Assembly: GCF_002159945.1 (NCBI RefSeq)
Contig: NZ_NFJQ01000008.1
Location: forward strand, 124,001-188,000
Length of the DNA stretch: 64,000 nucleotides
Source: Cloacibacillus sp. An23
GTDB taxonomy: Bacteria; Synergistota; Synergistia; Synergistales; Synergistaceae
Reading direction: 5' to 3'
Below the pieces are notes generated by a model, which worked only from the letters and a program-made list of their open reading frames with translations, did no database searches and was not told where the DNA came from. Positions 1-64,000 of this stretch are shown here, piece after piece. A program made the position numbers and the translations under genes. Positions within the stretch are counted from its first letter, which is position 1; each line of letters begins with the position of its first letter.

Positions 1-1449
1 CGCCGGATGATACTCGAGCTGCTGCTCGCCGACCACTGCCGCGACTGCACGACCTGCCACAACAACGGCAAATGCAAGCTGCAGGACCTCGCGATGCGCT
101 TCAACATCGAGGGCGTGCGCTTCCCGAACGGCGCTGCGGAGCCGAGGCGAGACGACTCGTCGCTCTGCATCTCGCGCGACCACAACAAGTGCATACTCTG
201 CGGCGACTGCGTGAGGATGTGCAACGAGATACAGCACGTCGGAGCGATAGACTTCGCGAACCGCGGCTCGAAGATGACGATAAGCACCGTCTTCGACATT
301 CCGATAGCGGAAAGCTGCTGCGTCGGCTGCGGCCAGTGCGCCGCCGTCTGCCCGACCGGAGCGATAGTCGTCAAGAACGACACTGCGAAGGTCTGGAAGG
401 CGCTCGACGACAAAAAGGCGCGCGTCTCAGTACAGATAGCGCCCGCCGTGCGCGTCGCGATAGGCGAGGAGTTCGGCATGGGCGGCGGCGAGAACGCGAT
501 GGGCCGCATCGTCGCGGCGCTGCGCCGCATGGGCTTCAACGAAGTCTTCGACACTTCTACGGGAGCCGACCTCACGGTGCTCGAGGAGTCCGCCGAATTC
601 CTCGAGAAGCTCGCGAAGGGCGAGACGGACGAAATGCCGCTCTTCACCTCCTGCTGCCCCGCGTGGGTGAGCTACTGCGAGAAGAACGAGCCCGAGTTCG
701 CTGAGTACCTTTCGACCTGCCGCTCGCCGATGCAGATGTTCGCTTCCGTAATAAAGGAGCACCACAAACATTCGCCGCGCAAGCACTACCACGTCGCCGT
801 CATGCCCTGCACCGCGAAGAAGGGCGAGGCCGCGCGCGAGGAATTCCGCAGCGAACTCGGCCCCGACACGGACTTCGTGATAACGACGCAGGAGCTGATA
901 CAGATGATAAAAGAATCCGGCATCGTATTCGACGAACTCGAGCCCGAGGCAGTTGACATGCCGTTCGGCACGATGAGCGGAGCCGGCGTCATCTTCGGCG
1001 TCACGGGCGGCGTCACTGAGGCCGTGCTGCGCCGCATAACCTCCGACAAATCGCCCGCCGCGCTGCGCGCGATAGCCTTCAAGGGCGAGCGCGGAAACGA
1101 GGGCATAAAAGAGGCCGAAGTGGCCTACGGGGACAAAACGCTGAAAATAGCGGTAGTCAGCGGCCTCGGCAACGCGCACAAGCTGCTCGAGCGCATAAAG
1201 GCCGGCGAGCATTACGACTTCGTCGAGGTCATGGCCTGCCCCGGCGGCTGCGTCTGCGGCGCCGGGCAGCCGTTCGCGCTGCGCGGTGAAAAGGAGCTGC
1301 GCGGCAAGGGCCTCTACTCCGCCGACAGGATGTCGAGCATCAAGCGCTCCGAGGAAAACCCGCTCATGATATCGCTCTACAACGGACTGCTCAAGGGCAA
1401 AGTACACGAGCTGCTGCACGTCCGTTACGGCTCGAAGGAGGCTGAGTAG
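1..1449 (+). CDS. hydA: [FeFe] hydrogenase catalytic subunit (HydA/HndD type), 5' truncated
   Basis: Catalyses reversible H2 formation or oxidation, probably in the cytoplasm with NAD(P)H- or ferredoxin-linked partners. The frame is open to the left edge and the first internal Met (position 7) sits just before a His/Cys cluster (H-C-x2-C-x2-C-x5-C), so the N-terminal [2Fe-2S] part lies outside the window. Two 4Fe-4S ferredoxin motifs follow, starting at KCILCGDC and CCVGCGQC. The three H-cluster motifs are present: TSCCPAW (L1), MPCTAKK (L2) and MACPGGC (L3). L3 continues as VCGAGQP where HndD-type enzymes usually have VNGGGQP, so there is an extra Cys. The stop codon abuts the next start. 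Family assignment is firm; redox partner and physiological direction are not visible. Confidence 0.93.
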   Translation, partial: RRMILELLLADHCRDCTTCHNNGKCKLQDLAMRFNIEGVRFPNGAAEPRRDDSSLCISRDHNKCILCGDCVRMCNEIQHVGAIDFANRGSKMTISTVFDIPIAESCCVGCGQCAAVCPTGAIVVKNDTAKVWKALDDKKARVSVQIAPAVRVAIGEEFGMGGGENAMGRIVAALRRMGFNEVFDTSTGADLTVLEESAEFLEKLAKGETDEMPLFTSCCPAWVSYCEKNEPEFAEYLSTCRSPMQMFASVIKEHHKHSPRKHYHVAVMPCTAKKGEAAREEFRSELGPDTDFVITTQELIQMIKESGIVFDELEPEAVDMPFGTMSGAGVIFGVTGGVTEAVLRRITSDKSPAALRAIAFKGERGNEGIKEAEVAYGDKTLKIAVVSGLGNAHKLLERIKAGEHYDFVEVMACPGGCVCGAGQPFALRGEKELRGKGLYSADRMSSIKRSEENPLMISLYNGLLKGKVHELLHVRYGSKEAE

Positions 1450-1695
1450 ATGCTTTCGATAAGAATATGCAACGGGACCTCGTGCTACCTCAAGGGCGCG
1501 TACAACGTCCTGCAGTACTTCCAGCACGAGATAGAGAACAGAAAGCTGCACGACAAGATAGACATATCCGGCTCCTTCTGCCTCGGCAACTGCGAGCACG
1601 GCGTGTCCGTGGAGATAGACGGAAAGATATACAGCGTCTCGCCGGAGAACGCGCACAAATTTTTTGAAGAGACAGTAATGCCGCTCGTGAAGTAA
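1450..1695 (+). CDS. thioredoxin-like [2Fe-2S] ferredoxin, hydrogenase-associated
   Basis: An 81-residue protein whose ATG immediately follows the hydrogenase stop, so it is translationally coupled. It has the four-cysteine signature of the NuoE/HndA-type thioredoxin-like ferredoxin fold: CNGTSC near residue 7 (C-x4-C) and CLGNC near residue 40 (C-x3-C). It probably passes electrons to or from the hydrogenase. It is about half the size of NuoE and keeps only the cluster-binding domain. A specific subunit name cannot be given. Confidence 0.85.
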   Translation: MLSIRICNGTSCYLKGAYNVLQYFQHEIENRKLHDKIDISGSFCLGNCEHGVSVEIDGKIYSVSPENAHKFFEETVMPLVK

Positions 1696-1720
1696 AAGAT
1701 ATAAGACAGCGTAAAAAGCA

Positions 1721-1748
1721 GCGCCGCCGCGGAAATCGCGGCGGCGTT
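1721..1748 (-). terminator. hairpin between convergent genes
   Basis: A perfect 10-bp GC stem (1722-1731 with 1737-1746, 5-nt loop). Read on the minus strand it is followed by a short T run (tgcttttt), so it fits a terminator for the DUF4241 gene. On the plus strand there is no T tract, so it would at most be a weak 3' end for the hydrogenase operon. Confidence 0.55.
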
Positions 1749-1776
1749 CGCCTATGCGCGGAACGTACGCTCAGGC

Positions 1777-2502
1777 TTAGAAAAATTCGGGATTCATGAA
1801 AGGAATGACGAGCTCCGCGGGGGAGCCGCCGGCGTCGAGCCCCCAGTATGCGCTGTATATCCCGTCGCCGAGCCCGCTGGAGAACATCGTGAGCCTGCTT
1901 CCGCCGGGGACGCGCCAGGCGATGAAATCTCCGTAACCGTTCTGGACGTCCGGACGGGCCGCGGCGCTTTCTGCGAACAGGCGCGCGAAGTAATCATTGT
2001 AAATATCGCCCTCCGGGTTCTTTTCTCTCCAGCGTGCGGCGAACTCGCGGTACTCCTCCGCCGTGCGAGCGTCGGCGAAGCAGGCGAGCCCCGCGTCCAC
2101 TCCGAAAAACGTCCAAACGCCTGGCTGCCCGAGCTCTTCGAGTTTGCGGCCTTCCGGCATCGCTATCTCGCGGCTGACGACTGGCGCTTCGCTTATCGCA
2201 AGCCGCGCCGCCGCGACGCGGATTCCCGCAACGGGCGAGCGCAGTATCGCAAGTTCAACGTCGTAGCTTCCGGCGGGTATGACGCGGTCGAGCCTTGTCT
2301 CGTACTTCGTGCCGAGGTAGCATAGCGGGTCTGCGAGTACGACGCGCCCTGTCGGGAAATCCACCGCGCCGGCGGCGACTGTCGTCAGCCTCCCGTCGAA
2401 GAAGCCGCGGAAGAAATCTTCCGGATAGCTCTCGTGATTCAAAAATTTAAGATTTTTTGCGAACGCCGCCTGAAGCGGCGATTTTTCTTCTTTGCCCGGC
2501 AT
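1777..2502 (-). CDS. DUF4241-family protein, function unknown
   Basis: A 241-residue soluble protein with no visible signal peptide. Features that recall the DUF4241 family are the early VDFPTGRVVLADPL stretch (about residues 48-61), a mid-protein GVDAGLACF element, and a C-terminal GDGIYSAYWGLDAGG followed by a hydrophobic end. The start was placed at the internal ATG (2502) because GGAGGT lies 6 nt upstream; the longer open frame to 2619 starts in AT-rich non-coding-looking sequence. It is divergent from codBA. No role is known; family assignment is by eye only. Confidence 0.65.
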   Translation of the reverse strand: MPGKEEKSPLQAAFAKNLKFLNHESYPEDFFRGFFDGRLTTVAAGAVDFPTGRVVLADPLCYLGTKYETRLDRVIPAGSYDVELAILRSPVAGIRVAAARLAISEAPVVSREIAMPEGRKLEELGQPGVWTFFGVDAGLACFADARTAEEYREFAARWREKNPEGDIYNDYFARLFAESAAARPDVQNGYGDFIAWRVPGGSRLTMFSSGLGDGIYSAYWGLDAGGSPAELVIPFMNPEFF

Positions 2503-2746
2503 AGCCAGACCTCCATGACTCGCGCCTGTGCGCGGATGATTTTCATGCCTAATATAGCACGCGCGGCGAAACGCGGAAACGGCCCGAAGCAGGCAAATCC
2601 TTCGTGGCGTTTTTTGCATTTTGCGGAAGCGCGATGAGAATACAGCTCCGTCGCCTTTAAGGTATAGCGCGCGGCCTTCGTTCGCGCCGGTTCAGTTTTT
2701 CAATATTTCGCCGACGGAAACAAAAAATAAAATCCGCCGCCATTCT
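2503..2746. other. intergenic spacer without recognised gene
   Basis: The stretch between the DUF4241 gene and the codB promoter has open frames on both strands but none with a convincing ribosome binding site. No tRNA, riboswitch or repeat was recognised. Confidence 0.5.
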
Positions 2747-2775
2747 TTGTAAAAACGCGATTTTCGTTGTATAAT
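2747..2775 (+). promoter_or_regulatory. sigma-70-type promoter of codBA
   Basis: TTGTAA (2747-2752), a 17-bp spacer and a consensus TATAAT (2770-2775). Transcription would start near 2782. The imperfect palindrome CAATCGGTTG (2791-2800) then lies in the early transcribed region and could be an operator, though this is weak. Confidence 0.7.
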
Positions 2776-2836
2776 GACTAACGGCTTGCACAATCGGTTG
2801 CATAGTCGAAAAATAAAAAGAAACGGAGCGTCGTTT

Positions 2837-4090
2837 ATGGCAAGTGAGCAGGCAGCGGTAAAAAGGGTAGAGGACAGCGAGTGGTCGCTCTCGGCGGTTC
2901 CGGCCTCGATGAAGGTGCAGGGGCTCTGGGCCGCGATGGTCGTCCTCGTCGGCTTCACGTTCTTCTCGCCGAGCATGACGGCGGGCGGCAACCTCGGCAT
3001 CGGCCTCAATCTTCAGAAATTCTTCTTCTCGATGGTCTTGGGCAACGCCTTCCTCGGCGTCTACTGCGGGCTGCTCGGCTACATCGGCCAGCGCACGGGG
3101 CTCACGCTCGACCTTCTCGCGCATCGCTCGTTCGGCAGCAAAGGCTCGTACCTTCCCTCGGCCCTCATCAGCTTCACCCAGATAGGCTGGTTCGGAGTCG
3201 GCGTCGCGATGTTTGCGATACCGGTGGCCGGCCTTATCAACAACGCCGTCCCGATGTGGGCGCTCATAGTGATAACGGGCGTCATTATGACGGTCACGGC
3301 ATACCTAGGCATCAAGGCGCTCGCCGTCCTCGGCAGCATCGCCGTCCCGCTCATCGCGGTGCTCGGCATTTACTCCGTAAACTGGGGCATAAACGAGGTC
3401 GGCGGATTCATGAACGTCTTCGCGCAGAACCCCGATAAACCGCTTTCCCTCGCGGCGGGCATCGCGATAGTCGTCGGTTCATTCATCTCGGGCGGCACCG
3501 CGACGCCGAACTTCACGCGCTTCGCGAGGACGCCCTCCGTCGCCGTCGTAGCGACCGTCGTCGCCTTCTTCGTAGGCAACTCGATAATGATGATTTTCGG
3601 AGCGGTCGGCGGAGCCGTCACCGGCGTGCCCGACATCTTCGACATACTTATACTTCAGGGACTCGCGCTTCCCGCCGTGCTCACGCTCGGCCTCAACATC
3701 TGGACGACGAACAACAACGCGCTTTACACCGCAGGCCTCGGCGTCTCGAATATCACGAAGATACCGAACAAGCCGCTCGTCCTTGTCAGCGGCGCGATAG
3801 GCACCGGCCTCGCCGTATGGCTCTACTACAACTTCGTCGGGATGCTGAACCTGCTCTCCGGCATGATACCACCCGTCGGCGCGGTGCTAATACTTCACTA
3901 CTTCCTGCATAAGGACGAATACGAGAACGACAGGCCCGCGCTGCGCGAGGTCAACATGCCCGCGATACTCGCCGTAGTCGCAGGCTCGCTCGTCGGCATA
4001 TTCGTCACGACCGGCATCAAGCCCGTCAACTCGCTCTTCGTCGCCGCTCTGGTCTTCCTTATCGCAGACCGCCTCTGTGCGAAGCGCTAA
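2837..4090 (+). CDS. codB: cytosine permease (NCS1 family)
   Basis: Probably imports cytosine by cation symport across the inner membrane. The 417-residue protein is almost entirely hydrophobic with about 12 membrane segments. It matches CodB in its N-terminal WSLSAVPASMKVQGLWAAM region and the GLTLDLLAHRSFG segment. The start is the ATG at 2837, preceded by GGAG; the open frame upstream to 2774 overlaps the promoter and is rejected. It is followed 25 bp later by the deaminase gene, forming the codBA pair that feeds cytosine into uracil salvage. Substrate assignment rests mainly on that partner. Confidence 0.9.
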   Translation: MASEQAAVKRVEDSEWSLSAVPASMKVQGLWAAMVVLVGFTFFSPSMTAGGNLGIGLNLQKFFFSMVLGNAFLGVYCGLLGYIGQRTGLTLDLLAHRSFGSKGSYLPSALISFTQIGWFGVGVAMFAIPVAGLINNAVPMWALIVITGVIMTVTAYLGIKALAVLGSIAVPLIAVLGIYSVNWGINEVGGFMNVFAQNPDKPLSLAAGIAIVVGSFISGGTATPNFTRFARTPSVAVVATVVAFFVGNSIMMIFGAVGGAVTGVPDIFDILILQGLALPAVLTLGLNIWTTNNNALYTAGLGVSNITKIPNKPLVLVSGAIGTGLAVWLYYNFVGMLNLLSGMIPPVGAVLILHYFLHKDEYENDRPALREVNMPAILAVVAGSLVGIFVTTGIKPVNSLFVAALVFLIADRLCAKR

Positions 4091-4115
4091 GCCGTAAAGA
4101 AAGGACTATTCCGAA

Positions 4116-5348
4116 ATGCTCGTAAAAAACATATTCATAGAAAACTCGACCGAAGCCAAAGACATCCGCGTAACGGACGGAAAGTTTGAAGAAATTGCTC
4201 AGAACCTCGCGCCGCGCGAAGGCGAAGAGATCGTGGACGGAACCGGCAAGCTCGCCATTCCTCCCTTCATCGAGAGCCACGTCCACCTCGACACCTGCCT
4301 CACAGCCGGCGACCCCGTGTGGAACCTCTCCGGCACGCTCTTTGAGGGCATAGAGTGCTGGAGCAAACGCAAGGAAAAACTGACGAAAGAAGACGTTAAA
4401 GAGCGCGTGCGCCGCGCCGTGCGCATGCAGGCGGGCAACGGCGTCCAGCACGTCCGTACCCACGTAGACGTGACGGACCCGACGCTCGTAGCGATGGAGG
4501 CGATGATAGAGCTCCGCGAAGAGCTCAAAGATTTCGTCAACATCCAGATAGTCGCCTTCCCGCAGGAGGGGATCATGAGCTACCCGAACGGCGAGCAGCT
4601 TCTCGAGGATTCCGTCAAAATGGGCGCGGACTGCGTAGGCGCGATACCGCACTTCGAGTTCACGCGCGAGTACTCCGTCGAGTCCGTCAACTACTGCATG
4701 AAGATAGCGGAGAAGTACGGCAAACTCGTGGACGTCCACTGCGACGAGATAGACGACGAACAGTCCAAGGGGCTCGAGACCCTGGCCTGCCGCGCGCTCG
4801 AAAGCGGCATGAAGGACATGGTGACGGCGAGCCACACGACCGCGATGCACAGCTACAACAACGCCTACTGCGGCAAGCTCTTCCGTCTGCTTCGCATGAG
4901 CGACATAAACTTCGTCTGCAACCCGCTCGTCAACACGCACCTCCAGGGGCGCTTCGACACATACCCGCGCCGCCGCGGCGTGACGCGCGTCAAAGAGCTG
5001 CTCGCGAACGGCAACAACGTCTCGTTCGGACACGACGACATATTCGACCCGTGGTACCCGCTCGGAACGGGCAACATGCGCGACGTCATCTTCATGGGCC
5101 TCCACGTCTGCCAGATGATGGGCTATCAGGAGATAATGGACTCCTACAGGCTCTGCACCTACAACGCGGCGAAGACGCTGCACCTCTCCGGCTACGGCAT
5201 AGCCGAGGGCAACGACGCGAGCTTCATAATCCTCGACGGCGACAACTTCTACAACGCGCTTAACAGAAAAGGCGAAGTGCTCCGCTCCTACAACAAAGGC
5301 CGCCTCATCGCCTCCGCGGAGCCCGCGAAGAGAGAAATACTTTTCTAG
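4116..5348 (+). CDS. codA: cytosine deaminase
   Basis: Hydrolyses cytosine to uracil and ammonia in the cytoplasm. The 410-residue amidohydrolase has the expected metal-site landmarks: SHVHLDTCL near residue 54, HCDEIDDEQS near 208, SHTTAMHSYN near 240 and GHDDIFDPW near 307. These match the E. coli CodA pattern closely. AAAGGA precedes the ATG. It shares the codB promoter and ends at a strong terminator. Confidence is high because the catalytic motifs and the permease neighbour agree. Confidence 0.95.
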   Translation: MLVKNIFIENSTEAKDIRVTDGKFEEIAQNLAPREGEEIVDGTGKLAIPPFIESHVHLDTCLTAGDPVWNLSGTLFEGIECWSKRKEKLTKEDVKERVRRAVRMQAGNGVQHVRTHVDVTDPTLVAMEAMIELREELKDFVNIQIVAFPQEGIMSYPNGEQLLEDSVKMGADCVGAIPHFEFTREYSVESVNYCMKIAEKYGKLVDVHCDEIDDEQSKGLETLACRALESGMKDMVTASHTTAMHSYNNAYCGKLFRLLRMSDINFVCNPLVNTHLQGRFDTYPRRRGVTRVKELLANGNNVSFGHDDIFDPWYPLGTGNMRDVIFMGLHVCQMMGYQEIMDSYRLCTYNAAKTLHLSGYGIAEGNDASFIILDGDNFYNALNRKGEVLRSYNKGRLIASAEPAKREILF

Positions 5349-5365
5349 AAACCAAAGAAAAAACG

Positions 5366-5412
5366 CGAAACGCGGGCCGCTTCGGAAAATATCCGGAGCG
5401 GCCCGCGTTTCG
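5366..5412 (+). terminator. terminator of codBA
   Basis: A long inverted repeat (5366-5386 with 5392-5412, loop of 5 nt) with one wobble pair, very GC-rich, lying 18 bp after codA. An A tract precedes it and only a short T run follows (gccgttt), so the stem itself is the main evidence. Confidence 0.8.
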
Positions 5413-5552
5413 TGCCGTTTGCCGTCAAACGCCGCGATAGCGCGTCACGACTGAAAGATTTAATAAAGTCAAACTGTTTGTATAAAATCGCGGATTTGCG
5501 AGAAAATCATATAAATAAGCATAAAATTAATAATAATCTCCAATAAACAGAT

Positions 5553-5581
5553 TTGAGAAAAGCGGCCCCGCTCATTACAAT
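5553..5581 (+). promoter_or_regulatory. sigma-70-type promoter of groESL
   Basis: TTGAGA (5553-5558), 17-bp spacer, TACAAT (5576-5581). It sits in an AT-rich region directly upstream of the CIRCE element, so the transcript begins inside or just before the operator. Confidence 0.75.
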
Positions 5582-5597
5582 TTCGATTGTAAAGAAA

Positions 5598-5624
5598 TTA
5601 GCACTCAATGAGTGCGAGTGCTAA
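5598..5624. promoter_or_regulatory. CIRCE operator (HrcA binding site)
   Basis: A perfect consensus CIRCE: TTAGCACTC, nine bases, GAGTGCTAA. It lies between the promoter and groES, the standard position for repression by HrcA. The hrcA gene itself is not in the window. Confidence 0.98.
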
Positions 5625-5662
5625 TACCAAGAAAGAAAATTTTACAGGAGGGGATTTTTCCT

Positions 5663-5953
5663 ATGAAACTTAAACCGCTTGGAGACAGAATCGTAGTAAA
5701 GGCGGCTCCCAATGAGGAGAAGACGAAGGGCGGGCTCGTCCTTCCCGATACCGTGAAAGAGAAGCCCGTCGAGGGCGAAGTCGTCGCGGTAGGCCAGGGC
5801 AAAGTGCTTGACAACGGCACGCGCCAGCCGATGGAAGTCAAGGTCGGCGACAAGGTCATCTACAGCAAGTATTCGGGAACCGAAGTCAAGGTCGACGACG
5901 AGACCTATCTTGTCATCGGCGAGAGAGACGTCCTCGCCATCGTAGAGAAGTAG
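5663..5953 (+). CDS. groS: co-chaperonin GroES
   Basis: The 96-residue lid of the GroEL chaperonin. It begins [13 protein letters not shown] and carries the mobile loop [11 protein letters not shown] and the C-terminal [11 protein letters not shown], all typical. The start was set at 5663, behind a strong AGGAGGGG; the longer frame from 5612 would start inside CIRCE. It is co-transcribed with groEL 23 bp downstream and is controlled by heat through HrcA/CIRCE. Confidence 0.98.
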
Positions 5954-5973
5954 TAAGGAAACTGGAGGAATAG

Positions 5974-7611
<1,638 letters not shown>

Positions 7612-7650
7612 GTCCGGGCTAGAACCAACCCAAATCAAACAATAACAAAA

Positions 7651-7686
7651 CGGCGTGAAAGCTTTGCGGCTTTCGCGCCGTTTTTT
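7651..7686 (+). terminator. terminator of groESL
   Basis: A 12-bp stem (7651-7662 with 7669-7680, 6-nt loop, one G-T pair) followed by six T residues. Confidence 0.93.
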
Positions 7687-7849
7687 CGTGACCATGCGCC
7701 GGCGCGCTATTTCTTCAGACGAAGCGGAGCGCGGCGCGTAATTCCGTCCGCGGGCGCCGGTGTGACGCGCGGAATCTTCATGACCGTTTATGAGCCGGGT
7801 TGACTTTTCGGCTTCTCTGCCTCATTCTCAACAGAAAGGGGGCGTTGCT

Positions 7850-9067
7850 ATGAAATTCCGTTACGAAGCGAAGGACGGCGGCGGCGAGGCCGTGCGCGGC
7901 GAAATAGAGGCGAACGGCGAGCACGAAGCCGCGGCGCGGCTGCGTGAGCGCGGACTGACGCCGATAGACATCGCCCCGGCGCGCCCTTCGCGGAGCGGCG
8001 CAGGGACTTCGCCGTCATTCTTTATGCGCGGCGGGGTGCCGCTCGCCGAGAAGGCGCTCTTCTTTCGTGAGCTCGCCGCCATGACCGGCGCGGGCATATC
8101 GGCATCGTCGGCCCTCCGCGTACTCTCCGGGCAAAAAAGGAGCCGCCGCTTCGATGGCGTCATCGCGCGGATATACGCCGAGGTCTCGTCCGGCTCTACG
8201 ATAGCCGGGGCCTTCGCCGGACATCCATCGTGCTTCGACGCCGTGACCGTCGCGCTCATACGGGCTGGCGAAGAATCGGGCACGCTCGACGCGAGCCTCG
8301 CCCGCCTCGCAGCCTTTCTCGAAGCGCGGGCTGAGCTTCGCAAAAAGCTCGTCTCGGCCCTCACCTATCCCGCGCTCGTCGTCCTCGTCGCGGCGGCCTC
8401 CCTCTGCGTGCTGACGGCGGTCGTCGTTCCGCAGTTCGAGCGCGCCTTCCGCGGCCTCGGCGTCGCGCTTCCGCCTCTGACCCGCGCCGTGTTCGCCGCC
8501 GGCTCGTGGATGGAGGCCTACTGGTACATTCCGCTAATCGTTCTCGCGGCGGCCCTTCTCGCCGCGAGGCTTTCGCTGCGCGCGCCGGGCCTCCGGGCCG
8601 CGGCGGACGGCGCTCTGCTGAAAATGCCGGTATTCGGAGACATGCTGCTCAAGGCCTCGCTCGCGCGCTCGTTCGGAACGATGGCGGCGCTGCTTCGCTC
8701 GGGCCTTCCGGTCCTCCAATCGCTGCGGCTCGCCGCCTCCGCCGCCGGAAACGAAAAAATACGGAAAGCAATTGAGACCGCGCGCGAGGACGCGGCCTCG
8801 GGAAAAAGCCTCAGCGCTTCGCTCGGGGCGCGCGGCATATTCCCTCCGATGATAGTCCAGATGGCGGCCGTCGGAGAAGAGACGGGGCGCACCGGCGAAA
8901 TGCTCGAAAAAATAGCCGGATGGTACGAGTCCGAGCTCACTGAGAAGGTGAAGCGCCTCGGCTCCATACTCGAGCCCGTGATGGTCGTGATAGTCGGCGG
9001 CCTGGTCGGCCTTATAGCCGTCGCCGTATTCATGCCGATCGTATCCGCGATAAACTCCTTCATATAA
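7850..9067 (+). CDS. type II secretion/type IV pilus inner-membrane protein (GspF/PilC family)
   Basis: A 405-residue polytopic protein that would be the membrane platform for pseudopilus or pilus assembly. It has the two tandem T2SSF domains of the family: residues about 60-190 beginning LFFRELAAMTGAGI, and about 265-390 beginning RSFGTMAALLRSGL, each with ETG-type loops (EESGTL, EETGRTG). Three membrane segments are visible, the last at the C-terminus. The start at 7850 follows AAAGGGGG. The usual GspE ATPase, GspD secretin and prepilin peptidase genes are not adjacent; only a single pseudopilin follows. Confidence 0.9.
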   Translation: MKFRYEAKDGGGEAVRGEIEANGEHEAAARLRERGLTPIDIAPARPSRSGAGTSPSFFMRGGVPLAEKALFFRELAAMTGAGISASSALRVLSGQKRSRRFDGVIARIYAEVSSGSTIAGAFAGHPSCFDAVTVALIRAGEESGTLDASLARLAAFLEARAELRKKLVSALTYPALVVLVAAASLCVLTAVVVPQFERAFRGLGVALPPLTRAVFAAGSWMEAYWYIPLIVLAAALLAARLSLRAPGLRAAADGALLKMPVFGDMLLKASLARSFGTMAALLRSGLPVLQSLRLAASAAGNEKIRKAIETAREDAASGKSLSASLGARGIFPPMIVQMAAVGEETGRTGEMLEKIAGWYESELTEKVKRLGSILEPVMVVIVGGLVGLIAVAVFMPIVSAINSFI

Positions 9068-9166
9068 ATTCCGCGCTTGCCCTGCATTACGCGCAAAAAC
9101 CTGCTATTATCATAACGGCTTGATTTACACGTTCATCCAAAAATAAACGGGACGGAGGTTTCATCT

Positions 9167-9631
9167 ATGAAGGAGATACGCGCCGCGCGCGGCAGGTCGG
9201 AAGGCTTCACTCTTGTGGAAATGCTCATCGTTATAATCATAATAGGCATACTCGCCAGTATGATGATGCTATCTACCGGGGCCGCGACGGACAAGGCCGA
9301 GGCGACGCGGATAGTCTCGGACATGCGCAGCATGAAGACCGCATGCGTCATGTACTACGCGGACTACGGCGAATGGCCGGAGGAGATAAACGCGAGCTTC
9401 GACAAATACCTCGACGTACCGGTCAGCGACAACGACGACTACTCGCTCGAAACCTCAGAAAACGTTCTGTGGCTCAGCTACAGCGGCGGAAAGCTGGCCG
9501 AGGGCAACGGCGTGTCGGAACGCCTTGCTGCGATGGCGAAAGAGTCCGGCCTTTACTCATCTGCGGCGGCAGCCCCGGACGAACCGGACTACAGCGGCGG
9601 CGGAGAAGTGTTCATGATCGTCAAAAAATAA
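9167..9631 (+). CDS. type II secretion/type IV pilin-like pseudopilin
   Basis: A 154-residue protein with a short basic leader and the class III signal GFTLVEM at about residues 13-19, followed by a hydrophobic stretch to about residue 38, i.e. a prepilin peptidase substrate. The mature part has GspG-like spacing (AEATRIVSDMRSMKTACVMYYADYGEWP). It is shorter and more acidic than a major pilin. GACGGAGG precedes the ATG. Probably works with the upstream GspF-like protein; the role in secretion versus adhesion is unknown. Confidence 0.88.
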   Translation: MKEIRAARGRSEGFTLVEMLIVIIIIGILASMMMLSTGAATDKAEATRIVSDMRSMKTACVMYYADYGEWPEEINASFDKYLDVPVSDNDDYSLETSENVLWLSYSGGKLAEGNGVSERLAAMAKESGLYSSAAAAPDEPDYSGGGEVFMIVKK

Positions 9632-9725
9632 CCCGCTGCGCCTCTTTCACAGCATTTTACAAATATTAAGCTGGATTTTCAAATAAATTTATGTCATACT
9701 TTAGTCTGAACTTTCAACAACTGCC

Positions 9726-9745
9726 GGAGGTGAGGGGAATTCCCC
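9726..9745 (+). promoter_or_regulatory. distant Shine-Dalgarno plus hairpin before guaA
   Basis: GGAGGTGA (9726-9733) is an excellent ribosome binding site but lies 18 nt before the guaA ATG. The palindrome GGGGAATTCCCC (9734-9745) fills the gap. If it folds, the effective spacing shrinks to about 6-7 nt. No in-frame start lies between, because TGA occurs at 9731-9733. Confidence 0.55.
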
Positions 9746-9751
9746 CACGTT

Positions 9752-11290
9752 ATGAAAAAAGAAAATAAAATCCTGATCATCGACTGCGGCTCCCAGTACA
9801 CGCAGCTCATAGCGCGCCGTGTGCGCGAGCTCGGCGTCTACAGCGAGATACTCTTCTGGGACTCGCCCGCCGAAAAACTCGAAGCCGCCAACCCGTCGGG
9901 GATAATCCTCTCCGGCGGCCCGCGAAGCGTGCTTGACGCGGACGCGCCCGCCGTGCCTGTCGAACTCATAAAATCCGGCGTCCCCGTGCTCGGGATATGC
10001 TACGGTATGCAGCTGCTCGCTCACACCTTCGGCGGCGCCGTAGAACGCGGAGAGTCCGCGGAGTACGGGCGCGCCGTCGTGGACGTCGAGGGCGGACGGC
10101 TCTTCGCGCGCTGCGGCGGCGACAAAAAACTCGACGTCTGGATGAGCCACTGGGACGAGGTGAAAAGCCTGCCGGAAGGCTTCCGCGTCACGGCGCGCAG
10201 CGAAAGCGGCGCTATGGCCGGCTTCGAGTCCGCCGACGGCATGGTGACAGCGCTCCAGTTCCACCCCGAAGTCGCGCACACTCCGAAGGGGCAGGAGATA
10301 CTCTCCGCATTCGTATTCGACATCTGCGGATGCAAGGCTGAGTGGACGCTCGGCATGGAATGGATCGACCATGAGATAGAAAAGATACGCGAAAAAGTCG
10401 GCGGCGGCACAGTGATATGCGGCCTCTCCGGCGGCGTTGACTCCACGGTAGCGGCGGTCATCACGCAGCGCGCCGTAGGCGACAAGCTGCACTGCATATT
10501 CGTTGACCACGGCATGCTCCGCAAAGACGAGGGCAAACAGGTCATGGAGACCTACCGCTCGCTCAACCTCAACGTCCACTATGTAGACGCGGGCGAACGC
10601 TTCCTGACAGCGCTCGAAGGCGTGACCGAGCCTGAACGCAAGCGCAAGATAATAGGCGAGCTATTCATCCGCGTATTCGAAGAAGAGGCGCGCCGTCTCG
10701 GCGGTTCCGACTGGCTGCTGCAGGGGACGATATACCCCGACGTAGTCGAAAGCGGACACGGCGGCGGAGGCGTCATCAAAAGCCACCACAACGTCGGCGG
10801 CCTTCCCGAAGACATGAAAATGGGGCTGCTCGAGCCGCTCCGCGACCTCTTCAAAGACGAAGTGCGCCGCGTCGGAAAAGTCCTCGGCATAGCGCCGCAC
10901 TTCCTTGAGCGTCATCCTTTCCCGGGCCCGGGCCTCGCAGTCCGCTGTCTCGGCGAGCTCAAAAAAGAACGGCTCGACGTGCTTCGCGAAGCCGACGCGA
11001 TATTCATTGAAGAAATCCGCAAAGCGGGCCTCTACAACGACATCTGGCAGGCTTTCTGCGCGCTTCTGCCCGTCCGCAGCGTCGGAGTCGTCGGCGACGT
11101 GCGCACCTACGGCGAAACGATAGCGCTCCGCGCCGTCTCCTCGCTCGACGCCATGACCGCCGAATGGGTCCGCCTCCCCTACGACCTCCTCGACACAGTG
11201 GCCCGCCGCATCTGCAACGAAGTCCCGCAGGTAAACCGCGTGGTGCTGGACGTAACCTCGAAGCCGCCGGCAACGATCGAGTGGGAATGA
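9752..11290 (+). CDS. guaA: GMP synthase (glutamine-hydrolysing)
   Basis: Converts XMP, ATP and glutamine to GMP, the last step of guanine nucleotide synthesis. The 512-residue protein has an N-terminal class I glutamine amidotransferase domain (catalytic Cys in GICYGMQLL, His/Glu in FHPEV), an ATP-pyrophosphatase domain with GLSGGVDSTVAA near residue 229, and the C-terminal dimerisation domain ending TSKPPATIEWE. Length is standard. The ATG has no close Shine-Dalgarno; a strong one lies behind a small hairpin. It is a single-gene unit ending at a shared terminator. Confidence 0.98.
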   Translation: MKKENKILIIDCGSQYTQLIARRVRELGVYSEILFWDSPAEKLEAANPSGIILSGGPRSVLDADAPAVPVELIKSGVPVLGICYGMQLLAHTFGGAVERGESAEYGRAVVDVEGGRLFARCGGDKKLDVWMSHWDEVKSLPEGFRVTARSESGAMAGFESADGMVTALQFHPEVAHTPKGQEILSAFVFDICGCKAEWTLGMEWIDHEIEKIREKVGGGTVICGLSGGVDSTVAAVITQRAVGDKLHCIFVDHGMLRKDEGKQVMETYRSLNLNVHYVDAGERFLTALEGVTEPERKRKIIGELFIRVFEEEARRLGGSDWLLQGTIYPDVVESGHGGGGVIKSHHNVGGLPEDMKMGLLEPLRDLFKDEVRRVGKVLGIAPHFLERHPFPGPGLAVRCLGELKKERLDVLREADAIFIEEIRKAGLYNDIWQAFCALLPVRSVGVVGDVRTYGETIALRAVSSLDAMTAEWVRLPYDLLDTVARRICNEVPQVNRVVLDVTSKPPATIEWE

Positions 11291-11378
11291 TATTTTCAGC
11301 GTAGACGAATCCCGAAGAGCCTTGTCTTGCAACGGCTCGTCATGATTTTTTATTTGTTTTTTGCAGTATAGAAAAATC

Positions 11379-11425
11379 GCGCCCGCGGTCCCAGGATGGT
11401 TGCTTACGGGAACGCGGGCGCTTGT
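11379..11425. terminator. bidirectional terminator between guaA and encapsulin genes
   Basis: A 14-bp inverted repeat (11379-11392 with 11408-11421, one mismatch or wobble). It is followed on the plus strand by ttgttt and on the minus strand by gattttt. It can end both convergent units. Confidence 0.85.
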
Positions 11426-11442
11426 TTATTAAATTATGTCGT

Positions 11443-12243
11443 TTAGCCGACCAGCTTGAGCGGCACGAAGGCTTCCGGCGCGAAGACGCGGAAGGTGAAT
11501 GTCTCTGTGATGTAGAAGTTTACCTCGGTGTTCGTGTGCGACTGGTAGCCGACGGAGAAGTCCTGTCCTACGGTCAGTTCGCTGTCGCCGCCGCGAAGCG
11601 ACGTTACGAAGTTGGTTTCGTACTGCGGCGATACGATTATTTTTTCGACTATGCGTTCGAGTCGCTTCTCTAGCGGGTAGACCGCGGCGCAGGTCTTTAT
11701 CTTCGCCATGACTTCTTTGGAGCAGACGAGCGCGTAGGGCCCGCCGACTCCGCGCGCGGCGAGGCGCTGCGTCGCGGCGTAAACGGCTTCGACTAGAGCG
11801 TCGCCGCCGAAGGCGAGCTCTATCGGCTCGTTGCCGGCTTCGAGCTCTATGCCGAGTATTCCGGCCTCTTCGAGTCCCATGAACACGGCCGTGTCCTCGA
11901 AGAGCGCGGCCTGGCGCGCCGCATCCTGGAGCGCGGTGAAGTCCGTTATCTTGCTGCCGCGCGATATGTCGTCAAGCTCCCACATCGAGAGCGTGAAGGG
12001 CGCGCGTATCTCGACGAGCGGCGTGACGTCGCGTATGCCGTAGTTGACTCCCTCGACCGGAGTCTCTTCGGCGAGCGAGAGTGTGCCGTCGGAGACGGAG
12101 TCGCAGGTCCAGCCCTTAGGCCCGGATACGTCCGCGACGCGGCGTCCACCGAGCAGCGCGCGGAGCATCGCCGACGCCTGCGCGTCTATCTCTTTCCATG
12201 CCTCCGCAGTTATGGGCGCTATATTTCTCTTTAGTATGTCCAT
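11443..12243 (-). CDS. encapsulin nanocompartment shell protein (family 1)
   Basis: Self-assembles into a hollow protein shell with the HK97 phage-capsid fold. The 266-residue sequence matches family 1 encapsulins (linocin M18-like): N-terminal MDILKRNIAPITAEAWKEID, the RRVADVSGPKGW region, GVNYGIRDVTPLVEIR, and the C-terminal FRVFAPEAFVPLK. The gene is 25 bp downstream of a ferritin-like cargo gene whose product ends in a targeting peptide. Together they would form an iron-storing compartment. Identity is firm; the assembly size cannot be read from sequence. Confidence 0.96.
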   Translation of the reverse strand: MDILKRNIAPITAEAWKEIDAQASAMLRALLGGRRVADVSGPKGWTCDSVSDGTLSLAEETPVEGVNYGIRDVTPLVEIRAPFTLSMWELDDISRGSKITDFTALQDAARQAALFEDTAVFMGLEEAGILGIELEAGNEPIELAFGGDALVEAVYAATQRLAARGVGGPYALVCSKEVMAKIKTCAAVYPLEKRLERIVEKIIVSPQYETNFVTSLRGGDSELTVGQDFSVGYQSHTNTEVNFYITETFTFRVFAPEAFVPLKLVG

Positions 12244-12268
12244 CGTTATGCAGGCTCCTTCCGGCGCT

Positions 12269-12613
12269 CTAAAGTTTTCCGATGTTCAGGGACGGGCCGG
12301 CGCTTTCGTCAGTTCCGCCCTCTTCGTGATCGACGCCCATTTCTCCCGCTTTCGCGTTCGTCACGTATTCGTCGAGCTCCTTGTCCCATCCATCCATGTA
12401 GACCTTGAGCCAGCCGGCTAGCATAGCGGCGTGTTCTTTTTCTTCGTCGCGGTTGTGTTCCATGATTCGCTTGAGGTCCTCGTTGGTGCAGGTCTCGGCC
12501 CTCTGGTTGTAGAAGTTGACGGCCTCGATCTCTTCCTGGAGGCTTTTCAGCGCCTGCGCCGCGTCGCGCGCCTTTTGGCTCAGCAGCTCGTATGGTTCGG
12601 TGTATGCGTCCAT
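12269..12613 (-). CDS. encapsulated ferritin-like protein (EncFtn), encapsulin cargo
   Basis: A 114-residue two-helix ferritin-like protein. The metal-site residues expected for EncFtn are visible: a Glu in LQEEIEAVNFYNQ and, about 30 residues on, the ExxH element in DEEKEH. The tail GPSLNIGKL resembles the hydrophobic cargo-loading peptides of encapsulin cargo proteins and would dock inside the shell encoded next door. The start is the ATG at 12613 with AAGGAG upstream. EncFtn proteins oxidise Fe(II), so the pair probably stores iron or limits oxidative damage. Confidence 0.94.
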   Translation of the reverse strand: MDAYTEPYELLSQKARDAAQALKSLQEEIEAVNFYNQRAETCTNEDLKRIMEHNRDEEKEHAAMLAGWLKVYMDGWDKELDEYVTNAKAGEMGVDHEEGGTDESAGPSLNIGKL

Positions 12614-12668
12614 GTGCGTCGTGCTCCTTTCGTTTTTTGCTGCACGCATTGATTAGCGTGTGCTCACT

Positions 12669-12697
12669 ATTTTAGTTGAGTGTTTCATGCTTGTCTA
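12669..12697 (-). promoter_or_regulatory. promoter of the encapsulin operon
   Basis: On the minus strand: TAGACA (12692-12697), 17-bp spacer, TAAAAT (12669-12674), each matching consensus at five of six positions. It lies in the AT-rich gap after the ade stop codon, so the encapsulin pair can be expressed apart from ade. Confidence 0.7.
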
Positions 12698-12716
12698 TAC
12701 AATCTAAAATTATTAT

Positions 12717-14459
12717 TTATTTCTTCGGCAAATCCTTCAACGTCAGCGGCTGTGTACCGCCGGCAGTGATGTCGCAGTAGCCCTGGTCGGTGAGCTTGAG
12801 CTTCGGGATTACGGAGAGCGACATGAAGCTGAGCTGCATCATCGCCTCAGTGCCGGGGCATCCTATGCTCTCGGCGGCGGCGCGTATCTCCGCGAGCTTT
12901 TCGAGCAGTTCGTCGGCGCCGAGCAGGCTCATGAGGCCGCCGGCTGGCAGTTCGAGGCTCGCGAGGACCTTGTCGCCGTCCGCGACGACAACGCCGCCGT
13001 GCATACGCGCGAGCTCGCGCAGAGCCGTCACCATCGAGAGGTCGTCCATACCGGCGCAGGTGTAGTTGTGCGCGTCGTGCGCGACCGACGAGGCGACAGC
13101 GCCGCGCGCGATCGGGAAGTTTTGCAGGAAGCCGAGCGCGAGGCGGCCCGTCCCGCGGTTTTTCTCGACGACCGCCATCTTAGCGAGACGGCGCGACGGG
13201 TCGGCGCATGCGCAGCCGCCCTCGACCGTCGGTTCGAGCGTCAGAGTCTCCGTCGTGAACTGGCGCGGCGCGACGCCTATAACGTTGATGTATTTGTCGT
13301 CTGGGCCGAGCTTGATTTTCAGCTCGTCGGGCGTCGGCGTCGCGACAGTTTTATGTATTCCCGGCAACTCGGAGACCGCGGCGGGCGCGAGGTTTTCGAG
13401 TATTTTTCCGTCCTGCGCGACGAGTTTGCCGCCTTTCCAGACGCAGAGCACGCGGCAGTTTTCGAGCGAGTCCACGAGCGCGAGGTCGGCCCTCTTGCCG
13501 GGGGCTATCGCGCCGCGGTCGTACAGGCGGAAGTATTCCGCGGGCGTCAGCGTCGTTGTACGCAGCGCGGCGAGCGGAGGGACGCCGCACTCTATGAGCT
13601 CGCGCACGCATCCGTTCATGTGTCCGCGCTCGCGCATGAAGGCCGGCGTTATGTCGTCGCTGACGGCGAGGCAGCGCACGCAGAGGCGCGGATCCTCCGC
13701 AAGCAGCGGCGCGAGGTCCTTCAGGTTACGAGCGGCGGCCCCTTGCCGTATCATCAGGTGCATGCCGCGGCGCAGCTTTTCGAGCGCCTCTTTGCGCGTC
13801 GAACATTCGTGGTCGGAGGTGACGCCTCCGAGAAGATAGCCTGAAAGCTGCGCGCCGCTGACGCCGGGGGCGTGGCCCGTGATTACCGTGTCTTTTGAAA
13901 CTTCGAGCTTTTTCCAGACTTCATCGTCGCCGAGGTAGACTCCGGGGAAGTTCATCATCTCGCCGAGGTGCGTGCATGTCCCGTCGGCGAGCAGCTCAGC
14001 TATGCCCTCCGCAGTTATCTCCTCGAAGGGCGTCTCGAAGCACGAGGCCGGCACGCAGGACGGCGCGCCGTAAAATATGTCGAGCGGCAGCCCTTCGCTC
14101 TCTCGCTTCATGAAGCGCACGCCCTCCATGCCGCAGGTGTTGGCTATCTCGTGCGGGTCGGCCATGACGGTCGAGGTGCCGTGCGGCACGGCGGCTGCGG
14201 CGAAGGCGCGCGGCGTCATCATAGTGCTTTCGACGTGCATGTGCCCCTCAATGAAGCCCGGGACGAGCAGTCCGTCCGAGCAGTCTATGTATTCGGCGGC
14301 TTCATAGCCTTCGCCTATGCCGACGATGATTCCGTCCTTGACGGCCACGTCGGCGCGTTCTATCTCCATCGTGTAAAGGTTGGCGAACTCGGCGTTTGTG
14401 AACACCGCGTCGCATGGTTTTTCCTTCATCGCGTAGGGGAGAAGATTTTTTAAGCTCAT
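12717..14459 (-). CDS. ade: adenine deaminase
   Basis: Converts adenine to hypoxanthine and ammonia in purine salvage. The 580-residue amidohydrolase has the N-terminal GFIEGHMHVESTMM metal-binding motif (about residues 69-82), the ADPHEIAN motif near 121, GHAPGVSG near 195 and SDHECSTRKEA near 216. The C-terminal domain contains the SSVAHDAHNYTCAG segment typical of bacterial Ade rather than of adenosine deaminase. GGAGGT precedes the start. Together with guaA and codBA it makes nucleobase handling a theme of this region. Confidence 0.97.
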   Translation of the reverse strand: MSLKNLLPYAMKEKPCDAVFTNAEFANLYTMEIERADVAVKDGIIVGIGEGYEAAEYIDCSDGLLVPGFIEGHMHVESTMMTPRAFAAAAVPHGTSTVMADPHEIANTCGMEGVRFMKRESEGLPLDIFYGAPSCVPASCFETPFEEITAEGIAELLADGTCTHLGEMMNFPGVYLGDDEVWKKLEVSKDTVITGHAPGVSGAQLSGYLLGGVTSDHECSTRKEALEKLRRGMHLMIRQGAAARNLKDLAPLLAEDPRLCVRCLAVSDDITPAFMRERGHMNGCVRELIECGVPPLAALRTTTLTPAEYFRLYDRGAIAPGKRADLALVDSLENCRVLCVWKGGKLVAQDGKILENLAPAAVSELPGIHKTVATPTPDELKIKLGPDDKYINVIGVAPRQFTTETLTLEPTVEGGCACADPSRRLAKMAVVEKNRGTGRLALGFLQNFPIARGAVASSVAHDAHNYTCAGMDDLSMVTALRELARMHGGVVVADGDKVLASLELPAGGLMSLLGADELLEKLAEIRAAAESIGCPGTEAMMQLSFMSLSVIPKLKLTDQGYCDITAGGTQPLTLKDLPKK

Positions 14460-14492
14460 TGCGTTACCTCCGGGGTGCGCCCCCTCGTAAGA

Positions 14493-14530
14493 TGGTAAAA
14501 TATATGTCGAAACTTGAATATATTTTATCA
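14493..14530. promoter_or_regulatory. AT-rich inverted repeat between ade and pyrK
   Basis: TAAAATATAT (14496-14505) and its exact complement ATATATTTTA (14518-14527), extendable to 13 pairs with one wobble, 12-base centre. It lies between the divergent ade and pyrK genes, so it may be a shared operator or overlap both promoters. It is not followed by a T run on either side. Confidence 0.45.
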
Positions 14531-14551
14531 GCTGATTTGTGAAAGCGGGGA

Positions 14552-15328
14552 GTGCTGGTGGAAGGATGCGGTTCGCATAGTGTGAGGGACTACGACGCCA
14601 GGGTGGCGGAGAACGTCAGGCTCACGGAACGCATATTCTGGATGACATTCGAAGCGCCGGAGCTTGCGCGCGCGGCGAAGGCGGGGCAGTGCCTCATGGT
14701 GTTCGCGCCCGACGGAGCGAAGCTGCTCGGACGCCCGTTCGAGGCGGCGGACGCGGACGGCGCGCGCGGCGTGATTTCCGTCTGCTATATGCTCGCTGGC
14801 GAGGGGACGGAGATGCTTTCGCGCGTGAAGGCCGGGGAGACACTGAAAATCCGCGGCTTCATAGGCGTGCCTTATCCCGAGGGGCGCGGCGCGATAGCGG
14901 CTGGCGGCGGCGTCGGCGCGGCGGGCTTCATACTCGCGCGCAAGACGGGCGCCGCCTCGGAGCTTTACGTCGGAATGCCGGGGCGCGGCTGCGAGGATTT
15001 CGCGGCGAAGATAAAGGAGATATGCCCCGACGCGAGGATATTCACCGACGACGGCAGTTTCGGCGAGGGAGACTCGATGTTCAAGGTCCTGCCGCGCGAC
15101 ACCGGCGGCAGGGACGTATGGTGCTGCGGCCCTATTGGCTTCCTTAATGCCATGAAGCGCCATTACGCGGAGAATCCGCAGAATCTCTATTTCAGCCTCG
15201 ACAAGCGCATGGCCTGCGGCTACGGCGGCTGCATGGGCTGCGTCGTAAAGACCTCGGGCGGGCTCAAGAGAGTCTGTGCCGACCAGTCGCTTTTCAGGGC
15301 CGATGAGGTGGATCTCAATGACTACTAA
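14552..15328 (+). CDS. pyrK: dihydroorotate dehydrogenase, electron transfer subunit
   Basis: FAD/[2Fe-2S] protein that passes electrons from PyrD to NAD+ in pyrimidine synthesis. It has an N-terminal ferredoxin-reductase-like FAD domain (GRPFEAAD), an NAD domain (AAGGGVGAAGF near residue 115) and the C-terminal cluster motif C-x4-C-x2-C-x12-C beginning at CGYGGC. The start is uncertain: GTG at 14552 or GTG at 14558, both just after GCGGGGAG. The 3' end overlaps pyrD by 11 bp. It is the first gene of a long operon. Confidence 0.93.
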   Translation: MLVEGCGSHSVRDYDARVAENVRLTERIFWMTFEAPELARAAKAGQCLMVFAPDGAKLLGRPFEAADADGARGVISVCYMLAGEGTEMLSRVKAGETLKIRGFIGVPYPEGRGAIAAGGGVGAAGFILARKTGAASELYVGMPGRGCEDFAAKIKEICPDARIFTDDGSFGEGDSMFKVLPRDTGGRDVWCCGPIGFLNAMKRHYAENPQNLYFSLDKRMACGYGGCMGCVVKTSGGLKRVCADQSLFRADEVDLNDY

Positions 15329-16235
15329 TTTGACCGTGCGCGTCGGGGATCTGGAACTGCGCTCTCCCGTCATCCCGGCCTCGGGCGTATGGCCCTACGC
15401 TGAGGATTTCTGGGGCGGCGAGAAGCTTGAAGGCATAGGCGCGCTCTGCACGAAGGCGATAAGCCTCGAGCCGCGCGCCGGAAATGGCGGCGTCAGGATA
15501 TGGGAGACGCCGTCGGGCGTGCTCAACAGCATCGGCCTGCAAAACTGCGGCGTGCGCGAATTCGCGGCGTGCTACGCGGAGCTTGTGAAAAACTGCCCCG
15601 TCCCGGTGATAGCGAACGTCGTAATGGAGCGCCCCGCCGAGACGCGCGAGACGCTGCGCATACTCTCGGAGGTCGAAGGGATAGCCGCCGCCGAGCTCAA
15701 CATCTCCTGTCCCAACGCCGACGGAGACGGCATGGCGTGGGGCGTGTGCTGCGAGCAGGCCGCCGTCGCTGTGCGCGCCGCGAGAGAGGCGTGGAACGGG
15801 CGGCTCTGGGTCAAGCTGACGCCGCAGTCCGCGGACATTGCGGCAGTCGCGCGCGCAGTCGAGGCAGAGGGCGCTGACGCGATTGTCTGCGCCAACACGT
15901 GGCTCGGCATGGCGATGGACATGACTGTCGGAAAGCCTGCATTCGGGCGCGTAGTCGCCGGACTCTCCGGCCCCGCGGTCTTCCCGCTCGCGCTGCGCGC
16001 GGTATGGCAGGTCTGCGGCGCGGTGAAGATCCCAGTCGTCGGCTGCGGCGGCGTGTCGAACGCTTCAGACTGCGCTGCGATGCTGCTCGCCGGGGCTTCG
16101 GCGGTCGAGGTTGGCAGCGCCTTCTTCGCGGACGTGAAGGCCGGTGCCTCGATATGCGAAGGGCTGCCGGAGTTCGTGAAACGTTACGGCGCGTCGGAGC
16201 TCTTGGAGCTTACGGGACGCGCGAGGATTTCTTAA
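15318..16235 (+). CDS. pyrD: dihydroorotate dehydrogenase, class 1B catalytic subunit
   Basis: Oxidises dihydroorotate to orotate with FMN, in complex with PyrK. The 305-residue TIM-barrel protein has NSIGLQNCGV, the catalytic-Cys motif LNISCPNADG near residue 134, KLTPQSADI near 172, and the FMN-phosphate motif VVGCGGVSNASD near 244. The start is the ATG at 15318, behind GAGGTGG and inside pyrK. Other pyr genes are not in the window. Confidence 0.95.
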   Translation: MTTNLTVRVGDLELRSPVIPASGVWPYAEDFWGGEKLEGIGALCTKAISLEPRAGNGGVRIWETPSGVLNSIGLQNCGVREFAACYAELVKNCPVPVIANVVMERPAETRETLRILSEVEGIAAAELNISCPNADGDGMAWGVCCEQAAVAVRAAREAWNGRLWVKLTPQSADIAAVARAVEAEGADAIVCANTWLGMAMDMTVGKPAFGRVVAGLSGPAVFPLALRAVWQVCGAVKIPVVGCGGVSNASDCAAMLLAGASAVEVGSAFFADVKAGASICEGLPEFVKRYGASELLELTGRARIS

Positions 16236-16257
16236 AAGAGGCGGAATTTCAGCGATA

Positions 16258-16929
16258 ATGAGCAAAAGGATAATAGTAACTATAGACGGCCCGGCCGGGG
16301 CCGGAAAAAGCACGACGGCGAAGGCCGTCGCGGAAAAGACCGGGCTTCCCTATCTCGACACGGGGGCGCTCTACCGCGCCGTGGCGTGGAAGCTAGACCG
16401 TGACGGCATAGCGCCCGAAGACGGAGAGAAAATTTCGGAAGCGCTGAAGAATTTCAAAATAGACATAAGCGGCGGCAAAGTCTCGGCGGACGGCGAAGAC
16501 GTCACAGAGGCGATACGCACGGCGCACATAGACGAGATAGTCTCGGCCTACGCCGCGAGGCCCGAGGTGCGCGGCGCGCTCGCCGGCTTCCAGCGCGCTC
16601 AGGCCGCCGACGGCCTCGTCGCCGACGGGCGCGACATGGGGACCGTCGTGTTCCCGGAGGCGCAGCTCAAGATATTCCTAACCGCGAGCGCCGAGGAACG
16701 CGCGAGGCGGCGCTGCGCCGAGCGCGAGGCGAAGGGCGAGAGCGCGGATTACGAAGAGATATTGAAACAGGTCATTGAGCGCGACCGCTTCGACATGACG
16801 CGCGAGATAGCTCCGCTGCGTCCCGCGCAGGGCTGCGTCATACTCGACAGCACGACGATGAGCGCCGCCGAGGTCGTAGACGCGATAGCCTCGCTCGCGA
16901 AAGAGATAGAGGCGCAGGAGAACCGTTGA
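16258..16929 (+). CDS. cmk: cytidylate kinase
   Basis: Phosphorylates CMP and dCMP. The 223-residue protein has the P-loop GPAGAGKST at residues 10-18, the LDTGALYRA substrate motif near 35, and the CMP-binding DGRDMGTVVFP near residue 122. ATG at 16258. Its stop overlaps the TTG start of hflX (TTGA). Operon context with pyrKD and gmk fits nucleotide metabolism. Confidence 0.96.
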   Translation: MSKRIIVTIDGPAGAGKSTTAKAVAEKTGLPYLDTGALYRAVAWKLDRDGIAPEDGEKISEALKNFKIDISGGKVSADGEDVTEAIRTAHIDEIVSAYAARPEVRGALAGFQRAQAADGLVADGRDMGTVVFPEAQLKIFLTASAEERARRRCAEREAKGESADYEEILKQVIERDRFDMTREIAPLRPAQGCVILDSTTMSAAEVVDAIASLAKEIEAQENR

Positions 16930-18074
16930 GCCGCCAGAGGCGCACGGCAGCGGACCTGAGGCCGAAGCCGCCGAAGGCCGTCACAGCGGCGCTCGGCGAC
17001 GGCGAGGATGTTCAGAGCTCCCTGGACGAGCTGACGCTTCTTCTGAAAAATCTCGACGTCCCGGTCGCAGCGCGCGTCGTGCAGAAACGCCGCGCGCCCG
17101 ACCCCGCCTCGTTCATCGGCGCGGGCAAGGCGCAGGAAATAAAGGAGTACGCGGAGCCGAACGATGTGACGCACCTCGTAGTAGACGACTTCATAACGCC
17201 GACGCAGAAGAGCAACCTCCAGAAGCTCACGGGGCTTCAGGTCTGGGACAGGGCGTTCGTCATAATGAAGATTTTCGAACGGCGCGCAAACACAGCCGAG
17301 GCGAAATTACAGGTAGAGCTAGCTCAGTACCGCTACGAAATTCCGAGCCTCAAAGGGCTGGGGCATCAGATGTCGCGCACCGGCGGCGGCATAGGGACGC
17401 GCGGCCCTGGCGAGACGGAGTTCGAGCGCCACCGCCGCAAGCTCGAACTGCGCATAAAGAGCATAACGAAGAGGCTTGAGGACGTGCGCCGGCGGCGCGG
17501 CGAAAACCGCGAGCGGCGCAAACGCGGGGGCGTGCCGCTCGCGGCGCTCGTCGGCTACACGAACAGCGGAAAGTCCACTCTGCTTAAGGCTCTTTCCAAA
17601 GACGCAGGGATTCTTGCGAAAGACCAGCTCTTTTCCACGCTCGACACCGTCGTGCGCAGGATAGAGACCGGCGAGGGGAAGCCCTTTCTGCTCTCTGACA
17701 CCGTCGGTTTCATCAGGAAACTGCCGCCCGAGCTTGTCGCGGCATTCAGAGCCACGTTAGAAGAGGCCGCGAACGCCGACCTGCTTCTGATAGTGCTCGA
17801 CTCGGCGGACAAAGACCCGTGCGCGACGCTCGACGTCGTGCTCGAAACGCTGAACGGCCTCGGAGCCGGCGAACTGCCGCGCCTCATCGTACTCAACAAG
17901 ATAGACAAAAGCGGCCTCGCCGCCGAAGACGTCGCGGTCGAACTGCGAGCGCGCGGCGAACGCGTCGTATGCGTCTGCGCGCTCGACGGCTGCGGCTTTG
18001 CGGAAATGCTTTCGGAAATCGGCGAAATTTTCGCCTCCGGCGTTGCGCAAAACCGTGCGGAGGATATATTATAA
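16926..18074 (+). CDS. hflX: ribosome-associated GTPase HflX
   Basis: A GTPase that splits stalled 50S/70S ribosomes under stress. The 382-residue protein has the N-terminal HflX domain, the Gly-rich hinge MSRTGGGIGTRGPGETE, a coiled basic linker with RRRRGENRERRKR, and the G domain with P-loop GYTNSGKST near residue 207, DTVGFIRKLP near 258 and the NKID motif near 325. It starts at TTG (16926), which overlaps the cmk stop and has AGGAG upstream. Confidence 0.96.
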   Translation: MSRQRRTAADLRPKPPKAVTAALGDGEDVQSSLDELTLLLKNLDVPVAARVVQKRRAPDPASFIGAGKAQEIKEYAEPNDVTHLVVDDFITPTQKSNLQKLTGLQVWDRAFVIMKIFERRANTAEAKLQVELAQYRYEIPSLKGLGHQMSRTGGGIGTRGPGETEFERHRRKLELRIKSITKRLEDVRRRRGENRERRKRGGVPLAALVGYTNSGKSTLLKALSKDAGILAKDQLFSTLDTVVRRIETGEGKPFLLSDTVGFIRKLPPELVAAFRATLEEAANADLLLIVLDSADKDPCATLDVVLETLNGLGAGELPRLIVLNKIDKSGLAAEDVAVELRARGERVVCVCALDGCGFAEMLSEIGEIFASGVAQNRAEDIL

Positions 18075-18110
18075 CAAGGTTAATATGACCGATTCGAAAG
18101 GTGGATCTGT

Positions 18111-18998
18111 ATGTACATAAGCATGACCGGCTTCAGCCGCTCCCAGATACAGACTAAATGGGGAACAGTCGTAATAGAGCTTTCCAGCGTCAACCACCGC
18201 TATCAGGAAATTTCCGTGCGTCTCCCGAGGGAGTTTGCGAGCTGGGAGCCGTGGTTCCACCAGAATCTGAGAAAAACATTCCGCCGCGGCAAGGTGCAGC
18301 TCCGCATGGAGGTGCTATGGGCGCAGGATTTCAAGACCGGGCGCGTCAACAGGGACGTGCTCGCCGCCTACTGCGGAGAAATGTCGGCGGCGCGCCGCGC
18401 GCTGGGATTCGTCCCCGACGTGGACGTCGAGCGCGTCGCGCTCTTCCCCGGCGTGCTCGACATGCCGAAGTTCGAGGACGAAGATGATTCGCAGGCCGTC
18501 GAGGAGGCTTTCAAGACGCTTCTCGAAGAGGCCGCGGCGTCGTGGAACAAGATGCGCGCGCTCGAAGGCTCGCACCTGCGCGAGGAGGTGCTGCGCCACC
18601 TCGCGGAGCTCGAGCGGCTCGCCGCCGAGATAGAGGCGAAGTGGCTGCCGGCGCGCGACGCGGCATTCGAGGCGATGAAGGCGCGCGTCACGGAGGCTCT
18701 TGAAAAGATAGGCGAGAAGCTCGAAGAGCAGCGCTACATGCAGGAGATAGTCCTGCTGACCGACAAATGGGACGTCGCGGAGGAGCTCGCGCGGCTCAAG
18801 AGCCACATAGCGAAATTCCGCGCCGCCGGAGATTCCGACGAAAGCGCGGGGCGCAAGCTCGACTTCATAGTGCAGGAGATGAACCGCGAGGTCAACACGC
18901 TAGACTCGAAGGTCGCGGATGCCGAGATACGCTGGCTCGCCGTGGAGGCGAAGGCCGCGCTCGAACGCATCCGTGAGCAGATACAGAATCTGGAATAG
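18111..18998 (+). CDS. yicC: YicC/YloC-family endoribonuclease
   Basis: A 295-residue protein starting MYISMTGFSRSQ, the hallmark of the YicC/YloC family, and ending with the conserved KLDFIVQEMNREVNTLDSK and EAKAALERIREQIQNLE. Members act as RNA endonucleases in E. coli and Bacillus. The ATG follows GAAAGGTGG. The order yicC-remA-gmk-rpoZ-coaBC-priA is a widely conserved block. Confidence 0.94.
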   Translation: MYISMTGFSRSQIQTKWGTVVIELSSVNHRYQEISVRLPREFASWEPWFHQNLRKTFRRGKVQLRMEVLWAQDFKTGRVNRDVLAAYCGEMSAARRALGFVPDVDVERVALFPGVLDMPKFEDEDDSQAVEEAFKTLLEEAAASWNKMRALEGSHLREEVLRHLAELERLAAEIEAKWLPARDAAFEAMKARVTEALEKIGEKLEEQRYMQEIVLLTDKWDVAEELARLKSHIAKFRAAGDSDESAGRKLDFIVQEMNREVNTLDSKVADAEIRWLAVEAKAALERIREQIQNLE

Positions 18999-19007
18999 CT
19001 GGGACGC

Positions 19008-19253
19008 ATGACGCAGAAACTTCTCCACGTAGGCTTCGGCAACATGGTCGTCGCCGAGCGCGTAGTCGCGCTCATCAGCCCGGACTCCGCTCCGATACGC
19101 CGCCTCAAGGACGAGGCGCGCGAGGCGGGGCTTCTGGTGGACGTCACGCAGGGACGCAAGACGCGCTCGATACTTATAATGGACAGCCGCCACGTTATAC
19201 TCTCCGCCATACAGCCGGAGACGATAACGGCGCGCTTCGAAGGGGAGGCGTAG
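19008..19253 (+). CDS. remA: RemA-like regulatory protein (DUF370)
   Basis: An 81-residue protein with the DUF370 signature: [25 protein letters not shown] (split over residues 8-32), [14 protein letters not shown], and [11 protein letters not shown]. In Bacillus RemA is a DNA-binding regulator of matrix and osmoprotection genes. In this operon position between yicC and gmk it is broadly conserved, but its role outside Bacilli is not known. Confidence 0.9.
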
Positions 19254-19256
19254 GCC

Positions 19257-19826
19257 GTGAAGGGACGGCTTTATATATTCTCCGGCCCCGCGGGGGTCGG
19301 CAAGGGGACTTTGCTGCGCCGGGCGTTTGAAAAGCTGAGCAACATAAAATATTCCGTCTCGTGTACGACGCGCGCGCCGAGGCCGGAGCTCGACAAAGAG
19401 GGCGAGACCTACTACTTCGTCACTGAAGATGAGTTCCGCCGCAGAATAGCCGACGGGGACTTTCTCGAATACGCCGAGGTTCACGGGCATCTCTACGGCA
19501 CGCGGCGCGACATAGTTGAAAAAGCTCTCGACTCCGGCACCGACATCGTGCTCGAGATAGACGTGCAGGGCGCGCGCATAGTAAAAGAAAAAATGCCGGA
19601 GGCGGTGACGGTCTTCGTAAAGCCGCCGTCGATGGAAGAGCTGCGCCGCCGCCTCAGAGGACGCGGAAGCGAGCCGCCGGAGGAGCAGGCGCTCAGGATA
19701 AAGAACGCGGAGGCCGAGATAGCCTGCGCTGACAGCTACGACTACGTTGTTGTGAACGACGACCTCGACAGGGCCGTCGACGAGATTATAAATATAGTGA
19801 AGGAAAACAGGGAGGAACAACGATGA
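19257..19826 (+). CDS. gmk: guanylate kinase
   Basis: Phosphorylates GMP to GDP. The 189-residue protein has the P-loop GPAGVGKGT at residues 10-18 (a variant of GPSGVGKGT), the GMP-binding SCTTRAPRPEL and GETYYFVT elements, and EIDVQGAR near residue 100. It starts at GTG 19257 after AGGGGAGG and overlaps rpoZ by four bases (ATGA). Confidence 0.96.
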   Translation: MKGRLYIFSGPAGVGKGTLLRRAFEKLSNIKYSVSCTTRAPRPELDKEGETYYFVTEDEFRRRIADGDFLEYAEVHGHLYGTRRDIVEKALDSGTDIVLEIDVQGARIVKEKMPEAVTVFVKPPSMEELRRRLRGRGSEPPEEQALRIKNAEAEIACADSYDYVVVNDDLDRAVDEIINIVKENREEQR

Positions 19827-20047
19827 TATATATGGATCTCGAAAAAATATACCGTGAAAGGGACATTCCCAACAAGTACATACTGACGCTCGTCATAGCG
19901 GCGCGCGCGAGACAGCTCAGCGAACGCCGCGACCTTTCTGGAGACGAGAAATACATCTCGATGGCGGTAGACGACGTGACGAACGGACGCATCGCCTACC
20001 GCATAGTGGACCCGCTCCCGAAGCAGGAAAATGAGCCCGCGGCCTAG
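19823..20047 (+). CDS. rpoZ: RNA polymerase omega subunit
   Basis: A 74-residue protein that helps RNA polymerase assembly. It shows the omega pattern in compact form: IPNKYILTLVIAARARQL near residues 16-33, then KYISMAVDDVTNGRIAYRI. Its short length is normal. The start overlaps the gmk stop and its end overlaps coaBC by 17 bp. Confidence 0.9.
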   Translation: MIYMDLEKIYRERDIPNKYILTLVIAARARQLSERRDLSGDEKYISMAVDDVTNGRIAYRIVDPLPKQENEPAA

Positions 20048-21242
20048 GCGGATACTCTTCGGCGTCAGCGGAGGCATCGCCGCCTACAAGGCGCCGGACA
20101 TACTGCACGGCTGGGTCAAGCTCGGCTTCGAGGTCGAGACGGTGCTGACCGAGGCCGCCGAGCAATTTGTCAGCCCGCTCGCCCTCTCGACGCTCAGCAA
20201 GCGCCGCATATGGCGCGAGCGCGATTTCCTCTCAGCCGAATACGGCTGGCAGATACCGCACATTTCGCTCACAGATTGGGCCGACCTGTTCGTAATCGCA
20301 CCGTGCACGGCGAACGTTCTGCGCGCCGCGGCGCAGGGCGACGGTTCGACTTTGCTCGGCGCGGCTCTGCTTGCGAATACAAAGCCGCTTCTGCTCTTCC
20401 CCGCGATGAACAGCAAGATGCTCGCGAGCGGCCCCGTGCGCGAGAACATAAGGATATTGGAAGAACGCGGGGCCGAAATAGTGGACCCGGACAGCGGCCT
20501 GCTCGCCTGCGGCTACGAGGGCAAGGGACGTATGCCCTCGGCCGCCGTCATAAACGACTATGTGCTGCGCGCGCTCTGCGATAAAAAGGACTTCGCCGGG
20601 ATGCGCGTCGCCGTCACCGCGGGGCCGACGCACGAGTATATCGACCCGGTGCGCTTCATCAGCAACCCAAGCAGCGGCAAGATGGGCTACGCGATAGCCG
20701 AGGAGGCGTGGCGGCGCGGAGCAGAGGTGACGCTGATAACCGGGCCGTCGGCGCTGCGCCGGCCGGCGGGGCTCGAGGTAGTCGAGGTCGTCAGCGCGCA
20801 AGATATGTACCAAGCCTGCATGAAGTCCGCCGAGACGGCTGACGTCATAGTAAAAGCCGCCGCCGTCGGCGATTACAGGGCGGCGGAACGCTCGGAGCAG
20901 AAGATAAAGCGCGGCGGTAAGGACACGCTTACGCTTGAGCTCGTACAGAACCCGGACATAGCCGCCGAACTCGGGCGGCGCAAGAGGCCGGGGCAGCTTC
21001 TCATAGGCTTCGCGGCCGAGACGCAGAACGTCCTCGAAAACGCTCAGAAGAAAATGTCCGAAAAAAATCTCGACATGATAGTCTCTAACGATGTGCTCGC
21101 GCCGGGCGCGGGCTTCGCCGTGGACACCAACGCTATAACGATAATGGCGCGCGGCGCGGAGCCGCTGCGCTTCTCCGGGACGAAAGAGGAATCGGCGGCG
21201 GTCATACTCGATTCCGTATCGGCGCTCGCCGCCGGGAGATAA
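20031..21242 (+). CDS. coaBC: bifunctional phosphopantothenoylcysteine decarboxylase/synthetase
   Basis: Carries out two coenzyme A synthesis steps. The N-terminal CoaC flavoprotein domain starts RRILFGVSGGIAAYKAPD and has the FPAMNSKM loop near residue 124. The C-terminal CoaB domain has the GPTHEYIDPVRFISNPSSGKMG stretch (near residues 198-219) and the NDVLAPGAGF element near residue 350. Length of 403 is typical. The 3' end overlaps the priA start by one base. Confidence 0.95.
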   Translation: MSPRPRRILFGVSGGIAAYKAPDILHGWVKLGFEVETVLTEAAEQFVSPLALSTLSKRRIWRERDFLSAEYGWQIPHISLTDWADLFVIAPCTANVLRAAAQGDGSTLLGAALLANTKPLLLFPAMNSKMLASGPVRENIRILEERGAEIVDPDSGLLACGYEGKGRMPSAAVINDYVLRALCDKKDFAGMRVAVTAGPTHEYIDPVRFISNPSSGKMGYAIAEEAWRRGAEVTLITGPSALRRPAGLEVVEVVSAQDMYQACMKSAETADVIVKAAAVGDYRAAERSEQKIKRGGKDTLTLELVQNPDIAAELGRRKRPGQLLIGFAAETQNVLENAQKKMSEKNLDMIVSNDVLAPGAGFAVDTNAITIMARGAEPLRFSGTKEESAAVILDSVSALAAGR

Positions 21243-23017
21243 TGCCTTTCGTACACGCGATATTTCCGGCCCCTTGGTGGACGCCGCTCTCCTACGAATG
21301 GGAGACGGAGCTCGCCGAGGGGCTTCGCGTATCCGCTCCGCTCGGGCGCGGGAACAGGATAGGCGTCACGGTGAACTCGCGCGGGAGCTTCGACGCTTCG
21401 AAGATAAAGCGGCTCGCCGGCGTGATCGACGAACGCCCGCCGCTGCCGCCCGAGCTCTGGAAGCTGATAAAATGGTTCGGCTTGACGTGGTTTATAGGAG
21501 CGGGCTTCGCGATGAAAACGCTGCTGCCGTCGAAATTCTTTTCGGATGAAGCTCTGCCGCCGAGGCCCGCGTGCGAAAACCGCGGAATTTTCTCCGCAGA
21601 ATGCTTTTACGACACGGACTATAAAAAAAGATGGGAGCGCTACAGAAGCGTGCTTGAGGAGGGGGCTCCGGCGCTCGCGCTGTTTCCCGAGGCCGTCATG
21701 GCGCGCGCCTTCTGGGAAAGTTTGCCGCCTTCGCTACGCGATGAAGGCGCGCTGTGGCCCGACGGCCCGTCGAAGCAGTGGAAACTGTGGAAGCTCGCGC
21801 TCGAAGGCGGCCTCCGTTTCATCGTCGGCCCGCCGGGCGCGTCGTTCGTCCCGCTCGCCGGGCTTTCGGCGATAATAATGGACGAAGAGAACCAGGGCGG
21901 ATGGCGCTCTCAGAAACACCCGGTATTCAACGCGCGCCCGCTGCTCGGAAAGCGCGCAGAATTCGCCGGGGCGCGCTTCGTTCTCGGAGGCTCCATGCCA
22001 TCGGCGAAAAGCTTCCTGTCCATGAACCCGCGCGTCGGAGACAACGGCGGCGAGCCGCGGCTGATATTCGTCGATACGAAAGAGGCGCAGGCGTCGGAAT
22101 TCGCGGCCCTCACCGGAAAGCTCTCGATAAGCGTGCCGCTGCTGCGCGAAACTGCGGCGGCGCGCTCGCGCGGCGAATGGGTCATGTGGCTTCTCGACCG
22201 CAAAGGCTACGCCGGCGAGCTCTGCTGCGAGGAGTGCGGCTGGAGCGCGCGCTGTCCGCGCTGCGGTTCCGCCATGCGCTGGGAAGAACGCCGCGGGAGG
22301 CTGCGCTGCGTATCATGCGGAGAATGCGCGCCGCTGCCAGAGCGCTGCCCGAACTGCGGCGGCATGCTCATGCGCGGCTCGCGCCCTGGGCTCGAAGCCC
22401 TATTCGAGCGGGCCGGCGGCGCGCTGCGCGGAAGATACGGCGGCGTACTGCTCTTCCAGAACGACGGAGAAAAAATCCCCCAGGCGGAAGAGCTCGCGGA
22501 ACAATATCCGCACGGCGCGCTGCTCATAGGTACGCGCGGCCTGCTCTCGCTCTGCGGCGGCCTGTCGCCCTCCGTGATCGGCTGGATAGACGCCGACGCA
22601 GAGGCCCGCTCCGAGGGCTACGACGCGCGCGCGCGCGCCTACGCGATGCTCTGGGAATCAATGTGGCGCGGCGGCGAGAGGCGCGTCGTCGTCCAGAGCC
22701 GCCGTCCCGGAACCGGCTGGCAGGACGGCCTGCGGCGCGGCTGGCGCAGTTTCTGGCGCAGGGAGCTTTCGGAGCGCGCGGAGCTTGAGCTGCCGCCCTT
22801 CGTGCCGATGATAAAGATAACCGCGGCGCGCTCCGCCCTGCGCGAGATCGCCTCCAAGCTCGAGGAGGCCGGCGTGGACTGCTGGCAGTCGGACGAAGAG
22901 GCCGCGCTCTGGGCGCGCACGAAACGTTTCGCGGCGCTCGGCGCGATACTCTCCCCTTATTTCTCCATATCTAGGTCTGGAAAAGCTTTTCCCTCTGTAT
23001 TATTATATCTAGACTGA
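21242..23017 (+). CDS. priA: PriA-like replication restart protein lacking helicase ATPase motifs
   Basis: A 591-residue PriA homologue, clearly shorter than the usual 700-800. The N-terminal DNA-binding domain begins VHAIFPAPWWTPLSYEWE. The Walker A region expected before residue 200 is absent. The Walker B position reads DEEN instead of DEEH, and motif III reads GGSMPSAKS instead of GSATPS. The eight zinc-binding cysteines are intact (CCEECGWSARCPRC and CVSCGECAPLPERCPNC, near residues 326-380), as is the C-terminal fold (ELPPFVPMIKI). It probably loads replication proteins but cannot unwind DNA. Position after coaBC confirms orthology. Confidence 0.85.
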   Translation: MPFVHAIFPAPWWTPLSYEWETELAEGLRVSAPLGRGNRIGVTVNSRGSFDASKIKRLAGVIDERPPLPPELWKLIKWFGLTWFIGAGFAMKTLLPSKFFSDEALPPRPACENRGIFSAECFYDTDYKKRWERYRSVLEEGAPALALFPEAVMARAFWESLPPSLRDEGALWPDGPSKQWKLWKLALEGGLRFIVGPPGASFVPLAGLSAIIMDEENQGGWRSQKHPVFNARPLLGKRAEFAGARFVLGGSMPSAKSFLSMNPRVGDNGGEPRLIFVDTKEAQASEFAALTGKLSISVPLLRETAAARSRGEWVMWLLDRKGYAGELCCEECGWSARCPRCGSAMRWEERRGRLRCVSCGECAPLPERCPNCGGMLMRGSRPGLEALFERAGGALRGRYGGVLLFQNDGEKIPQAEELAEQYPHGALLIGTRGLLSLCGGLSPSVIGWIDADAEARSEGYDARARAYAMLWESMWRGGERRVVVQSRRPGTGWQDGLRRGWRSFWRRELSERAELELPPFVPMIKITAARSALREIASKLEEAGVDCWQSDEEAALWARTKRFAALGAILSPYFSISRSGKAFPSVLLYLD

Positions 23018-23062
23018 GGGCATAGCCCCTCCGCTTCGGCGTGCACCAAAGAACCTGGGGGT

Positions 23063-23341
23063 ATGGACGGAATGAAAGCGCTAGTCACGGTACTGGGAAA
23101 AGACAAGGTCGGCATCATCGCGAGCGTATGCACATACCTCGCCGGCAAAAACGTCAACGTGCTCGAAATCTCACAGACGATAGTCAATGGATACTTCGAC
23201 ATGCTCATGATAATCGACGTGACCGAGGCGACCTGCTCGCCCGGCGAGCTTGCTGGCGGCCTCGAGGAACTGGGCGGAGAGATAGGCCTCATGATAAAAT
23301 TCCAGCGTGAAGAAATATTCGAAAGCATGCACAGGATATAA
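23063..23341 (+). CDS. ACT-domain protein (UPF0237 family)
   Basis: A 92-residue single ACT domain: MKALVTVLGKDKVGIIASV at the start and the NVLEISQTIVNGYFDMLMII strand-helix pattern. ACT domains bind small ligands such as amino acids. It is paired with a DUF711/UPF0210 gene 3 bp downstream, a partnership seen in many bacteria and archaea. The start could also be the ATG at 23072. Confidence 0.88.
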   Translation: MDGMKALVTVLGKDKVGIIASVCTYLAGKNVNVLEISQTIVNGYFDMLMIIDVTEATCSPGELAGGLEELGGEIGLMIKFQREEIFESMHRI

Positions 23342-23344
23342 AAA

Positions 23345-24703
23345 ATGATTAGCAGATCAGAAGCGCGCTGGACGAACGAGATGATCCTCGAAGAGAACCT
23401 CGACGTCCGCACCATAACGATGGGCATAAACATACTCGACTGCGCGGACCCAGACGAAAAAAAATTCTGCACAAAGCTGTACGACAGGATAACTAAGACG
23501 GCGGAAAACCTCGTGCGAGTCGGAGACGACATAGCGGTCGAGTTCGGCATCCCGATAGTCAATAAAAGAATATCCGTGACGCCGGTCGCTATAGCAGCGG
23601 CCTGCTGCGAGACCGACAGCTACGTCGAGATAGCGCGCACGCTCGACCGCGCTGCGGAAGAGGTCGGAGTCAACTTCATCGGCGGCTTCTCCGCTCTCGT
23701 CCAGAAAGGCACGGCGGCATCCGACCAGAAACTCATCAACTCGATACCGGAGGCGCTCGCAGTCACGGAGCGCGTCTGCTCGTCCGTCAACCTCGGCTCC
23801 AGCCGTTCCGGCATCAACATGGACGCCGTGAAAGAAATGGGCGGCGTTATAAAAGAGACGGCCTTCCTGACGAAGGACAAGGATTCGCTCGGATGCGCCA
23901 AATTCGTCGTTTTCTGCAACGCCGTCGAGGACAACCCGTTCATGGCTGGGGCCTTCCACGGCGTAGGCGAGCGCGACTGCGCGATAAACGTCGGAGTAAG
24001 CGGCCCAGGCGTCGTTAAGCGCGCGCTCGAAGAAGTACGCGGCGCGGACTTCGAGACGCTCTGCGAGACAGTCAAAAAAACGGCCTTCCGCATAACGCGC
24101 GTCGGGCAGCTCGTCGCGCGCGAGGCGTCGGAACGCCTCGGCGTTCCATTCGGAATCATCGACCTCTCGCTCGCGCCGACCCCGGCGATAGGCGACAGCG
24201 TCGCCGAGATACTGCAGGAGATGGGGCTCGAACGCGCCGGCGCCCCAGGCACCACGGCGGCGATAGCCATACTCAACGACAACGTCAAAAAAGGAGGCGT
24301 CATGGCCTCGTCCTACGTCGGAGGCCTCAGCGGGGCCTTCATCCCGGTCAGCGAAGACCACGGCATGATAGAGGCGGTGGAGGCGGGCGCGCTGACGCTC
24401 GACAAGCTCGAGGCGATGACATGCGTCTGCTCCGTCGGCCTAGACATGATAGCGCTTCCAGGCGAAACGCCGGCGGAGACCATATCGGGCATAATCGCCG
24501 ACGAAATGGCGATAGGCATGATAAACAATAAAACGACCGCAGTGCGCGTCATTCCGGTATACGGCAAAGTGGCGGGGGAGACCGTGACCTTCGGCGGACT
24601 GCTTGGCTACGCGCCAATAATGCCGGTCAACAGGTTCGACTGCTCGGCGTTCGTCGGCCGCGGCGGAAGGATTCCGGCGCCGATACACAGCTTCAAAAAC
24701 TAA
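23345..24703 (+). CDS. DUF711/UPF0210 family protein
   Basis: A 452-residue protein with the DUF711 landmarks: [16 protein letters not shown] near the N-terminus, [12 protein letters not shown] near residue 117, the [17 protein letters not shown] segment near 208 and [18 protein letters not shown] near 277. The fold is related to glycyl-radical enzymes, but a functional glycyl radical site was not recognised here. Function unknown; it probably acts with the upstream ACT protein. Confidence 0.9.
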
Positions 24704-24724
24704 AGAAAAGAGAGCGTAAACACA

Positions 24725-26035
24725 ATGGCTATAGCAGCGATCGTCGGCAGGCCCAACGTCGGCAAATCTTCCATATTCAACCGGATACTGGGAAAACGCG
24801 CCGCGATAGTGGACGACCAGCCCGGAGTCACGAGAGACAGGCTCTACGGAGAAACCGAATGGGGCGGCAAAAAATTCTACATCGTGGACACGGGCGGCAT
24901 CCGTTCCGAGACTGAGCATCCGTTCATGGACCTCATAGAAAAGCAGGTCGACCTCGCAGTCGACGAAAGCGGCGTGATAATCTTCGTCGTAGACGGCAAG
25001 ACCGGCGTCACGCCGACCGACGAGGACATAGCGCACAAGCTGCGCAGAAGCGGCAAGCCCGTCGTCGTAGCGATGAACAAGCTCGACAACTCAAATCAGG
25101 AAGACGCCATGATAGGCGAGGCCTACGGACTCGGATTCGACGAGGTCGTAGGCGTCAGCGCCGAGCACAACAGCGGATTCAACGAACTCATGGACATAGT
25201 CGCCTCGAAGCTCGAGGACGAAGAGCTGGACGAGGATACTGACGAAATCCGCGTGACTCTCGTCGGACGCCCTAACGTCGGCAAGTCGAGCCTGCTCAAC
25301 GCCTTCGCGGGAGAGGAGCGCTCGATGGTCAGCGACATAGCCGGCACCACGCGCGACGTCGTAGACTCCGTCGTCGAGATCGGAGGCAAAAAATTCCGCT
25401 TCCTCGACACGGCAGGGCTGCGGCGCAAAAGCCGGGTGAATTCCGCGCTTGAATACTACTCCAACGTGCGCACCTACCAGGCGATAGACCGCTGCCACGT
25501 CGCGCTTGTGCTGCTCGACGCGCAGGATCTCCTTACGGAGCAGGACAAACGTCTCGTAGGTCAGGTGCTCGAGCGCGGCAAGGGACTTGTGCTGGTAGTC
25601 AACAAATGGGACCTGGCGCCGAAAGAGGAAAAGGTAGGCGACGTCGTGACGAAAAAACTCATCGACGAGCTTCCGCTCGCCGCGCACGCGCCGCGCGTAT
25701 TCATCTCGGCTCTGTCCGGGCGCAGCCTGGGCAAGCTGCCGGAGCTGATACTCAAGGTCGAAGAGAACCGCCGCCGGAGGATAGCGACGTCGGAGCTGAA
25801 CAGGCTCGTCAAGGAAGTGCTCGTATTCGACCGCATGCCGGGAGACGGCAAAGGCCACAGCCTCAAAGTCTACTATTGCACACAGGCCGACGGAGCGCCC
25901 CCCGCGTTCGTCTTCTTCGTCAACGATCCCGAGCTTTCGTCGAAGAGCTTCAAAAGGCGCCTCGAGAACCTACTGCGGGAAATGGCGGATTTTTCCGGCG
26001 TTCCGATAAAGATTTTCATGAGAAGCAAAAACTAG
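24725..26035 (+). CDS. der: ribosome biogenesis GTPase Der
   Basis: A double-GTPase needed for 50S assembly. The 436-residue protein has two G domains with P-loops GRPNVGKSS at residues 8-16 and again near 184-192, NKLD and NKWD specificity motifs, and a C-terminal KH-like domain (FDRMPGDGKGHSLKVYYCTQ). Length is standard. Confidence 0.98.
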   Translation: MAIAAIVGRPNVGKSSIFNRILGKRAAIVDDQPGVTRDRLYGETEWGGKKFYIVDTGGIRSETEHPFMDLIEKQVDLAVDESGVIIFVVDGKTGVTPTDEDIAHKLRRSGKPVVVAMNKLDNSNQEDAMIGEAYGLGFDEVVGVSAEHNSGFNELMDIVASKLEDEELDEDTDEIRVTLVGRPNVGKSSLLNAFAGEERSMVSDIAGTTRDVVDSVVEIGGKKFRFLDTAGLRRKSRVNSALEYYSNVRTYQAIDRCHVALVLLDAQDLLTEQDKRLVGQVLERGKGLVLVVNKWDLAPKEEKVGDVVTKKLIDELPLAAHAPRVFISALSGRSLGKLPELILKVEENRRRRIATSELNRLVKEVLVFDRMPGDGKGHSLKVYYCTQADGAPPAFVFFVNDPELSSKSFKRRLENLLREMADFSGVPIKIFMRSKN

Positions 26036-26077
26036 CGTAAAAGTCGCTGTCAGAGCTAATTTTCTAATGTCAAGGTC

Positions 26078-26106
26078 TTGACGTTGCGGGCTTTTATCTG
26101 TATAAA
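26078..26106 (+). promoter_or_regulatory. promoter of the HU gene
   Basis: TTGACG (26078-26083), 17-bp spacer, TATAAA (26101-26106), a near-consensus promoter suited to an abundant protein. Confidence 0.8.
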
Positions 26107-26157
26107 TGCTATGTACTGCGTTAAGGCGGTTCAAATTTGAATGGAGGTGGCATTGCG

Positions 26158-26439
26158 GTGACAAAGACAGACCTCATCAACATCGTGGCCAAAGAGGTAG
26201 AGGGCGTCACTAAGAAAAAGGCGACCGAAGTTGTGGAAGCTATATTCTGCAATATACATGAGGCGCTTCAGAAAGACGAGAAAGTCCAGATTGTAGGTTT
26301 TGGCACGTTTGAAGTTCAGAAGAGGGCCGCGCGCCAGGGACGCAATCCCCAGGATCCGAAGAAAGTTATAGAGATTCCGGCGAAGAACGTACCGGTCTTC
26401 CGCGCCGGGAAGGCGTTAAAGGAAGCCGTAAACAAGTAA
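26158..26439 (+). CDS. hup: HU-family DNA-binding protein
   Basis: A 93-residue nucleoid protein: TKTDLINIVAKE start, VGFGTFEVQKRAARQGRNPQ (split here as the DNA-contacting arm around residues 45-64) and PAKNVPVFRAGKALK at the end. The start is the GTG at 26158, placed by GGAGGTGG 7 nt upstream; the longer frame from TTG 26137 contains that ribosome site. It is a single-gene unit with its own promoter and terminator. Confidence 0.97.
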   Translation: MTKTDLINIVAKEVEGVTKKKATEVVEAIFCNIHEALQKDEKVQIVGFGTFEVQKRAARQGRNPQDPKKVIEIPAKNVPVFRAGKALKEAVNK

Positions 26440-26468
26440 CCGTCTTCTTTAAAGCTTAGATTAGATAA

Positions 26469-26500
26469 ATTCCTTCGCTTCGAGGCGGGGGAATTTTTTT
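26469..26500 (+). terminator. terminator of the HU gene
   Basis: A 10-bp stem (26469-26478 with 26485-26494, two G-T pairs, 6-nt loop) followed by six T residues. Confidence 0.9.
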
Positions 26501-26507
26501 GTCCCTC

Positions 26508-26536
26508 TTGACCTAAACGCGATGTCGCGGTATCAT
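26508..26536 (+). promoter_or_regulatory. promoter of tRNA-Pro
   Basis: TTGACC (26508-26513), 17-bp spacer, TATCAT (26531-26536). Transcription would start a few bases before the mature tRNA. Confidence 0.7.
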
Positions 26537-26549
26537 ACTTTGCGTTGTA

Positions 26550-26627
26550 CGGGATGTAGCGCAGTCTGGCTAGCGTACCTGCATGGGGTGCAGGTGGTCG
26601 GAGGTTCGAATCCTCTCATCCCGACCA
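26550..26627 (+). tRNA. tRNA-Pro(GGG)
   Basis: Full cloverleaf: acceptor CGGGATG/CATCCCG, D stem GCGC/GCGT, anticodon stem CCTGC/GCAGG with loop ATGGGGT (anticodon GGG at 34-36), T stem GGAGG/CCTCT with loop TTCGAAT, and an encoded ACCA end. The GGG anticodon is assigned from the loop position. Confidence 0.95.
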
Positions 26628-26639
26628 TTTGGATCTACG

Positions 26640-26669
26640 GCCCGGCTTCATCAAGAAGCCGGGCTTTTT
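26640..26669 (+). terminator. terminator of tRNA-Pro
   Basis: A perfect stem (26640-26649 with 26655-26664 including the outer G-C) and a run of five T. Confidence 0.92.
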
Positions 26670-26867
26670 GTCCGTCACTACCGCCTGCCGCGCCTCCTGT
26701 ACGCGCGGCGTTTATTTTTAGCCGCCTGCGCATGATATAATATATTAAATTTCGACGTATACGCCGCGCGGGGCCGTTCCGCGTCACATTCGGCCCCTGA
26801 GTCCGGCGCGATGAAGTAAATAATTCGACCAAACCAAAAATAATTGGTAAGAAAGGGCGCTGATAAT

Positions 26868-27419
26868 ATGATAATAGTTAACATCCACGGTTTTGAAAGC
26901 AGCGGGGAGAACAGCAAATATAAATGGCTGAAGAATAATTATTCGTGTGAGATATATTCCCCGACCTTCGATTACAGGAACACTAATCCGCGCATCGTGC
27001 TTAAGACGCTGCGCGGCAGGATAACAGAAGCCGAACGCGCGGGTGAGGGCCCCGTCAGGATAATAGGCTCCAGCCTCGGCGGCTTCTTCGCCAATATCCT
27101 CAACATAATCTTTCCGCACGCGCGGACAGTGCTCCTTAATCCGTGCCTTTTCCCGTTCCTGTCCCTCGGATCTAAATACGACCTCCCGGTATGGATACGC
27201 AAGGAATACGCGTCGCTTGTAAGCGAATACGTCTATGAGCATCCCAACTACGACAACATGATGGTGCTGCTCTCCGAAGAGGACGAAGAGCTGAACCACG
27301 ACGTTCTGACGCGCCCGATGTTTCCGAAGCACTTCAGAAACATTGAGACGGTCCGCGCGACGCACAGGATGGACATCGACGAGGAAATCGGTGAAAAGAT
27401 CAAAAAGTTCTTCGGATAG
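26868..27419 (+). CDS. YqiA/YcfP-like alpha/beta hydrolase (putative esterase)
   Basis: A 183-residue protein starting MIIVNIHGFESSGENSK, with an oxyanion-type HGF and the nucleophile elbow GSSLGG near residue 68, as in UPF0227 esterases. A C-terminal RATHRMD supplies a plausible catalytic His. It probably cleaves small esters in the cytoplasm; the natural substrate is unknown. The ATG at 26868 has AAAGGG upstream. No operon partners. Confidence 0.75.
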   Translation: MIIVNIHGFESSGENSKYKWLKNNYSCEIYSPTFDYRNTNPRIVLKTLRGRITEAERAGEGPVRIIGSSLGGFFANILNIIFPHARTVLLNPCLFPFLSLGSKYDLPVWIRKEYASLVSEYVYEHPNYDNMMVLLSEEDEELNHDVLTRPMFPKHFRNIETVRATHRMDIDEEIGEKIKKFFG

Positions 27420-27440
27420 GGTGCGCCTGACTGTAATGTG

Positions 27441-27468
27441 TTGCTTTTTTTTGAAAAAGTGATACACT
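27441..27468 (+). promoter_or_regulatory. possible promoter of the rimP-nusA-infB operon
   Basis: TTGCTT (27441-27446), 16-bp spacer, TACACT (27463-27468). The match is modest. It precedes the leader hairpin at 27497. Confidence 0.4.
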
Positions 27469-27496
27469 TAACAGACAATTCTGGAGTTAATGCTGG

Positions 27497-27524
27497 AAGA
27501 GTGGGTTTTTCCCACTCTTCTTTT
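27497..27524 (+). terminator. leader hairpin: likely transcription attenuator before rimP
   Basis: A perfect 9-bp stem AAGAGTGGG/CCCACTCTT (27497-27505 with 27511-27519), T5 loop, then CTTTT. It sits 23 bp before rimP, between the possible promoter and the start codon. It may terminate the leader transcript or the upstream hydrolase gene. Confidence 0.75.
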
Positions 27525-27542
27525 GTTAAGGGAGGCGTATGT

Positions 27543-28046
27543 GTGAACCAGGAGAAATACAACGAGATCCACCGCGCGATATGCGGGAGGGTCGAAGCTC
27601 TAGGCTACGAGTGCGCCGGTTTTGAGGCAGTTTCGGAAAACGGGATGAACGTCGTCCGCGTTTACCTCGAGATGCCGGGAGGCATCGACACGGGGGACTG
27701 CGAGATAGTTTCCCGCGACGTCGGCGAGTATTTGGATACGGTGGAGGAATACCTTCCTGACAGATATTTTCTTGAGATAAGTTCGCCAGGCGTCGAGCGT
27801 CCGCTGTTCGTCATAGAGGACTATCGCCGGTTCGCGGGGAACGAGGCTGAGATCTCGCTGAAAAAGGGCGGAAGGAAGGTACGCGGCGTCATAGCGGGCA
27901 CGCCTTCGGATGCCGAGGTGACCGTCGGGACGAAAGACGGCGGCGTTACGGTCGCCCTCGCCGATATAAAGCGCGCGCACCTAGTATATGTCCCGGAGCG
28001 CGGGCAGAAGAAAACCTTCAAAAAAATTCCTAAGAAGAAAAAATAA
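27543..28046 (+). CDS. rimP: ribosome maturation factor RimP
   Basis: Needed for 30S subunit maturation. The 167-residue protein has GYECAGFEAV, RVYLEMPGGIDTGDCEIVSRDVGEYLD (residues about 36-62) and the family motif LEISSPGVERPL near residue 78. The start is GTG at 27543 after AGGGAGG; the longer frame back to 27438 runs through the leader hairpin. First gene of the nusA-infB operon. A lysine-rich tail is present. Confidence 0.94.
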   Translation: MNQEKYNEIHRAICGRVEALGYECAGFEAVSENGMNVVRVYLEMPGGIDTGDCEIVSRDVGEYLDTVEEYLPDRYFLEISSPGVERPLFVIEDYRRFAGNEAEISLKKGGRKVRGVIAGTPSDAEVTVGTKDGGVTVALADIKRAHLVYVPERGQKKTFKKIPKKKK

Positions 28047-28078
28047 TTTTGCAAAGAGAAAGGGGTCTGACAGGAAAA

Positions 28079-29194
28079 ATGCAGCTTGGCAAGGATTTTA
28101 AAAAGGTGCTCAAACAGATAGAAGAAGAAAAGGGGCTCTCTGAAGAGACTATCGTCTCGAGCCTCGAGGCGGCCATGGTGTCGGCCTACAAGAAATTCAA
28201 GGGCGGCAACCAGCACATTGAAGTGCATATAGATATAGAGAGCGGCGAGATATCGCTCTACGAAGTCTACGAGATAGTGAACGAGGTCGTGAACCACGAC
28301 GCAGAGATGACGCCCGAGGAGGCGGAGCGCCGCGGCTACAAGGATCTCGAGGTCGGCGACGTGATACGCTCCGAGGTGCTGCCGGAGGATTTCGGGCGCA
28401 TAGCTGCGCAGACGGCGCGTCAGGTGATAATCCAGAAGCTTAAGGACGCGGAGCGCCAGGTCGTGTACGAGCAGTTCTCCGACAAGATAGGGAACATCGT
28501 CACCGGCTCCGTCTTCAAGGCCGAGGGAGACCAGATACTCGTGCGCCTCAACGACAAGACCGAGGCTATAATGCCGAAGGAAGAGCGCATCGTCGGAGAG
28601 AAGTACAATCCAGGCGACCGCATGAAGTTCTATCTGCTCGACGTGCGCCAGACGACGCGCGGCCCGCGCATAATCGTCTCGCGCACTCATCCGGGGCTTC
28701 TGCGCAGGCTGCTCGAACTCGAGGTGCCGGAGATCAGGGACGGCATCGTTGAGATACGCAACATAGTACGCGAGGCCGGAACGCGCGCAAAAATAGCCGT
28801 CGCGAGCCTCGACGTGAACGTAGAGCCGCTCGGCGCGTGCGTAGGGAAGCAGGGCGGGCGTATCAAGTCCATCAGCAGCGAGCTGAACGGCGAAAGGATC
28901 GACATAATCGTCTACAACAGCGATCCGCTCAAATATATAGTCAACGCGCTCTCGCCTGCTAAGATAGTGCGCATCGAGCCGCTTCTCGACCAGGACCGCT
29001 CCGTCATCGCCTACGTGCATTCGGACCAGCTTTCGCTCGCGATAGGCAAGGCGGGACAGAACGTGCGCCTCGCGGCGCGCCTGACCGGGTGGAAGATAGA
29101 CATCAAGGTGAAGGACGAGGAGAAGCTCCCGACGATGAAGGACCTCTTCATGGACTTCTCAGAGATGATATCCGAGGACGAAAAGGACAAGTAA
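28079..29194 (+). CDS. nusA: transcription termination/antitermination factor NusA
   Basis: Binds RNA polymerase and modulates pausing, termination and antitermination. The 371-residue protein has the N-terminal polymerase-binding domain, an S1 domain (about residues 130-200, GSVFKAEGDQILVRL) and two KH domains (VGKQGGRIKSI near 260 and IGKAGQNVRLA near 328). It lacks the extra C-terminal acidic repeats of E. coli NusA, ending in a short acidic tail, as in many non-proteobacteria. The start at 28079 follows AGGA. Confidence 0.97.
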   Translation: MQLGKDFKKVLKQIEEEKGLSEETIVSSLEAAMVSAYKKFKGGNQHIEVHIDIESGEISLYEVYEIVNEVVNHDAEMTPEEAERRGYKDLEVGDVIRSEVLPEDFGRIAAQTARQVIIQKLKDAERQVVYEQFSDKIGNIVTGSVFKAEGDQILVRLNDKTEAIMPKEERIVGEKYNPGDRMKFYLLDVRQTTRGPRIIVSRTHPGLLRRLLELEVPEIRDGIVEIRNIVREAGTRAKIAVASLDVNVEPLGACVGKQGGRIKSISSELNGERIDIIVYNSDPLKYIVNALSPAKIVRIEPLLDQDRSVIAYVHSDQLSLAIGKAGQNVRLAARLTGWKIDIKVKDEEKLPTMKDLFMDFSEMISEDEKDK

Positions 29195-29206
29195 GGGGCC
29201 GGACGC

Positions 29207-29503
29207 ATGGCGAAGGCCGTTAAGCAGCCGGTGAAGAAACAGCGCCCGCGCACCTGCGTCGGATGCGGCGAGGAGTCGCCGAAGAGGACGCTGCTGCGTA
29301 TCGTGAGGTCGCCCGAGGGTGAAGTGCGCTACGACCCGACCGGGAAGGCGAACGGGCGCGGCGCGTATCTTTGCGCAGACCCGTCGTGCGTTGCGGCGGC
29401 GAAAAAGAAAAAGTCGCTTTCGCGCGCGCTCAAGGCCGAGGTGCCGGAATCGCTTTACGACGAGCTCACGGCGCTCTGCGCGGAAAAGGGCGGCGAAGCG
29501 TGA
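29207..29503 (+). CDS. ylxR: YlxR/DUF448 RNA-binding protein
   Basis: A 98-residue basic protein with the DUF448 signature: RTCVGCGEESPKRTLLRIVR, then GRGAYLCADPSCVAAAKKKK. Conserved between nusA and infB in many bacteria. In some species it regulates gene expression or RNase P. Its stop overlaps the next GTG start (GTGA). Confidence 0.92.
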   Translation: MAKAVKQPVKKQRPRTCVGCGEESPKRTLLRIVRSPEGEVRYDPTGKANGRGAYLCADPSCVAAAKKKKSLSRALKAEVPESLYDELTALCAEKGGEA

Positions 29504-29835
29504 GAGCCTGCGGCGGAGAAATTCTCGGGACTCTGGGCATGGCCCGCCGCGCCGGAGCGCTTCTGGTCGGACAGGACAAGGTTCTTGCTGCGCTGAAGTC
29601 CGGCGGAAGGTATGTTGTTTTCGTAACGTGCGACTGCGCCGCCAACGTAACGCGCCGTTTAGAGGCGGCGGCCGGGCGCGGACGCGCGGATATAATTTTG
29701 ATAAAAGGGACGGACCGCGCCGGGCTGGGGGCAGCCCTCGGCTTGACTGCGGCTCAGACTGCGGCTCTGCCGGCGGAAAGCGGGTTCGTTAAAAAAATCC
29801 ATACGATTTGCGACAGGAGTGATGCGAATGAGTAA
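29500..29835 (+). CDS. ylxQ: L7Ae-family RNA-binding protein (YlxQ-like)
   Basis: A 111-residue protein of the L7Ae/L30e fold: ILGTLGMARRAGALLVGQDKVL (residues 8-29) and VFVTCDCAANVTRR. It likely binds kink-turn-like RNA. Starts at GTG 29500 overlapping the ylxR stop, and overlaps the infB start by 8 bp. Assignment rests on the pattern and the nusA-ylxR-ylxQ-infB order. Confidence 0.88.
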   Translation: MRACGGEILGTLGMARRAGALLVGQDKVLAALKSGGRYVVFVTCDCAANVTRRLEAAAGRGRADIILIKGTDRAGLGAALGLTAAQTAALPAESGFVKKIHTICDRSDANE

Positions 29836-31921
29836 GATAAGAGTTTATGACCTGGCTAAAAAGCTCGGAAAGAGCAACACAGAAATGGTCGAGCTGCTCA
29901 CAGGCCTCGGCATCAGCATAAAGTCCCATATGAGCTCGATAGACGAAGGACTCGTCCCGATGGTGGAGGAGTCGCTCAACAAGGCGCAGGAAGAGGCTTC
30001 GCGCCAGGAGATAGAGGCCATATCGACATATCCGACGGTCGCCGTAAAGGACGGGGCTTCGGTCTCCGACGTTGCGGCGCTCGCGGGCGAAAAAGCCGGA
30101 AGCGCGGTAAAGGCTCTGATGATGGAGGGGCTTATGCTGCCCGCCACGACCCGCGCCGACGAGAAGATACTCCAGATACTCGGCAAGACGTTCAAGAAAA
30201 ATTTCGTCTTCGCGTCGGAAGCCCCGGCCCAGGCCCCGACTAAGGAAGAGCCGGCGCCCGCCGGGGACGCGGTCGAAACTGTGGAGGCCGAGCCGGTCGA
30301 AGCGCCGGCCCAGCAGCCGCGCGAGGAAGCTCCGAAGCAGGTTTCCCATAAAAAACTCAAAGCCAAAGATAAAAAGAAAAAAGGCAGGCAGGACGGCGAC
30401 GGCGAGCTGCAGCCGCGTCCTCCGATAATCACCGTCATGGGCCACGTCGACCACGGCAAGACGACGCTGCTCGACAACATCAGAAAGACCCACGTCACTG
30501 AAAAAGAGGCCGGCGGCATCACCCAGCACATCGGAGCCTCGCGCGTCGAATACAACGGCAACACTCTCGTGTTCCTCGACACTCCGGGACACGAGGCCTT
30601 CACTTCGATGCGCGCGCGCGGAGCGCAGGTGACGGACATCGCCGTCCTCGTCGTCGCTGCGGACGACGGCATAAAGCCTCAGACCGTCGAGGCCATCAAC
30701 CACGCGAAGGCCGCCGGCGTCCCGATAGTCGTAGCGGTCAATAAGATAGACAAGCCCGAGGCGAAGCCTGAGCGCGTGCGCCAGCAGCTTTCCGACTACG
30801 GACTCGTCCCCGAGGAATGGGGCGGCGACACCATCATGGTGGACGTCGCGGCTAAGAAGGGGCTCCATGTGGACGACCTTCTCGAGATGCTGCTTCTCGT
30901 CGCCGAGATGCAGGAGCTCAAGGCGAACCCGAAAGCGCCTCCGTCGGGCACGGTCATCGAGGCGAACCTGGATAAAGGCAAGGGGCCGGTCGCTACAGTC
31001 ATAGTGCAGGAAGGGACGCTTCACAGGGGCGACATCATACACACCGGTTCCGCGTGGGGCAAGATACGCGCGATGATCGACGACAAGGGACGCAACGTCA
31101 ACGAGGCGGGGCCGAGCATGCCTGTAGAGGTGCTCGGGCTTGAGAGCGTCCCGCAGCCCGGCGAGAAATTCACGACGCTTTCGTCGGAGCGCGAGGCGCG
31201 CGAGCTCATATCCCAGAGCGAGTTTGAGCGGCGCGAGACCGACCAGAGCAAGGCGAAGCGCTTGACCCTCGAAGAGCTCTACGAGAAGATGCAGACGGAG
31301 GAGATACCGCAGCTACGCATAGTCCTCAAGACGGACGTGCAGGGCTCGCTCGAAGCCTTCCATTCGTCTCTGATGAAGATGAGCACGGACGCGGTGTCCA
31401 TCAACATAGTCCACGAGGGCGTCGGCCGTATTTCGGAATCCGACGTTATGCTCGCCTCGGCTTCGAACGCGATAATCGTCGGCTTCAACGTGCGCCCCGA
31501 CAGCAACGCGAAGAAGATAGCAGAAAACGAGGGCGTGCAGATACGTCTCTACCAGGTCATATACGACATGCTCGACGACGTGAAGGCCGCCATGGAAGGC
31601 ATGCTCGCGCCGGAGCTCCGCGAACACACGCTCGGACAGGCCGAGATACGCGAGATATTCCGCGTCCCGAAGGTCGGCAACATCGCCGGCTGCCGCGTTA
31701 CGGAGGGGCTTATCCGCAGGAGCGCGAAAGTGCGCCTGATACGCGACGGCGTCGTCTTCTGGAGCGGCGAGCTTTCGAGCCTCAAGCACTTCAAGGACGA
31801 CGTGCGCGAGATAAAGGCAGGGAACGAATGCGGCCTCAGCTTCGAGAAATTCCAGGACTTCCGCGTAGGCGACGTGGTGGAAGCATACGAGATACTGAAA
31901 GAAAAGAAGTCGCTGGACTAA
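29828..31921 (+). CDS. infB: translation initiation factor IF-2
   Basis: GTPase that places initiator tRNA on the 30S subunit. The 697-residue protein has an N-terminal IF2_N domain ([14 protein letters not shown]), a Pro/Glu/Ala-rich low-complexity linker to about residue 195, then the G domain with GHVDHGKTT near 206, DTPGHEAF near 251 and NKID near 306, and C-terminal domains II-IV. The ATG at 29828 is chosen because AGGAG lies 8 nt before it; ATG 29822 and GTG 29819 are alternatives. Confidence 0.98.
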
Positions 31922-31930
31922 CGCCGCGCG

Positions 31931-32257
31931 ATGCAGTTCTGGATAGCCGCCGTGCGGCTTGACATGAGGCTGCCCTTCGCCGCGAGCCTCAAGGACAGGC
32001 GGCACGTCGTCCGTTCCATTACAGACGGCGTGCGCGGGCGCTTCTCCATATCGGCGGCCGACCTCGGCCCCTACGGGACGCACGGCGAGGCTTCGCTTGG
32101 CTTCGCCGCGGCCGGGTCCTCGCCGCACGAGCTGGAGGAACGCATGGGCAATCTCGAAAAATTTCTATATCAGAGGGAAGAGGACGGGGAGTTTGAAATA
32201 ACCGGCTTTTCTCTGGAGGTGTTCAGCTATGGTGACATATCGGATAGACAGGCTTAA
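31931..32257 (+). CDS. ylxP: DUF503 family protein (YlxP-like)
   Basis: A 108-residue small protein with the DUF503 elements SLKDRRHVVRSI near residue 20 and HELEERMGNLEKFL near residue 65. Conserved between infB and rbfA in many bacteria. Function unknown, possibly in RNA or ribosome work. It overlaps rbfA by 29 bp. Confidence 0.85.
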   Translation: MQFWIAAVRLDMRLPFAASLKDRRHVVRSITDGVRGRFSISAADLGPYGTHGEASLGFAAAGSSPHELEERMGNLEKFLYQREEDGEFEITGFSLEVFSYGDISDRQA

Positions 32258-32603
32258 CAAGGAATTTCTGCGCCTGATCTCCGGGATGCTTCAGACGCGC
32301 ATAAAGAATCCTGACGCGGGCGAGGCTGTGCTCACGAACGTTTCCGTCGCGCGCGACCTGAGCCACGCGAAGGTTTTTTATACGCTCATAAATCAGGACG
32401 ACAGGGAGAAGGTGCAGGCCGCGCTTGACGCCGCCGCGCCTGTGCTGCGCGCGATGCTCGGCAAGGAGATGCGGCTGCGCACGATTCCGGAGCTGCATTT
32501 CCGTTTCGACGACTCGGAGAACAAGGCGCGCAAGATGGACGAGCTGCTCGACATGGTCGCTGAGCGCGACGCGCGCATGAAGGCGGAGAACGCCGGAGAA
32601 TGA
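32229..32603 (+). CDS. rbfA: 30S ribosome-binding factor A
   Basis: A KH-like protein for 30S maturation and cold adaptation. The 124 residues show RIDRLNKEFLRLISGMLQTRIKNPD at the start (residues 5-29), VTNVSVARDLSHAKVFYT-like strand (here TNVSVARDLSHAKVFY) and the IPELHFRFDDS end motif. Start codon overlaps the DUF503 gene; stop overlaps the next start (ATGA). Confidence 0.95.
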   Translation: MVTYRIDRLNKEFLRLISGMLQTRIKNPDAGEAVLTNVSVARDLSHAKVFYTLINQDDREKVQAALDAAAPVLRAMLGKEMRLRTIPELHFRFDDSENKARKMDELLDMVAERDARMKAENAGE

Positions 32604-33595
32604 AAAACGACGACGCTTTCAGCGAAGCCCTGGCAAAGCTGACGAAATACGGCGCATGGACGCTCGTCTGCCACGAGCGCCCGGACGGCGACACTCTGGG
32701 CAGCGCCTTCGCGCTCTATTCGCTCGCGAAGCGAAGCGGCAGGCGCGCGGCTATAGTGTCGAAGGACCCGCTGCCGCAGGTTTTCTCCTTTTTCCCATAT
32801 TCGGACGAACTTGTCCGCGCAGAAAACGCGCCGCTCCCGCTCGCCGAGGGCGCGCTGCTCGTCGCGGTGGACATGAGCACGGCCGAGCGCTCGGTGGACA
32901 ACTTCGGCGAGCTGCTCGGCGTGTGCGCAGATTCGCTCTGCATAGACCACCACGGCGACAATAAACTATTCTGCAAAACCAACCTCGTAGAGCCGTCGGC
33001 TTCCGCGACGGCGGAGATCGTCGTTCGTCTTATGGAAGCCTGCGGAAAGGGCATAACGCCTGAAGAGGCCGCGGCTCTCTACACGGCGCTCGTCACCGAC
33101 AACGGAAATTTCCGTTTCAGCTCGACGACGGCGGAGAGCCACCGCTGCGCGGGAGTGCTCATCGAGGCCGGGGCTAAGCCGGCGGAGATAGACGACGCCG
33201 TGAGCCAGAATATGAGCCTAGCCTCCACGCGGCTGTGGGGACTCGCGCTCGGGCGGACGGAGCTGTTCGGCGGCGGCGAGTGCGCGCTGCTGCGGCTGAG
33301 CCGCGCGGAGCTGGATGAGTCAGGCGCCGGAAGCGCTGAGCTTGACGGCCTCGTTAATATGCCGCTGCGGATAAAGGGCGTGAGGCTCTCTCTGCTCGTG
33401 ACGGAGCACGACGGATTCTGCAAGCTAAGCGTCCGCGCGAGGCCTCCGTACAGCGCGAGGGCTCTCGCGGCATCCTTCGGCGGCGGCGGACATCCCTGCG
33501 CGGCGGGCGCCAAAACGGCGTCTCCCCTTGAAGAAGCGCTCGACAATGTGAGAAAAGAGGCTCTTAAATGCCGCTCTCAGGAATCCTCCCTGTAA
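32600..33595 (+). CDS. nrnA: DHH-family phosphoesterase (NrnA-like oligoribonuclease/pAp phosphatase)
   Basis: Probably degrades very short RNAs and dephosphorylates pAp. The 331-residue protein has HERPDGDTLGSA (motif I), AVDMSTAERS (II), the DHH motif CIDHHGDN near residue 115, and TALVTDNGNFRFSST (IV). The DHHA1 domain ends with GGGGHPCAAGA. Placed between rbfA and truB, as in Bacillus-type operons. It overlaps truB by 28 bp. Confidence 0.92.
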   Translation: MKNDDAFSEALAKLTKYGAWTLVCHERPDGDTLGSAFALYSLAKRSGRRAAIVSKDPLPQVFSFFPYSDELVRAENAPLPLAEGALLVAVDMSTAERSVDNFGELLGVCADSLCIDHHGDNKLFCKTNLVEPSASATAEIVVRLMEACGKGITPEEAAALYTALVTDNGNFRFSSTTAESHRCAGVLIEAGAKPAEIDDAVSQNMSLASTRLWGLALGRTELFGGGECALLRLSRAELDESGAGSAELDGLVNMPLRIKGVRLSLLVTEHDGFCKLSVRARPPYSARALAASFGGGGHPCAAGAKTASPLEEALDNVRKEALKCRSQESSL

Positions 33596-34503
33596 ATAAG
33601 CCGGTCGGAATGCGCAGCACGGAGTGCGTGCAGAAGCTGCGGCGCGCGATCGGACGCGGGACCAAGACGGGCCACGGCGGCACGCTCGACTCGACGGCGT
33701 CCGGGCTTCTCATAGTGCTCGTAGGGCAGGCGACCAGGCTTTCTGATTTTATTATGTCGATGCCCAAGCGCTACGAGGCCGAGGTGACGTTCGGCACGCG
33801 CACCTCGACCGACGACGCGAGCGGCGAAGCCGTAGAGAGCGCGCCGTGGAAGCACGTTACTGATGAAATGATAGATTCCGCTCTATGCGGCTTCATGGGG
33901 TGGCGCATGCAGTCTCCGCCGTCCGTCTCGGCCGTCCACATAGACGGCGAGCGCGCGCACGTCCTCGCGCGCGAGGGGCGCGGCGTGCTGCCGGAGCCGA
34001 AGCCCGTCTGCTTTTCTAAAATCGCCCGCACGTCGGATATAAGCGAGGACGGACGCGTCTCTTTCTCGATACTGTGCCGCAAGGGGACATACGTGCGCAG
34101 CTTCGCGCGCGACCTCGGGACGCGCCTCGGCTCCGCCGCGCACCTGAGTTCTCTCGTCAGGAGCCGGAGCGGGCCGTTTTCCATAGACGCGGCGAAGGGG
34201 GCCGAAGAGCTTTTTGCGATGACGGGGGACGAGCTGGCGCGCGAGCTGACGCCTATACCGTCGCTCGAGGGGCCGTGCGCCTCGTACCTGGCGGACGGCC
34301 AGGCTTTCGCGGCGCTCTCATGCGGCAGGAGCGTGCGCCTCGGCGGTCTGACGCGCCTGTCGTTCGGGGCGGAGCCGAGGCCCGGCTCGCCAGTCGCGGT
34401 GAAGTCTGAGCGGATATTTTCTATCTGCCGCGCCGTGCAGAAAGACGGGGGCCTCGAGCTCTTGCCCGGCGTCAATATAATTTTATCTGGGGGCTTGGAA
34501 TAA
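33568..34503 (+). CDS. truB: tRNA pseudouridine-55 synthase
   Basis: Forms pseudouridine-55 in tRNAs. The 311-residue protein has GILPVNKPVGMRS at the start, the catalytic Asp in GHGGTLDSTASGLL near residue 40, YEAEVTFG and the KGTYVRSFARDLG motif near residue 172. The standard enzyme has TLDP; here the residue after Asp is Ser. The start lies within the nrnA end and the stop overlaps ribF. Confidence 0.94.
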   Translation: MPLSGILPVNKPVGMRSTECVQKLRRAIGRGTKTGHGGTLDSTASGLLIVLVGQATRLSDFIMSMPKRYEAEVTFGTRTSTDDASGEAVESAPWKHVTDEMIDSALCGFMGWRMQSPPSVSAVHIDGERAHVLAREGRGVLPEPKPVCFSKIARTSDISEDGRVSFSILCRKGTYVRSFARDLGTRLGSAAHLSSLVRSRSGPFSIDAAKGAEELFAMTGDELARELTPIPSLEGPCASYLADGQAFAALSCGRSVRLGGLTRLSFGAEPRPGSPVAVKSERIFSICRAVQKDGGLELLPGVNIILSGGLE

Positions 34504-35426
34504 TGATTTACGCGTTAGGAGCCTTCGACGGCTTCCATCTCGGACACGCGAGGCTGCTCCGCAAGGCGGCGGAGCGCGCCGCAGAAGCCGGTACGGACTG
34601 GGGCGTGATGACCTTCGACGGACATCCGCGCCAGCTTCTCGACAGGGACAACTTCCGCCTGCTCTTCTCGCAGAGGGAGAAGGATCTCATAGCCGCCTAC
34701 CTGGGCGTGCCGCGCATGGAGAAGATCGCCTTCACGCACGACTTCGCCGCCTTTTCGCCAGAGAGCTTCGCGGACTACATAGACAAGAAATACGAGGTCG
34801 GAGGCCTCGTCATAGGCGAAAATTTCAGATTCGGCAGATGCCGCGCCGGCACGCCCAAAATACTCGCCGAAATATGCGCCGCGCGCGGCTGGACGCTCGA
34901 CGTAGTGCCGCGCTACACCTTCGACGGAATGACCGTCAGCAGCACGGAGACGCGCCGCGCCGTCGCCCTCGGCGAAATGGCTCTCGCGGCGAAGATGCTC
35001 GGCTATCCGTTCATAATAAGCGGCGTCGTCGGCGAGGGGGACGGGCGCGGACGGAAGCTCGGCTTCCCGACCGCTAACATCGCCGTCTCGCGCGGCAAGA
35101 TATACCCGCCCGAGGGAGTTTACAGCGCTCTCGTGCGCACTGGCGGCGCGTGGATGCCGTGCGCTCTCAACATCGGCAGCAATCCGACCTTCGCGGGCGA
35201 ACGCGAGATACGCTGCGAGGCGCACGTCATAGGCGCCGACGAAAATTTCTACGGGCGCGAGCTTTTCATTTTCATTACGACGCCCGTGCGCGGCGAGGTG
35301 AAATTCGCCGAAAGCGACGGCCTCGTCGCCCAGATGAAAAAGGACGTCGAGACCTGCCGCGCCGACACGAAGGAATATATGCGCAGAAACGCTGAAACAA
35401 TGGAGAAATTCGCCGCCGTTCTTTGA
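34503..35426 (+). CDS. ribF: bifunctional riboflavin kinase/FAD synthetase
   Basis: Makes FMN and FAD from riboflavin. The 307-residue protein begins directly with the adenylyltransferase motif GAFDGFHLGH (residues 6-15), has SSTETRRAV near residue 145, and a C-terminal flavokinase domain with GRKLGFPTANI near 185 and PPEGVYSALV. It lacks the roughly 15-residue lead-in seen in many RibF proteins, so it starts very close to the active site. The operon promoter region of the next gene overlaps its stop. Confidence 0.95.
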   Translation: MIYALGAFDGFHLGHARLLRKAAERAAEAGTDWGVMTFDGHPRQLLDRDNFRLLFSQREKDLIAAYLGVPRMEKIAFTHDFAAFSPESFADYIDKKYEVGGLVIGENFRFGRCRAGTPKILAEICAARGWTLDVVPRYTFDGMTVSSTETRRAVALGEMALAAKMLGYPFIISGVVGEGDGRGRKLGFPTANIAVSRGKIYPPEGVYSALVRTGGAWMPCALNIGSNPTFAGEREIRCEAHVIGADENFYGRELFIFITTPVRGEVKFAESDGLVAQMKKDVETCRADTKEYMRRNAETMEKFAAVL

Positions 35427-35451
35427 CAGCGCGGTGACGCTATCGTATCAT
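35423..35451 (+). promoter_or_regulatory. promoter overlapping the ribF stop
   Basis: Consensus TTGACA (35423-35428) overlapping the ribF stop codon, 17-bp spacer, TATCAT (35446-35451). It would drive the SurA-like gene independently of the ribosomal operon. Confidence 0.8.
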
Positions 35452-35497
35452 TATGGAGTTGCTGAAAAGCCGATGTTTATGAGGAGGAAGATTTCCC

Positions 35498-36565
35498 TTG
35501 CTTAGAATGCTGAGAAACCACACCAAAGTGATAATGATAATCGTCATACTGTTCTTCGTCGCCTCCTGCTTCGCGGGCTACGGCCTCTACGTGCGCGGCG
35601 GCGGAGACGGCGAAGGGATGAGGGATTACCCGGTCGCCGAGATAGACGGGCGCGAAGTGATGCGCTCCGCGCTGGAGCAGGGCGCCGCCCGCCTCTCCGA
35701 ACAGTACGGACGCGAGATAACCTCCGGCGATATACCGATGATACGCCAGGCCGTCATAGACAACATGGCTGTGGACTCGGAGCTCGAAAAAGAGATAAAG
35801 GCGCGTAAGCTCAGCGCCGACAAGGGCGAGATAGACGACGCTTATACGCGCATGATGGACAGCTATCCGACGCGCGAAGAGTTCTTCGCCTACATGCAGC
35901 GCTCCGGCGTCACAGAGAAGCAGATAAAGGACGACATTGCGCGCCGCATACGTATGCAGAAGCTCATGGAATCCCTCGGCGAGAACATAACGGTGGAGGA
36001 TTCCGAAGTCACAGCTTTCTACGACGCGACGAAGGACTTCCTCTACAAGCAGCCCGCCGGAGTCAAGGCCAACATAGCCACCTTCCGTAAAAAGGAATCC
36101 GCCGAGGCCGCGCAGAAGGCTATAGCCTCCGGCGCGAAATGGGACGAGCAGATAGAGAAGTACCGCGCCGACGTCGAGATGGCGACGCCTTACGATAATC
36201 CCGTGATACTCACCGACCAGATGCTGAAGAACGAGCTTGCGCCCATCAAGGACGCGCCGGTGAACAAAGTCACCCCGGTCGAGAAAGCAAACGACCCGTT
36301 CGTATTCATCGCCATCAACCGCGGACGCGAGACGGAGCGAGTGCTGCCGTTCAACGAGGTCAGCGCCGACGTGCGCGCGACGATACGCAATCAGAAAATG
36401 CAGGCCGAGCAGCAGAAGTTCTTCGAAGAGCTTCTCAGCCGAGCGAACGTGAAGATACTCGACCCGTCGATATTCCCGCAGGAGCCGGCGTCCGCCGACA
36501 AGACGCCCGCCGCGGAGCCCGCGTCGCCGGACAAGACCGGGGCCGCCTCCTCCGACGCGAAATAG
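35498..36565 (+). CDS. membrane-anchored SurA-N/parvulin-like chaperone
   Basis: A 355-residue envelope protein. An N-terminal hydrophobic segment (about residues 10-30, VIMIIVILFFVASCFAGYG) anchors it or serves as a signal. The SurA_N-like helical region follows (about 40-165, with QYGREITSGDIPMIRQAVID and a coiled charged stretch). The middle part may be a degenerate parvulin domain; active-site residues were not recognised. The tail is rich in Pro, Ala and Lys. Starts at TTG 35498, with AGGAGGA about 10 nt upstream; ATG 35507 is too far. Probably aids folding of exported proteins. Confidence 0.75.
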   Translation: MLRMLRNHTKVIMIIVILFFVASCFAGYGLYVRGGGDGEGMRDYPVAEIDGREVMRSALEQGAARLSEQYGREITSGDIPMIRQAVIDNMAVDSELEKEIKARKLSADKGEIDDAYTRMMDSYPTREEFFAYMQRSGVTEKQIKDDIARRIRMQKLMESLGENITVEDSEVTAFYDATKDFLYKQPAGVKANIATFRKKESAEAAQKAIASGAKWDEQIEKYRADVEMATPYDNPVILTDQMLKNELAPIKDAPVNKVTPVEKANDPFVFIAINRGRETERVLPFNEVSADVRATIRNQKMQAEQQKFFEELLSRANVKILDPSIFPQEPASADKTPAAEPASPDKTGAASSDAK

Positions 36566-36595
36566 CGCGGGACATACGAGACGAATAAACGCCGA

Positions 36596-36624
36596 AGGCC
36601 GGAGCGCATAGCTCCGGCCTTTTT
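36596..36624 (+). terminator. terminator of the SurA-like gene
   Basis: A perfect 10-bp stem (36596-36605 with 36611-36620), 5-nt loop, then TTTT. Also usable by the convergent LysR gene, because its left arm is A/G-rich only at the edge. Confidence 0.88.
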
Positions 36625-36670
36625 GCGTGATCCGGCCTCGCGCGGCATATCTCTCCTCCGTCCGTGCGGG

Positions 36671-37591
36671 CTACCCGTCAAGGCGTATCATATCGTCCTT
36701 CTGCGGCAGTTCGTCCTCCTTGCCGTCGAGCGCCTCCTTTACGAACATCTCCATACTCTCCGTGATGAACTTATCTTTGTGGTAAATCAGAGAAAAAGTC
36801 CTGTCCCATTCGCCGCCCGGCCTGTATATCGCCCGCACGGCGCCGCTCGCGAGATGCGGCGCGAGCAGGCGTACCGACGCGACGCCGACGCAGCCCTCCT
36901 CGACGACGGCGCGCAGCGTGGCGTCGAAACAGGCGACCTCCCATTTGACTTTTATCTTACGTCCTCGCTCGCGCATGAAATTTTCGAAAATCTCTCGAGT
37001 GCCGCTGCCGCTCTCACGCAGTACGAAGCTCTCCGCGCCGAGCTCGGCGATATCCACGCTGGCGCGCGATGCGAACGGATGGCGCGCGGAGCAGAAAAGC
37101 GCTACGTAGTCGTCCCGGCAGTGAAACGACTGCACGTCGCGGCTGCGCACGCGCCCCTCGACGATCGCCACGTCGAGCTCAGACGCCAACAGCATCCGCT
37201 CTATCGTCCGCGTGTTGTTGACGTAGCTGTAAATCTCGGCCTCGGGCCTCGCAGCGCCGAAGCGCTTCACGAGCGCGGGCGTCAGGCACATCCCGACGGT
37301 GACCGAAGAGCCTATTCGCAGCCTGTCGCGCATCTTGTCCGGCGACATGTCGTACTCGAGCCGCTCGTATGCGGCTGCCACCTCCTTGGCGCGCGCCAGC
37401 AGCCTGCGCCCATCTTCCGTTATGTAGAGCCTCTTGGAAAGCCTCTCGAAAAGCCGCGTCGAGTAATATTCCTCAAGCTCGCGTATGATCTGGCTCACGG
37501 TCGGCTGCGCCAAATGGCACTCGCGCGCGGCCGCGCTGACCGAGCCCCCCTCGGCGACCCTGATGAAAACCTTGAGATGATGAAGAGTCAT
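36671..37591 (-). CDS. LysR-family transcriptional regulator
   Basis: A 306-residue regulator with an N-terminal winged helix (LHHLKVFIRVAEGGSVSAAAR, HLAQPTVSQIIRELEE; residues 3-40) and a substrate-binding domain of two lobes. It is transcribed away from the CoA-disulfide reductase gene with a shared 117-bp gap, the classic LysR/target layout. It therefore probably regulates the sulfur-redox genes. Inducer unknown. Confidence 0.9.
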   Translation of the reverse strand: MTLHHLKVFIRVAEGGSVSAAARECHLAQPTVSQIIRELEEYYSTRLFERLSKRLYITEDGRRLLARAKEVAAAYERLEYDMSPDKMRDRLRIGSSVTVGMCLTPALVKRFGAARPEAEIYSYVNNTRTIERMLLASELDVAIVEGRVRSRDVQSFHCRDDYVALFCSARHPFASRASVDIAELGAESFVLRESGSGTREIFENFMRERGRKIKVKWEVACFDATLRAVVEEGCVGVASVRLLAPHLASGAVRAIYRPGGEWDRTFSLIYHKDKFITESMEMFVKEALDGKEDELPQKDDMIRLDG

Positions 37592-37708
37592 TCCGCGCCT
37601 CCAATGTATAGCATTTGCCTATGAACTCAATTATATTTTATTATGTTTAATAATTGAAGAAAACGCATATAATTATAATGTTAAAAATCCCACGAAGGAT
37701 GTGATGAC
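37592..37708. promoter_or_regulatory. divergent promoter region
   Basis: A very AT-rich gap between the LysR gene and the CoA-disulfide reductase gene. Two TATAAT hexamers occur in the plus direction (37668-37673 and 37674-37679) with no well-spaced -35. A LysR-controlled promoter often lacks a good -35. Confidence 0.5.
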
Positions 37709-39340
37709 GTGAAAATTCTTGTAATCGGCGGAGTCGCTGCGGGAACCAAGACGGCGGCGAAGCTTAAACGCGAGGATAGGAACGCGGAGGTTACGATACT
37801 TGTAAAGGATAACGACATATCCTACGCTGGCTGCGGCCTGCCCTACTACGTCGGCGGCGTTATAGAAAACAAAGCGTCGCTCATCGTCAACACGCCCGCG
37901 AAATTCTCGGCGCTGACCGGGGCGAAGGTGCTCACCGGCAAGGAGGCAGTCGCTCTCGACCGCGCGGCGAAGACTGTGACGGCGGCGGACGTCGAGACCG
38001 GCGAGAAAAACGTCTATGAATACGACAAACTTGTGATCGCCGTCGGCGCGTCGCCGATATTCCCGAAACTTCCCGGGACTGAGCTCAAAAACGTCTTCGT
38101 GATGCGCAGGCCCGAGGACGCCATAGCGATGCGCGAGCTGCTCGACACCGGGACGGTCAAGCGCGCCGTCGTCTGCGGAGCCGGCTTCATCGGCCTCGAG
38201 GTGGCGGAGAACCTCGCGGCGAAGGGCGTCAAAGTGTCCGTCATAGACATGGCGGAGCAGATACTCCCGGGCTTCGACCCCGAAGTCGCGGGCTACGTCG
38301 AGCGCAAGCTCGCCGACAGCGGCATCGTCTGCTTCACGGGGACGAAGCTCGAAGGCATAGAGGGGACGGATACCGTCGAAAAGGTGCTTACGAGCCGCCG
38401 CGCTATGAAAGCCGACCTCGTCGTGCTCGCGCTCGGCATAAAGCCGAACACCGCCTTCCTCGCGGACAGCGGACTTGAGACCGCGAAGAACGGCACGCTC
38501 GTGGTGGACGGCGCGATGCGCACCAACGACCCCGACATCTACGCCGCCGGCGACTGCGTGACGGTCAGAAACAGGATAACCGGCGCTCCCGCCTGGTCGC
38601 CGATGGGCTCATCGGCTAACATGGAGGGGCGTGTTGCGGCTAAGAACCTTGCGGGCGGCGAAGAATCATACGTGGGCGTCCTCGGCACCGGCGTATGCAA
38701 GCTGCCTGGCATCAACGTAGGCCGCACCGGGCTCACGGAAGCAGCCGCGAAAGCCGCCGGCTACGACGCCGTCAGCGTCACGGCTGTCGTGGACGACAAG
38801 GCGCACTATTATCCCGGCGCGTCGAACTTCATCGTCAAGATGACAGCGGACAGAAAGAGCGGTAAACTGCTCGGAATGCAGACGCTCGGCCCCGGCGCGG
38901 TGGACAAGATGACCGACATAGCGGCGCTCGCCATATCGATGAACGCGACGCTCTCCGACCTTGAGAACCTCGACCTCGCCTACGCGCCGCCCTTCTCGAC
39001 CGCGATACATCCATTCGTCAATATGATAAACATAATGGAGAACAAGCTCAGCGGCGCGCTCGACTCGTTCACGCCCGCGGAATTCGCGGCTGGCGCCGCC
39101 GAGGGCTATAAATTCATCGACACTTCGATACAGCCGTCGCTGCCGAGCCTGCCCTATCTCGACTACACGAAGGTTGACGAGAGCTTCGACAAGTACGCGA
39201 AGGACGAAAAGCTGCTATTCATATGCGCGAAGGGGAAGCGCGCGTATCTGACGCAGAACAAGCTCAAGGCATACGGCTTCACGAACACTAAGGTGCTCGA
39301 AGGCGGACACACCTTCAACGAAATAGAGACCGAAGAATAG
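37709..39340 (+). CDS. CoA-disulfide reductase/NAD(P)H oxidoreductase with C-terminal rhodanese domain
   Basis: A 543-residue flavoprotein of the pyridine nucleotide-disulfide family. FAD motif GGVAAGTKTAAKL at residues 8-20; single redox Cys in SYAGCGLPYY near residue 44; NAD motif GAGFIGLEVAENLA near 155; second FAD motif IYAAGDCV near 277. The last 80 residues form a rhodanese domain with active Cys in LLFICAKGKRAY. Such fusions reduce CoA-persulfides or CoA-disulfide. It starts at GTG 37709. The adjacent siroheme enzyme supports sulfur metabolism. Confidence 0.9.
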   Translation: MKILVIGGVAAGTKTAAKLKREDRNAEVTILVKDNDISYAGCGLPYYVGGVIENKASLIVNTPAKFSALTGAKVLTGKEAVALDRAAKTVTAADVETGEKNVYEYDKLVIAVGASPIFPKLPGTELKNVFVMRRPEDAIAMRELLDTGTVKRAVVCGAGFIGLEVAENLAAKGVKVSVIDMAEQILPGFDPEVAGYVERKLADSGIVCFTGTKLEGIEGTDTVEKVLTSRRAMKADLVVLALGIKPNTAFLADSGLETAKNGTLVVDGAMRTNDPDIYAAGDCVTVRNRITGAPAWSPMGSSANMEGRVAAKNLAGGEESYVGVLGTGVCKLPGINVGRTGLTEAAAKAAGYDAVSVTAVVDDKAHYYPGASNFIVKMTADRKSGKLLGMQTLGPGAVDKMTDIAALAISMNATLSDLENLDLAYAPPFSTAIHPFVNMINIMENKLSGALDSFTPAEFAAGAAEGYKFIDTSIQPSLPSLPYLDYTKVDESFDKYAKDEKLLFICAKGKRAYLTQNKLKAYGFTNTKVLEGGHTFNEIETEE

Positions 39341-39355
39341 AAAAGGGGAAGAACT

Positions 39356-40309
39356 GTGGAAAACGGACTCGTAACAGCCGCGGAGGAAAAAACTGTAAAG
39401 GCGCTCGGCTTTCTGCGCAACAAGGGGACGAACAACTTTTCGGCGCGAATCATAACGGTCAACGGTAAAGTGACGGCGGAGCAGATAGCCTGCCTCTCTG
39501 AAGCCGCGAAGCTCTTCGGCAACGGAGTAGTGACTCTCACGACGCGCCAGACCTTCGAATGCCAGGGCGTGCCCTTCGACAAGATAGAGGACTTCCGCGC
39601 CTACATAGCGAAAGCCGGCCTTGAGACCGGCGGCACCGGCTCGAAGGTGCGCCCCGTAGTATCGTGCAAGGGTACGACCTGCCAGTACGGCCTCATCGAC
39701 ACATTCGCCGTCTCGCAGGAGATACACGAGCGTTTCTACGAAGGCTACCGCCAGGTGCGCCTGCCGCATAAGTTCAAGATAGCCGTCGGCGGATGCCCGA
39801 ACAACTGCGTCAAGCCCGACCTCAACGACCTCGGCGTAATAGGCCAGTGCGTTCCGGAATTCGACGAAGACTCCTGCAACGGCTGCAAAAAGTGTTCAGT
39901 CGAGGCGTCGTGCCCAATCGGAGCGGCGAAGCTCAAAGACGGAATGCTTGAGATAGACTGGGACAAATGCAACAACTGCGGCCACTGCGTCGGAAAATGC
40001 CATTTCGACGCAGTGACGGAGAAGACGCGCGGATACAAGATATACATCGGCGGACGCTGGGGCAAGTCCACGATGACGGGCCGTCCGCTCTCGAAGATAT
40101 TCTCCGAGAAGGAAGAGGTCATGCTGACGATAGAAAAGGCTCTGCTCCTCTTCCGCGAGCAGGGAAAGACCGGCGAGCGCTTCTCGCAGACGATAGAGCG
40201 CCTCGGCTTCGACTACATCGAGAAGGAGCTGCTCGAGGGCGACATAATGTCGCGCAAACAGGAGATACTCGACGCGGAGCTGCACCTCACCGGCGGCGCG
40301 ACCTGCTAG
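39356..40309 (+). CDS. siroheme/4Fe-4S sulfite (or nitrite) reductase-like protein with two ferredoxin motifs
   Basis: A 317-residue protein with the ferredoxin-like half-domain of sulfite/nitrite reductases, the TTRQTFECQGV element, and the siroheme/4Fe-4S cysteines CKGTTC and GGCPNNC (C-x5-C, then C-x3-C). A ferredoxin insert follows: CNGCKKC and CNNCGHCVGKC near residues 180-215. It resembles AsrC and the small Dsr-like proteins of anaerobes. It probably reduces sulfite or a related sulfur oxyanion. GTG start after AGGGGAAG, 15 bp behind the reductase gene. The substrate is inferred. Confidence 0.85.
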   Translation: MENGLVTAAEEKTVKALGFLRNKGTNNFSARIITVNGKVTAEQIACLSEAAKLFGNGVVTLTTRQTFECQGVPFDKIEDFRAYIAKAGLETGGTGSKVRPVVSCKGTTCQYGLIDTFAVSQEIHERFYEGYRQVRLPHKFKIAVGGCPNNCVKPDLNDLGVIGQCVPEFDEDSCNGCKKCSVEASCPIGAAKLKDGMLEIDWDKCNNCGHCVGKCHFDAVTEKTRGYKIYIGGRWGKSTMTGRPLSKIFSEKEEVMLTIEKALLLFREQGKTGERFSQTIERLGFDYIEKELLEGDIMSRKQEILDAELHLTGGATC

Positions 40310-40332
40310 ATAAAAAATCAAAAAACAGAACG

Positions 40333-40363
40333 AAGCGGAAGGGCGGCGCTCTTCCGCTTTTTT
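40333..40363 (+). terminator. terminator after the siroheme reductase gene
   Basis: A 9-bp stem (40333-40341 with 40351-40359), 9-nt loop, then a T run. Confidence 0.88.
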
Positions 40364-40620
40364 GCGTTCGCCCTCCGTCGGAGAGAAACAGCCGGTCCCA
40401 CCGTCATTTCGTGCTTTGACGTAAAGTTATAGTTCGCGTTAGCGGACGTTTTGAATTTTCATCAACGCTTTGCTAACGCCCGATGAGACGGGGCGGGCTC
40501 CGCCGGGCGCGTTTCTCGGCGGACGCGGAATCACGCGGCTTTCGGCATGTGAGGCGGAAGTGGTGTAAGCCGCAGCCACCCGCGCTAAACGCACGTCAAA
40601 CGGGGCTGGCGTCCCCCTTA
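40364..40620. other. gene-free spacer with a large inverted repeat
   Basis: No convincing gene. It contains an 8-bp exact inverted repeat, GCGTTAGC (40436-40443) and GCTAACGC (40472-40479), with partial pairing inside the 28-base centre, then a very GC-rich stretch. A weak likeness to a cobalamin-riboswitch core near 40560-40600 was not convincing. Confidence 0.45.
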
Positions 40621-40626
40621 TGGTAT

Positions 40627-40647
40627 AACATAGTAATTTTCTATGTT
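40627..40647. promoter_or_regulatory. inverted repeat upstream of yeiH, candidate operator
   Basis: AACATAG, seven bases, CTATGTT (perfect arms), lying about 20 bp before the -35 element of the YeiH-type gene. The position suits an activator such as a LysR protein. Confidence 0.45.
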
Positions 40648-40666
40648 TTATATCAAAACCTATTAT

Positions 40667-40695
40667 TTTTCATAATGAATATGCTCCTGTATAAT
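40667..40695 (+). promoter_or_regulatory. promoter of the YeiH-type gene
   Basis: TTTTCA (40667-40672), 17-bp spacer, consensus TATAAT (40690-40695). Confidence 0.7.
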
Positions 40696-40731
40696 CGCGG
40701 CATAAACGAAAAAACTTGGGGGAATACGGCG

Positions 40732-41697
40732 ATGGACATTCATAACGCTCTTATGGAACGGACGGCGGGGAACAAATATTTCTGGTTCGCGGCGGCGGCG
40801 CTGCTCTCGGTGATAACGCCCAATCCGGCTGTCGGCCTGGCGCTCGGCCTCGCGATCGCGCTCACCGCAGGCAATCCGGCGCAGAAGGATACGTCCGCGG
40901 CGTCGAAGAAGCTTCTTCAGCTCTCCGTCATAATGCTAGGCTTCGGTATGCGTTTCGACGCGGTGCTCAAGGTCGGCTTCGCTTCGTTATGGGTGACGCT
41001 GATTTCAATTTCCGCCACTCTCGCGATAGGTTCGCTGCTCGGCAAAGCCTTCGGTATAGAGCGCAAGCTCGCCGTGCTCTTAAGCTCCGGCACCGCGATA
41101 TGCGGCGGCTCCGCGATAGCTGCGATGGCTCCCGCTATCTCCGCGTCGAGCGTTGAGACGGGCGTCGCGATGGCTGTCGTCTTTCTGCTCAACGGCATAG
41201 CGCTCTTCGTATTTCCTCCGCTCGGCCACGCGCTCGGCCTTACGCAGGAGCAGTTCGGCTTCTGGGCGGCGCTCGCGATACACGATACCAGCAGCGTCGT
41301 CGGCGCGGCCTCCATATACGGCGCGGCGGCTCTGGCAATAGGCGCGACCGTTAAGCTCACGCGCGCCCTGTGGATTCTCCCCGTATCTTATCTAGGCGCG
41401 CGTCTCGCCGGCTCCGACGCGAAGGCCAAGTTCCAGTGGTTCCTGCTTGGCTTTCTGCTCGCGGCGCTCGTCCGCTCGCTCGCGCCGGGATTCTCGCAGC
41501 TCTGGGACGCCGGCGCTCTCGCCGGAAAGCACATGATGACCGGCACGCTCTTCCTCGTCGGAGGCGGGCTCGGGCGCGCCGAGCTGAAAAAGATAGGAGC
41601 GAAGCCGCTCGTCATGGCCGTCGCCCTCTGGCTCGCCGTCTCCGCGCTCAGTCTCACGGCTGTAAAGCTCGGCTTCATGCCTTCGCTCGCGCTCTGA
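40732..41697 (+). CDS. YeiH/UPF0324-family membrane transporter
   Basis: A 321-residue protein with about ten membrane segments. Family landmarks are KLLQLSVIMLGFGMRFD near residue 61, the SSGTAICGGSAIAAMAP motif near 118 and AIHDTSSVVGAASIYG near 182. Members are thought to export sulfur oxyanions or related organic anions. Start at ATG 40732 behind GGGGGA; the frame upstream to 40483 is not coding. It follows a siroheme reductase gene and precedes a LysR pseudogene, a context like yeiE-yeiH. Substrate is inferred only. Confidence 0.88.
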   Translation: MDIHNALMERTAGNKYFWFAAAALLSVITPNPAVGLALGLAIALTAGNPAQKDTSAASKKLLQLSVIMLGFGMRFDAVLKVGFASLWVTLISISATLAIGSLLGKAFGIERKLAVLLSSGTAICGGSAIAAMAPAISASSVETGVAMAVVFLLNGIALFVFPPLGHALGLTQEQFGFWAALAIHDTSSVVGAASIYGAAALAIGATVKLTRALWILPVSYLGARLAGSDAKAKFQWFLLGFLLAALVRSLAPGFSQLWDAGALAGKHMMTGTLFLVGGGLGRAELKKIGAKPLVMAVALWLAVSALSLTAVKLGFMPSLAL

Positions 41698-41727
41698 CGC
41701 CCATTCCCGCAGATTTTGCATAAATAC

Positions 41728-41775
41728 CGCCGTGCCGCCGCTTTTTCACGAAAGCATACAGGCGCGGCGTTTTTT
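41728..41775 (+). terminator. probable terminator of the YeiH-type gene
   Basis: A 9-bp stem with one G-T pair (41728-41736 with 41761-41769), a large 24-nt loop, then a run of at least five T. Confidence 0.6.
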
Positions 41776-41921
41776 CATACCGGCGAGCGGGTCGGCAAGA
41801 GTGCGGACCGATGCTGCGCCTTATACGCGGCGAAAGCTATCGTCTGCGTTTTTTGCCCTTTTCCACGCGCTGATATAATGAAACAATAAGAACGTAAAAA
41901 GCCGGAAGCGGTGGAATCGCT

Positions 41922-42802
41922 ATGGAGCTTAAAGCTATGCGGATTTTTCTTGCGGCTGCGGAGGAAGGCAGCATAACTAAGGCGGCTGAATCGTTGAATC
42001 TGCCGCAGTCTACTCTGAGCCGCCAGCTCGCGCGGCTCGAGGAGGAGCTCGGGGCGAAGCTGTTCACGCGCGGGCCGCAGGGGATAGAGCTGACGAGGGA
42101 GGGGCTTATGCTCCGGCGGCGTTCCTCCGAAGTCATGGAACTCGTGGAGAGGACGAGGAGCGAGCTCCGCCTCTGCGGCAGGGATAGGCCGCTCACTGGC
42201 GATATTTCGATAGGCGCGGGCGAGCTCGCCGCGACGGACGCTCTTGCGGAATATATCGAGGTTTTTTCAAAGCGCCATCCGCACGTTTCGTTCTATCTGT
42301 ACACGGGCAGCGCGACAGAGGGCTGACCGACGTCGGGCTCATGCTTGAGCCGGTAAACGTCGAGCGGCACGATTTCGTCAGGCTCGGCGTGCGGGAACGC
42401 TGGGTAGCCCTGGTGCCGCCGGGTTCGCCGCTCGCGCGCCTCGACGCCGTGTCTCCTGCGGAGCTGTCTAAGCATCCAGTCATCATGGTCAGGCGTCCGC
42501 ACGTGAAGAGCGTGCTCGAAAACTGGTTCGGCGGCTATTACAAGAATTTGCGCGTCTCATTCACGAGCAACCTGAGCACTAACGCCGCGCACATGGTGCG
42601 GCGCGGTCTCGGCTGCGCGCTCGTGATCGAGGGCTCGGTCATGTTCTGGGACAGGTCGTTCGTCCGGGCCGTGCCGCTCTCGCCGGAGCTGCTTTCGACG
42701 AGCGTGCTCGCCTGGAAGCGCGGCCAGCCGATGAGCCCCGCCGTCGAGAAGTTCGTCGATGGCGCGCGAATCCATTTCAAGCATGACGCGGCGATGAAAT
42801 AG
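41922..42802 (+). pseudogene. LysR-family regulator disrupted by an internal frameshifting deletion
   Basis: The first frame (41922-42326) gives an intact LysR DNA-binding domain (MELKAMRIFLAAAEEGSITK, QSTLSRQLARLEEELG) and the start of the effector domain, then stops at TGA 42324. The rest of the effector domain continues in another frame from about 42318 (RGLTDVGLMLEP) to 42802 (HFKHDAAMK). About seven codons that normally join the halves are missing. It lies beside the YeiH-type gene, whose LysR partner it likely was. Only a truncated DNA-binding protein can be made unless the sequence is wrong. Confidence 0.85.
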
Positions 42803-42931
42803 GAGTATTAGACATCGCAATCCGCTGAATCTAAAATCTGATCACTGACCGATAAAGGCGCGCCGCGCATGAAAATCGCTGCGCGCCACGAATTTCAGCC
42901 GCTTTCGCGCGGCGAAAGGATGTTGTGCTGG

Positions 42932-43954
42932 ATGAAGAAGATTTTCATGCTGCTGTTGTTGGTATTGTCACTATGCGCCGTTTCATTGTGCGGCGGTTCG
43001 GCGCGCGCTTCGGGCGAGGGGCGCGTGCTTGTAGCCTATTTCTCGCTGTGGGGTAATTCTGGGTATCCAGAGGGCGCGGACGCGACGTCCTCCGCGAGCC
43101 TGCTTGAAACGGGCGGCACACGCATTGGGACGACCGAGTACGCCGCGCGGGTGGTGGGCGGGCTGACGGGCGGCGAGCTTTACGCTATACGCACGACTGA
43201 CAAATATCCGGCGGATTTCGACGCGGTAATAGAGGCGAATCACGACGAGATAGACAGGGGCTATCTGTCGCCGCTCTCAGGCGCTCTGCCCGATATGTCG
43301 GAGTACGACGCCGTGTTCATAGGCTATCCCGTCTGGGCGAACACAGCGCCGCGCGCCGTAGTGTCTTTCATTAAGGAGTGCGGCGGCCTCGCGGGAAAAA
43401 CCGTCGTACCCTTCTGCACTCACGACGGCTACGGAAGCGGGCGCAGCTACGCCGAAATTTTCTCCGCCGCGCCAGATGCCGGGCGGCATGAAGGAATAGA
43501 CATAGATGCGCGCGGCGTGCCGGACGCGCGCGGGCGCATAATCGAGTGGCTGCGCTCGATAGGCATGGCGCGCAAGGCCGAGGCGGCGGAGACGCGGAAA
43601 ATTACAATTACGGCGGCGGGGCGCAGCCTCTACGGCGTGCTCTTCGACACTCCGCTCGCGCGCGAGATCGCCGCGCGTATGCCGCTGACCGTCTCGATGG
43701 TCGGCTACGGCGGGCGCGAGTATTACGGCGGTTTGGATTTCACGCCGCAGACCGAGGCCGAGGGCCGCCTGCGCTTCGACGACGGAGACATAACCTACAG
43801 CCCGACGAACAACACTCTCGCTATTTTCTACGCGCAGACGGACCGCCCGAACCTCACGATGGAGGTCATACCGATAGGGCGCGTCACCTCCGACCTGAAA
43901 ATCTTCGACACGCTCGGCGGACGCGAGGATTTCACATTCGCGGCTGCCGAGTAG
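42932..43954 (+). CDS. exported flavodoxin fused to a cyclophilin-like domain
   Basis: A 340-residue protein with a Sec signal peptide (MKKIFMLLLLVLSL, ending near ARASG). Residues about 28-200 are a flavodoxin domain: RVLVAYFSLWGN, then YDAVFIGYPVWANTAPRAV and the loop TVVPFCTHDGYGSG. Residues about 215-340 are a cyclophilin-like domain (ITAAGRSLYGVLFDTPLA, then TYSPTNNTLAIFYAQ). Start chosen at 42932, 11 nt after AAAGGA. It probably holds FMN outside the cytoplasm. A second flavodoxin and a Tat-exported reductase follow. Role unknown. Confidence 0.87.
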   Translation: MKKIFMLLLLVLSLCAVSLCGGSARASGEGRVLVAYFSLWGNSGYPEGADATSSASLLETGGTRIGTTEYAARVVGGLTGGELYAIRTTDKYPADFDAVIEANHDEIDRGYLSPLSGALPDMSEYDAVFIGYPVWANTAPRAVVSFIKECGGLAGKTVVPFCTHDGYGSGRSYAEIFSAAPDAGRHEGIDIDARGVPDARGRIIEWLRSIGMARKAEAAETRKITITAAGRSLYGVLFDTPLAREIAARMPLTVSMVGYGGREYYGGLDFTPQTEAEGRLRFDDGDITYSPTNNTLAIFYAQTDRPNLTMEVIPIGRVTSDLKIFDTLGGREDFTFAAAE

Positions 43955-43971
43955 AGGCGGAGGCTCACTGC

Positions 43972-44616
43972 ATGAAGTTTTCAAGATATTGCGGGATTTT
44001 TCTCTGCGCGGCGCTCGCGGCCCTGCTGGCGGGCGCGGCCCGATGCGATGCGCCGGGAGACGAAGCGCGCGGGGAACGGATACTCGTGGCCTACTTCACA
44101 TGGGCGGAGAACGCGCGCCCGAGCGGCGCGGCGGAGGTGGACGCGGTGACCTCCGCGAGCCTCGCGCCTCCGGGCAATGCGGGGCTGATCGCCTCGTGGA
44201 TAGCGGAGGAGACCGGAGGCACGCTCTTCCCGATAATCGCAGAGGAACCGTATCCCTCCGATTTCGACGAATGTCTTGCGCGCGTGCGCGAGGAAAAGCA
44301 GAGCGGCGCGCGCCCCGCGATAAAAGACTTAGGCATAGACGCGGGCGAGTACGGCGTGATTTTCCTCGGCTATCCGAACTGGGGCTGCACCGCGCCGATG
44401 CCGGTTTTTACTTTCATCGAGAAGTACGGCATGAGCGGCAAGACGATAATCCCATTCTGCACCTACGGCACCGGCGGGGCGGCGGAGAGCATCCGCGAGC
44501 TGCGCGCCGCGCTTCCGGCCTCGGCTGAGATGAAGGGGCACGTAGGCGTCTATCGCGACGACGTCGCGGGCGCTAGGGGAAAGATAACGGAATGGCTGAA
44601 ACAGCTAGGCTATTAG
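43972..44616 (+). CDS. exported flavodoxin
   Basis: A 214-residue protein with a signal peptide (MKFSRYCGIFLCAALAALLA) and one flavodoxin domain: RILVAYFTWAENARPSG, YGVIFLGYPNWGCTAPMPV and TIIPFCTYGTGG. It is a shortened paralogue of the upstream fusion, without the cyclophilin-like part. GGAGG precedes the ATG 17 bp after the previous stop. Likely an extracytoplasmic electron carrier; partner unknown. Confidence 0.88.
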   Translation: MKFSRYCGIFLCAALAALLAGAARCDAPGDEARGERILVAYFTWAENARPSGAAEVDAVTSASLAPPGNAGLIASWIAEETGGTLFPIIAEEPYPSDFDECLARVREEKQSGARPAIKDLGIDAGEYGVIFLGYPNWGCTAPMPVFTFIEKYGMSGKTIIPFCTYGTGGAAESIRELRAALPASAEMKGHVGVYRDDVAGARGKITEWLKQLGY

Positions 44617-44651
44617 ACGTTTTGCGCGGAAGAAAGAGAAGGAGAAGCGAA

Positions 44652-45806
44652 ATGACAGACGAAACGAAAGAGCGGGCCGGGGCGGTGAGCCGCAGGGATT
44701 TTCTGAAAACGATGGCGCTCGCCGGGGCGGCCGCGAGCGTCGGCGGATTCGCGGCGGGCGAGGCGAAAGCGGCGGAAAGGGCGAAAAGCGCGGCGCGCGG
44801 CGAATTGCCGAAGAGGACGCTCGGAAGCGGGAAGGCGGCGATGACCGTCTCGGCGCTCGGCTTCGGCTTGATGGGCATGACCTACAACCGCAGCGCGCAC
44901 CCGGACAAGGCGCAGTGCATAAGGCTGCTTCACGAGGCCGTCGACCGCGGAGTGACGCTCTTCGACACTGCGATAATATACGGCCCGCTCACGAACGAAC
45001 TGCTTGCTGGCGAGGCGCTGTTGCAGTTTAGGGACAGGATAAGCGTGACAACTAAGTTCGGACACGAGGCGATAGACGGCAAGGCGACCGGACGGCAGAA
45101 CAGCCGTCCCGAGACGATACGCCGTTACTGCGAGGATTCTCTGAAGCGTCTGCGGCTCGACGCGCTGCCGCTCTTCTATCAGCACCGCGCCGACCCGGAA
45201 GTGCCGGCCGAGGAGGCCGCCGGCAATGTGGCGGAGCTCATAAAGGAGGGCAAGGTGCTGCGCTGGGGGATGTGCGGGGTGAGCGCCGAAACGATACGCA
45301 GGGCCCACGCCGTCTGTCCTCTGACTGCGGTACAGAGCGAATATCACCTGATGTTCCGCGACGTCGAGACAAACGGAGTGCTCGATGTCTGCCGCGAGCT
45401 CGGGATAGGCTTCGTACCGTACAGCCCGATGAACTGCGGCTTCCTCGGCGGCGGCATCAACGAGTACACCGTGTTCGGCCCTGGCAATGACAACCGCCAG
45501 ACGCTGCCGCGCTTCACTCACGATGCGATACGTGCGAACACGAGAATAGCCGCCGCGCTCCAGAGCTTCGGGCGCATGCGCGGAATGACCGCGTCGCAGG
45601 CCGCTCTCGGCTGGCTGCTGCACAAAGCGCCGTGGCTAGTCCCCATCCCCGGCACGACTAAGCCGTCTCACCTCGAAGAAAACCTCCGCACGCTAGACTT
45701 CGCCTGTTCCGGCGCTGAATGGAAGGAATTGGAGGACGCCGTAGCCGCGATTCCCGTGACGGGAGACCGATACAACGCCGAACAGCAGCGTCAGGTCGGG
45801 CGCTGA
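44652..45806 (+). CDS. Tat-exported aldo/keto reductase
   Basis: A 384-residue protein with a twin-arginine signal (SRRDFLKTMALAG near residue 14), then a full aldo/keto reductase barrel: FDTAIIYGPLTNE (catalytic Asp/Tyr), TTKFGHE (Lys), YQHRADP (His) and the NADP-binding end PIPGTTKPSHLEENL. AGAAGGAG precedes ATG 44652. Tat export implies folding with cofactor in the cytoplasm first. It follows two exported flavodoxin genes, suggesting one extracytoplasmic redox pathway. Substrate unknown. Confidence 0.9.
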   Translation: MTDETKERAGAVSRRDFLKTMALAGAAASVGGFAAGEAKAAERAKSAARGELPKRTLGSGKAAMTVSALGFGLMGMTYNRSAHPDKAQCIRLLHEAVDRGVTLFDTAIIYGPLTNELLAGEALLQFRDRISVTTKFGHEAIDGKATGRQNSRPETIRRYCEDSLKRLRLDALPLFYQHRADPEVPAEEAAGNVAELIKEGKVLRWGMCGVSAETIRRAHAVCPLTAVQSEYHLMFRDVETNGVLDVCRELGIGFVPYSPMNCGFLGGGINEYTVFGPGNDNRQTLPRFTHDAIRANTRIAAALQSFGRMRGMTASQAALGWLLHKAPWLVPIPGTTKPSHLEENLRTLDFACSGAEWKELEDAVAAIPVTGDRYNAEQQRQVGR

Positions 45807-45831
45807 AGGGCGCAACAATACAAAAAACGCA

Positions 45832-45875
45832 AAAACGCCGCGCCGCACGGCCTACCCGCAGCAGCGCGGCGTTTT
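45832..45875 (+). terminator. terminator of the exported-redox operon
   Basis: A 12-bp perfect stem (45832-45843 with 45864-45875), 20-nt loop, A-rich on the left arm and T-rich on the right, so it can work in both directions. Confidence 0.85.
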
Positions 45876-45958
45876 CAGCGCCATGCGCAGAGTACGAAAA
45901 AAACGGAGCCTCGTGCGAGCGCTCCGCCGTTTCCTTTTATAATGGTTGTGTGTGAAGC

Positions 45959-46225
45959 CTAGGCCTGGAGGGCTTTGACTTTAGCCGTGATGCTCGCTTT
46001 GCGGCGAGCGGCTGTGTTACGGTGGACGACGCCCTTTACTACCGCCTTGTCCAGTACGCTCTGAGCCTCGTTCAGCCTCTTCGTCGCAAGTTCAAGATCC
46101 TTGCTTTCCACCGCTTCGAGGAGTTTCTTCACCGCGTTCTTGCAGCGGGTCTTCCAGAAACGGTTGTAGATGCGGTTTCTCTCAGTGACCAGGACTCGTT
46201 TTTTAGCTGATTTCTTGTTTGGCAA
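45959..46225 (-). CDS. rpsT: ribosomal protein S20
   Basis: An 88-residue small-subunit protein starting (M)PNKKSAKKR and ending AARRKASITAKVKAL, typical S20. The start is the TTG at 46225 with GGAGGTGAC about 8 nt upstream. The longer GTG frame from 46243 would include the ribosome binding site. A TTG start is also used by E. coli rpsT. Confidence 0.95.
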   Translation of the reverse strand: MPNKKSAKKRVLVTERNRIYNRFWKTRCKNAVKKLLEAVESKDLELATKRLNEAQSVLDKAVVKGVVHRNTAARRKASITAKVKALQA

Positions 46226-46256
46226 TGCCGTCACCTCCTTCACAAAGACAAGGGGA

Positions 46257-46286
46257 ATCTTACCATAAAATATGGCCCGTGCGCAA
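46257..46286 (-). promoter_or_regulatory. possible promoter of rpsT
   Basis: Minus strand TTGCGC (46281-46286), 18-bp spacer, TAAGAT (46257-46262). Modest match. Confidence 0.5.
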
Positions 46287-46324
46287 TACTTTAAAAATTT
46301 TCCGCGGAAATTTTGTCGCTTTCC

Positions 46325-46353
46325 TTGCCCTAACGCCGCCTCTATGCTATATT
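46325..46353 (+). promoter_or_regulatory. promoter of rpmH
   Basis: TTGCCC (46325-46330), 17-bp spacer, TATATT (46348-46353), upstream of the rpmH-rnpA-yidD-yidC-jag operon. Confidence 0.65.
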
Positions 46354-46445
46354 TAACAGGTTGTTTGGGGAATAACCGTACAATGATAATTCTGTATAGA
46401 ATTTGAACCTTTTAGAATGAAGCAATTACGCAGGAGGTGTTGTCT

Positions 46446-46580
46446 GTGAAAAGGACGTTTCAGCCGCACAATCTGAGAAGGAAGCGCGCTATGGGCTTCC
46501 TGGAGCGCTCCGCGACGCCGAGCGGCCGCCGTATTCTTAGGAACCGCCGCCGTAAGGGCAGGGCGCGCCTCGCCGTCTAG
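46446..46580 (+). CDS. rpmH: ribosomal protein L34
   Basis: A 44-residue very basic protein reading [18 protein letters not shown] at the start and [11 protein letters not shown] at the end, unmistakable L34. GTG start with AGGAGGTG upstream. First gene of the conserved rpmH-rnpA-yidD-yidC-jag operon. Confidence 0.97.
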
Positions 46581-46585
46581 TTCTG

Positions 46586-46978
46586 GTGGATTTTGGGTTT
46601 TCATCTGCCGCGCGTCTTAAGAAAGGCTGGCAGTTTGATTTTGTTTTCCGCACCGGACGTCGCGATTCAGGCGCGCTGGTGCGGTTGTTGTATGTAACGA
46701 ACGCCGAGGGGCCGGCGCTCGCCGGCGTCGCTGTAGGCAAGAAGATAGCCTGCGGCGCGCAGCGGGTGCGCGGAAGGCGTGTGCTGCGCGAAGCCGTCCG
46801 CCGTCTGTTGCCTTGGACGAGGGACGGCGTGTGGATAGTCGCGTCGCTGCGCGCGTCGGGGCTTGAAGCGAACGCGCGCGACGTTTACAGCGACCTCGCG
46901 GCGTGCATGAAGAGGCGCGGGCTTCTTGCGAAGGACTGGCCCGGCGCCGATTGGAGCGTAGATTCAAGACGCGGCTGA
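46586..46978 (+). CDS. rnpA: ribonuclease P protein component
   Basis: The 130-residue protein partner of RNase P RNA, which matures tRNA 5' ends. The basic family motif appears as VGKKIACGAQRVRGRRVLRE near residues 50-69, slightly degenerate from the usual RNRIKR form. GTG start 5 bp after rpmH. Position after rpmH confirms identity. Confidence 0.93.
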   Translation: MDFGFSSAARLKKGWQFDFVFRTGRRDSGALVRLLYVTNAEGPALAGVAVGKKIACGAQRVRGRRVLREAVRRLLPWTRDGVWIVASLRASGLEANARDVYSDLAACMKRRGLLAKDWPGADWSVDSRRG

Positions 46979-47274
46979 TCGGGCGTGCGGCAGGCTGGCT
47001 CCTTATCTTCGCCGTCCGCGTCTATCAGACGGTTCTGTCCCCCATGCTCGGGGGCGGAAAGTGCCGCTTTTATCCGAGCTGTTCGGAATACGCGGCTGAG
47101 GCTTTGAACAGGTACGGCCCCGCGATAGGGCTGTGCCTCGCGGCGTCGCGGCTGCTGAAATGCGGCCCGTGGCACGAGGGGGGCTACGACCCCGTGCCGG
47201 AACGCCGCGACATTGAGGCGCGGAAATGGCTGGGAAAGCTCCTGAGGCAGAAGGAGCGGACTTCGAAAGGTTAG
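46903..47274 (+). CDS. yidD: membrane protein insertion efficiency factor YidD
   Basis: A small membrane-associated protein that helps YidC-dependent insertion. The YidD signature is clear: YQTVLSPMLGGGKCRFYPSCSEYAAEAL (split around residues 41-68) and GPWHEGGYDPVP. The start is uncertain. ATG 46903 overlaps rnpA by 76 bp and has no Shine-Dalgarno; TTG 46951 is an alternative that gives a more usual length. The stop is adjacent to the yidC start. Confidence 0.9.
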   Translation: MHEEARASCEGLARRRLERRFKTRLIGRAAGWLLIFAVRVYQTVLSPMLGGGKCRFYPSCSEYAAEALNRYGPAIGLCLAASRLLKCGPWHEGGYDPVPERRDIEARKWLGKLLRQKERTSKG

Positions 47275-48105
47275 GTGGAAATTTTGGGTGGTATTTGGAA
47301 TGGGGCAGGCCAGCTCCTTCTTTCTTTCCTTGAGTTCCTGTACGGCATCACAAATTCATACGGATTGGCGATAATCATCCTCACCCTCATCGTCAGGGTG
47401 GCGCTCTATCCTCTGAACCAGAAGCAGATGGTCAGTATGCAGCACATGCAGAAGATACAGCCGATGCTCAAGGTTATCCAGGAGAAATACGGTCACGACC
47501 GTGAGAAACTGAATCAGGAGACGATGCGCCTCTACAAGGAATATAAGGTGAACCCCGCCGCGGGGTGTCTGCCGATTCTCGTTCAGCTCCCTATACTGAT
47601 ACTTCTTTTCAAGGTTCTTAACTCTTACGATTTTTCAGGTACTTCGTTCTGCGGCGTCCTGCTCGGATCGTCCGCGACGGCGGGGCTCGGCCAGGCCGTC
47701 GGCGTCGCTCCCGGCCCGGACGGGATATACAGCCTGTTCGCCGTTCTCTCCGGTATTTTCAGTAATCCGGCCGGGCTCGCCAACGCCGGGCTCTATCTCG
47801 GCAACCTCGCGCTGCTTATAGCGATTTCATTCCTCACGTGGGCGCAGCAGAAGCTTTCCGGCGCCGGCAACAACCCGCAGATGGCTATGATGAACACGAT
47901 CATGCCTATATTCATGGCGTTCATCTGCCTTTCGATGCCTGGCGGCGTAATGCTCTACTGGGGGCTTTCATCTCTGATAGGCATAGCGCAGCAGTATTTC
48001 GTCATGAAGAAGACGAAGGCGGAGATGGCTATAAAGCCGACGCTCCATAAGAACAAGCCGGTGAGCGCGCAGCGCGTCGGCGACGATGACGACGACGAGG
48101 AATAG
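47275..48105 (+). CDS. yidC: membrane protein insertase YidC (short form)
   Basis: Inserts membrane proteins. The 276-residue protein has the conserved core: the groove Arg in LIVRVALYPLNQKQM near residue 42, PAAGCLPILVQLPILI near 105, and five membrane segments to WGLSSLIGIAQQYFVMKK. It lacks the large periplasmic domain of proteobacterial YidC, so it looks like the Gram-positive or Oxa1-like form. The tail is acidic (DDDDDEE). GTG start directly after yidD. Confidence 0.96.
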   Translation: MEILGGIWNGAGQLLLSFLEFLYGITNSYGLAIIILTLIVRVALYPLNQKQMVSMQHMQKIQPMLKVIQEKYGHDREKLNQETMRLYKEYKVNPAAGCLPILVQLPILILLFKVLNSYDFSGTSFCGVLLGSSATAGLGQAVGVAPGPDGIYSLFAVLSGIFSNPAGLANAGLYLGNLALLIAISFLTWAQQKLSGAGNNPQMAMMNTIMPIFMAFICLSMPGGVMLYWGLSSLIGIAQQYFVMKKTKAEMAIKPTLHKNKPVSAQRVGDDDDDEE

Positions 48106-48108
48106 TCT

Positions 48109-48807
48109 ATGAAAAATACTTCCGATACAGAACTTATGCCGATGCCGGAGATAGAGAGCCGCGTGCTCGAATGCTCCTCTGTGGAAGAGGCGAAGGCCAA
48201 GGGAGCGGAAATCTGGGGAATTAAGCCGGACGACGTTGACGCGACCGTGCTTTCCGAGGATAAGAAGCTTTTCGGGCTTCTCGGCTCTACTTATAAGGTC
48301 GAGGTCGCGCCGTTCGCCCCGGTCTCTTATATAAAGTCGTGCCATTTCGTCAACGAGGTGCTCGATAAAATGGATCTCGACCTCATTCCAGAGCTCACCG
48401 ACGACGGCATCATCAATCTGGTCGGCGAGGATGCCGGGGTCGTGATAGGACGCTACGGCGAGACTCTGAAGGCGCTTGAATATATAACCAACCTCGTCTG
48501 CCACGACGATATGTCTACGCGCCGCGTGCGCTTCGACTGCGGCGGCTACCGCGCGCGCCGGGAGCAGACTCTGCGCCGCCTCGCCGAGTCGATAGCGCGG
48601 GAGGCTAAGCGTAAGGGCTCGCCCGTGAGCCTCGAGCCGATGTCGAGCTGGGAGCGCCGCATAATCCACATAGCTCTGCGCGACGACAGGGACGTCGAGA
48701 CGCGTTCGGTCGGCGAGGAGCCGCTGCGCCGCGTGCTCGTCTGCCCCGTCGGAGGCGCGCAGAAGCGCGAGAGGGGACGCAGGCCTCAGCGCCGCAGGTA
48801 CAGCTAG
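48109..48807 (+). CDS. jag: Jag/SpoIIIJ-associated RNA-binding protein (KhpB)
   Basis: A 232-residue protein with an N-terminal Jag_N domain (VEEAKAKGAEIWGIKPDDVD), a KH domain (GEDAGVVIGRYGETLKALEYI near residue 106-126, split here) and a C-terminal R3H domain (EPMSSWERRIIHIAL). Basic tail. Binds RNA and is linked to cell-envelope control in other bacteria. Three bp downstream of yidC. Confidence 0.94.
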   Translation: MKNTSDTELMPMPEIESRVLECSSVEEAKAKGAEIWGIKPDDVDATVLSEDKKLFGLLGSTYKVEVAPFAPVSYIKSCHFVNEVLDKMDLDLIPELTDDGIINLVGEDAGVVIGRYGETLKALEYITNLVCHDDMSTRRVRFDCGGYRARREQTLRRLAESIAREAKRKGSPVSLEPMSSWERRIIHIALRDDRDVETRSVGEEPLRRVLVCPVGGAQKRERGRRPQRRRYS

Positions 48808-48819
48808 CCGGGGGACGTG

Positions 48820-49596
48820 ATGCGCCCGGTACTCTTTGAGATTTTCGGAGCGGAGATCCGCAGCTATTATCTGCTGTGGGCCTCCGCCCTTTTTTTGCTC
48901 GTCGTGTGGACGCGCCGCCGCGCGTCGCGCGTCTACGGCATGGACGACCGCGCCGTCTCGTCCGTCCTCGTATGGGTCTACTGCGCCGGTATCCTCGGCT
49001 CGTTCATCCCGGGGATAATAGAGCGTATTCCGCTCTATCTGGACGGGCGCATAGAGTTTTCCGAAATCTTCCGCGGGCTGTACTCCGCCGGGGGACTGCT
49101 GTGCGGCGGTCTATTCGGCCTCTGGCGGCTGCGCCGGCTCGGCGCGAGCGCCGACGCGTTCGCCGACGCGGCGTCGGTCCCGCTCGCCGCGATGCTCGCG
49201 CTCGGCAGAGTCGGCTGTCTGCTCGAGGGCTGCTGCTCCGGCGCTGGCGGCTTTTACTCCGAGCCTCCGGCGCTGTGGCTGCACTTTCCGTCGGACGCGC
49301 CGAATTTCTGGCGTTTTCCCTCGCAGCCGGCGGAATCCGCGGCCTCCCTCTGCATAGCGGTTTTTCTCTGTCTTCTAAGCGCGGCGCTGCCCGAGGATGC
49401 TCGCAGGCGTGGCGGCGTGCTGTTTCCGTTCATGCTGATTCTATACGGCCTTTACAGGCTGTTGTCCGACCCGCGCCGGCAGCTATACGCAGACGGGCTG
49501 ATGAACGTCAACGCCTTCGTCTGGGCCGCCGGGATCATAGCCGGCGCGGCGTGGCTGTGCCGCACCGTCAAGCGGCGTCTCGCGGAGCGCCGCTGA
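48820..49596 (+). CDS. Lgt-like membrane protein (divergent prolipoprotein diacylglyceryl transferase)
   Basis: A 258-residue protein with about seven membrane segments and Lgt-like motifs: IRSYYLLW near the start, SAGGLLCGGLFG, LGRVGCLLEGCCSG near residue 129, and FPSQPAESAA near 167. The HGG motif of E. coli Lgt (His-103 is essential there) reads AGG, and the PSQLYE motif reads PSQPAE. It is therefore either a weakly conserved Lgt or a paralogue with another role. ATG 48820 preferred over GTG 48817 for spacing from GGGGGA. Confidence 0.75.
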   Translation: MRPVLFEIFGAEIRSYYLLWASALFLLVVWTRRRASRVYGMDDRAVSSVLVWVYCAGILGSFIPGIIERIPLYLDGRIEFSEIFRGLYSAGGLLCGGLFGLWRLRRLGASADAFADAASVPLAAMLALGRVGCLLEGCCSGAGGFYSEPPALWLHFPSDAPNFWRFPSQPAESAASLCIAVFLCLLSAALPEDARRRGGVLFPFMLILYGLYRLLSDPRRQLYADGLMNVNAFVWAAGIIAGAAWLCRTVKRRLAERR

Positions 49597-49626
49597 AAAT
49601 TCGCCGCCGATTCTCGTCAAACTTTA

Positions 49627-49654
49627 TTGACTTTCGTTGACCTTATGCTATTAT
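49627..49654 (+). promoter_or_regulatory. promoter of htrA
   Basis: TTGACT (49627-49632), 16-bp spacer, TATTAT (49649-49654). A second TTGACC lies at 49637 but has no suitable -10. Confidence 0.6.
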
Positions 49655-49714
49655 ATCCACTATGCAGGGCAGTACATATTGTTGAAGCGAGAAGTATTAC
49701 GGAGGTGTTCCAGT

Positions 49715-51220
49715 TTGGAAAAATTTAAAAAGTTCGGTACGGCCGCTCTCGCGGCGCTTATCTTGTTCGCCGGCGGCACGGCCGGCTCATATATAGCGAC
49801 GAGATATACGCTCGGAGAGTCCGGCGTCGTGAAGCAGACGAATCCGGCGGGCGAGGCCGTAGCCTCTCTGCCGGGGACTGAGGACGTGAAGAATCCTCTC
49901 GTCGCTATAGTCAAAAGAAGCTCGCCAGCGGTCGTCAACATCGACGTGGAGAGCATGGTTACGCAGCAGCCGGTGATGAACCCGTTCCAGGGCAATCCGT
50001 TCTTCGACGAGTTCTTCGGCGAAGAGTTCTTCGGCCCGCAGCAGCCCAGGAAGGTTCCGCGCCGCGGCAAGGGCTCTGGGTTCATAGTGAGCAGGGACGG
50101 CTATATACTGACCAACAACCATGTCGTCGAGGATGCGGAAAAAATACGCGTCACTATGCTCGACGGGCGTACCTTCGACGCGAAGAAGGTTGGCCAGGAC
50201 CCGACGTTCGACCTAGCAGTCATACAGATTGAAGCTAAAGACCTTCCCTTCCTTCCGCTCGGAGACTCCGACGCGACCGAAGTCGGCGAGCAGGTAGTGG
50301 CCATAGGCAACCCCTACGGCTTCGGCAGCACTGTAACGGCCGGCATAGTCTCCGCCAAGAACAGGACGCTGCAGGCCCCTGGGGTCAACTTCCAGGGATT
50401 CCTTCAGACCGACGCTGCGATCAACCCAGGCAACAGCGGCGGGCCGCTCATCGACATGAACGGCAGCGTCATCGGCATGAACACGGCTATAATCCCCTAC
50501 GCGCAGGGCATCGGCTTCGCCATACCTATCAACATGGCGAAACAGGTCATGGACGACCTCATCAAGCACGGCGAAGTGCGCCGCGGCTGGCTCGGCGCGA
50601 CGGTGCAGCCTCTGACGGCTCCGCTTGTCGAAGCCTATAAGATACCGGTCAAGGAAGGCTCTATAATAGCCGACATACAGCCCGGCTCGCCGGCGGAGAA
50701 GTTCGGCCTCAAGCGCGGCGACGTTATAGTCAAGATAGGCGACAAGGACGTCAAGAGCAGCGAGGACGTCGTCTACGCGGTGCGCAACAAGCTTGCGGGC
50801 GACAAGGTGAACTTCGAGATATACCGTGACGGCAAGAAGATGAACGTTGAGATAACGCTCGGCGACGTGAGCGGCGCGAAGACCATCGAGAACGGCAGAC
50901 AGCGCGGCGGAAAAGGCGGCGGCCAGCAGGCTCCGGCGGAATCAAAGCGCATGGGCATAACGGTAGTCCCCAACAGCCCGGAGTTCAGCGAGGAGCATAA
51001 CCTTTCCGAGAGCGGCGGCGTGGTCGTCGTCTCGGTAGAGCGCGGTTCGCGCGGACAGCGCACCGGGCTTCGCGCCGGCGACGTGATCCTTGAGATAAAC
51101 CGCCAGAAGATAAACTCCATAGCGGACTGGGAGCGCATGATGAACGAAAAGACGAAGAACTTCGGCTTCCTCGTCTCACGCGGCGGACAGACGCTATTCA
51201 TCTCTCTCGGCGAAGAGTAG
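49715..51220 (+). CDS. htrA: HtrA/DegP-type periplasmic serine protease with two PDZ domains
   Basis: Degrades or refolds damaged envelope proteins. The 501-residue protein has an N-terminal signal anchor, a trypsin-like domain with catalytic His (TNNHVVE), Asp (DPTFDLAVIQI) and Ser (NPGNSGGPL), and two PDZ domains (about 285-375 and 400-495). A Phe/Gln-rich linker precedes the protease domain. The start is TTG 49715 with GGAGGTG 8 nt upstream. Single gene with its own promoter and terminator. Confidence 0.96.
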   Translation: MEKFKKFGTAALAALILFAGGTAGSYIATRYTLGESGVVKQTNPAGEAVASLPGTEDVKNPLVAIVKRSSPAVVNIDVESMVTQQPVMNPFQGNPFFDEFFGEEFFGPQQPRKVPRRGKGSGFIVSRDGYILTNNHVVEDAEKIRVTMLDGRTFDAKKVGQDPTFDLAVIQIEAKDLPFLPLGDSDATEVGEQVVAIGNPYGFGSTVTAGIVSAKNRTLQAPGVNFQGFLQTDAAINPGNSGGPLIDMNGSVIGMNTAIIPYAQGIGFAIPINMAKQVMDDLIKHGEVRRGWLGATVQPLTAPLVEAYKIPVKEGSIIADIQPGSPAEKFGLKRGDVIVKIGDKDVKSSEDVVYAVRNKLAGDKVNFEIYRDGKKMNVEITLGDVSGAKTIENGRQRGGKGGGQQAPAESKRMGITVVPNSPEFSEEHNLSESGGVVVVSVERGSRGQRTGLRAGDVILEINRQKINSIADWERMMNEKTKNFGFLVSRGGQTLFISLGEE

Positions 51221-51251
51221 AGAAAGCTCAAGAAACCATAAGGCTGCACAG

Positions 51252-51283
51252 AAAGGAGTCCGGACGTAAGCCCGGGCTCCTTT
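51252..51283 (+). terminator. terminator of htrA
   Basis: A 12-bp stem with one G-T pair (51252-51263 with 51272-51283), 8-nt loop. T content after the stem is low. Confidence 0.7.
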
Positions 51284-51414
51284 ATCATATGCGCGGACAA
51301 CGGACTCGATAGGCAACGGGTTAAGGTATGAATGAAGGGGAGCATTCGGCGGCGAAGCTCCGTGAATGTTTTATTATCTTTACCGGCGGCTATCAACAAA
51401 AGTCAATGCAATGT

Positions 51415-51420
51415 TATAAT
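51415..51420 (+). promoter_or_regulatory. -10 element before the YqjD-like gene
   Basis: Consensus TATAAT about 45 bp before the start codon. The -35 region (around 51391) is poor. Confidence 0.45.
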
Positions 51421-51466
51421 GAAAAACGGATACGGCTCGGAGCCGTGCGGAAGGAGGAGCATATAT

Positions 51467-51787
51467 ATGAACGACGAAAACGCAGTCCTCGAGGGACGGG
51501 AAAAGATCGAAGCACTCGAGGCGAAGATCGCAGAGCTTGAAGAAAAGCTTGCGGCGCGTCACGAAGAAGCGCGCGGGGAGAAGCTACATGCGCTTGAGGC
51601 GAACGCCAAGGCGCAGGCGAAGCATCTTTACGAGGAGCTGGAACCTTTCCTTGAAAAGTATAAGGGCGAAGGCCGCGAGCTGGAAGAGCTCATATGCGAC
51701 AAGATACGCAAGCATCCCGGCGCGTCGCTCGCTCTCGCCTTCGGCGCCGGCCTTGCCGCGGCCGTGCTGCTCGACAGGAAGCGCTGA
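51467..51787 (+). CDS. YqjD/ElaB-like protein (DUF883-type), ribosome- or membrane-associated
   Basis: A 106-residue protein: a long charged amphipathic helix (IEALEAKIAELEEKLAARHEE) and a C-terminal hydrophobic segment HPGASLALAFGAGLAAAVLL ending RKR. This is the DUF883 architecture; YqjD in E. coli anchors ribosomes at the membrane in stationary phase. It leads a three-gene set like yqjD-yqjE-yqjK. Family by eye only. AAGGAGGA precedes the ATG. Confidence 0.65.
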   Translation: MNDENAVLEGREKIEALEAKIAELEEKLAARHEEARGEKLHALEANAKAQAKHLYEELEPFLEKYKGEGRELEELICDKIRKHPGASLALAFGAGLAAAVLLDRKR

Positions 51788-51804
51788 ACGCCGGGATTCT
51801 CGCA

Positions 51805-52122
51805 GTGAACAGGTTCGCCGCCGCAGTACTCAGCTTTTTCGAGCTGCTTGAAGCCGAAGGGCGCGAATTCCGCAGCCAGGCAGAAGCCGCCGTTCGGCGC
51901 GCGCTTCTTCTGTTCTTCGGCGGGCTGATGCTGTTCGCCGCCGTACTGGCAGCCGGCTTCGCCTTTTTCGCATTCGCGGCGCCGCTGATAGGGCGGCCAG
52001 CGGCCGCGTTGACCGCAGCCGCGGCGTTCTGCGCCGGAGGGCTGACGCTGCTGCGCCGGGCCGCGCGTACAGGCGCGGAAAACAGGACGCATGGGGAGGA
52101 CGGTACAGATGGCGGGCTGTAA
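51805..52122 (+). CDS. YqjE-like membrane protein (DUF1469/holin superfamily III-like)
   Basis: A 105-residue protein with an N-terminal amphipathic helix (FFELLEAEGREFRSQAEAAVRR) and two membrane segments (about 40-65 and 72-92). This matches the YqjE type. The start is uncertain: GTG 51805 is used, but there is no strong ribosome site. It is followed closely by a YqjK-like gene. Confidence 0.6.
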   Translation: MNRFAAAVLSFFELLEAEGREFRSQAEAAVRRALLLFFGGLMLFAAVLAAGFAFFAFAAPLIGRPAAALTAAAAFCAGGLTLLRRAARTGAENRTHGEDGTDGGL

Positions 52123-52330
52123 ATCTCTGGCCGAAGCGAAGCGCGACTTCGCCGCCGCGACTGACAGGCTGCGCCCGTCAGTGATAATGCAAGATCACCC
52201 CGGGAAAAGCGTAGCCCTGTCGGCGCTTGCAGGAGCCGCAGCCGGACTTTCCGGCAGACGCGCGCTGGGGCTGGTTTTCCCGTTACTGGACTTCGCCGGG
52301 CTTGCTCTAAGGCTTCTTGCAAAAAAATAA
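52109..52330 (+). CDS. small YqjK-like protein
   Basis: A 73-residue protein: charged N-terminus (SLAEAKRDFAAATDRLRP) and a hydrophobic C-terminal half (ALSALAGAAAGLSG, then LVFPLLDFAGLALRLL). GGGAGG precedes the ATG; overlaps the upstream gene by 14 bp. The trio resembles E. coli yqjD-yqjE-yqjK in order and shape. The function is unknown. Confidence 0.55.
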   Translation: MAGCKSLAEAKRDFAAATDRLRPSVIMQDHPGKSVALSALAGAAAGLSGRRALGLVFPLLDFAGLALRLLAKK

Positions 52331-52351
52331 AGGATTCGGAAACATCAAAAA

Positions 52352-52382
52352 AAGCCGCCGCTTTCATCATAAGCGGCGGCTT
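52352..52382. terminator. bidirectional terminator between the Yqj-like genes and gntP
   Basis: A perfect 10-bp stem (52354-52363 with 52371-52380), extended by two A-T pairs, 7-nt loop. On the minus strand it is followed by seven T, so it ends gntP well. Confidence 0.88.
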
Positions 52383-52435
52383 GATTTTGATGCTTATTTG
52401 CCGGCCGGCTCTTGCTTCTCAGCCGCCGGCTTCAT

Positions 52436-53794
52436 TTACGCGAGTATCATGTAGGCGATGACGACTCCGACCATCGAGGCCAAGCCTATGACGAGCGTGC
52501 CTATCGTCTGAGTTCTGTATCCGTCCTCCACCTTCATCTCGCCGAAGTTCGTAACGACCCAGAAGTAGGAGTCGTTCGCGTGCGAGACTGTCATTGCGCC
52601 GGCGCCTATCGCTATTACGCAAAGCGCTGAAAGCGTCGGTGTGGCGAGGCCGAGAGCTGGAAGCACAGGGGCGAGCATACCGGCTGTAGTAGTGATAGCG
52701 ACCGTGGATGAGCCCTGAGCCGTCTTGAGGATGGCGGCGAGGATGAACGGGAAGAATATGCCGACCGTCTCAAGCACGTTCGAGTGCTGCATTATGAACG
52801 GAACCATATCGGAAACGCTGATGACCTTTCCGAGGACGCCTCCGGCAGCCGTTACGAAAAGTATCGGGCCGACCACCATAAGCGTCTCGTTAGTCATATT
52901 GTAGAATTCGGAAGTCTTACCGGCCTGTACGAGCAGTATCACGCCGAGCACGACGGCGACGGCGAGGGCTATTATCGGCGTACCGAGGAACGTGATGAAC
53001 GGAATGTCAATCTTAGCCATGGCGCAGGCGGAGGCTACTCCCATCAGAATGATCGGGACGATGATAGGGGCGAACGAAGCGACTGCGCCCGGAAGCTGCC
53101 CGTATTCCTTAAGCAGCTCTTCGTAAGTCTTCACCGGTTCGCTGCCTGACTCTTCAGCGAGTTCGTCCTTCGACTTGACCTTTTTCCCAATGTATTTGGC
53201 GAATATATAGCCCGCAATAAGCGGAGGAATCGACAGAACTACGCCGAGCACGATGACGAGGAGCAGCTCGTCTCCCACGCCGAGAAGGTTCGCCGCGGCT
53301 ATCGGGCCAGGCGTCGGCGGTATGAAGCAGTGGGAGATATAAAGACCCATCGAAAGGGCTACCGTCATAGTTACGCTTGAAACGCCGGTGCGCTTGACGA
53401 GAGCCTTTCTTATCGGGTTCAGTATGACGAATCCGCTGTCGCAGAAGACCGGGATTGAAACTATCCAGCCCATGATTAGGATCGCTAGGTCCGGGTTCTT
53501 CTTGCCGACGAGCTTGACGACGACGTCCGCCATCTTGAGCGCGGCCCCGGTCTTTTCAAGCAGCGACCCGGTGAGGGCTCCGAGTATGATGACGATGCCT
53601 ATGCTCGTAAACGTACCCGAGAACCCTGTCCCGATAGTCCCCGGAATGTCCTTCAGCGGTATTCCTGCGACCAGCGCGAAGAACAGAGAGACCGTCATAA
53701 TGGAAAGGAACGGATGGATCTTGAACTTTGAAATTGCGACGATCATCGCGATGACTGCCACTACAAACATAATAATAAGCGGTATGCCTGTCAT
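52436..53794 (-). CDS. GntP-family permease (gluconate/glycerate-type)
   Basis: A 452-residue inner-membrane protein with about 12 segments. GntP landmarks: FSGTFTSIGIVIILGALTG (residues 58-76), SIPVFCDSGFVILNPIRKAL, HCFIPPTPGPIAAAN near residue 154 and SHANDSYFWVVTNFGEM near the C-terminus. Imports a sugar acid such as gluconate or glycerate by proton symport. The CdaR-type regulator gene just upstream points to a glycerate- or sugar-diacid-related substrate. Confidence 0.93.
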   Translation of the reverse strand: MTGIPLIIMFVVAVIAMIVAISKFKIHPFLSIMTVSLFFALVAGIPLKDIPGTIGTGFSGTFTSIGIVIILGALTGSLLEKTGAALKMADVVVKLVGKKNPDLAILIMGWIVSIPVFCDSGFVILNPIRKALVKRTGVSSVTMTVALSMGLYISHCFIPPTPGPIAAANLLGVGDELLLVIVLGVVLSIPPLIAGYIFAKYIGKKVKSKDELAEESGSEPVKTYEELLKEYGQLPGAVASFAPIIVPIILMGVASACAMAKIDIPFITFLGTPIIALAVAVVLGVILLVQAGKTSEFYNMTNETLMVVGPILFVTAAGGVLGKVISVSDMVPFIMQHSNVLETVGIFFPFILAAILKTAQGSSTVAITTTAGMLAPVLPALGLATPTLSALCVIAIGAGAMTVSHANDSYFWVVTNFGEMKVEDGYRTQTIGTLVIGLASMVGVVIAYMILA

Positions 53795-53849
53795 CTTTGA
53801 ACGACCCCCTATAAAAAAATATTAGTGCCATTGCCGCAGCACGCCGGCT

Positions 53850-53878
53850 ATTGTATCCCCTCGCGAAAAAGTTTACAA
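53850..53878 (-). promoter_or_regulatory. promoter of gntP
   Basis: Minus strand TTGTAA (53873-53878), 17-bp spacer, TACAAT (53850-53855). The palindrome described next lies directly upstream of the -35. Confidence 0.75.
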
Positions 53879-53892
53879 TGTTATATATAACA
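53879..53892. promoter_or_regulatory. 14-bp perfect palindrome at the gntP promoter
   Basis: TGTTATATATAACA abuts the -35 element. The position fits an activator site, probably for the CdaR-type protein encoded next door, but this is inference. Confidence 0.5.
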
Positions 53893-53938
53893 ACTATTAT
53901 GTCTCGTGTTGGTATAAAAAACAGTCAAAATATCTAAA

Positions 53939-55102
53939 TTATAGTATATTGCCTAAATCTCTGTAAAAATGCACTGCGTTATAGTAGAGCGAGCTGTATT
54001 TGATAGAGCGTGGATCGTAGCCGGTACGCTCCGCAAGCTTCTTCAGCCTGTACTGCAGCGTGTTTTTGTGTATGAGAAGGCGTCCGGCGGCCTTCGTCAC
54101 AGAGCCCTCGCAGTCATAGTAGGCCTCGAGCATGGCCGCGTATTCGGCGATCTCATCAGGCGAGCAGCCTCTGAAAATGCGGCGTATAAATTCAAGCTTC
54201 GTCATGTCGGAGAGTTCGCTTTCGAAAATTTCCATATTAAGGCTCTCGTATAGCCGCGGCTGGCGGCTCGGCGAACGCAGGCAGGCGCCGAGCGCTTTTT
54301 CCGCACACGAGAACGCGGCGGGCATCTGGCGCCAGTCGCCGGCCGGAGCGTCTATCCCTACGGCGAGCGTAACCTCCTCCGCCTTCTCAGCGCCGGCCTT
54401 GAGACGCACGGCGACGGACAGCATTTTTTCGTCGGAAGCCGACGGCAGGAGGCAGACTAGATGGTTCTCCGAACGGAACACGAGGCTTCCTTCCTCATGG
54501 CGGAGCAGCGACTCGTGTATCTTCTTCTCCGCGGCGTCCACGGCCCGCTGGAGCCTCGCTGCGTCCGCGCCGCTGTCGCGCGGTATGACCGATACGAGCA
54601 TAAGGCGGCGGGGCGAGGTTATGTCGATGTTGAACTGGAGCCCCTTGTTTATAAGCACGCCGAGCGGCATGCGCGGCGCGCCGTGTATCCACTCGTTGAG
54701 GAAACGCGTCCGCGCGCGCAGCTCCATATCCGTTTCCTCGGAGAGGACGCTTTCGAGAATCAATATCTCGGTCATCTTCTTGACGATGCCGGCATACCGC
54801 CTGACTTTTGCGGGCGGGCCTGATAGCAGCGTGACCGCGGCCGTCTCGCCGCGCACGCTCGCCGGAATGGCGATCCCTTCGAGCGCCCCCTCGAACTCTC
54901 CGTCGTACCTTATCTCAAGTTCCGAAAGGTTCTGCGCCGCGGCGAGCCTCGCGGCGCAGTCGGCCGTACCGGTCCTGCGCGGATCGCCGCTCGCCGCGAC
55001 GCGCCCGTCGGTGTCGGCCACGCTCACAGTGACGCCCTCATCGTCTATAACCCCGCCTATAAGGCGCACGATGTCGGCCGCAAGCTTACCTAAAAAATAC
55101 AT
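53939..55102 (-). CDS. CdaR-family sugar-diacid regulator (PucR-type HTH)
   Basis: A 387-residue regulator. The N-terminal region (ADIVRLIGGVIDDEGVTVSVAD) matches the diacid-recognition domain; the C-terminus has the PucR helix-turn-helix (GSVTKAAGRLLIHKNTLQYRLKKL near residue 338-361, split here). The GntP gene lies downstream on the same strand, separated by a palindrome-bearing promoter. It is therefore the probable activator of gntP. Confidence 0.88.
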   Translation of the reverse strand: MYFLGKLAADIVRLIGGVIDDEGVTVSVADTDGRVAASGDPRRTGTADCAARLAAAQNLSELEIRYDGEFEGALEGIAIPASVRGETAAVTLLSGPPAKVRRYAGIVKKMTEILILESVLSEETDMELRARTRFLNEWIHGAPRMPLGVLINKGLQFNIDITSPRRLMLVSVIPRDSGADAARLQRAVDAAEKKIHESLLRHEEGSLVFRSENHLVCLLPSASDEKMLSVAVRLKAGAEKAEEVTLAVGIDAPAGDWRQMPAAFSCAEKALGACLRSPSRQPRLYESLNMEIFESELSDMTKLEFIRRIFRGCSPDEIAEYAAMLEAYYDCEGSVTKAAGRLLIHKNTLQYRLKKLAERTGYDPRSIKYSSLYYNAVHFYRDLGNIL

Positions 55103-55159
55103 CCCGCGTCACCGAAAATAAGATGTCAAGGCCGGAAAAGCGTTTACGGTGCGGATCTT

Positions 55160-55915
55160 CTAGTCGATGCGGAGATCCTTCGCCGAGCACGGGGTCCTGC
55201 TTGCCGCGGCGTAAAGCACGTGCATGCCGCTCGGCTTCCTCACGAGCTTATAGCCGACGGCGCCGGCCGCGAGCGCCCTGCGCTGACGTTCTATGTCGCG
55301 TATGGGGATCTGCATATGCCAGTGCGTCCACAGCGGGAACTCAGAGCGGAATTCTTTCTTTAGGACGTAGCGCAGATGCCCTCCGTAAATTTCGTTCAGC
55401 GCGACGATGCGGTAATTGCAATTTAGAACGTTCTGCAAGCTGAAAATATTGTGAGGCGACACCGTGGTGAGAATTGCGTCTCGGTGTGACGCGATGAGAT
55501 TCTCCGCGTAATACTGGCTTAGAAACTGCACGTTATTGCCGCGGAACTCCCTATGAACGACGCAGAAGCCGGTGCATGCGGCGTTCTCCGCCTCGCCGGG
55601 CGGCAGCCCCATCCCATTAGCCGTATAGCGAACCCAATCCTCGCCGGTAATGGCGGTTCTTAGCGAAATCAGCCGTCCCTCGTGTTTGATGCCGACGGCG
55701 AGCCCTTCCGGGCCTAAATATCTCTCGATCTCTTCCCTGGAACTTGGAATAAAAATATCCTCGCTGAGTCCGTGCGCCACCTCGTCGTGAATCCTCACGG
55801 CGTCATCGGCTTCCTCTGGCGGAAGCAGCGACATGGTGCAGGGTACGACCGTCATGCTCCCGTCCTGCATATGCCTTCTTACGAAGATATTGACCGTCAT
55901 GTTCGGATATTTCAT
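55160..55915 (-). CDS. GNAT-like N-acetyltransferase, substrate unknown
   Basis: A 251-residue cytoplasmic protein. A GNAT-like core is suggested by GLAVGIKHEGRLISLRTAI followed by the acetyl-CoA-loop-like VVHREFRGNNVQ near residue 145. The start is ATG 55915 with AGGGGGA upstream; the longer frame to 55978 lacks a ribosome site. It may belong with the upstream CdaR-type gene. The assignment is moderate. Confidence 0.5.
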   Translation of the reverse strand: MKYPNMTVNIFVRRHMQDGSMTVVPCTMSLLPPEEADDAVRIHDEVAHGLSEDIFIPSSREEIERYLGPEGLAVGIKHEGRLISLRTAITGEDWVRYTANGMGLPPGEAENAACTGFCVVHREFRGNNVQFLSQYYAENLIASHRDAILTTVSPHNIFSLQNVLNCNYRIVALNEIYGGHLRYVLKKEFRSEFPLWTHWHMQIPIRDIERQRRALAAGAVGYKLVRKPSGMHVLYAAASRTPCSAKDLRID

Positions 55916-56083
55916 CTGGACATTCCCCCTATCCCTGCGAAGGGCTTGATATAAATTCGTCGTAATTGTTTCGTTCAATGCTATTTATTATATCATTATT
56001 ATACTATCTTAAAAAACGTGGAAAAACGTATTACTTGCGCACATTTGCGGCGCCGGAAAGAAAAATAATTTGCGCCTCCGTGA

Positions 56084-56112
56084 TTGCGCAGGCGGCGAAT
56101 TTCTGCTAGACT
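56084..56112 (+). promoter_or_regulatory. promoter of selC
   Basis: TTGCGC (56084-56089), 17-bp spacer, TAGACT (56107-56112), 17 bp before the mature tRNA. Confidence 0.65.
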
Positions 56113-56128
56113 GTACCAGTCGCCGCGC

Positions 56129-56225
56129 GGAGGTGCGTTTCAGCTGGTGCTGGGCCCGGACTTCAAATCCGGTGAGAGTGGTTAGAAGCTGCTCTGGTAG
56201 GTTCGATTCCTACACGCCTCCGCCA
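56129..56225 (+). tRNA. selC: tRNA-Sec(TCA)
   Basis: A 97-nt tRNA with the selenocysteine hallmarks: long acceptor arm (GGAGGTG/CGCCTCC), six-pair D stem (TTCAGC/GCTGGG), anticodon stem CCGGA/TCCGG with loop CTTCAAA (anticodon TCA), long extra arm, T stem GTAGG/CCTAC with TTCGATT loop, and an encoded GCCA end. It implies that the organism makes selenoproteins; selA, selB and selD are not in the window. Confidence 0.97.
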
Positions 56226-56235
56226 AGTCATACCA

Positions 56236-56270
56236 ACGGTTCAGAGCTTTTAGGCTTTGGGCCGTTTTTA
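56236..56270 (+). terminator. terminator of selC
   Basis: A 12-pair stem with three wobble pairs (56236-56247 with 56254-56265), 6-nt loop, then a T run. Confidence 0.85.
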
Positions 56271-56292
56271 TTTTATATATCCCCCAAATTTC

Positions 56293-56311
56293 CGGTAGCA
56301 TCTCGGTAGCA
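56293..56311. repeat. two direct copies of CGGTAGCA next to selC
   Basis: CGGTAGCA at 56293-56300 and 56304-56311, an 11-bp period. Short direct repeats of this kind sit at integrase arm sites, and the location just downstream of a tRNA fits, but no integrase gene is visible. Confidence 0.4.
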
Positions 56312-56517
56312 AAAAATTCATAATGCAGATTCCGCAACAGAATGACCTCTCCAAGTTTTTCATAAAAATAGAACTCCCGAACATCAGCAATATGTCATTC
56401 CTTATCCTATTTTAAAACGAATGCTTGTTTAGCAATCTCTGAATATGCCAACATAACAATGGAAAGAAAACCGGTTCTTGATAGCCGGTAAGAATTCGGT
56501 ACGGAGGATTAGAAGCA

Positions 56518-56744
56518 ATGGGAATACGTAATAAAAAGGAAGCTGCAGAGATGTTCAGTTCGGCGACGGAGAAGGAACGGCTGACCGAGGCGGAGACGGC
56601 GGGATATCTGCCATAGCGCCTATCACACTTCGAAAATGGAGTGAAAGCGAATACGCGGGGCGCGAGGCGGGAACGCCGCCGCCGTGTTTCAAGCGCGGCA
56701 GCAATTACTATTTAGACCATAAAATTCGTGACGTTCTATTGTAA
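56518..56744 (+). pseudogene. excisionase-like HTH_17 protein, frameshifted
   Basis: Frame 1 reads MGIRNKKEAAEMFSS and ERLTEAETAGYL, then hits TAG at 56614. The adjacent frame continues AIAPITLRKWSESEYAG and PPPCFKRGSNYYLDHKIRDVLL to a TAA at 56742. Joined, this is the winged-helix HTH_17/excisionase pattern (LTExExAxYL, TLRKW, PPxxxKxGxxYYxxxD). Restoring one G after ctg at 56610 would rejoin the frames. It is a decayed or frameshifted small DNA-binding gene in a probable remnant element. Confidence 0.6.
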
Positions 56745-56802
56745 ATGGAACATATTCCTTTTGGGGGCGCATTCTTGTGCAGCCGGCTCTACTGCGCAGT
56801 AG

Positions 56803-56970
56803 GACATACAGATTGCTGCATCCGTAAACAAGGAACAAACAATTGAGACTTATCTTGACTATATAACGCCTGCGTTTCAGTCAGTTACTGCTCTTGCCGG
56901 AAACGTGCCGATCCAACATTACATAGGTTATACAAAGCAATTTACTTTTGCGGTAATTATTGGGAAATAA
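56803..56970 (+). pseudogene. coding-like fragment without start
   Basis: An open stretch of 55 codons (DIQIAASVNKEQTIETYLDY, then ITPAFQSVTALAG) ends in TAA. It has no ATG/GTG/TTG near its beginning and no ribosome site. It reads like a remnant of a small gene from the same element, but it may be chance. Confidence 0.3.
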
Positions 56971-57089
56971 AAAAGGCAAAGAGAATTCTTCTGTACTATC
57001 GCGCGATATGATAAGAACATGAATCCTCGTGTCGAAGTATATATTTTCCATAAATGAATGTATGGAGAAAACATAACCCAGATCTACGT

Positions 57090-57212
57090 TCATGCTATTC
57101 TGAAACGTATAAGTGGCGAAAAAGGTGTACCTTTTTCGCCACCCAACATCGCTTTATAAAACGCGCCTAAATACATTAAACAACAGCCAAAAACATCGCT
57201 TGGCTTCTCCAT
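57090..57212 (-). CDS. possible small protein between palindromes
   Basis: A 40-residue frame starting MEKPSDVFGCCLMYLGAFYK. AAGGTG lies 9 nt before the ATG, and TTGACT with a TAATAA-like element lies upstream. It spans one copy of the 28-bp palindrome near its end. It has no recognised family, so it may be noise. Confidence 0.25.
   Translation of the reverse strand: MEKPSDVFGCCLMYLGAFYKAMLGGEKGTPFSPLIRFRIA
57114..57141. repeat. 28-bp palindromic element, copy 1
   Basis: TGGCGAAAAAGGT, two bases, ACCTTTTTCGCCA: perfect 13-bp arms (14 counting the outer G-C). About 180 bp before the helicase start. Confidence 0.85.
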
Positions 57213-57249
57213 ATTATTACAACACCTTCTGTAAAAGTCAATCGTGTAC

Positions 57250-57277
57250 TGGCGAAAAAGGTACGCATTATTCGCCA
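57250..57277. repeat. 28-bp palindromic element, copy 2
   Basis: Begins with the same 13 bases TGGCGAAAAAGGT as copy 1 and ends with the same TTCGCCA. The length is identical (28 bp) but the centre is diverged, leaving 7-bp outer arms. It lies about 45 bp before the helicase start, where it could act on its promoter or leader. Confidence 0.8.
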
Positions 57278-57320
57278 CTTCGGGCGAGAGGGTACGTGAC
57301 GATACGGAGGTGAGGCTGCG

Positions 57321-59888
57321 ATGATAGATCTGTTCGAACACAATCAAACAGCATACGACAAAGCAGTCTCCATGCTCGCCGAACGCGGCAAAGCCGCAGT
57401 TGTGCACCCCACCGGCACCGGTAAATCCTTCATCGCCTTCAAGCTCGCGGAGGACAATCCATCGTCGCGCATACTCTGGCTCTCGCCGAGCGAATATATC
57501 TTTCGCACGCAGCTGGAGAACATTAAATCCGTCTGCGGCTATGAACCTTGCAACGTCGAATTCCGCACCTACGCCAAGCTCATGCAGTTTGATATGGAAG
57601 CAATCGACGAACTCAAGCCGTCGTACATAATCCTGGACGAATTCCACCGCGTAGGAGCCGAGATGTGGGGCAAAGGCGTTGAGAGATTATTCGACGCCTA
57701 TCCAAACGTCCCCGTGCTTGGTCTCTCTGCTACAAGCATCCGCTACTTGGACAACCGCCGCGACATGGCCGACGAACTCTTCGACAGCAATGTCGCTTCC
57801 GAAATGACATTAGGCGAAGCCGTAGTCAGAGGCATACTAACGCCTCCCGAATACGTACTCTCTATCTACTCCTGCTCGAAGGACATAGAAAAATACCAGA
57901 GCCGCATCCGCAGGGCTAAGACAAAGGCAACCAGAGACGAAGCCCAGAAAAAGCTCGACGCACTCCGCCGTTCTTTAGAAAACGCGGAAGGCTTGGATGC
58001 GGTATTTGCCAAACATATAAAAGATAAACAAGGCAAATACATAGTCTTCTGCTCAAACGTAGAACACCTGCGCGAAACGGAGACGCATATCCACGAATGG
58101 TTCAAAGGAGTAGACAGTACTCCAGTAATCTACAAAGCCTACTCCGAAGACGCGGAATCATCAAAGGCATTTGACTCATTTAGGCAAGACGATACGGACC
58201 ACTTAAAGCTATTGCTCTGTATCGACATGCTCAACGAAGGCATCCACGTAGACGGAGTATCGGGCGTAATACTCCTGCGTCCTACGGTATCTCCAATAGT
58301 CTATAAACAGCAGATAGGCAGAGCTTTATCCTCCGGTAAAAGCGGTAAAGATAAAAGTAAAGTACCCGTAATAATCGATATAGTAAACAACATAGAAAAC
58401 TTGTACTCCATCTCAGCAGTACAGGAAGAGATGAACACAGCCATAAACTACTACAGAGGCACGGGACAGGAAGATAAAATAGTCAACGAGACATTCACCA
58501 TAACAGATGAAACTAGGGACAGCAGGCAGCTCTTCTGCGAACTCGAAGAGACGTTATCCGCCAGCTGGGACTCCATGTATAAACTGGCAAAAGCCTACTA
58601 CGAAAAGCACCACAACCTCGACATAGAAAGACGCTACGTAACCCCCGAAGGCTACGCCCTAGGCTCGTGGCTCAACACACAAAAACTGGTCAAAGCCGGA
58701 AAGATACACGGCGTACTCACGGAAGAAAGAATCCAGAAGCTGAACGCCATAGGAATGGACTGGCATAGCAAATACGACAAAGCGTGGGAAAAGTACTACG
58801 GCGCCTTATGCAAATACAAGTATGACAACGGCAACATCGATATAAATGCAAGGTATGTTACGCCTGACGGTATAGAACTCGGCGCATGGATATCGAACCT
58901 CCGCACCGCGAAAAACAACCTCCGCAGGGGCTATTATCTCACCGACGAGCGTATAACCATGCTCAATAAACTCGGCATGATCTGGGACAAGATAGACTTC
59001 CGGTGGGAAAAATACTACCAGGCCTGCGTCGAATACTACGAAAAACACAGGAACATCGACATCCCCGCCGGCTACACAACCGCTGAAGGGCTTCGTGTAG
59101 GCGCGTGGATCAGAAGAATACGCAAAGCCAGAGACGGAAGACTAAAAAACACGACGTCTCTCACACAAGAGCAGATACAGCGTCTTGATGCAATAGGCAT
59201 GAACTGGCAGGACGCTTTTACCCGGCGCTGGGAATACGGTTACAGCAAAGCAAAGGAATACTACGCTGAATACGGCAATCTTGACGTACCGACCATGTAT
59301 GTAACCGAAGATGGTTTCCCGCTAGGCAAATGGCTCAAGGGACATGTGCAGCCGGCCGACAAAACCGGAAGATCGTCTACCAAGCTTACGCCCGAACGTA
59401 AAGCAAAGCTTGATACTCTCGGCTTCAAATGGGAACAAGAAGACTCGTGGAGCAGACGCATCGCCGCGTGCAGAGAATACAAAGCCGAACACGGCGACCT
59501 CAACGTCCCGCAGCACTACGTGACGACCGACGGAATATGGCTAGGCAAATGGCTCTACGAATGCAGAAGGGCCTACCGCGGCGAATCTAATAACATAGTT
59601 AAAGTACTTACCCAAGACCAGATTCGCCAGCTTGAAACCCTTGGTATGGACTGGCGTACGCCCGCTGAAAAGGCATGGGAAGAAAAATATAAAGCAGCAA
59701 CGGAAATGCTCATAAAGATGAAGCAAATAAACGATACGGCATCTTTAAAAGCGGAGTTTCCCCCAAGCCACAGCTTACGCCAGTGGCTCGTGAGACAGCG
59801 TTTTCTTATAAGACATGGGAAATTGTCACAGCAACAGGTATCAAAAATAGACATCTTAAATAAACAATATAGCTGTATTGTGAGATAA
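57321..59888 (+). CDS. superfamily 2 helicase with five to six tandem helicase-associated (HA) repeats
   Basis: An 855-residue protein. The N-terminal DEAD/DEAH-like core has Walker A HPTGTGKS near residue 29, DEFH near 105, SAT near 135, and the arginine finger QQIGRAL near residue 330. From about residue 413 come five HA repeats of about 70 residues, each beginning with W and Y-rich helix and ending IGMDW or LGFKW, then a degenerate sixth. HA domains are thought to bind nucleic acid. It sits alone after an element scar, with no recognised partner genes such as a nuclease or methylase. Strong GGAGGTGAGG site. Confidence 0.9.
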   Translation: MIDLFEHNQTAYDKAVSMLAERGKAAVVHPTGTGKSFIAFKLAEDNPSSRILWLSPSEYIFRTQLENIKSVCGYEPCNVEFRTYAKLMQFDMEAIDELKPSYIILDEFHRVGAEMWGKGVERLFDAYPNVPVLGLSATSIRYLDNRRDMADELFDSNVASEMTLGEAVVRGILTPPEYVLSIYSCSKDIEKYQSRIRRAKTKATRDEAQKKLDALRRSLENAEGLDAVFAKHIKDKQGKYIVFCSNVEHLRETETHIHEWFKGVDSTPVIYKAYSEDAESSKAFDSFRQDDTDHLKLLLCIDMLNEGIHVDGVSGVILLRPTVSPIVYKQQIGRALSSGKSGKDKSKVPVIIDIVNNIENLYSISAVQEEMNTAINYYRGTGQEDKIVNETFTITDETRDSRQLFCELEETLSASWDSMYKLAKAYYEKHHNLDIERRYVTPEGYALGSWLNTQKLVKAGKIHGVLTEERIQKLNAIGMDWHSKYDKAWEKYYGALCKYKYDNGNIDINARYVTPDGIELGAWISNLRTAKNNLRRGYYLTDERITMLNKLGMIWDKIDFRWEKYYQACVEYYEKHRNIDIPAGYTTAEGLRVGAWIRRIRKARDGRLKNTTSLTQEQIQRLDAIGMNWQDAFTRRWEYGYSKAKEYYAEYGNLDVPTMYVTEDGFPLGKWLKGHVQPADKTGRSSTKLTPERKAKLDTLGFKWEQEDSWSRRIAACREYKAEHGDLNVPQHYVTTDGIWLGKWLYECRRAYRGESNNIVKVLTQDQIRQLETLGMDWRTPAEKAWEEKYKAATEMLIKMKQINDTASLKAEFPPSHSLRQWLVRQRFLIRHGKLSQQQVSKIDILNKQYSCIVR

Positions 59889-60012
59889 AAAATATGCATA
59901 ACTATCAATATAAATTAAATAAATATTCTAACTATTTGAAGTTACAGCAATGTCCGCAGTTTCTTATTTTTTTGAGTGGCAATACATCGGCGTTACTCCC
60001 CTTATCGGTTAG
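59889..60012. other. short AT-rich spacer
   Basis: No recognised gene or terminator between the helicase stop and the HA-like remnant. Confidence 0.4.
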
Positions 60013-60153
60013 GGAAAACTTTCAAGCGAACAGGTAAGCAAACTAAGCGCGCTGAACGCCATAGGCGCGAACATGAATACATATAAAACGAGACTTGATA
60101 GAAGAAATGTACGACAGATAGCAAACGGAACCAGACCGTTACAGGAGACATGA
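60013..60153 (+). pseudogene. remnant of a helicase-associated repeat
   Basis: Forty-six codons from GKLSSEQVSKLSALNAIG to a TGA at 60151. This strongly resembles the helicase C-terminus (GKLSQQQVSKIDILNKQ) and the repeat ending. It is in a different frame from the helicase gene and follows a stop codon directly. It looks like a leftover of a duplicated or recombined HA repeat. Confidence 0.55.
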
Positions 60154-60160
60154 AGCAAAG

Positions 60161-61327
60161 ATGAAGACAAAACCCGAAAAACGAATCCTACTATCATACC
60201 CGCACATGAGCGGAGACGAGCTGAGGCTCGTAAAAGACGCATTCGAATCCAACTGGATAGCGCCTCTCGGCCCGCATGTCGACGCATTTGAAAAAGAGAC
60301 CGCGGCATACGCCGGAGTAAAATCGGCGCTTGCACTCTCCAGCGGGAGCGCCGCTATACACCTCGGCCTCAGGTTGCTCAACGTGCAGGCCGGAGATATA
60401 GTCTTCTGCTCCACACTGACCTTCATAGCTTCGGTAGCTCCGGCTATGTACCAGAACGCCGTCCCCGTCTTCATCGACTCAGACGAAGAGACATGGAATA
60501 TGTCGCCCACAGCACTTCAGAAAGCCTTCGACGACGCTGAAAAAACAGGCAGAATGCCCAAATGCGTTATAGTCGCCGAACTCTACGGGCAGCCGCCCAA
60601 AATAGACGAGATACAAAAAATCTGCGCCAAATACAGCGTTCCTATACTCGAAGACTCCGCCGAAGCGTTGGGCGCCACATACGACGGCAAAAAATGCGGC
60701 TCCTTCGGCAAAGTAGGAGTCTACTCATACAACGGCAACAAAATAATAACCACATCAGGCGGAGGAATGCTCCTCTCCGACGACGAAGAATACATAGAAA
60801 AAGCCAGATTCTGGTCCACCCAGGCCAGAGACAAAGCGCCGTGGTACGAACACACCGAAATAGGCTACAACTACAGGATGAGCAACATCCTCGCCGCCAT
60901 AGGCAGAGGCCAGATGCTCCATCTTGAAGAACGCATAAACAGAAGAAGAGCCATATACAGCAAATACAAACAGGAACTTGAAAAAATCCCCGGCATAACC
61001 CTGATGCCCGAGACGCCGAAAGCCCGTTCCATCCAATGGCTCACAGCTATAACGATAGACAAAGAAATAACAGGCAAAACATTCATGGACGTGCTCAACT
61101 ACCTGAACGAACAGAACATAGAAACACGTCCCGTCTGGAAACCCATGCACCTCCAGCCGTACTTCAAGCAGATGAACGCTAAATACTTCACTCACGGAGA
61201 CGGAGAAAACGGCAGCGTATCAGACAGGCTCTTCAACACAGGTCTATGCCTGCCGTCGGCTTCCGCCATGATAGACGATGAGCAGGACTACGTGATTGAA
61301 GCGCTGAAAAGATATCTGTCGGCATAG
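60161..61327 (+). CDS. DegT/DnrJ/EryC1 (PglE-like) PLP aminotransferase
   Basis: Probably adds an amino group to a UDP-4-keto sugar in diaminosugar (bacillosamine-like) synthesis. The 388-residue protein has the PLP Lys in SYNGNKIITTSGGGML near residue 190, LEDSAEALGATYDGKK near 162 and the conserved ALSSGSAAIHLGL near 57. It heads an operon with PglC-, PIG-L-, LpxD- and PglD-like genes. The start is ATG 60161. The substrate is inferred from its neighbours. Confidence 0.92.
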   Translation: MKTKPEKRILLSYPHMSGDELRLVKDAFESNWIAPLGPHVDAFEKETAAYAGVKSALALSSGSAAIHLGLRLLNVQAGDIVFCSTLTFIASVAPAMYQNAVPVFIDSDEETWNMSPTALQKAFDDAEKTGRMPKCVIVAELYGQPPKIDEIQKICAKYSVPILEDSAEALGATYDGKKCGSFGKVGVYSYNGNKIITTSGGGMLLSDDEEYIEKARFWSTQARDKAPWYEHTEIGYNYRMSNILAAIGRGQMLHLEERINRRRAIYSKYKQELEKIPGITLMPETPKARSIQWLTAITIDKEITGKTFMDVLNYLNEQNIETRPVWKPMHLQPYFKQMNAKYFTHGDGENGSVSDRLFNTGLCLPSASAMIDDEQDYVIEALKRYLSA

Positions 61328-61380
61328 ACATAAGCGTAAAAGAAACTAGAAGATTAGAAGCGGGTAGGACAGTAAACAAA

Positions 61381-62130
61381 ATGAGACAGAAACACATACC
61401 TTACGGACCATACGAGAGATACCTCAAAAGGCCATTGGATATATTCCTGGCCCTTCTTACGATTGTACTCTTTTGGTGGCTCTATCTCATCATAGCTGTA
61501 TTAGTCCGCATAAACCTCGGCAGTCCTATCATCTTTACGCAGGAGCGCATCGGTAAAGACGAGAAAATATTCAGGATATATAAATTCCGGACGATGACCG
61601 ACGCTAAAGATAAAAACGGCAAGCTTCTGCCGGACGCGGAACGCATGACCAAACTCGGTAAATGGCTTAGAAGCACCAGCCTTGACGAGATCCTCCAGGC
61701 CTTCAACATCCTGGAAGGAACCTGTTCATGGATAGGCCCGCGCCCGCTCCTTGCTTCCTATCTGGATAAATTCAACGAAATCCAGAGACACCGTCACGAT
61801 GTCCGTCCAGGGCTTATAGGCTTCACAAAAATGGGCCGCCACGCCACTTCATGGGAAAAACAGTTCGAATGGGACGTCTGGTACGCCGGACATATCACGC
61901 TGTTTGAAGATATAAAAATCATATTCCGCGCAATCCCCAACGTCTTAAGCGGCTTCATTACTATCTCATCGCCTGACAGGGAAGCATTCACAGGCAGTGT
62001 TCATACCGGACAAACGATAGAATCCGGCTCTGCCGGCAGCGGCACTGACAACAACACTGCCGTCAGAGCGAAAAAGAACAGTGAAAAAGAAAAAGAACTT
62101 TACGCGGCAGCGCAGGGAGAACAGAGATGA
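61381..62130 (+). CDS. PglC-like sugar-phosphate transferase (monotopic phosphoglycosyl transferase)
   Basis: Transfers a sugar phosphate to a lipid carrier at the membrane, the first glycan step. The 249-residue protein has the re-entrant N-terminal hydrophobic helix (residues about 18-42), the KFRTM motif near residue 69, the catalytic dyad in TSLDEILQ near 103, and GPRPLL near 121. The C-terminal tail is Ser/Gly-rich and charged. It overlaps the next gene by 4 bp. Confidence 0.92.
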   Translation: MRQKHIPYGPYERYLKRPLDIFLALLTIVLFWWLYLIIAVLVRINLGSPIIFTQERIGKDEKIFRIYKFRTMTDAKDKNGKLLPDAERMTKLGKWLRSTSLDEILQAFNILEGTCSWIGPRPLLASYLDKFNEIQRHRHDVRPGLIGFTKMGRHATSWEKQFEWDVWYAGHITLFEDIKIIFRAIPNVLSGFITISSPDREAFTGSVHTGQTIESGSAGSGTDNNTAVRAKKNSEKEKELYAAAQGEQR

Positions 62131-62789
62131 ACGTCCTGATAATAGCTCCGCACCCGGATGACGAAATACTGGGATGCGGTGGAACAATCGCAAAACATAC
62201 GGCAGCGTGGAACCAGGTATACGTCTGCATCGTGACAAGAGGAAAACTTCCTCTATTCAACGACGAAGGTGTGAAAATTGTTAGGGAAGAATGTTCAGCT
62301 GCCCATAAATATTTAGGGGTAAAAGAAACCATCTTCCTTGACTTCCCCGCCGCCATGCTCGAAGAAGTCCCAAGGCACGAGCTCAACGACAGCCTCTGTA
62401 AAGTCGTACAGCGTATAAAGCCGGAAGAAGTGTATATCCCCCACAGGGGCGACATGCAGCTCGACCACAAGATGATAGTCGACGCCGCCATGGTTGCCCT
62501 GCGTCCCAAATACGAACACGTGGCAAAAAGGATATACGCTTATGAGACGTTGTCGGAGACAGGATGGGATATCCCTAACACCGTCAACGAATTCATTCCG
62601 ACGGTCTATAACGACATAAGCGGTTATTTGGATCAGAAATTACAGGCGATGCGGTTCTATCAGTCCCAGCTTGCGCCGTATCCAAATCCGAGATCAATTG
62701 AAAGCCTTGAAGCTCTTGCGAAATACAGAGGATCGACGGTCAACAAGAGAGCCGCGGAAGCCTTCTCTCTGATCCGTGAAATACGCTGA
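62127..62789 (+). CDS. PIG-L/LmbE-family deacetylase
   Basis: A 220-residue zinc hydrolase with AHPDDEILGCGG-like start (APHPDDEILGCGG, residues 7-19) and the HRGDMQLDH motif near residue 112. Such enzymes remove an N-acetyl group from an amino sugar. It lies between the PglC-like and LpxD-like genes, so it probably edits the surface glycan or its lipid-linked precursor. The exact substrate is unknown. Confidence 0.9.
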   Translation: MNVLIIAPHPDDEILGCGGTIAKHTAAWNQVYVCIVTRGKLPLFNDEGVKIVREECSAAHKYLGVKETIFLDFPAAMLEEVPRHELNDSLCKVVQRIKPEEVYIPHRGDMQLDHKMIVDAAMVALRPKYEHVAKRIYAYETLSETGWDIPNTVNEFIPTVYNDISGYLDQKLQAMRFYQSQLAPYPNPRSIESLEALAKYRGSTVNKRAAEAFSLIREIR

Positions 62790-62824
62790 CACAAACAGAG
62801 GCAAAATAGAAAGGTTGAACGCAT

Positions 62825-63748
62825 ATGTTTAAACTGAGCGAGCTTATAGAATTTCTCAAAGAAAAACAGCTGCTTATAGGCGAAGTCAAGACAGACGGAG
62901 ATAAGGAAATAAAACGTTTCGCTTCCTTGCTGCATCCGTCAGCCGACGCGCTATGCTGGTCGCAGAAAACGCTTTCGCCGGACACCATTCCCAACGCGGC
63001 TGTGCTCCTCTGTCAGCCTGAGCAGGAACATGACCCTAACCTAGACACTGTAATGATTCACGTGCAGGATCCGAGACGGGTATTCGGGACCGTCGCCTAT
63101 CATTTCAACCGAAGGATAAGAAAAACGGGCATCTATGATAAAGCGGTGATAAGCCCGACAGCGGTCATAGGGGAGAACGTCTACATAGGCCCCTATACGG
63201 TAATAGAAGACGGATGCCGTATAGGCGACGGAACAATAATAGACGCCAACGTGACCATATACCACGACGTGACCATAGGCAAAAACTGCCATATATGGGC
63301 CGGAGCAGTAATCGGAGCTGACGGCCACGGTTATTTCCTCGATGACGGCAACCTCTGGCAGCATGTCGTACACATGGGAAACGTCGTCATCGGAGACAAC
63401 GTGGAAATAAAAGCCAACAGCTGCGTAGACCGTGGAGTGCTTGACGACACTACCATTGGAGACAATACGAAGATAGATAATCTGGTTCAGGTGGCTCATA
63501 ACGTAGTTATCGGGAAGAATACTTTTATCGCCGGAGGAACTCAAATAGGAGGAAGCTGCGTTGTCGGTGACAACTGCTGGCTTGGCTCTTCTTGCGTGAT
63601 AAAGAACGGGGCGAAAGTCGCAGACGAAGTACGCGTCTGCATCAACTCAGTAGTCGTCAGGGACATAAAACGTACCAACGCCACAGTCTACGGCGATCCC
63701 GCAAGATATATATTCCCGTACTACATGGGTAAAGAGAGCAAACTCTAA
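62825..63748 (+). CDS. LpxD-like hexapeptide-repeat acyltransferase
   Basis: A 307-residue protein. The N-terminal part (about 1-100) resembles the uridine-binding domain of LpxD. Residues about 110-290 form a left-handed beta helix of hexapeptide repeats (VIGENVYIGPYTVIEDGCRI and similar). The active-site GHGYFLDDGN and HNVVIG elements match LpxD. It is in a glycan cluster rather than with lpxA, lpxB or fabZ, so it may N-acylate a glycan sugar with a fatty or short acyl group. Confidence 0.85.
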   Translation: MFKLSELIEFLKEKQLLIGEVKTDGDKEIKRFASLLHPSADALCWSQKTLSPDTIPNAAVLLCQPEQEHDPNLDTVMIHVQDPRRVFGTVAYHFNRRIRKTGIYDKAVISPTAVIGENVYIGPYTVIEDGCRIGDGTIIDANVTIYHDVTIGKNCHIWAGAVIGADGHGYFLDDGNLWQHVVHMGNVVIGDNVEIKANSCVDRGVLDDTTIGDNTKIDNLVQVAHNVVIGKNTFIAGGTQIGGSCVVGDNCWLGSSCVIKNGAKVADEVRVCINSVVVRDIKRTNATVYGDPARYIFPYYMGKESKL

Positions 63749-63780
63749 TCCGCTTTGACCGTGGACGGTGGCAAGAAGAT

Positions 63781-64000
63781 ATGACAAATATAAAAAATCT
63801 AGTCATATACGGAGCAGGAGGACTTGGGAGAGAAATCCTGTCGCTGATACGCCGCGACTATGCTGACGAGTGGCGGGTAGTTGGTTTTATCGTCGATTGC
63901 GACGACAGACCAGACATGGTTGAAGGTATTCCTGTGTTTTCTCCTGAATATCTTAAAACGGCCGACTTGGCGGTAGTTTTCGGTTTTACAGATACACGCC
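63781..64000 (+). CDS. PglD-like sugar acetyltransferase, 3' truncated
   Basis: The open frame starts at ATG 63781 and runs off the window after 73 codons. It begins NLVIYGAGGLGREILSLIRR, the Rossmann-like N-terminal domain of PglD/NeuD-type acetyltransferases; the hexapeptide-repeat domain would lie beyond the edge. In the pathway it would acetylate the 4-amino sugar made by the aminotransferase above. The ribosome site is weak. Confidence 0.85.
   Translation, partial: MTNIKNLVIYGAGGLGREILSLIRRDYADEWRVVGFIVDCDDRPDMVEGIPVFSPEYLKTADLAVVFGFTDTR

What the first reader, a model, noticed from the sequence alone, without database searches (positions are those of the whole stretch)
57114..57277. 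Two 28-bp palindromes of equal length in front of the helicase gene
Copies at 57114-57141 and 57250-57277 share the first 13 bases and the last 7 and have identical length. Copy 1 is a near-perfect palindrome. The second copy lies about 45 bp from the helicase start. They could be operators of a dimeric regulator, recombinase sites, or hairpins in the leader RNA.
Basis: seen in the sequence. Interest (0 to 1): 0.55.

Follow-up and report, generated by a model that had tools for sequence, protein, structure and literature searches.

The report
Invertible promoter before sugar-coat operon
The two palindromes are most likely the cut-and-rejoin sites of a DNA flip switch: the piece between them carries a promoter that an enzyme can turn around, switching a cell-surface sugar operon on or off, and here it appears in the off position.

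Summary
They form a 28-bp inverted pair (13-bp arms, central GT in copy 1, AC in copy 2) around a 108-bp spacer with one good promoter-like sequence, now pointing away from the helicase (OFF). The helicase heads a surface-glycan operon. The genome has nine such sites, three of them 43 bp before the three helicase copies. Near-identical spacers occur in both orientations at two helicase loci of relative G042 (91.8% identical when inverted), at two loci of a MAG labelled Selenomonadales (95.0%), and apparently within this genome (98.1%; contig joins unresolved). In four relatives a small serine recombinase gene lies within 50 bp of a site; the window's genome has one serine recombinase, a 73-78% homologue, unlinked. 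Its best NCBIfam profile is Mpi, the Bacteroides fragilis master invertase (below cut-off). In 52 family genomes, close helicase, close recombinase and site pair occur in the same six. Related helicases head glycan operons in Bacillota too (54 of 58 loci examined); 24 of 57 have a recombinase gene upstream. Best reading: promoter-inversion phase variation by an Mpi-like invertase acting in trans. A known kind of switch; the helicase-headed form looks like a new variant. No inversion was observed in reads.

The parts
57114..57141 (+). Site 1: 28-bp recombination site (arms of 13 bp, centre GT)
   Evidence: 9 such places in the genome, reversed control 0
57142..57249 (.). 108-bp invertible segment (spacer)
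   Evidence: near-identical spacers in both orientations at other loci and genomes
57213..57241 (-). Promoter-like sequence TTGACT-N17-AATAAT with extended -10, pointing away from the helicase: OFF state
   Evidence: 2 promoter-like sites in 401 bases, shuffles 0.7; comparable sequence in the relatives' spacers
57185..57205 (-). Short hairpin directly downstream of the promoter, in the stretch it would transcribe; role unknown
   Evidence: similar sequence in the G003 spacer, compared by eye
57250..57277 (+). Site 2: 28-bp recombination site (centre AC), inverted relative to site 1; also the site before the helicase copies on C18 and C23
57321..59888 (+). Superfamily 2 helicase with repeated HA domains (PF03457, 5 stretches), first gene of the operon
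   Evidence: three copies in the genome, all 43 bp after a site; model
60161..61327 (+). DegT/DnrJ/EryC1-type aminotransferase
61381..62130 (+). Bacterial sugar transferase (PF02397)
62127..62789 (+). PIG-L type deacetylase
62825..63748 (+). Hexapeptide-repeat acyltransferase

Best explanation
This is a phase-variation switch. A small Mpi-like serine recombinase, encoded elsewhere in the genome (contig C12), binds the two 28-bp sites, cuts at the central GT/AC dinucleotide and rejoins the DNA so that the 108-bp stretch between them is inverted. The stretch carries one promoter. In one orientation it reads into the helicase gene and the glycan genes behind it (ON); in the other, the one assembled here, it reads away (OFF). 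The same enzyme probably serves several further switches in this genome, so cells of one clone would show different surface glycans. Shown by sequence: the inverted site pair, the promoter-like sequence, near-identical spacers in both orientations at different loci, and the linkage of the recombinase gene in relatives. Inferred: that inversion happens in living cells, that this recombinase does it and cuts at the centre, that the promoter is active, and that the surface glycan changes.
For: Nine sites in the genome, reversed control none; each of the three helicase copies starts 43 bp after a site. Spacers near-identical but inverted: G042 C25/C34 91.8% against 50.0% direct, L129/L160 95.0% against 45.8%, G012/G013 68.3% against 44.8%, own C15 98.1% against 52.7%. 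Serine recombinase gene within 50 bp of a site in G012, G013, G045 and G042-C25. A single PF00239 protein in the window's genome, 73-78% identical to those of five relatives; best NCBIfam model Mpi. Recombinase loci across the phylum: 12 of 29 contain the site core, 0 of 29 shuffled sequences. Central dinucleotides complementary in 19 of 19 pairs listed. Close helicase, close recombinase and site pair in the same 6 of 52 family genomes.
Against: No read-level or experimental evidence of inversion. In the window's genome and in G003 the recombinase gene is not next to a site. The Mpi model score is far below its cut-off (58.6 against 272). The own-genome case (C15) depends on treating the C15 contig end as the outer side of a switch; flank genes found no homologue near switches of relatives to settle it. 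The 19 of 19 count is biased, since most pairs were picked with a GT/AC core. The promoter scan alone is weak (2 found, 0.7 expected). The genome also has 15 tyrosine-recombinase matches.
Confidence: 0.9

Rival explanations
1. The segment is inverted by a tyrosine recombinase (11-bp arms around a 6-bp overlap, as in Xer/dif sites) and not by the serine recombinase.
For: 28 bp can be read as 11+6+11; the genome has 15 tyrosine-recombinase matches; related helicases in Bacillota often have a tyrosine recombinase gene upstream (21 of the 24 linked cases).
Against: 5 of 8 family site pairs (window, G003, G012, G013, G045) mismatch within the central 6 bp, none in the central 2. In four relatives the gene beside the sites is a serine recombinase. 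The bacillotal loci with tyrosine recombinases have other repeats.
Confidence: 0.05
2. The palindromes are operators of a dimeric regulator, or hairpins in the leader RNA of the helicase gene, with no DNA inversion.
For: Near-perfect palindrome close to a gene start; copy 2 would be transcribed and could fold.
Against: Does not explain the inverted spacers or the linked recombinase. The outer half of copy 2 departs from the palindrome at 3 of 13 positions. No Rfam family matches there.
Confidence: 0.03
3. The repeats are the ends of a small mobile element scattered through the genome.
For: Many copies, at contig breaks; a mobile unit would also be found in both directions.
Against: In 19 pairs the sites lie 116-178 bp apart with complementary centres. 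All three helicase genes lie at the same 43-bp distance from a site. The 108-bp unit is too short to encode a transposase. The sites differ more in the outer than in the inner halves in 13 of 19 pairs (counted), as inversion would leave them.
Confidence: 0.02

Closest known systems
Mpi-controlled invertible promoters of Bacteroides fragilis polysaccharide loci
   Same: One serine recombinase, promoters flanked by inverted repeats, several loci served in trans, surface polysaccharide operons; [quoted passage not shown] Best NCBIfam model of the recombinase here is Mpi.
   Different: Score far below the Mpi cut-off; different lineage; the first gene is a helicase with HA repeats (in Bacteroides the first genes are UpxY/UpxZ, recalled); in four relatives the recombinase gene sits at a switch.
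Invertible element of the Akkermansia muciniphila cps1 capsule locus
   Same: Inverted repeats beside a capsule locus, ON and OFF orientation linked to capsule (PMC13343947, passages seen).
   Different: Repeat motif CGGATT..AATCCG; no recombinase and no helicase mentioned in that main text (word counts 0).
Hin/Gin-type DNA invertases and resolvases
   Same: Sequence relatives with solved structures are Sin, gamma-delta resolvase and DNA invertases; sites of 26-28 bp with a 2-bp centre (recalled).
   Different: No enhancer or Fis-like factor was looked for; the regulated genes differ.
Megabase inversions of capsule clusters in Eggerthella lenta
   Same: Inverted repeats shared by distant capsule loci (PMC13174815, passages seen).
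   Different: 16-bp repeat, very large inversions and no recombinase found beside the breakpoints; here the unit is a 108-bp segment.

Membership tests
Invertible promoter (inverton) | Two inverted repeats flanking a short segment | tested here: met
   13-bp arms, centres GT/AC, 108-bp spacer
Invertible promoter (inverton) | Segment contains a promoter | tested here: inconclusive
   Consensus match with extended -10, comparable in relatives' spacers; activity not tested
Invertible promoter (inverton) | Both orientations of the same locus in one population | not testable with these tools
   No reads; both orientations seen only between loci and between species
Mpi-type serine recombinase system | Small serine recombinase with conserved catalytic residues | tested here: met
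   PF00239 match; Arg8, Ser10, Asp67, Arg68 and Arg71 invariant in the five aligned enzymes; that these are the catalytic residues is recalled
Mpi-type serine recombinase system | NCBIfam Mpi equivalog cut-off | tested here: not met
   58.6 bits against 272; hence 'Mpi-like', not Mpi
Mpi-type serine recombinase system | Several switches served in trans by one enzyme | tested here: inconclusive
   One serine recombinase and nine sites on six contigs; action not shown
Tyrosine recombinase (Xer-like) inversion site | Identical 6-bp overlap in both sites | tested here: not met
   5 of 8 family pairs mismatch within the central 6 bp
Leader RNA of a described family | Rfam match at the palindromes | tested here: not met
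   Only two tRNA genes in the window

The most novel reading that the evidence does not exclude
The HA-repeat helicase is a dedicated partner of phase-variable glycan operons in more than one bacterial group: it has been coupled repeatedly with unrelated promoter-inversion machines (Mpi-like serine and several kinds of tyrosine recombinase) and acts on the leader or the elongating polymerase so that the long operon is read through, or so that other glycan loci stay silent; a helicase in the role that UpxY/UpxZ play in Bacteroides (recalled).
Probability: 0.25. Interest if true: 0.78.

Novelty: new variant of a known kind. Interest (0 to 1): 0.6.

Why it matters
It brings a Bacteroides-style capsule switch into another lineage and names the likely enzyme, the site and the ON and OFF states, so that phase variation there can be tested with one PCR. 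The HA-repeat helicase is a ready marker for such operons: among the bacillotal loci examined, 54 of 58 have glycan genes within 3 kb behind it, and 21 of 50 have a recombinase gene in the 3 kb before it against 0 of 58 in the 3 kb behind it. Why a helicase should be the first gene of phase-variable glycan operons is an open and testable question.

Tried and rejected
Rfam: nothing at the palindromes, only a tRNA-Sec (56129-56221) and one other tRNA in the window. A first scan of named genomes with the helicase alone confirmed no relative; an alignment worked. Single weak site-like hits in G019, G022 (C126), G026, G039 and G046 have no convincing partner in the fetched flanks and were dropped; G022 has other switches. 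Comparing the flank genes of C15, C1, C5-end and G003-C217 with the fetched switch loci gave only self matches, so it did not settle which contig ends belong together. The fold search of the helicase model (mean pLDDT 81.6, pTM 0.49) listed RadD, SauUSI, a type ISP enzyme and XPB for the motor part and told nothing about the HA repeats. In one search the spacers of G042-C25 and C34 were printed in contig direction; both contigs run away from the helicase, so I turned the states round (C25 ON, C34 OFF), as the script does. Literature searches found no paper that describes this system or this helicase in invertible loci (listings of an open-access library only; Jiang et al. 2019 is not held).

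Full report
WHAT IS THERE. The two 28-bp sequences are at the stated coordinates. Copy 1 is TGGCGAAAAAGGT-GT-ACCTTTTTCGCCA and copy 2 is TGGCGAAAAAGGT-AC-GCATTATTCGCCA. Copy 1 breaks the palindrome only at its two central bases, GT; copy 2 has AC there, which is GT on the other strand. The copies are therefore an inverted pair, 136 bp apart centre to centre. Their inner halves, facing the 108-bp spacer, are identical and their outer halves differ at 3 of 13 positions. In the window the exact pattern occurs only at these two places. In the genome (2.9 Mb, 31 contigs) a longer version with up to 3 mismatches marks nine places and its reversed control none. Two of the nine are the first 28 bases of contigs C18 and C23, one is the last 28 bases of C5, and two lie about 100 bases from the start of C1 and C15, which is what a repeat does to an assembly.

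WHAT THE SITES FLANK. Three copies of the helicase gene exist (C8 = the window, C18, C23; the other two 80 and 88% identical to the window's), each starting 43 bp after a site; a fourth match, on C10, is only 26% identical and is not counted. Behind the window's copy lie a DegT-type aminotransferase, a sugar transferase, a PIG-L deacetylase and a hexapeptide acyltransferase. A further pair (C5:140073-140236), with the same 136-bp spacing, precedes a membrane-bound O-acyltransferase gene. The window's spacer holds one good sigma-70-like sequence, TTGACT-N17-AATAAT with an extended -10, on the minus strand at 57241-57213, pointing away from the helicase (the scan found 2 such sites in 401 bases against 0.7 in shuffles, so alone it is weak). 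A comparable sequence, TTGAC(A/T) followed by an A+T-rich extended -10, is seen in the spacers of G003, G012, G013, G042 and G045; in the C5:140 kb spacer the best match is weaker, 8 of 12.

BOTH ORIENTATIONS. In relative G042 two contigs run from a switch into a helicase start (ends printed); their spacers are 91.8% identical when one is inverted and 50.0% otherwise. In a MAG labelled Selenomonadales (CAMHCS01, loci L129 and L160) two helicase loci have spacers 95.0% identical when one is inverted. Between species, G012 is inverted relative to G013 (68.3% against 44.8%). In the window's own genome, read from the contig flank inward, the C1 spacer matches the window in the same direction (94 of 97) and the C15 spacer matches its reverse complement (102 of 104) (all). 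This last case assumes that C1 and C15 are both the outer, non-operon sides of switches; I assume it because their first genes read toward the site, but their partners lie beyond contig ends and flank comparison did not settle it. By promoter direction, ON: G012 and G042-C25; OFF: window, G003, G013, G045 and G042-C34 (with the two G042 directions corrected). L160, L157 and L173 look ON and L129 OFF, judged by eye from the sequence printed.

THE ENZYME. In G012, G013, G045 and G042-C25 a serine recombinase gene ends within 50 bp of one of the sites. The window's genome has one PF00239 match, on C12 (67174-67779, minus), with no site core in the fetched flanks. It is 73-78% identical to the four linked enzymes and the unlinked one of G003. 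Its best NCBIfam model is Mpi, 58.6 bits against a cut-off of 272. Its relatives of solved structure are Sin (filed as Tn552 DNA-invertase bin3), gamma-delta resolvase and DNA invertases. Across 185 genomes of the phylum 53 have some match at E<=0.001. Of the 29 recombinase loci examined, 12 contain the core AAAAGGTGTACCTTTT with up to 3 mismatches and 0 of 29 shuffled sequences do; 11 of the 12 have both sites of a pair. Of the 17 without it, eight (L232-L239) are the more distant enzymes, two (L218, L224) have an inverted pair with another core, and the window genome's own gene and that of G003 are among the rest. An exact two-site pattern occurs in 5 of 185 genomes and its control in none; those five have a recombinase relative of at least 50% identity. 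In the 52 family genomes the close helicase (62-89% identity to the window's in relatives; in G042 a 63-residue fragment at a contig end, 70%), the close recombinase (73% or more) and a site pair are each present in G000, G003, G012, G013, G042 and G045. Three other genomes have only 25-29% helicase matches and five others only single weak site-like hits, which I dropped. The central dinucleotides are complementary in 19 of 19 pairs listed, including AT/AT in G003 and AA/TT in L222; most pairs were found with a GT/AC core, so this count is biased. In the 8 family pairs before a helicase or other operon the two central columns never mismatch, while 13 of the other 26 columns do at least once, and 5 of 8 pairs mismatch within the central 6 bp. 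That fits the 2-bp overlap of serine recombinases (recalled) better than a 6-bp overlap. An AT centre, as in G003, has no polarity, so direction there would have to be set otherwise; this is unexplained.

WIDER PICTURE. An alignment of the helicases finds 277 related loci in public genome records, of which the best 80 were returned; by title most are Clostridia, a few Selenomonadales. Of 58 with 3 kb of downstream sequence, 54 have a glycan-gene match on the same strand there; in the 3 kb upstream it is 1 of 50. Of 70 with at least 250 bp upstream, 17 have an inverted-repeat pair (20-bp arms, up to 3 mismatches) and 0 of 210 shuffles do; 53 of 70 have none. The repeats are of several kinds: seven of the 80 loci carry at least one copy within 2 mismatches of the core AAAAGGTGTACCTTTT (L129, L157, L160, L173, L180, L184, L195), two more (L153, L165) only at 3 mismatches. 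Of 57 loci whose helicase starts beyond base 1500, 24 have a recombinase gene within 3 kb upstream, 3 serine and 21 tyrosine type. With full 3-kb stretches it is 21 of 50 upstream against 0 of 58 downstream; four of the 21 (L155, L177, L189, L196) supplied query sequences, so 17 of 46 is the fairer figure. The helicase has thus been joined to more than one kind of recombinase. One further helicase copy each in G012 and G013 has no inverted repeats within 900 bp upstream but a TTGACA-type promoter-like sequence, read by eye, and a divergent Xre-like regulator gene (name by sequence resemblance, not searched).

MECHANISM. The best account is promoter inversion by the Mpi-like enzyme at the 2-bp centre; in the OFF state the operon gets no promoter from this segment. 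Some spacers are so alike between loci that exchange between loci, or large inversions as reported for Eggerthella lenta (PMC13174815, passages), is conceivable; nothing here tests it. What the helicase does is unknown. Its motor part resembles RadD and XPB; a role in transcription of the operon is a guess.

KNOWN OR NEW. Promoter inversion of polysaccharide loci by one master serine recombinase is known for Bacteroides fragilis (PMC4747536, passages) and capsule inversion for Akkermansia (PMC13343947, passages). An inverton survey of a defined gut community (PMC11892184; word search of the main text only) contains none of the words helicase, Synergist, Dorea or Cloacibacillus. In the searches listed under Tried and rejected I found no paper on this helicase in invertible loci; they cover open-access papers only. 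I file it as a new variant of a known kind. From recall I would guess the family to be Synergistaceae; no call shows it.

Noticed in passing
L155, L161, L167, L168, L130, L134, L177, L182, L185, L190, L196 (upstream of the helicase): Related helicases in Bacillota often have a tyrosine recombinase gene directly upstream, several with their own, different inverted repeats.
   Followed up: partly
L019:3074-3237 (G000:C5:140073-140236): A complete switch with a different spacer stands before a membrane-bound O-acyltransferase gene and not before a helicase.
   Followed up: partly
L208:1388-3323 (G023:C226): Recombinase (47% identical) and site pair directly upstream of a gene for a protein with an S-layer homology domain; promoter direction not examined.
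   Followed up: no
L083:7472-7637 (G003:C114): The site pair has AT/AT centres, a dinucleotide without polarity; how inversion would be kept apart from deletion is unclear.
   Followed up: no
L086:4893-7487 and L088:4861-7425: Second helicase copies in G012 and G013 lack the switch and have a divergent Xre-like regulator gene upstream.
   Followed up: partly
L022:299-934 (contig C1): A reading frame with integrase N-terminal domains lies beside the C1 switch, reading toward it.
   Followed up: no
L023:2540-3025 (contig C18): The sugar-transferase frame behind the C18 helicase is shorter than the one on C23 (161 against 207 codons) and loses the resemblance near its end, possibly a broken copy.
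   Followed up: no
56129-56221: Selenocysteine tRNA gene about 0.9 kb upstream of the switch; the stretch in between holds no convincing gene.
   Followed up: no
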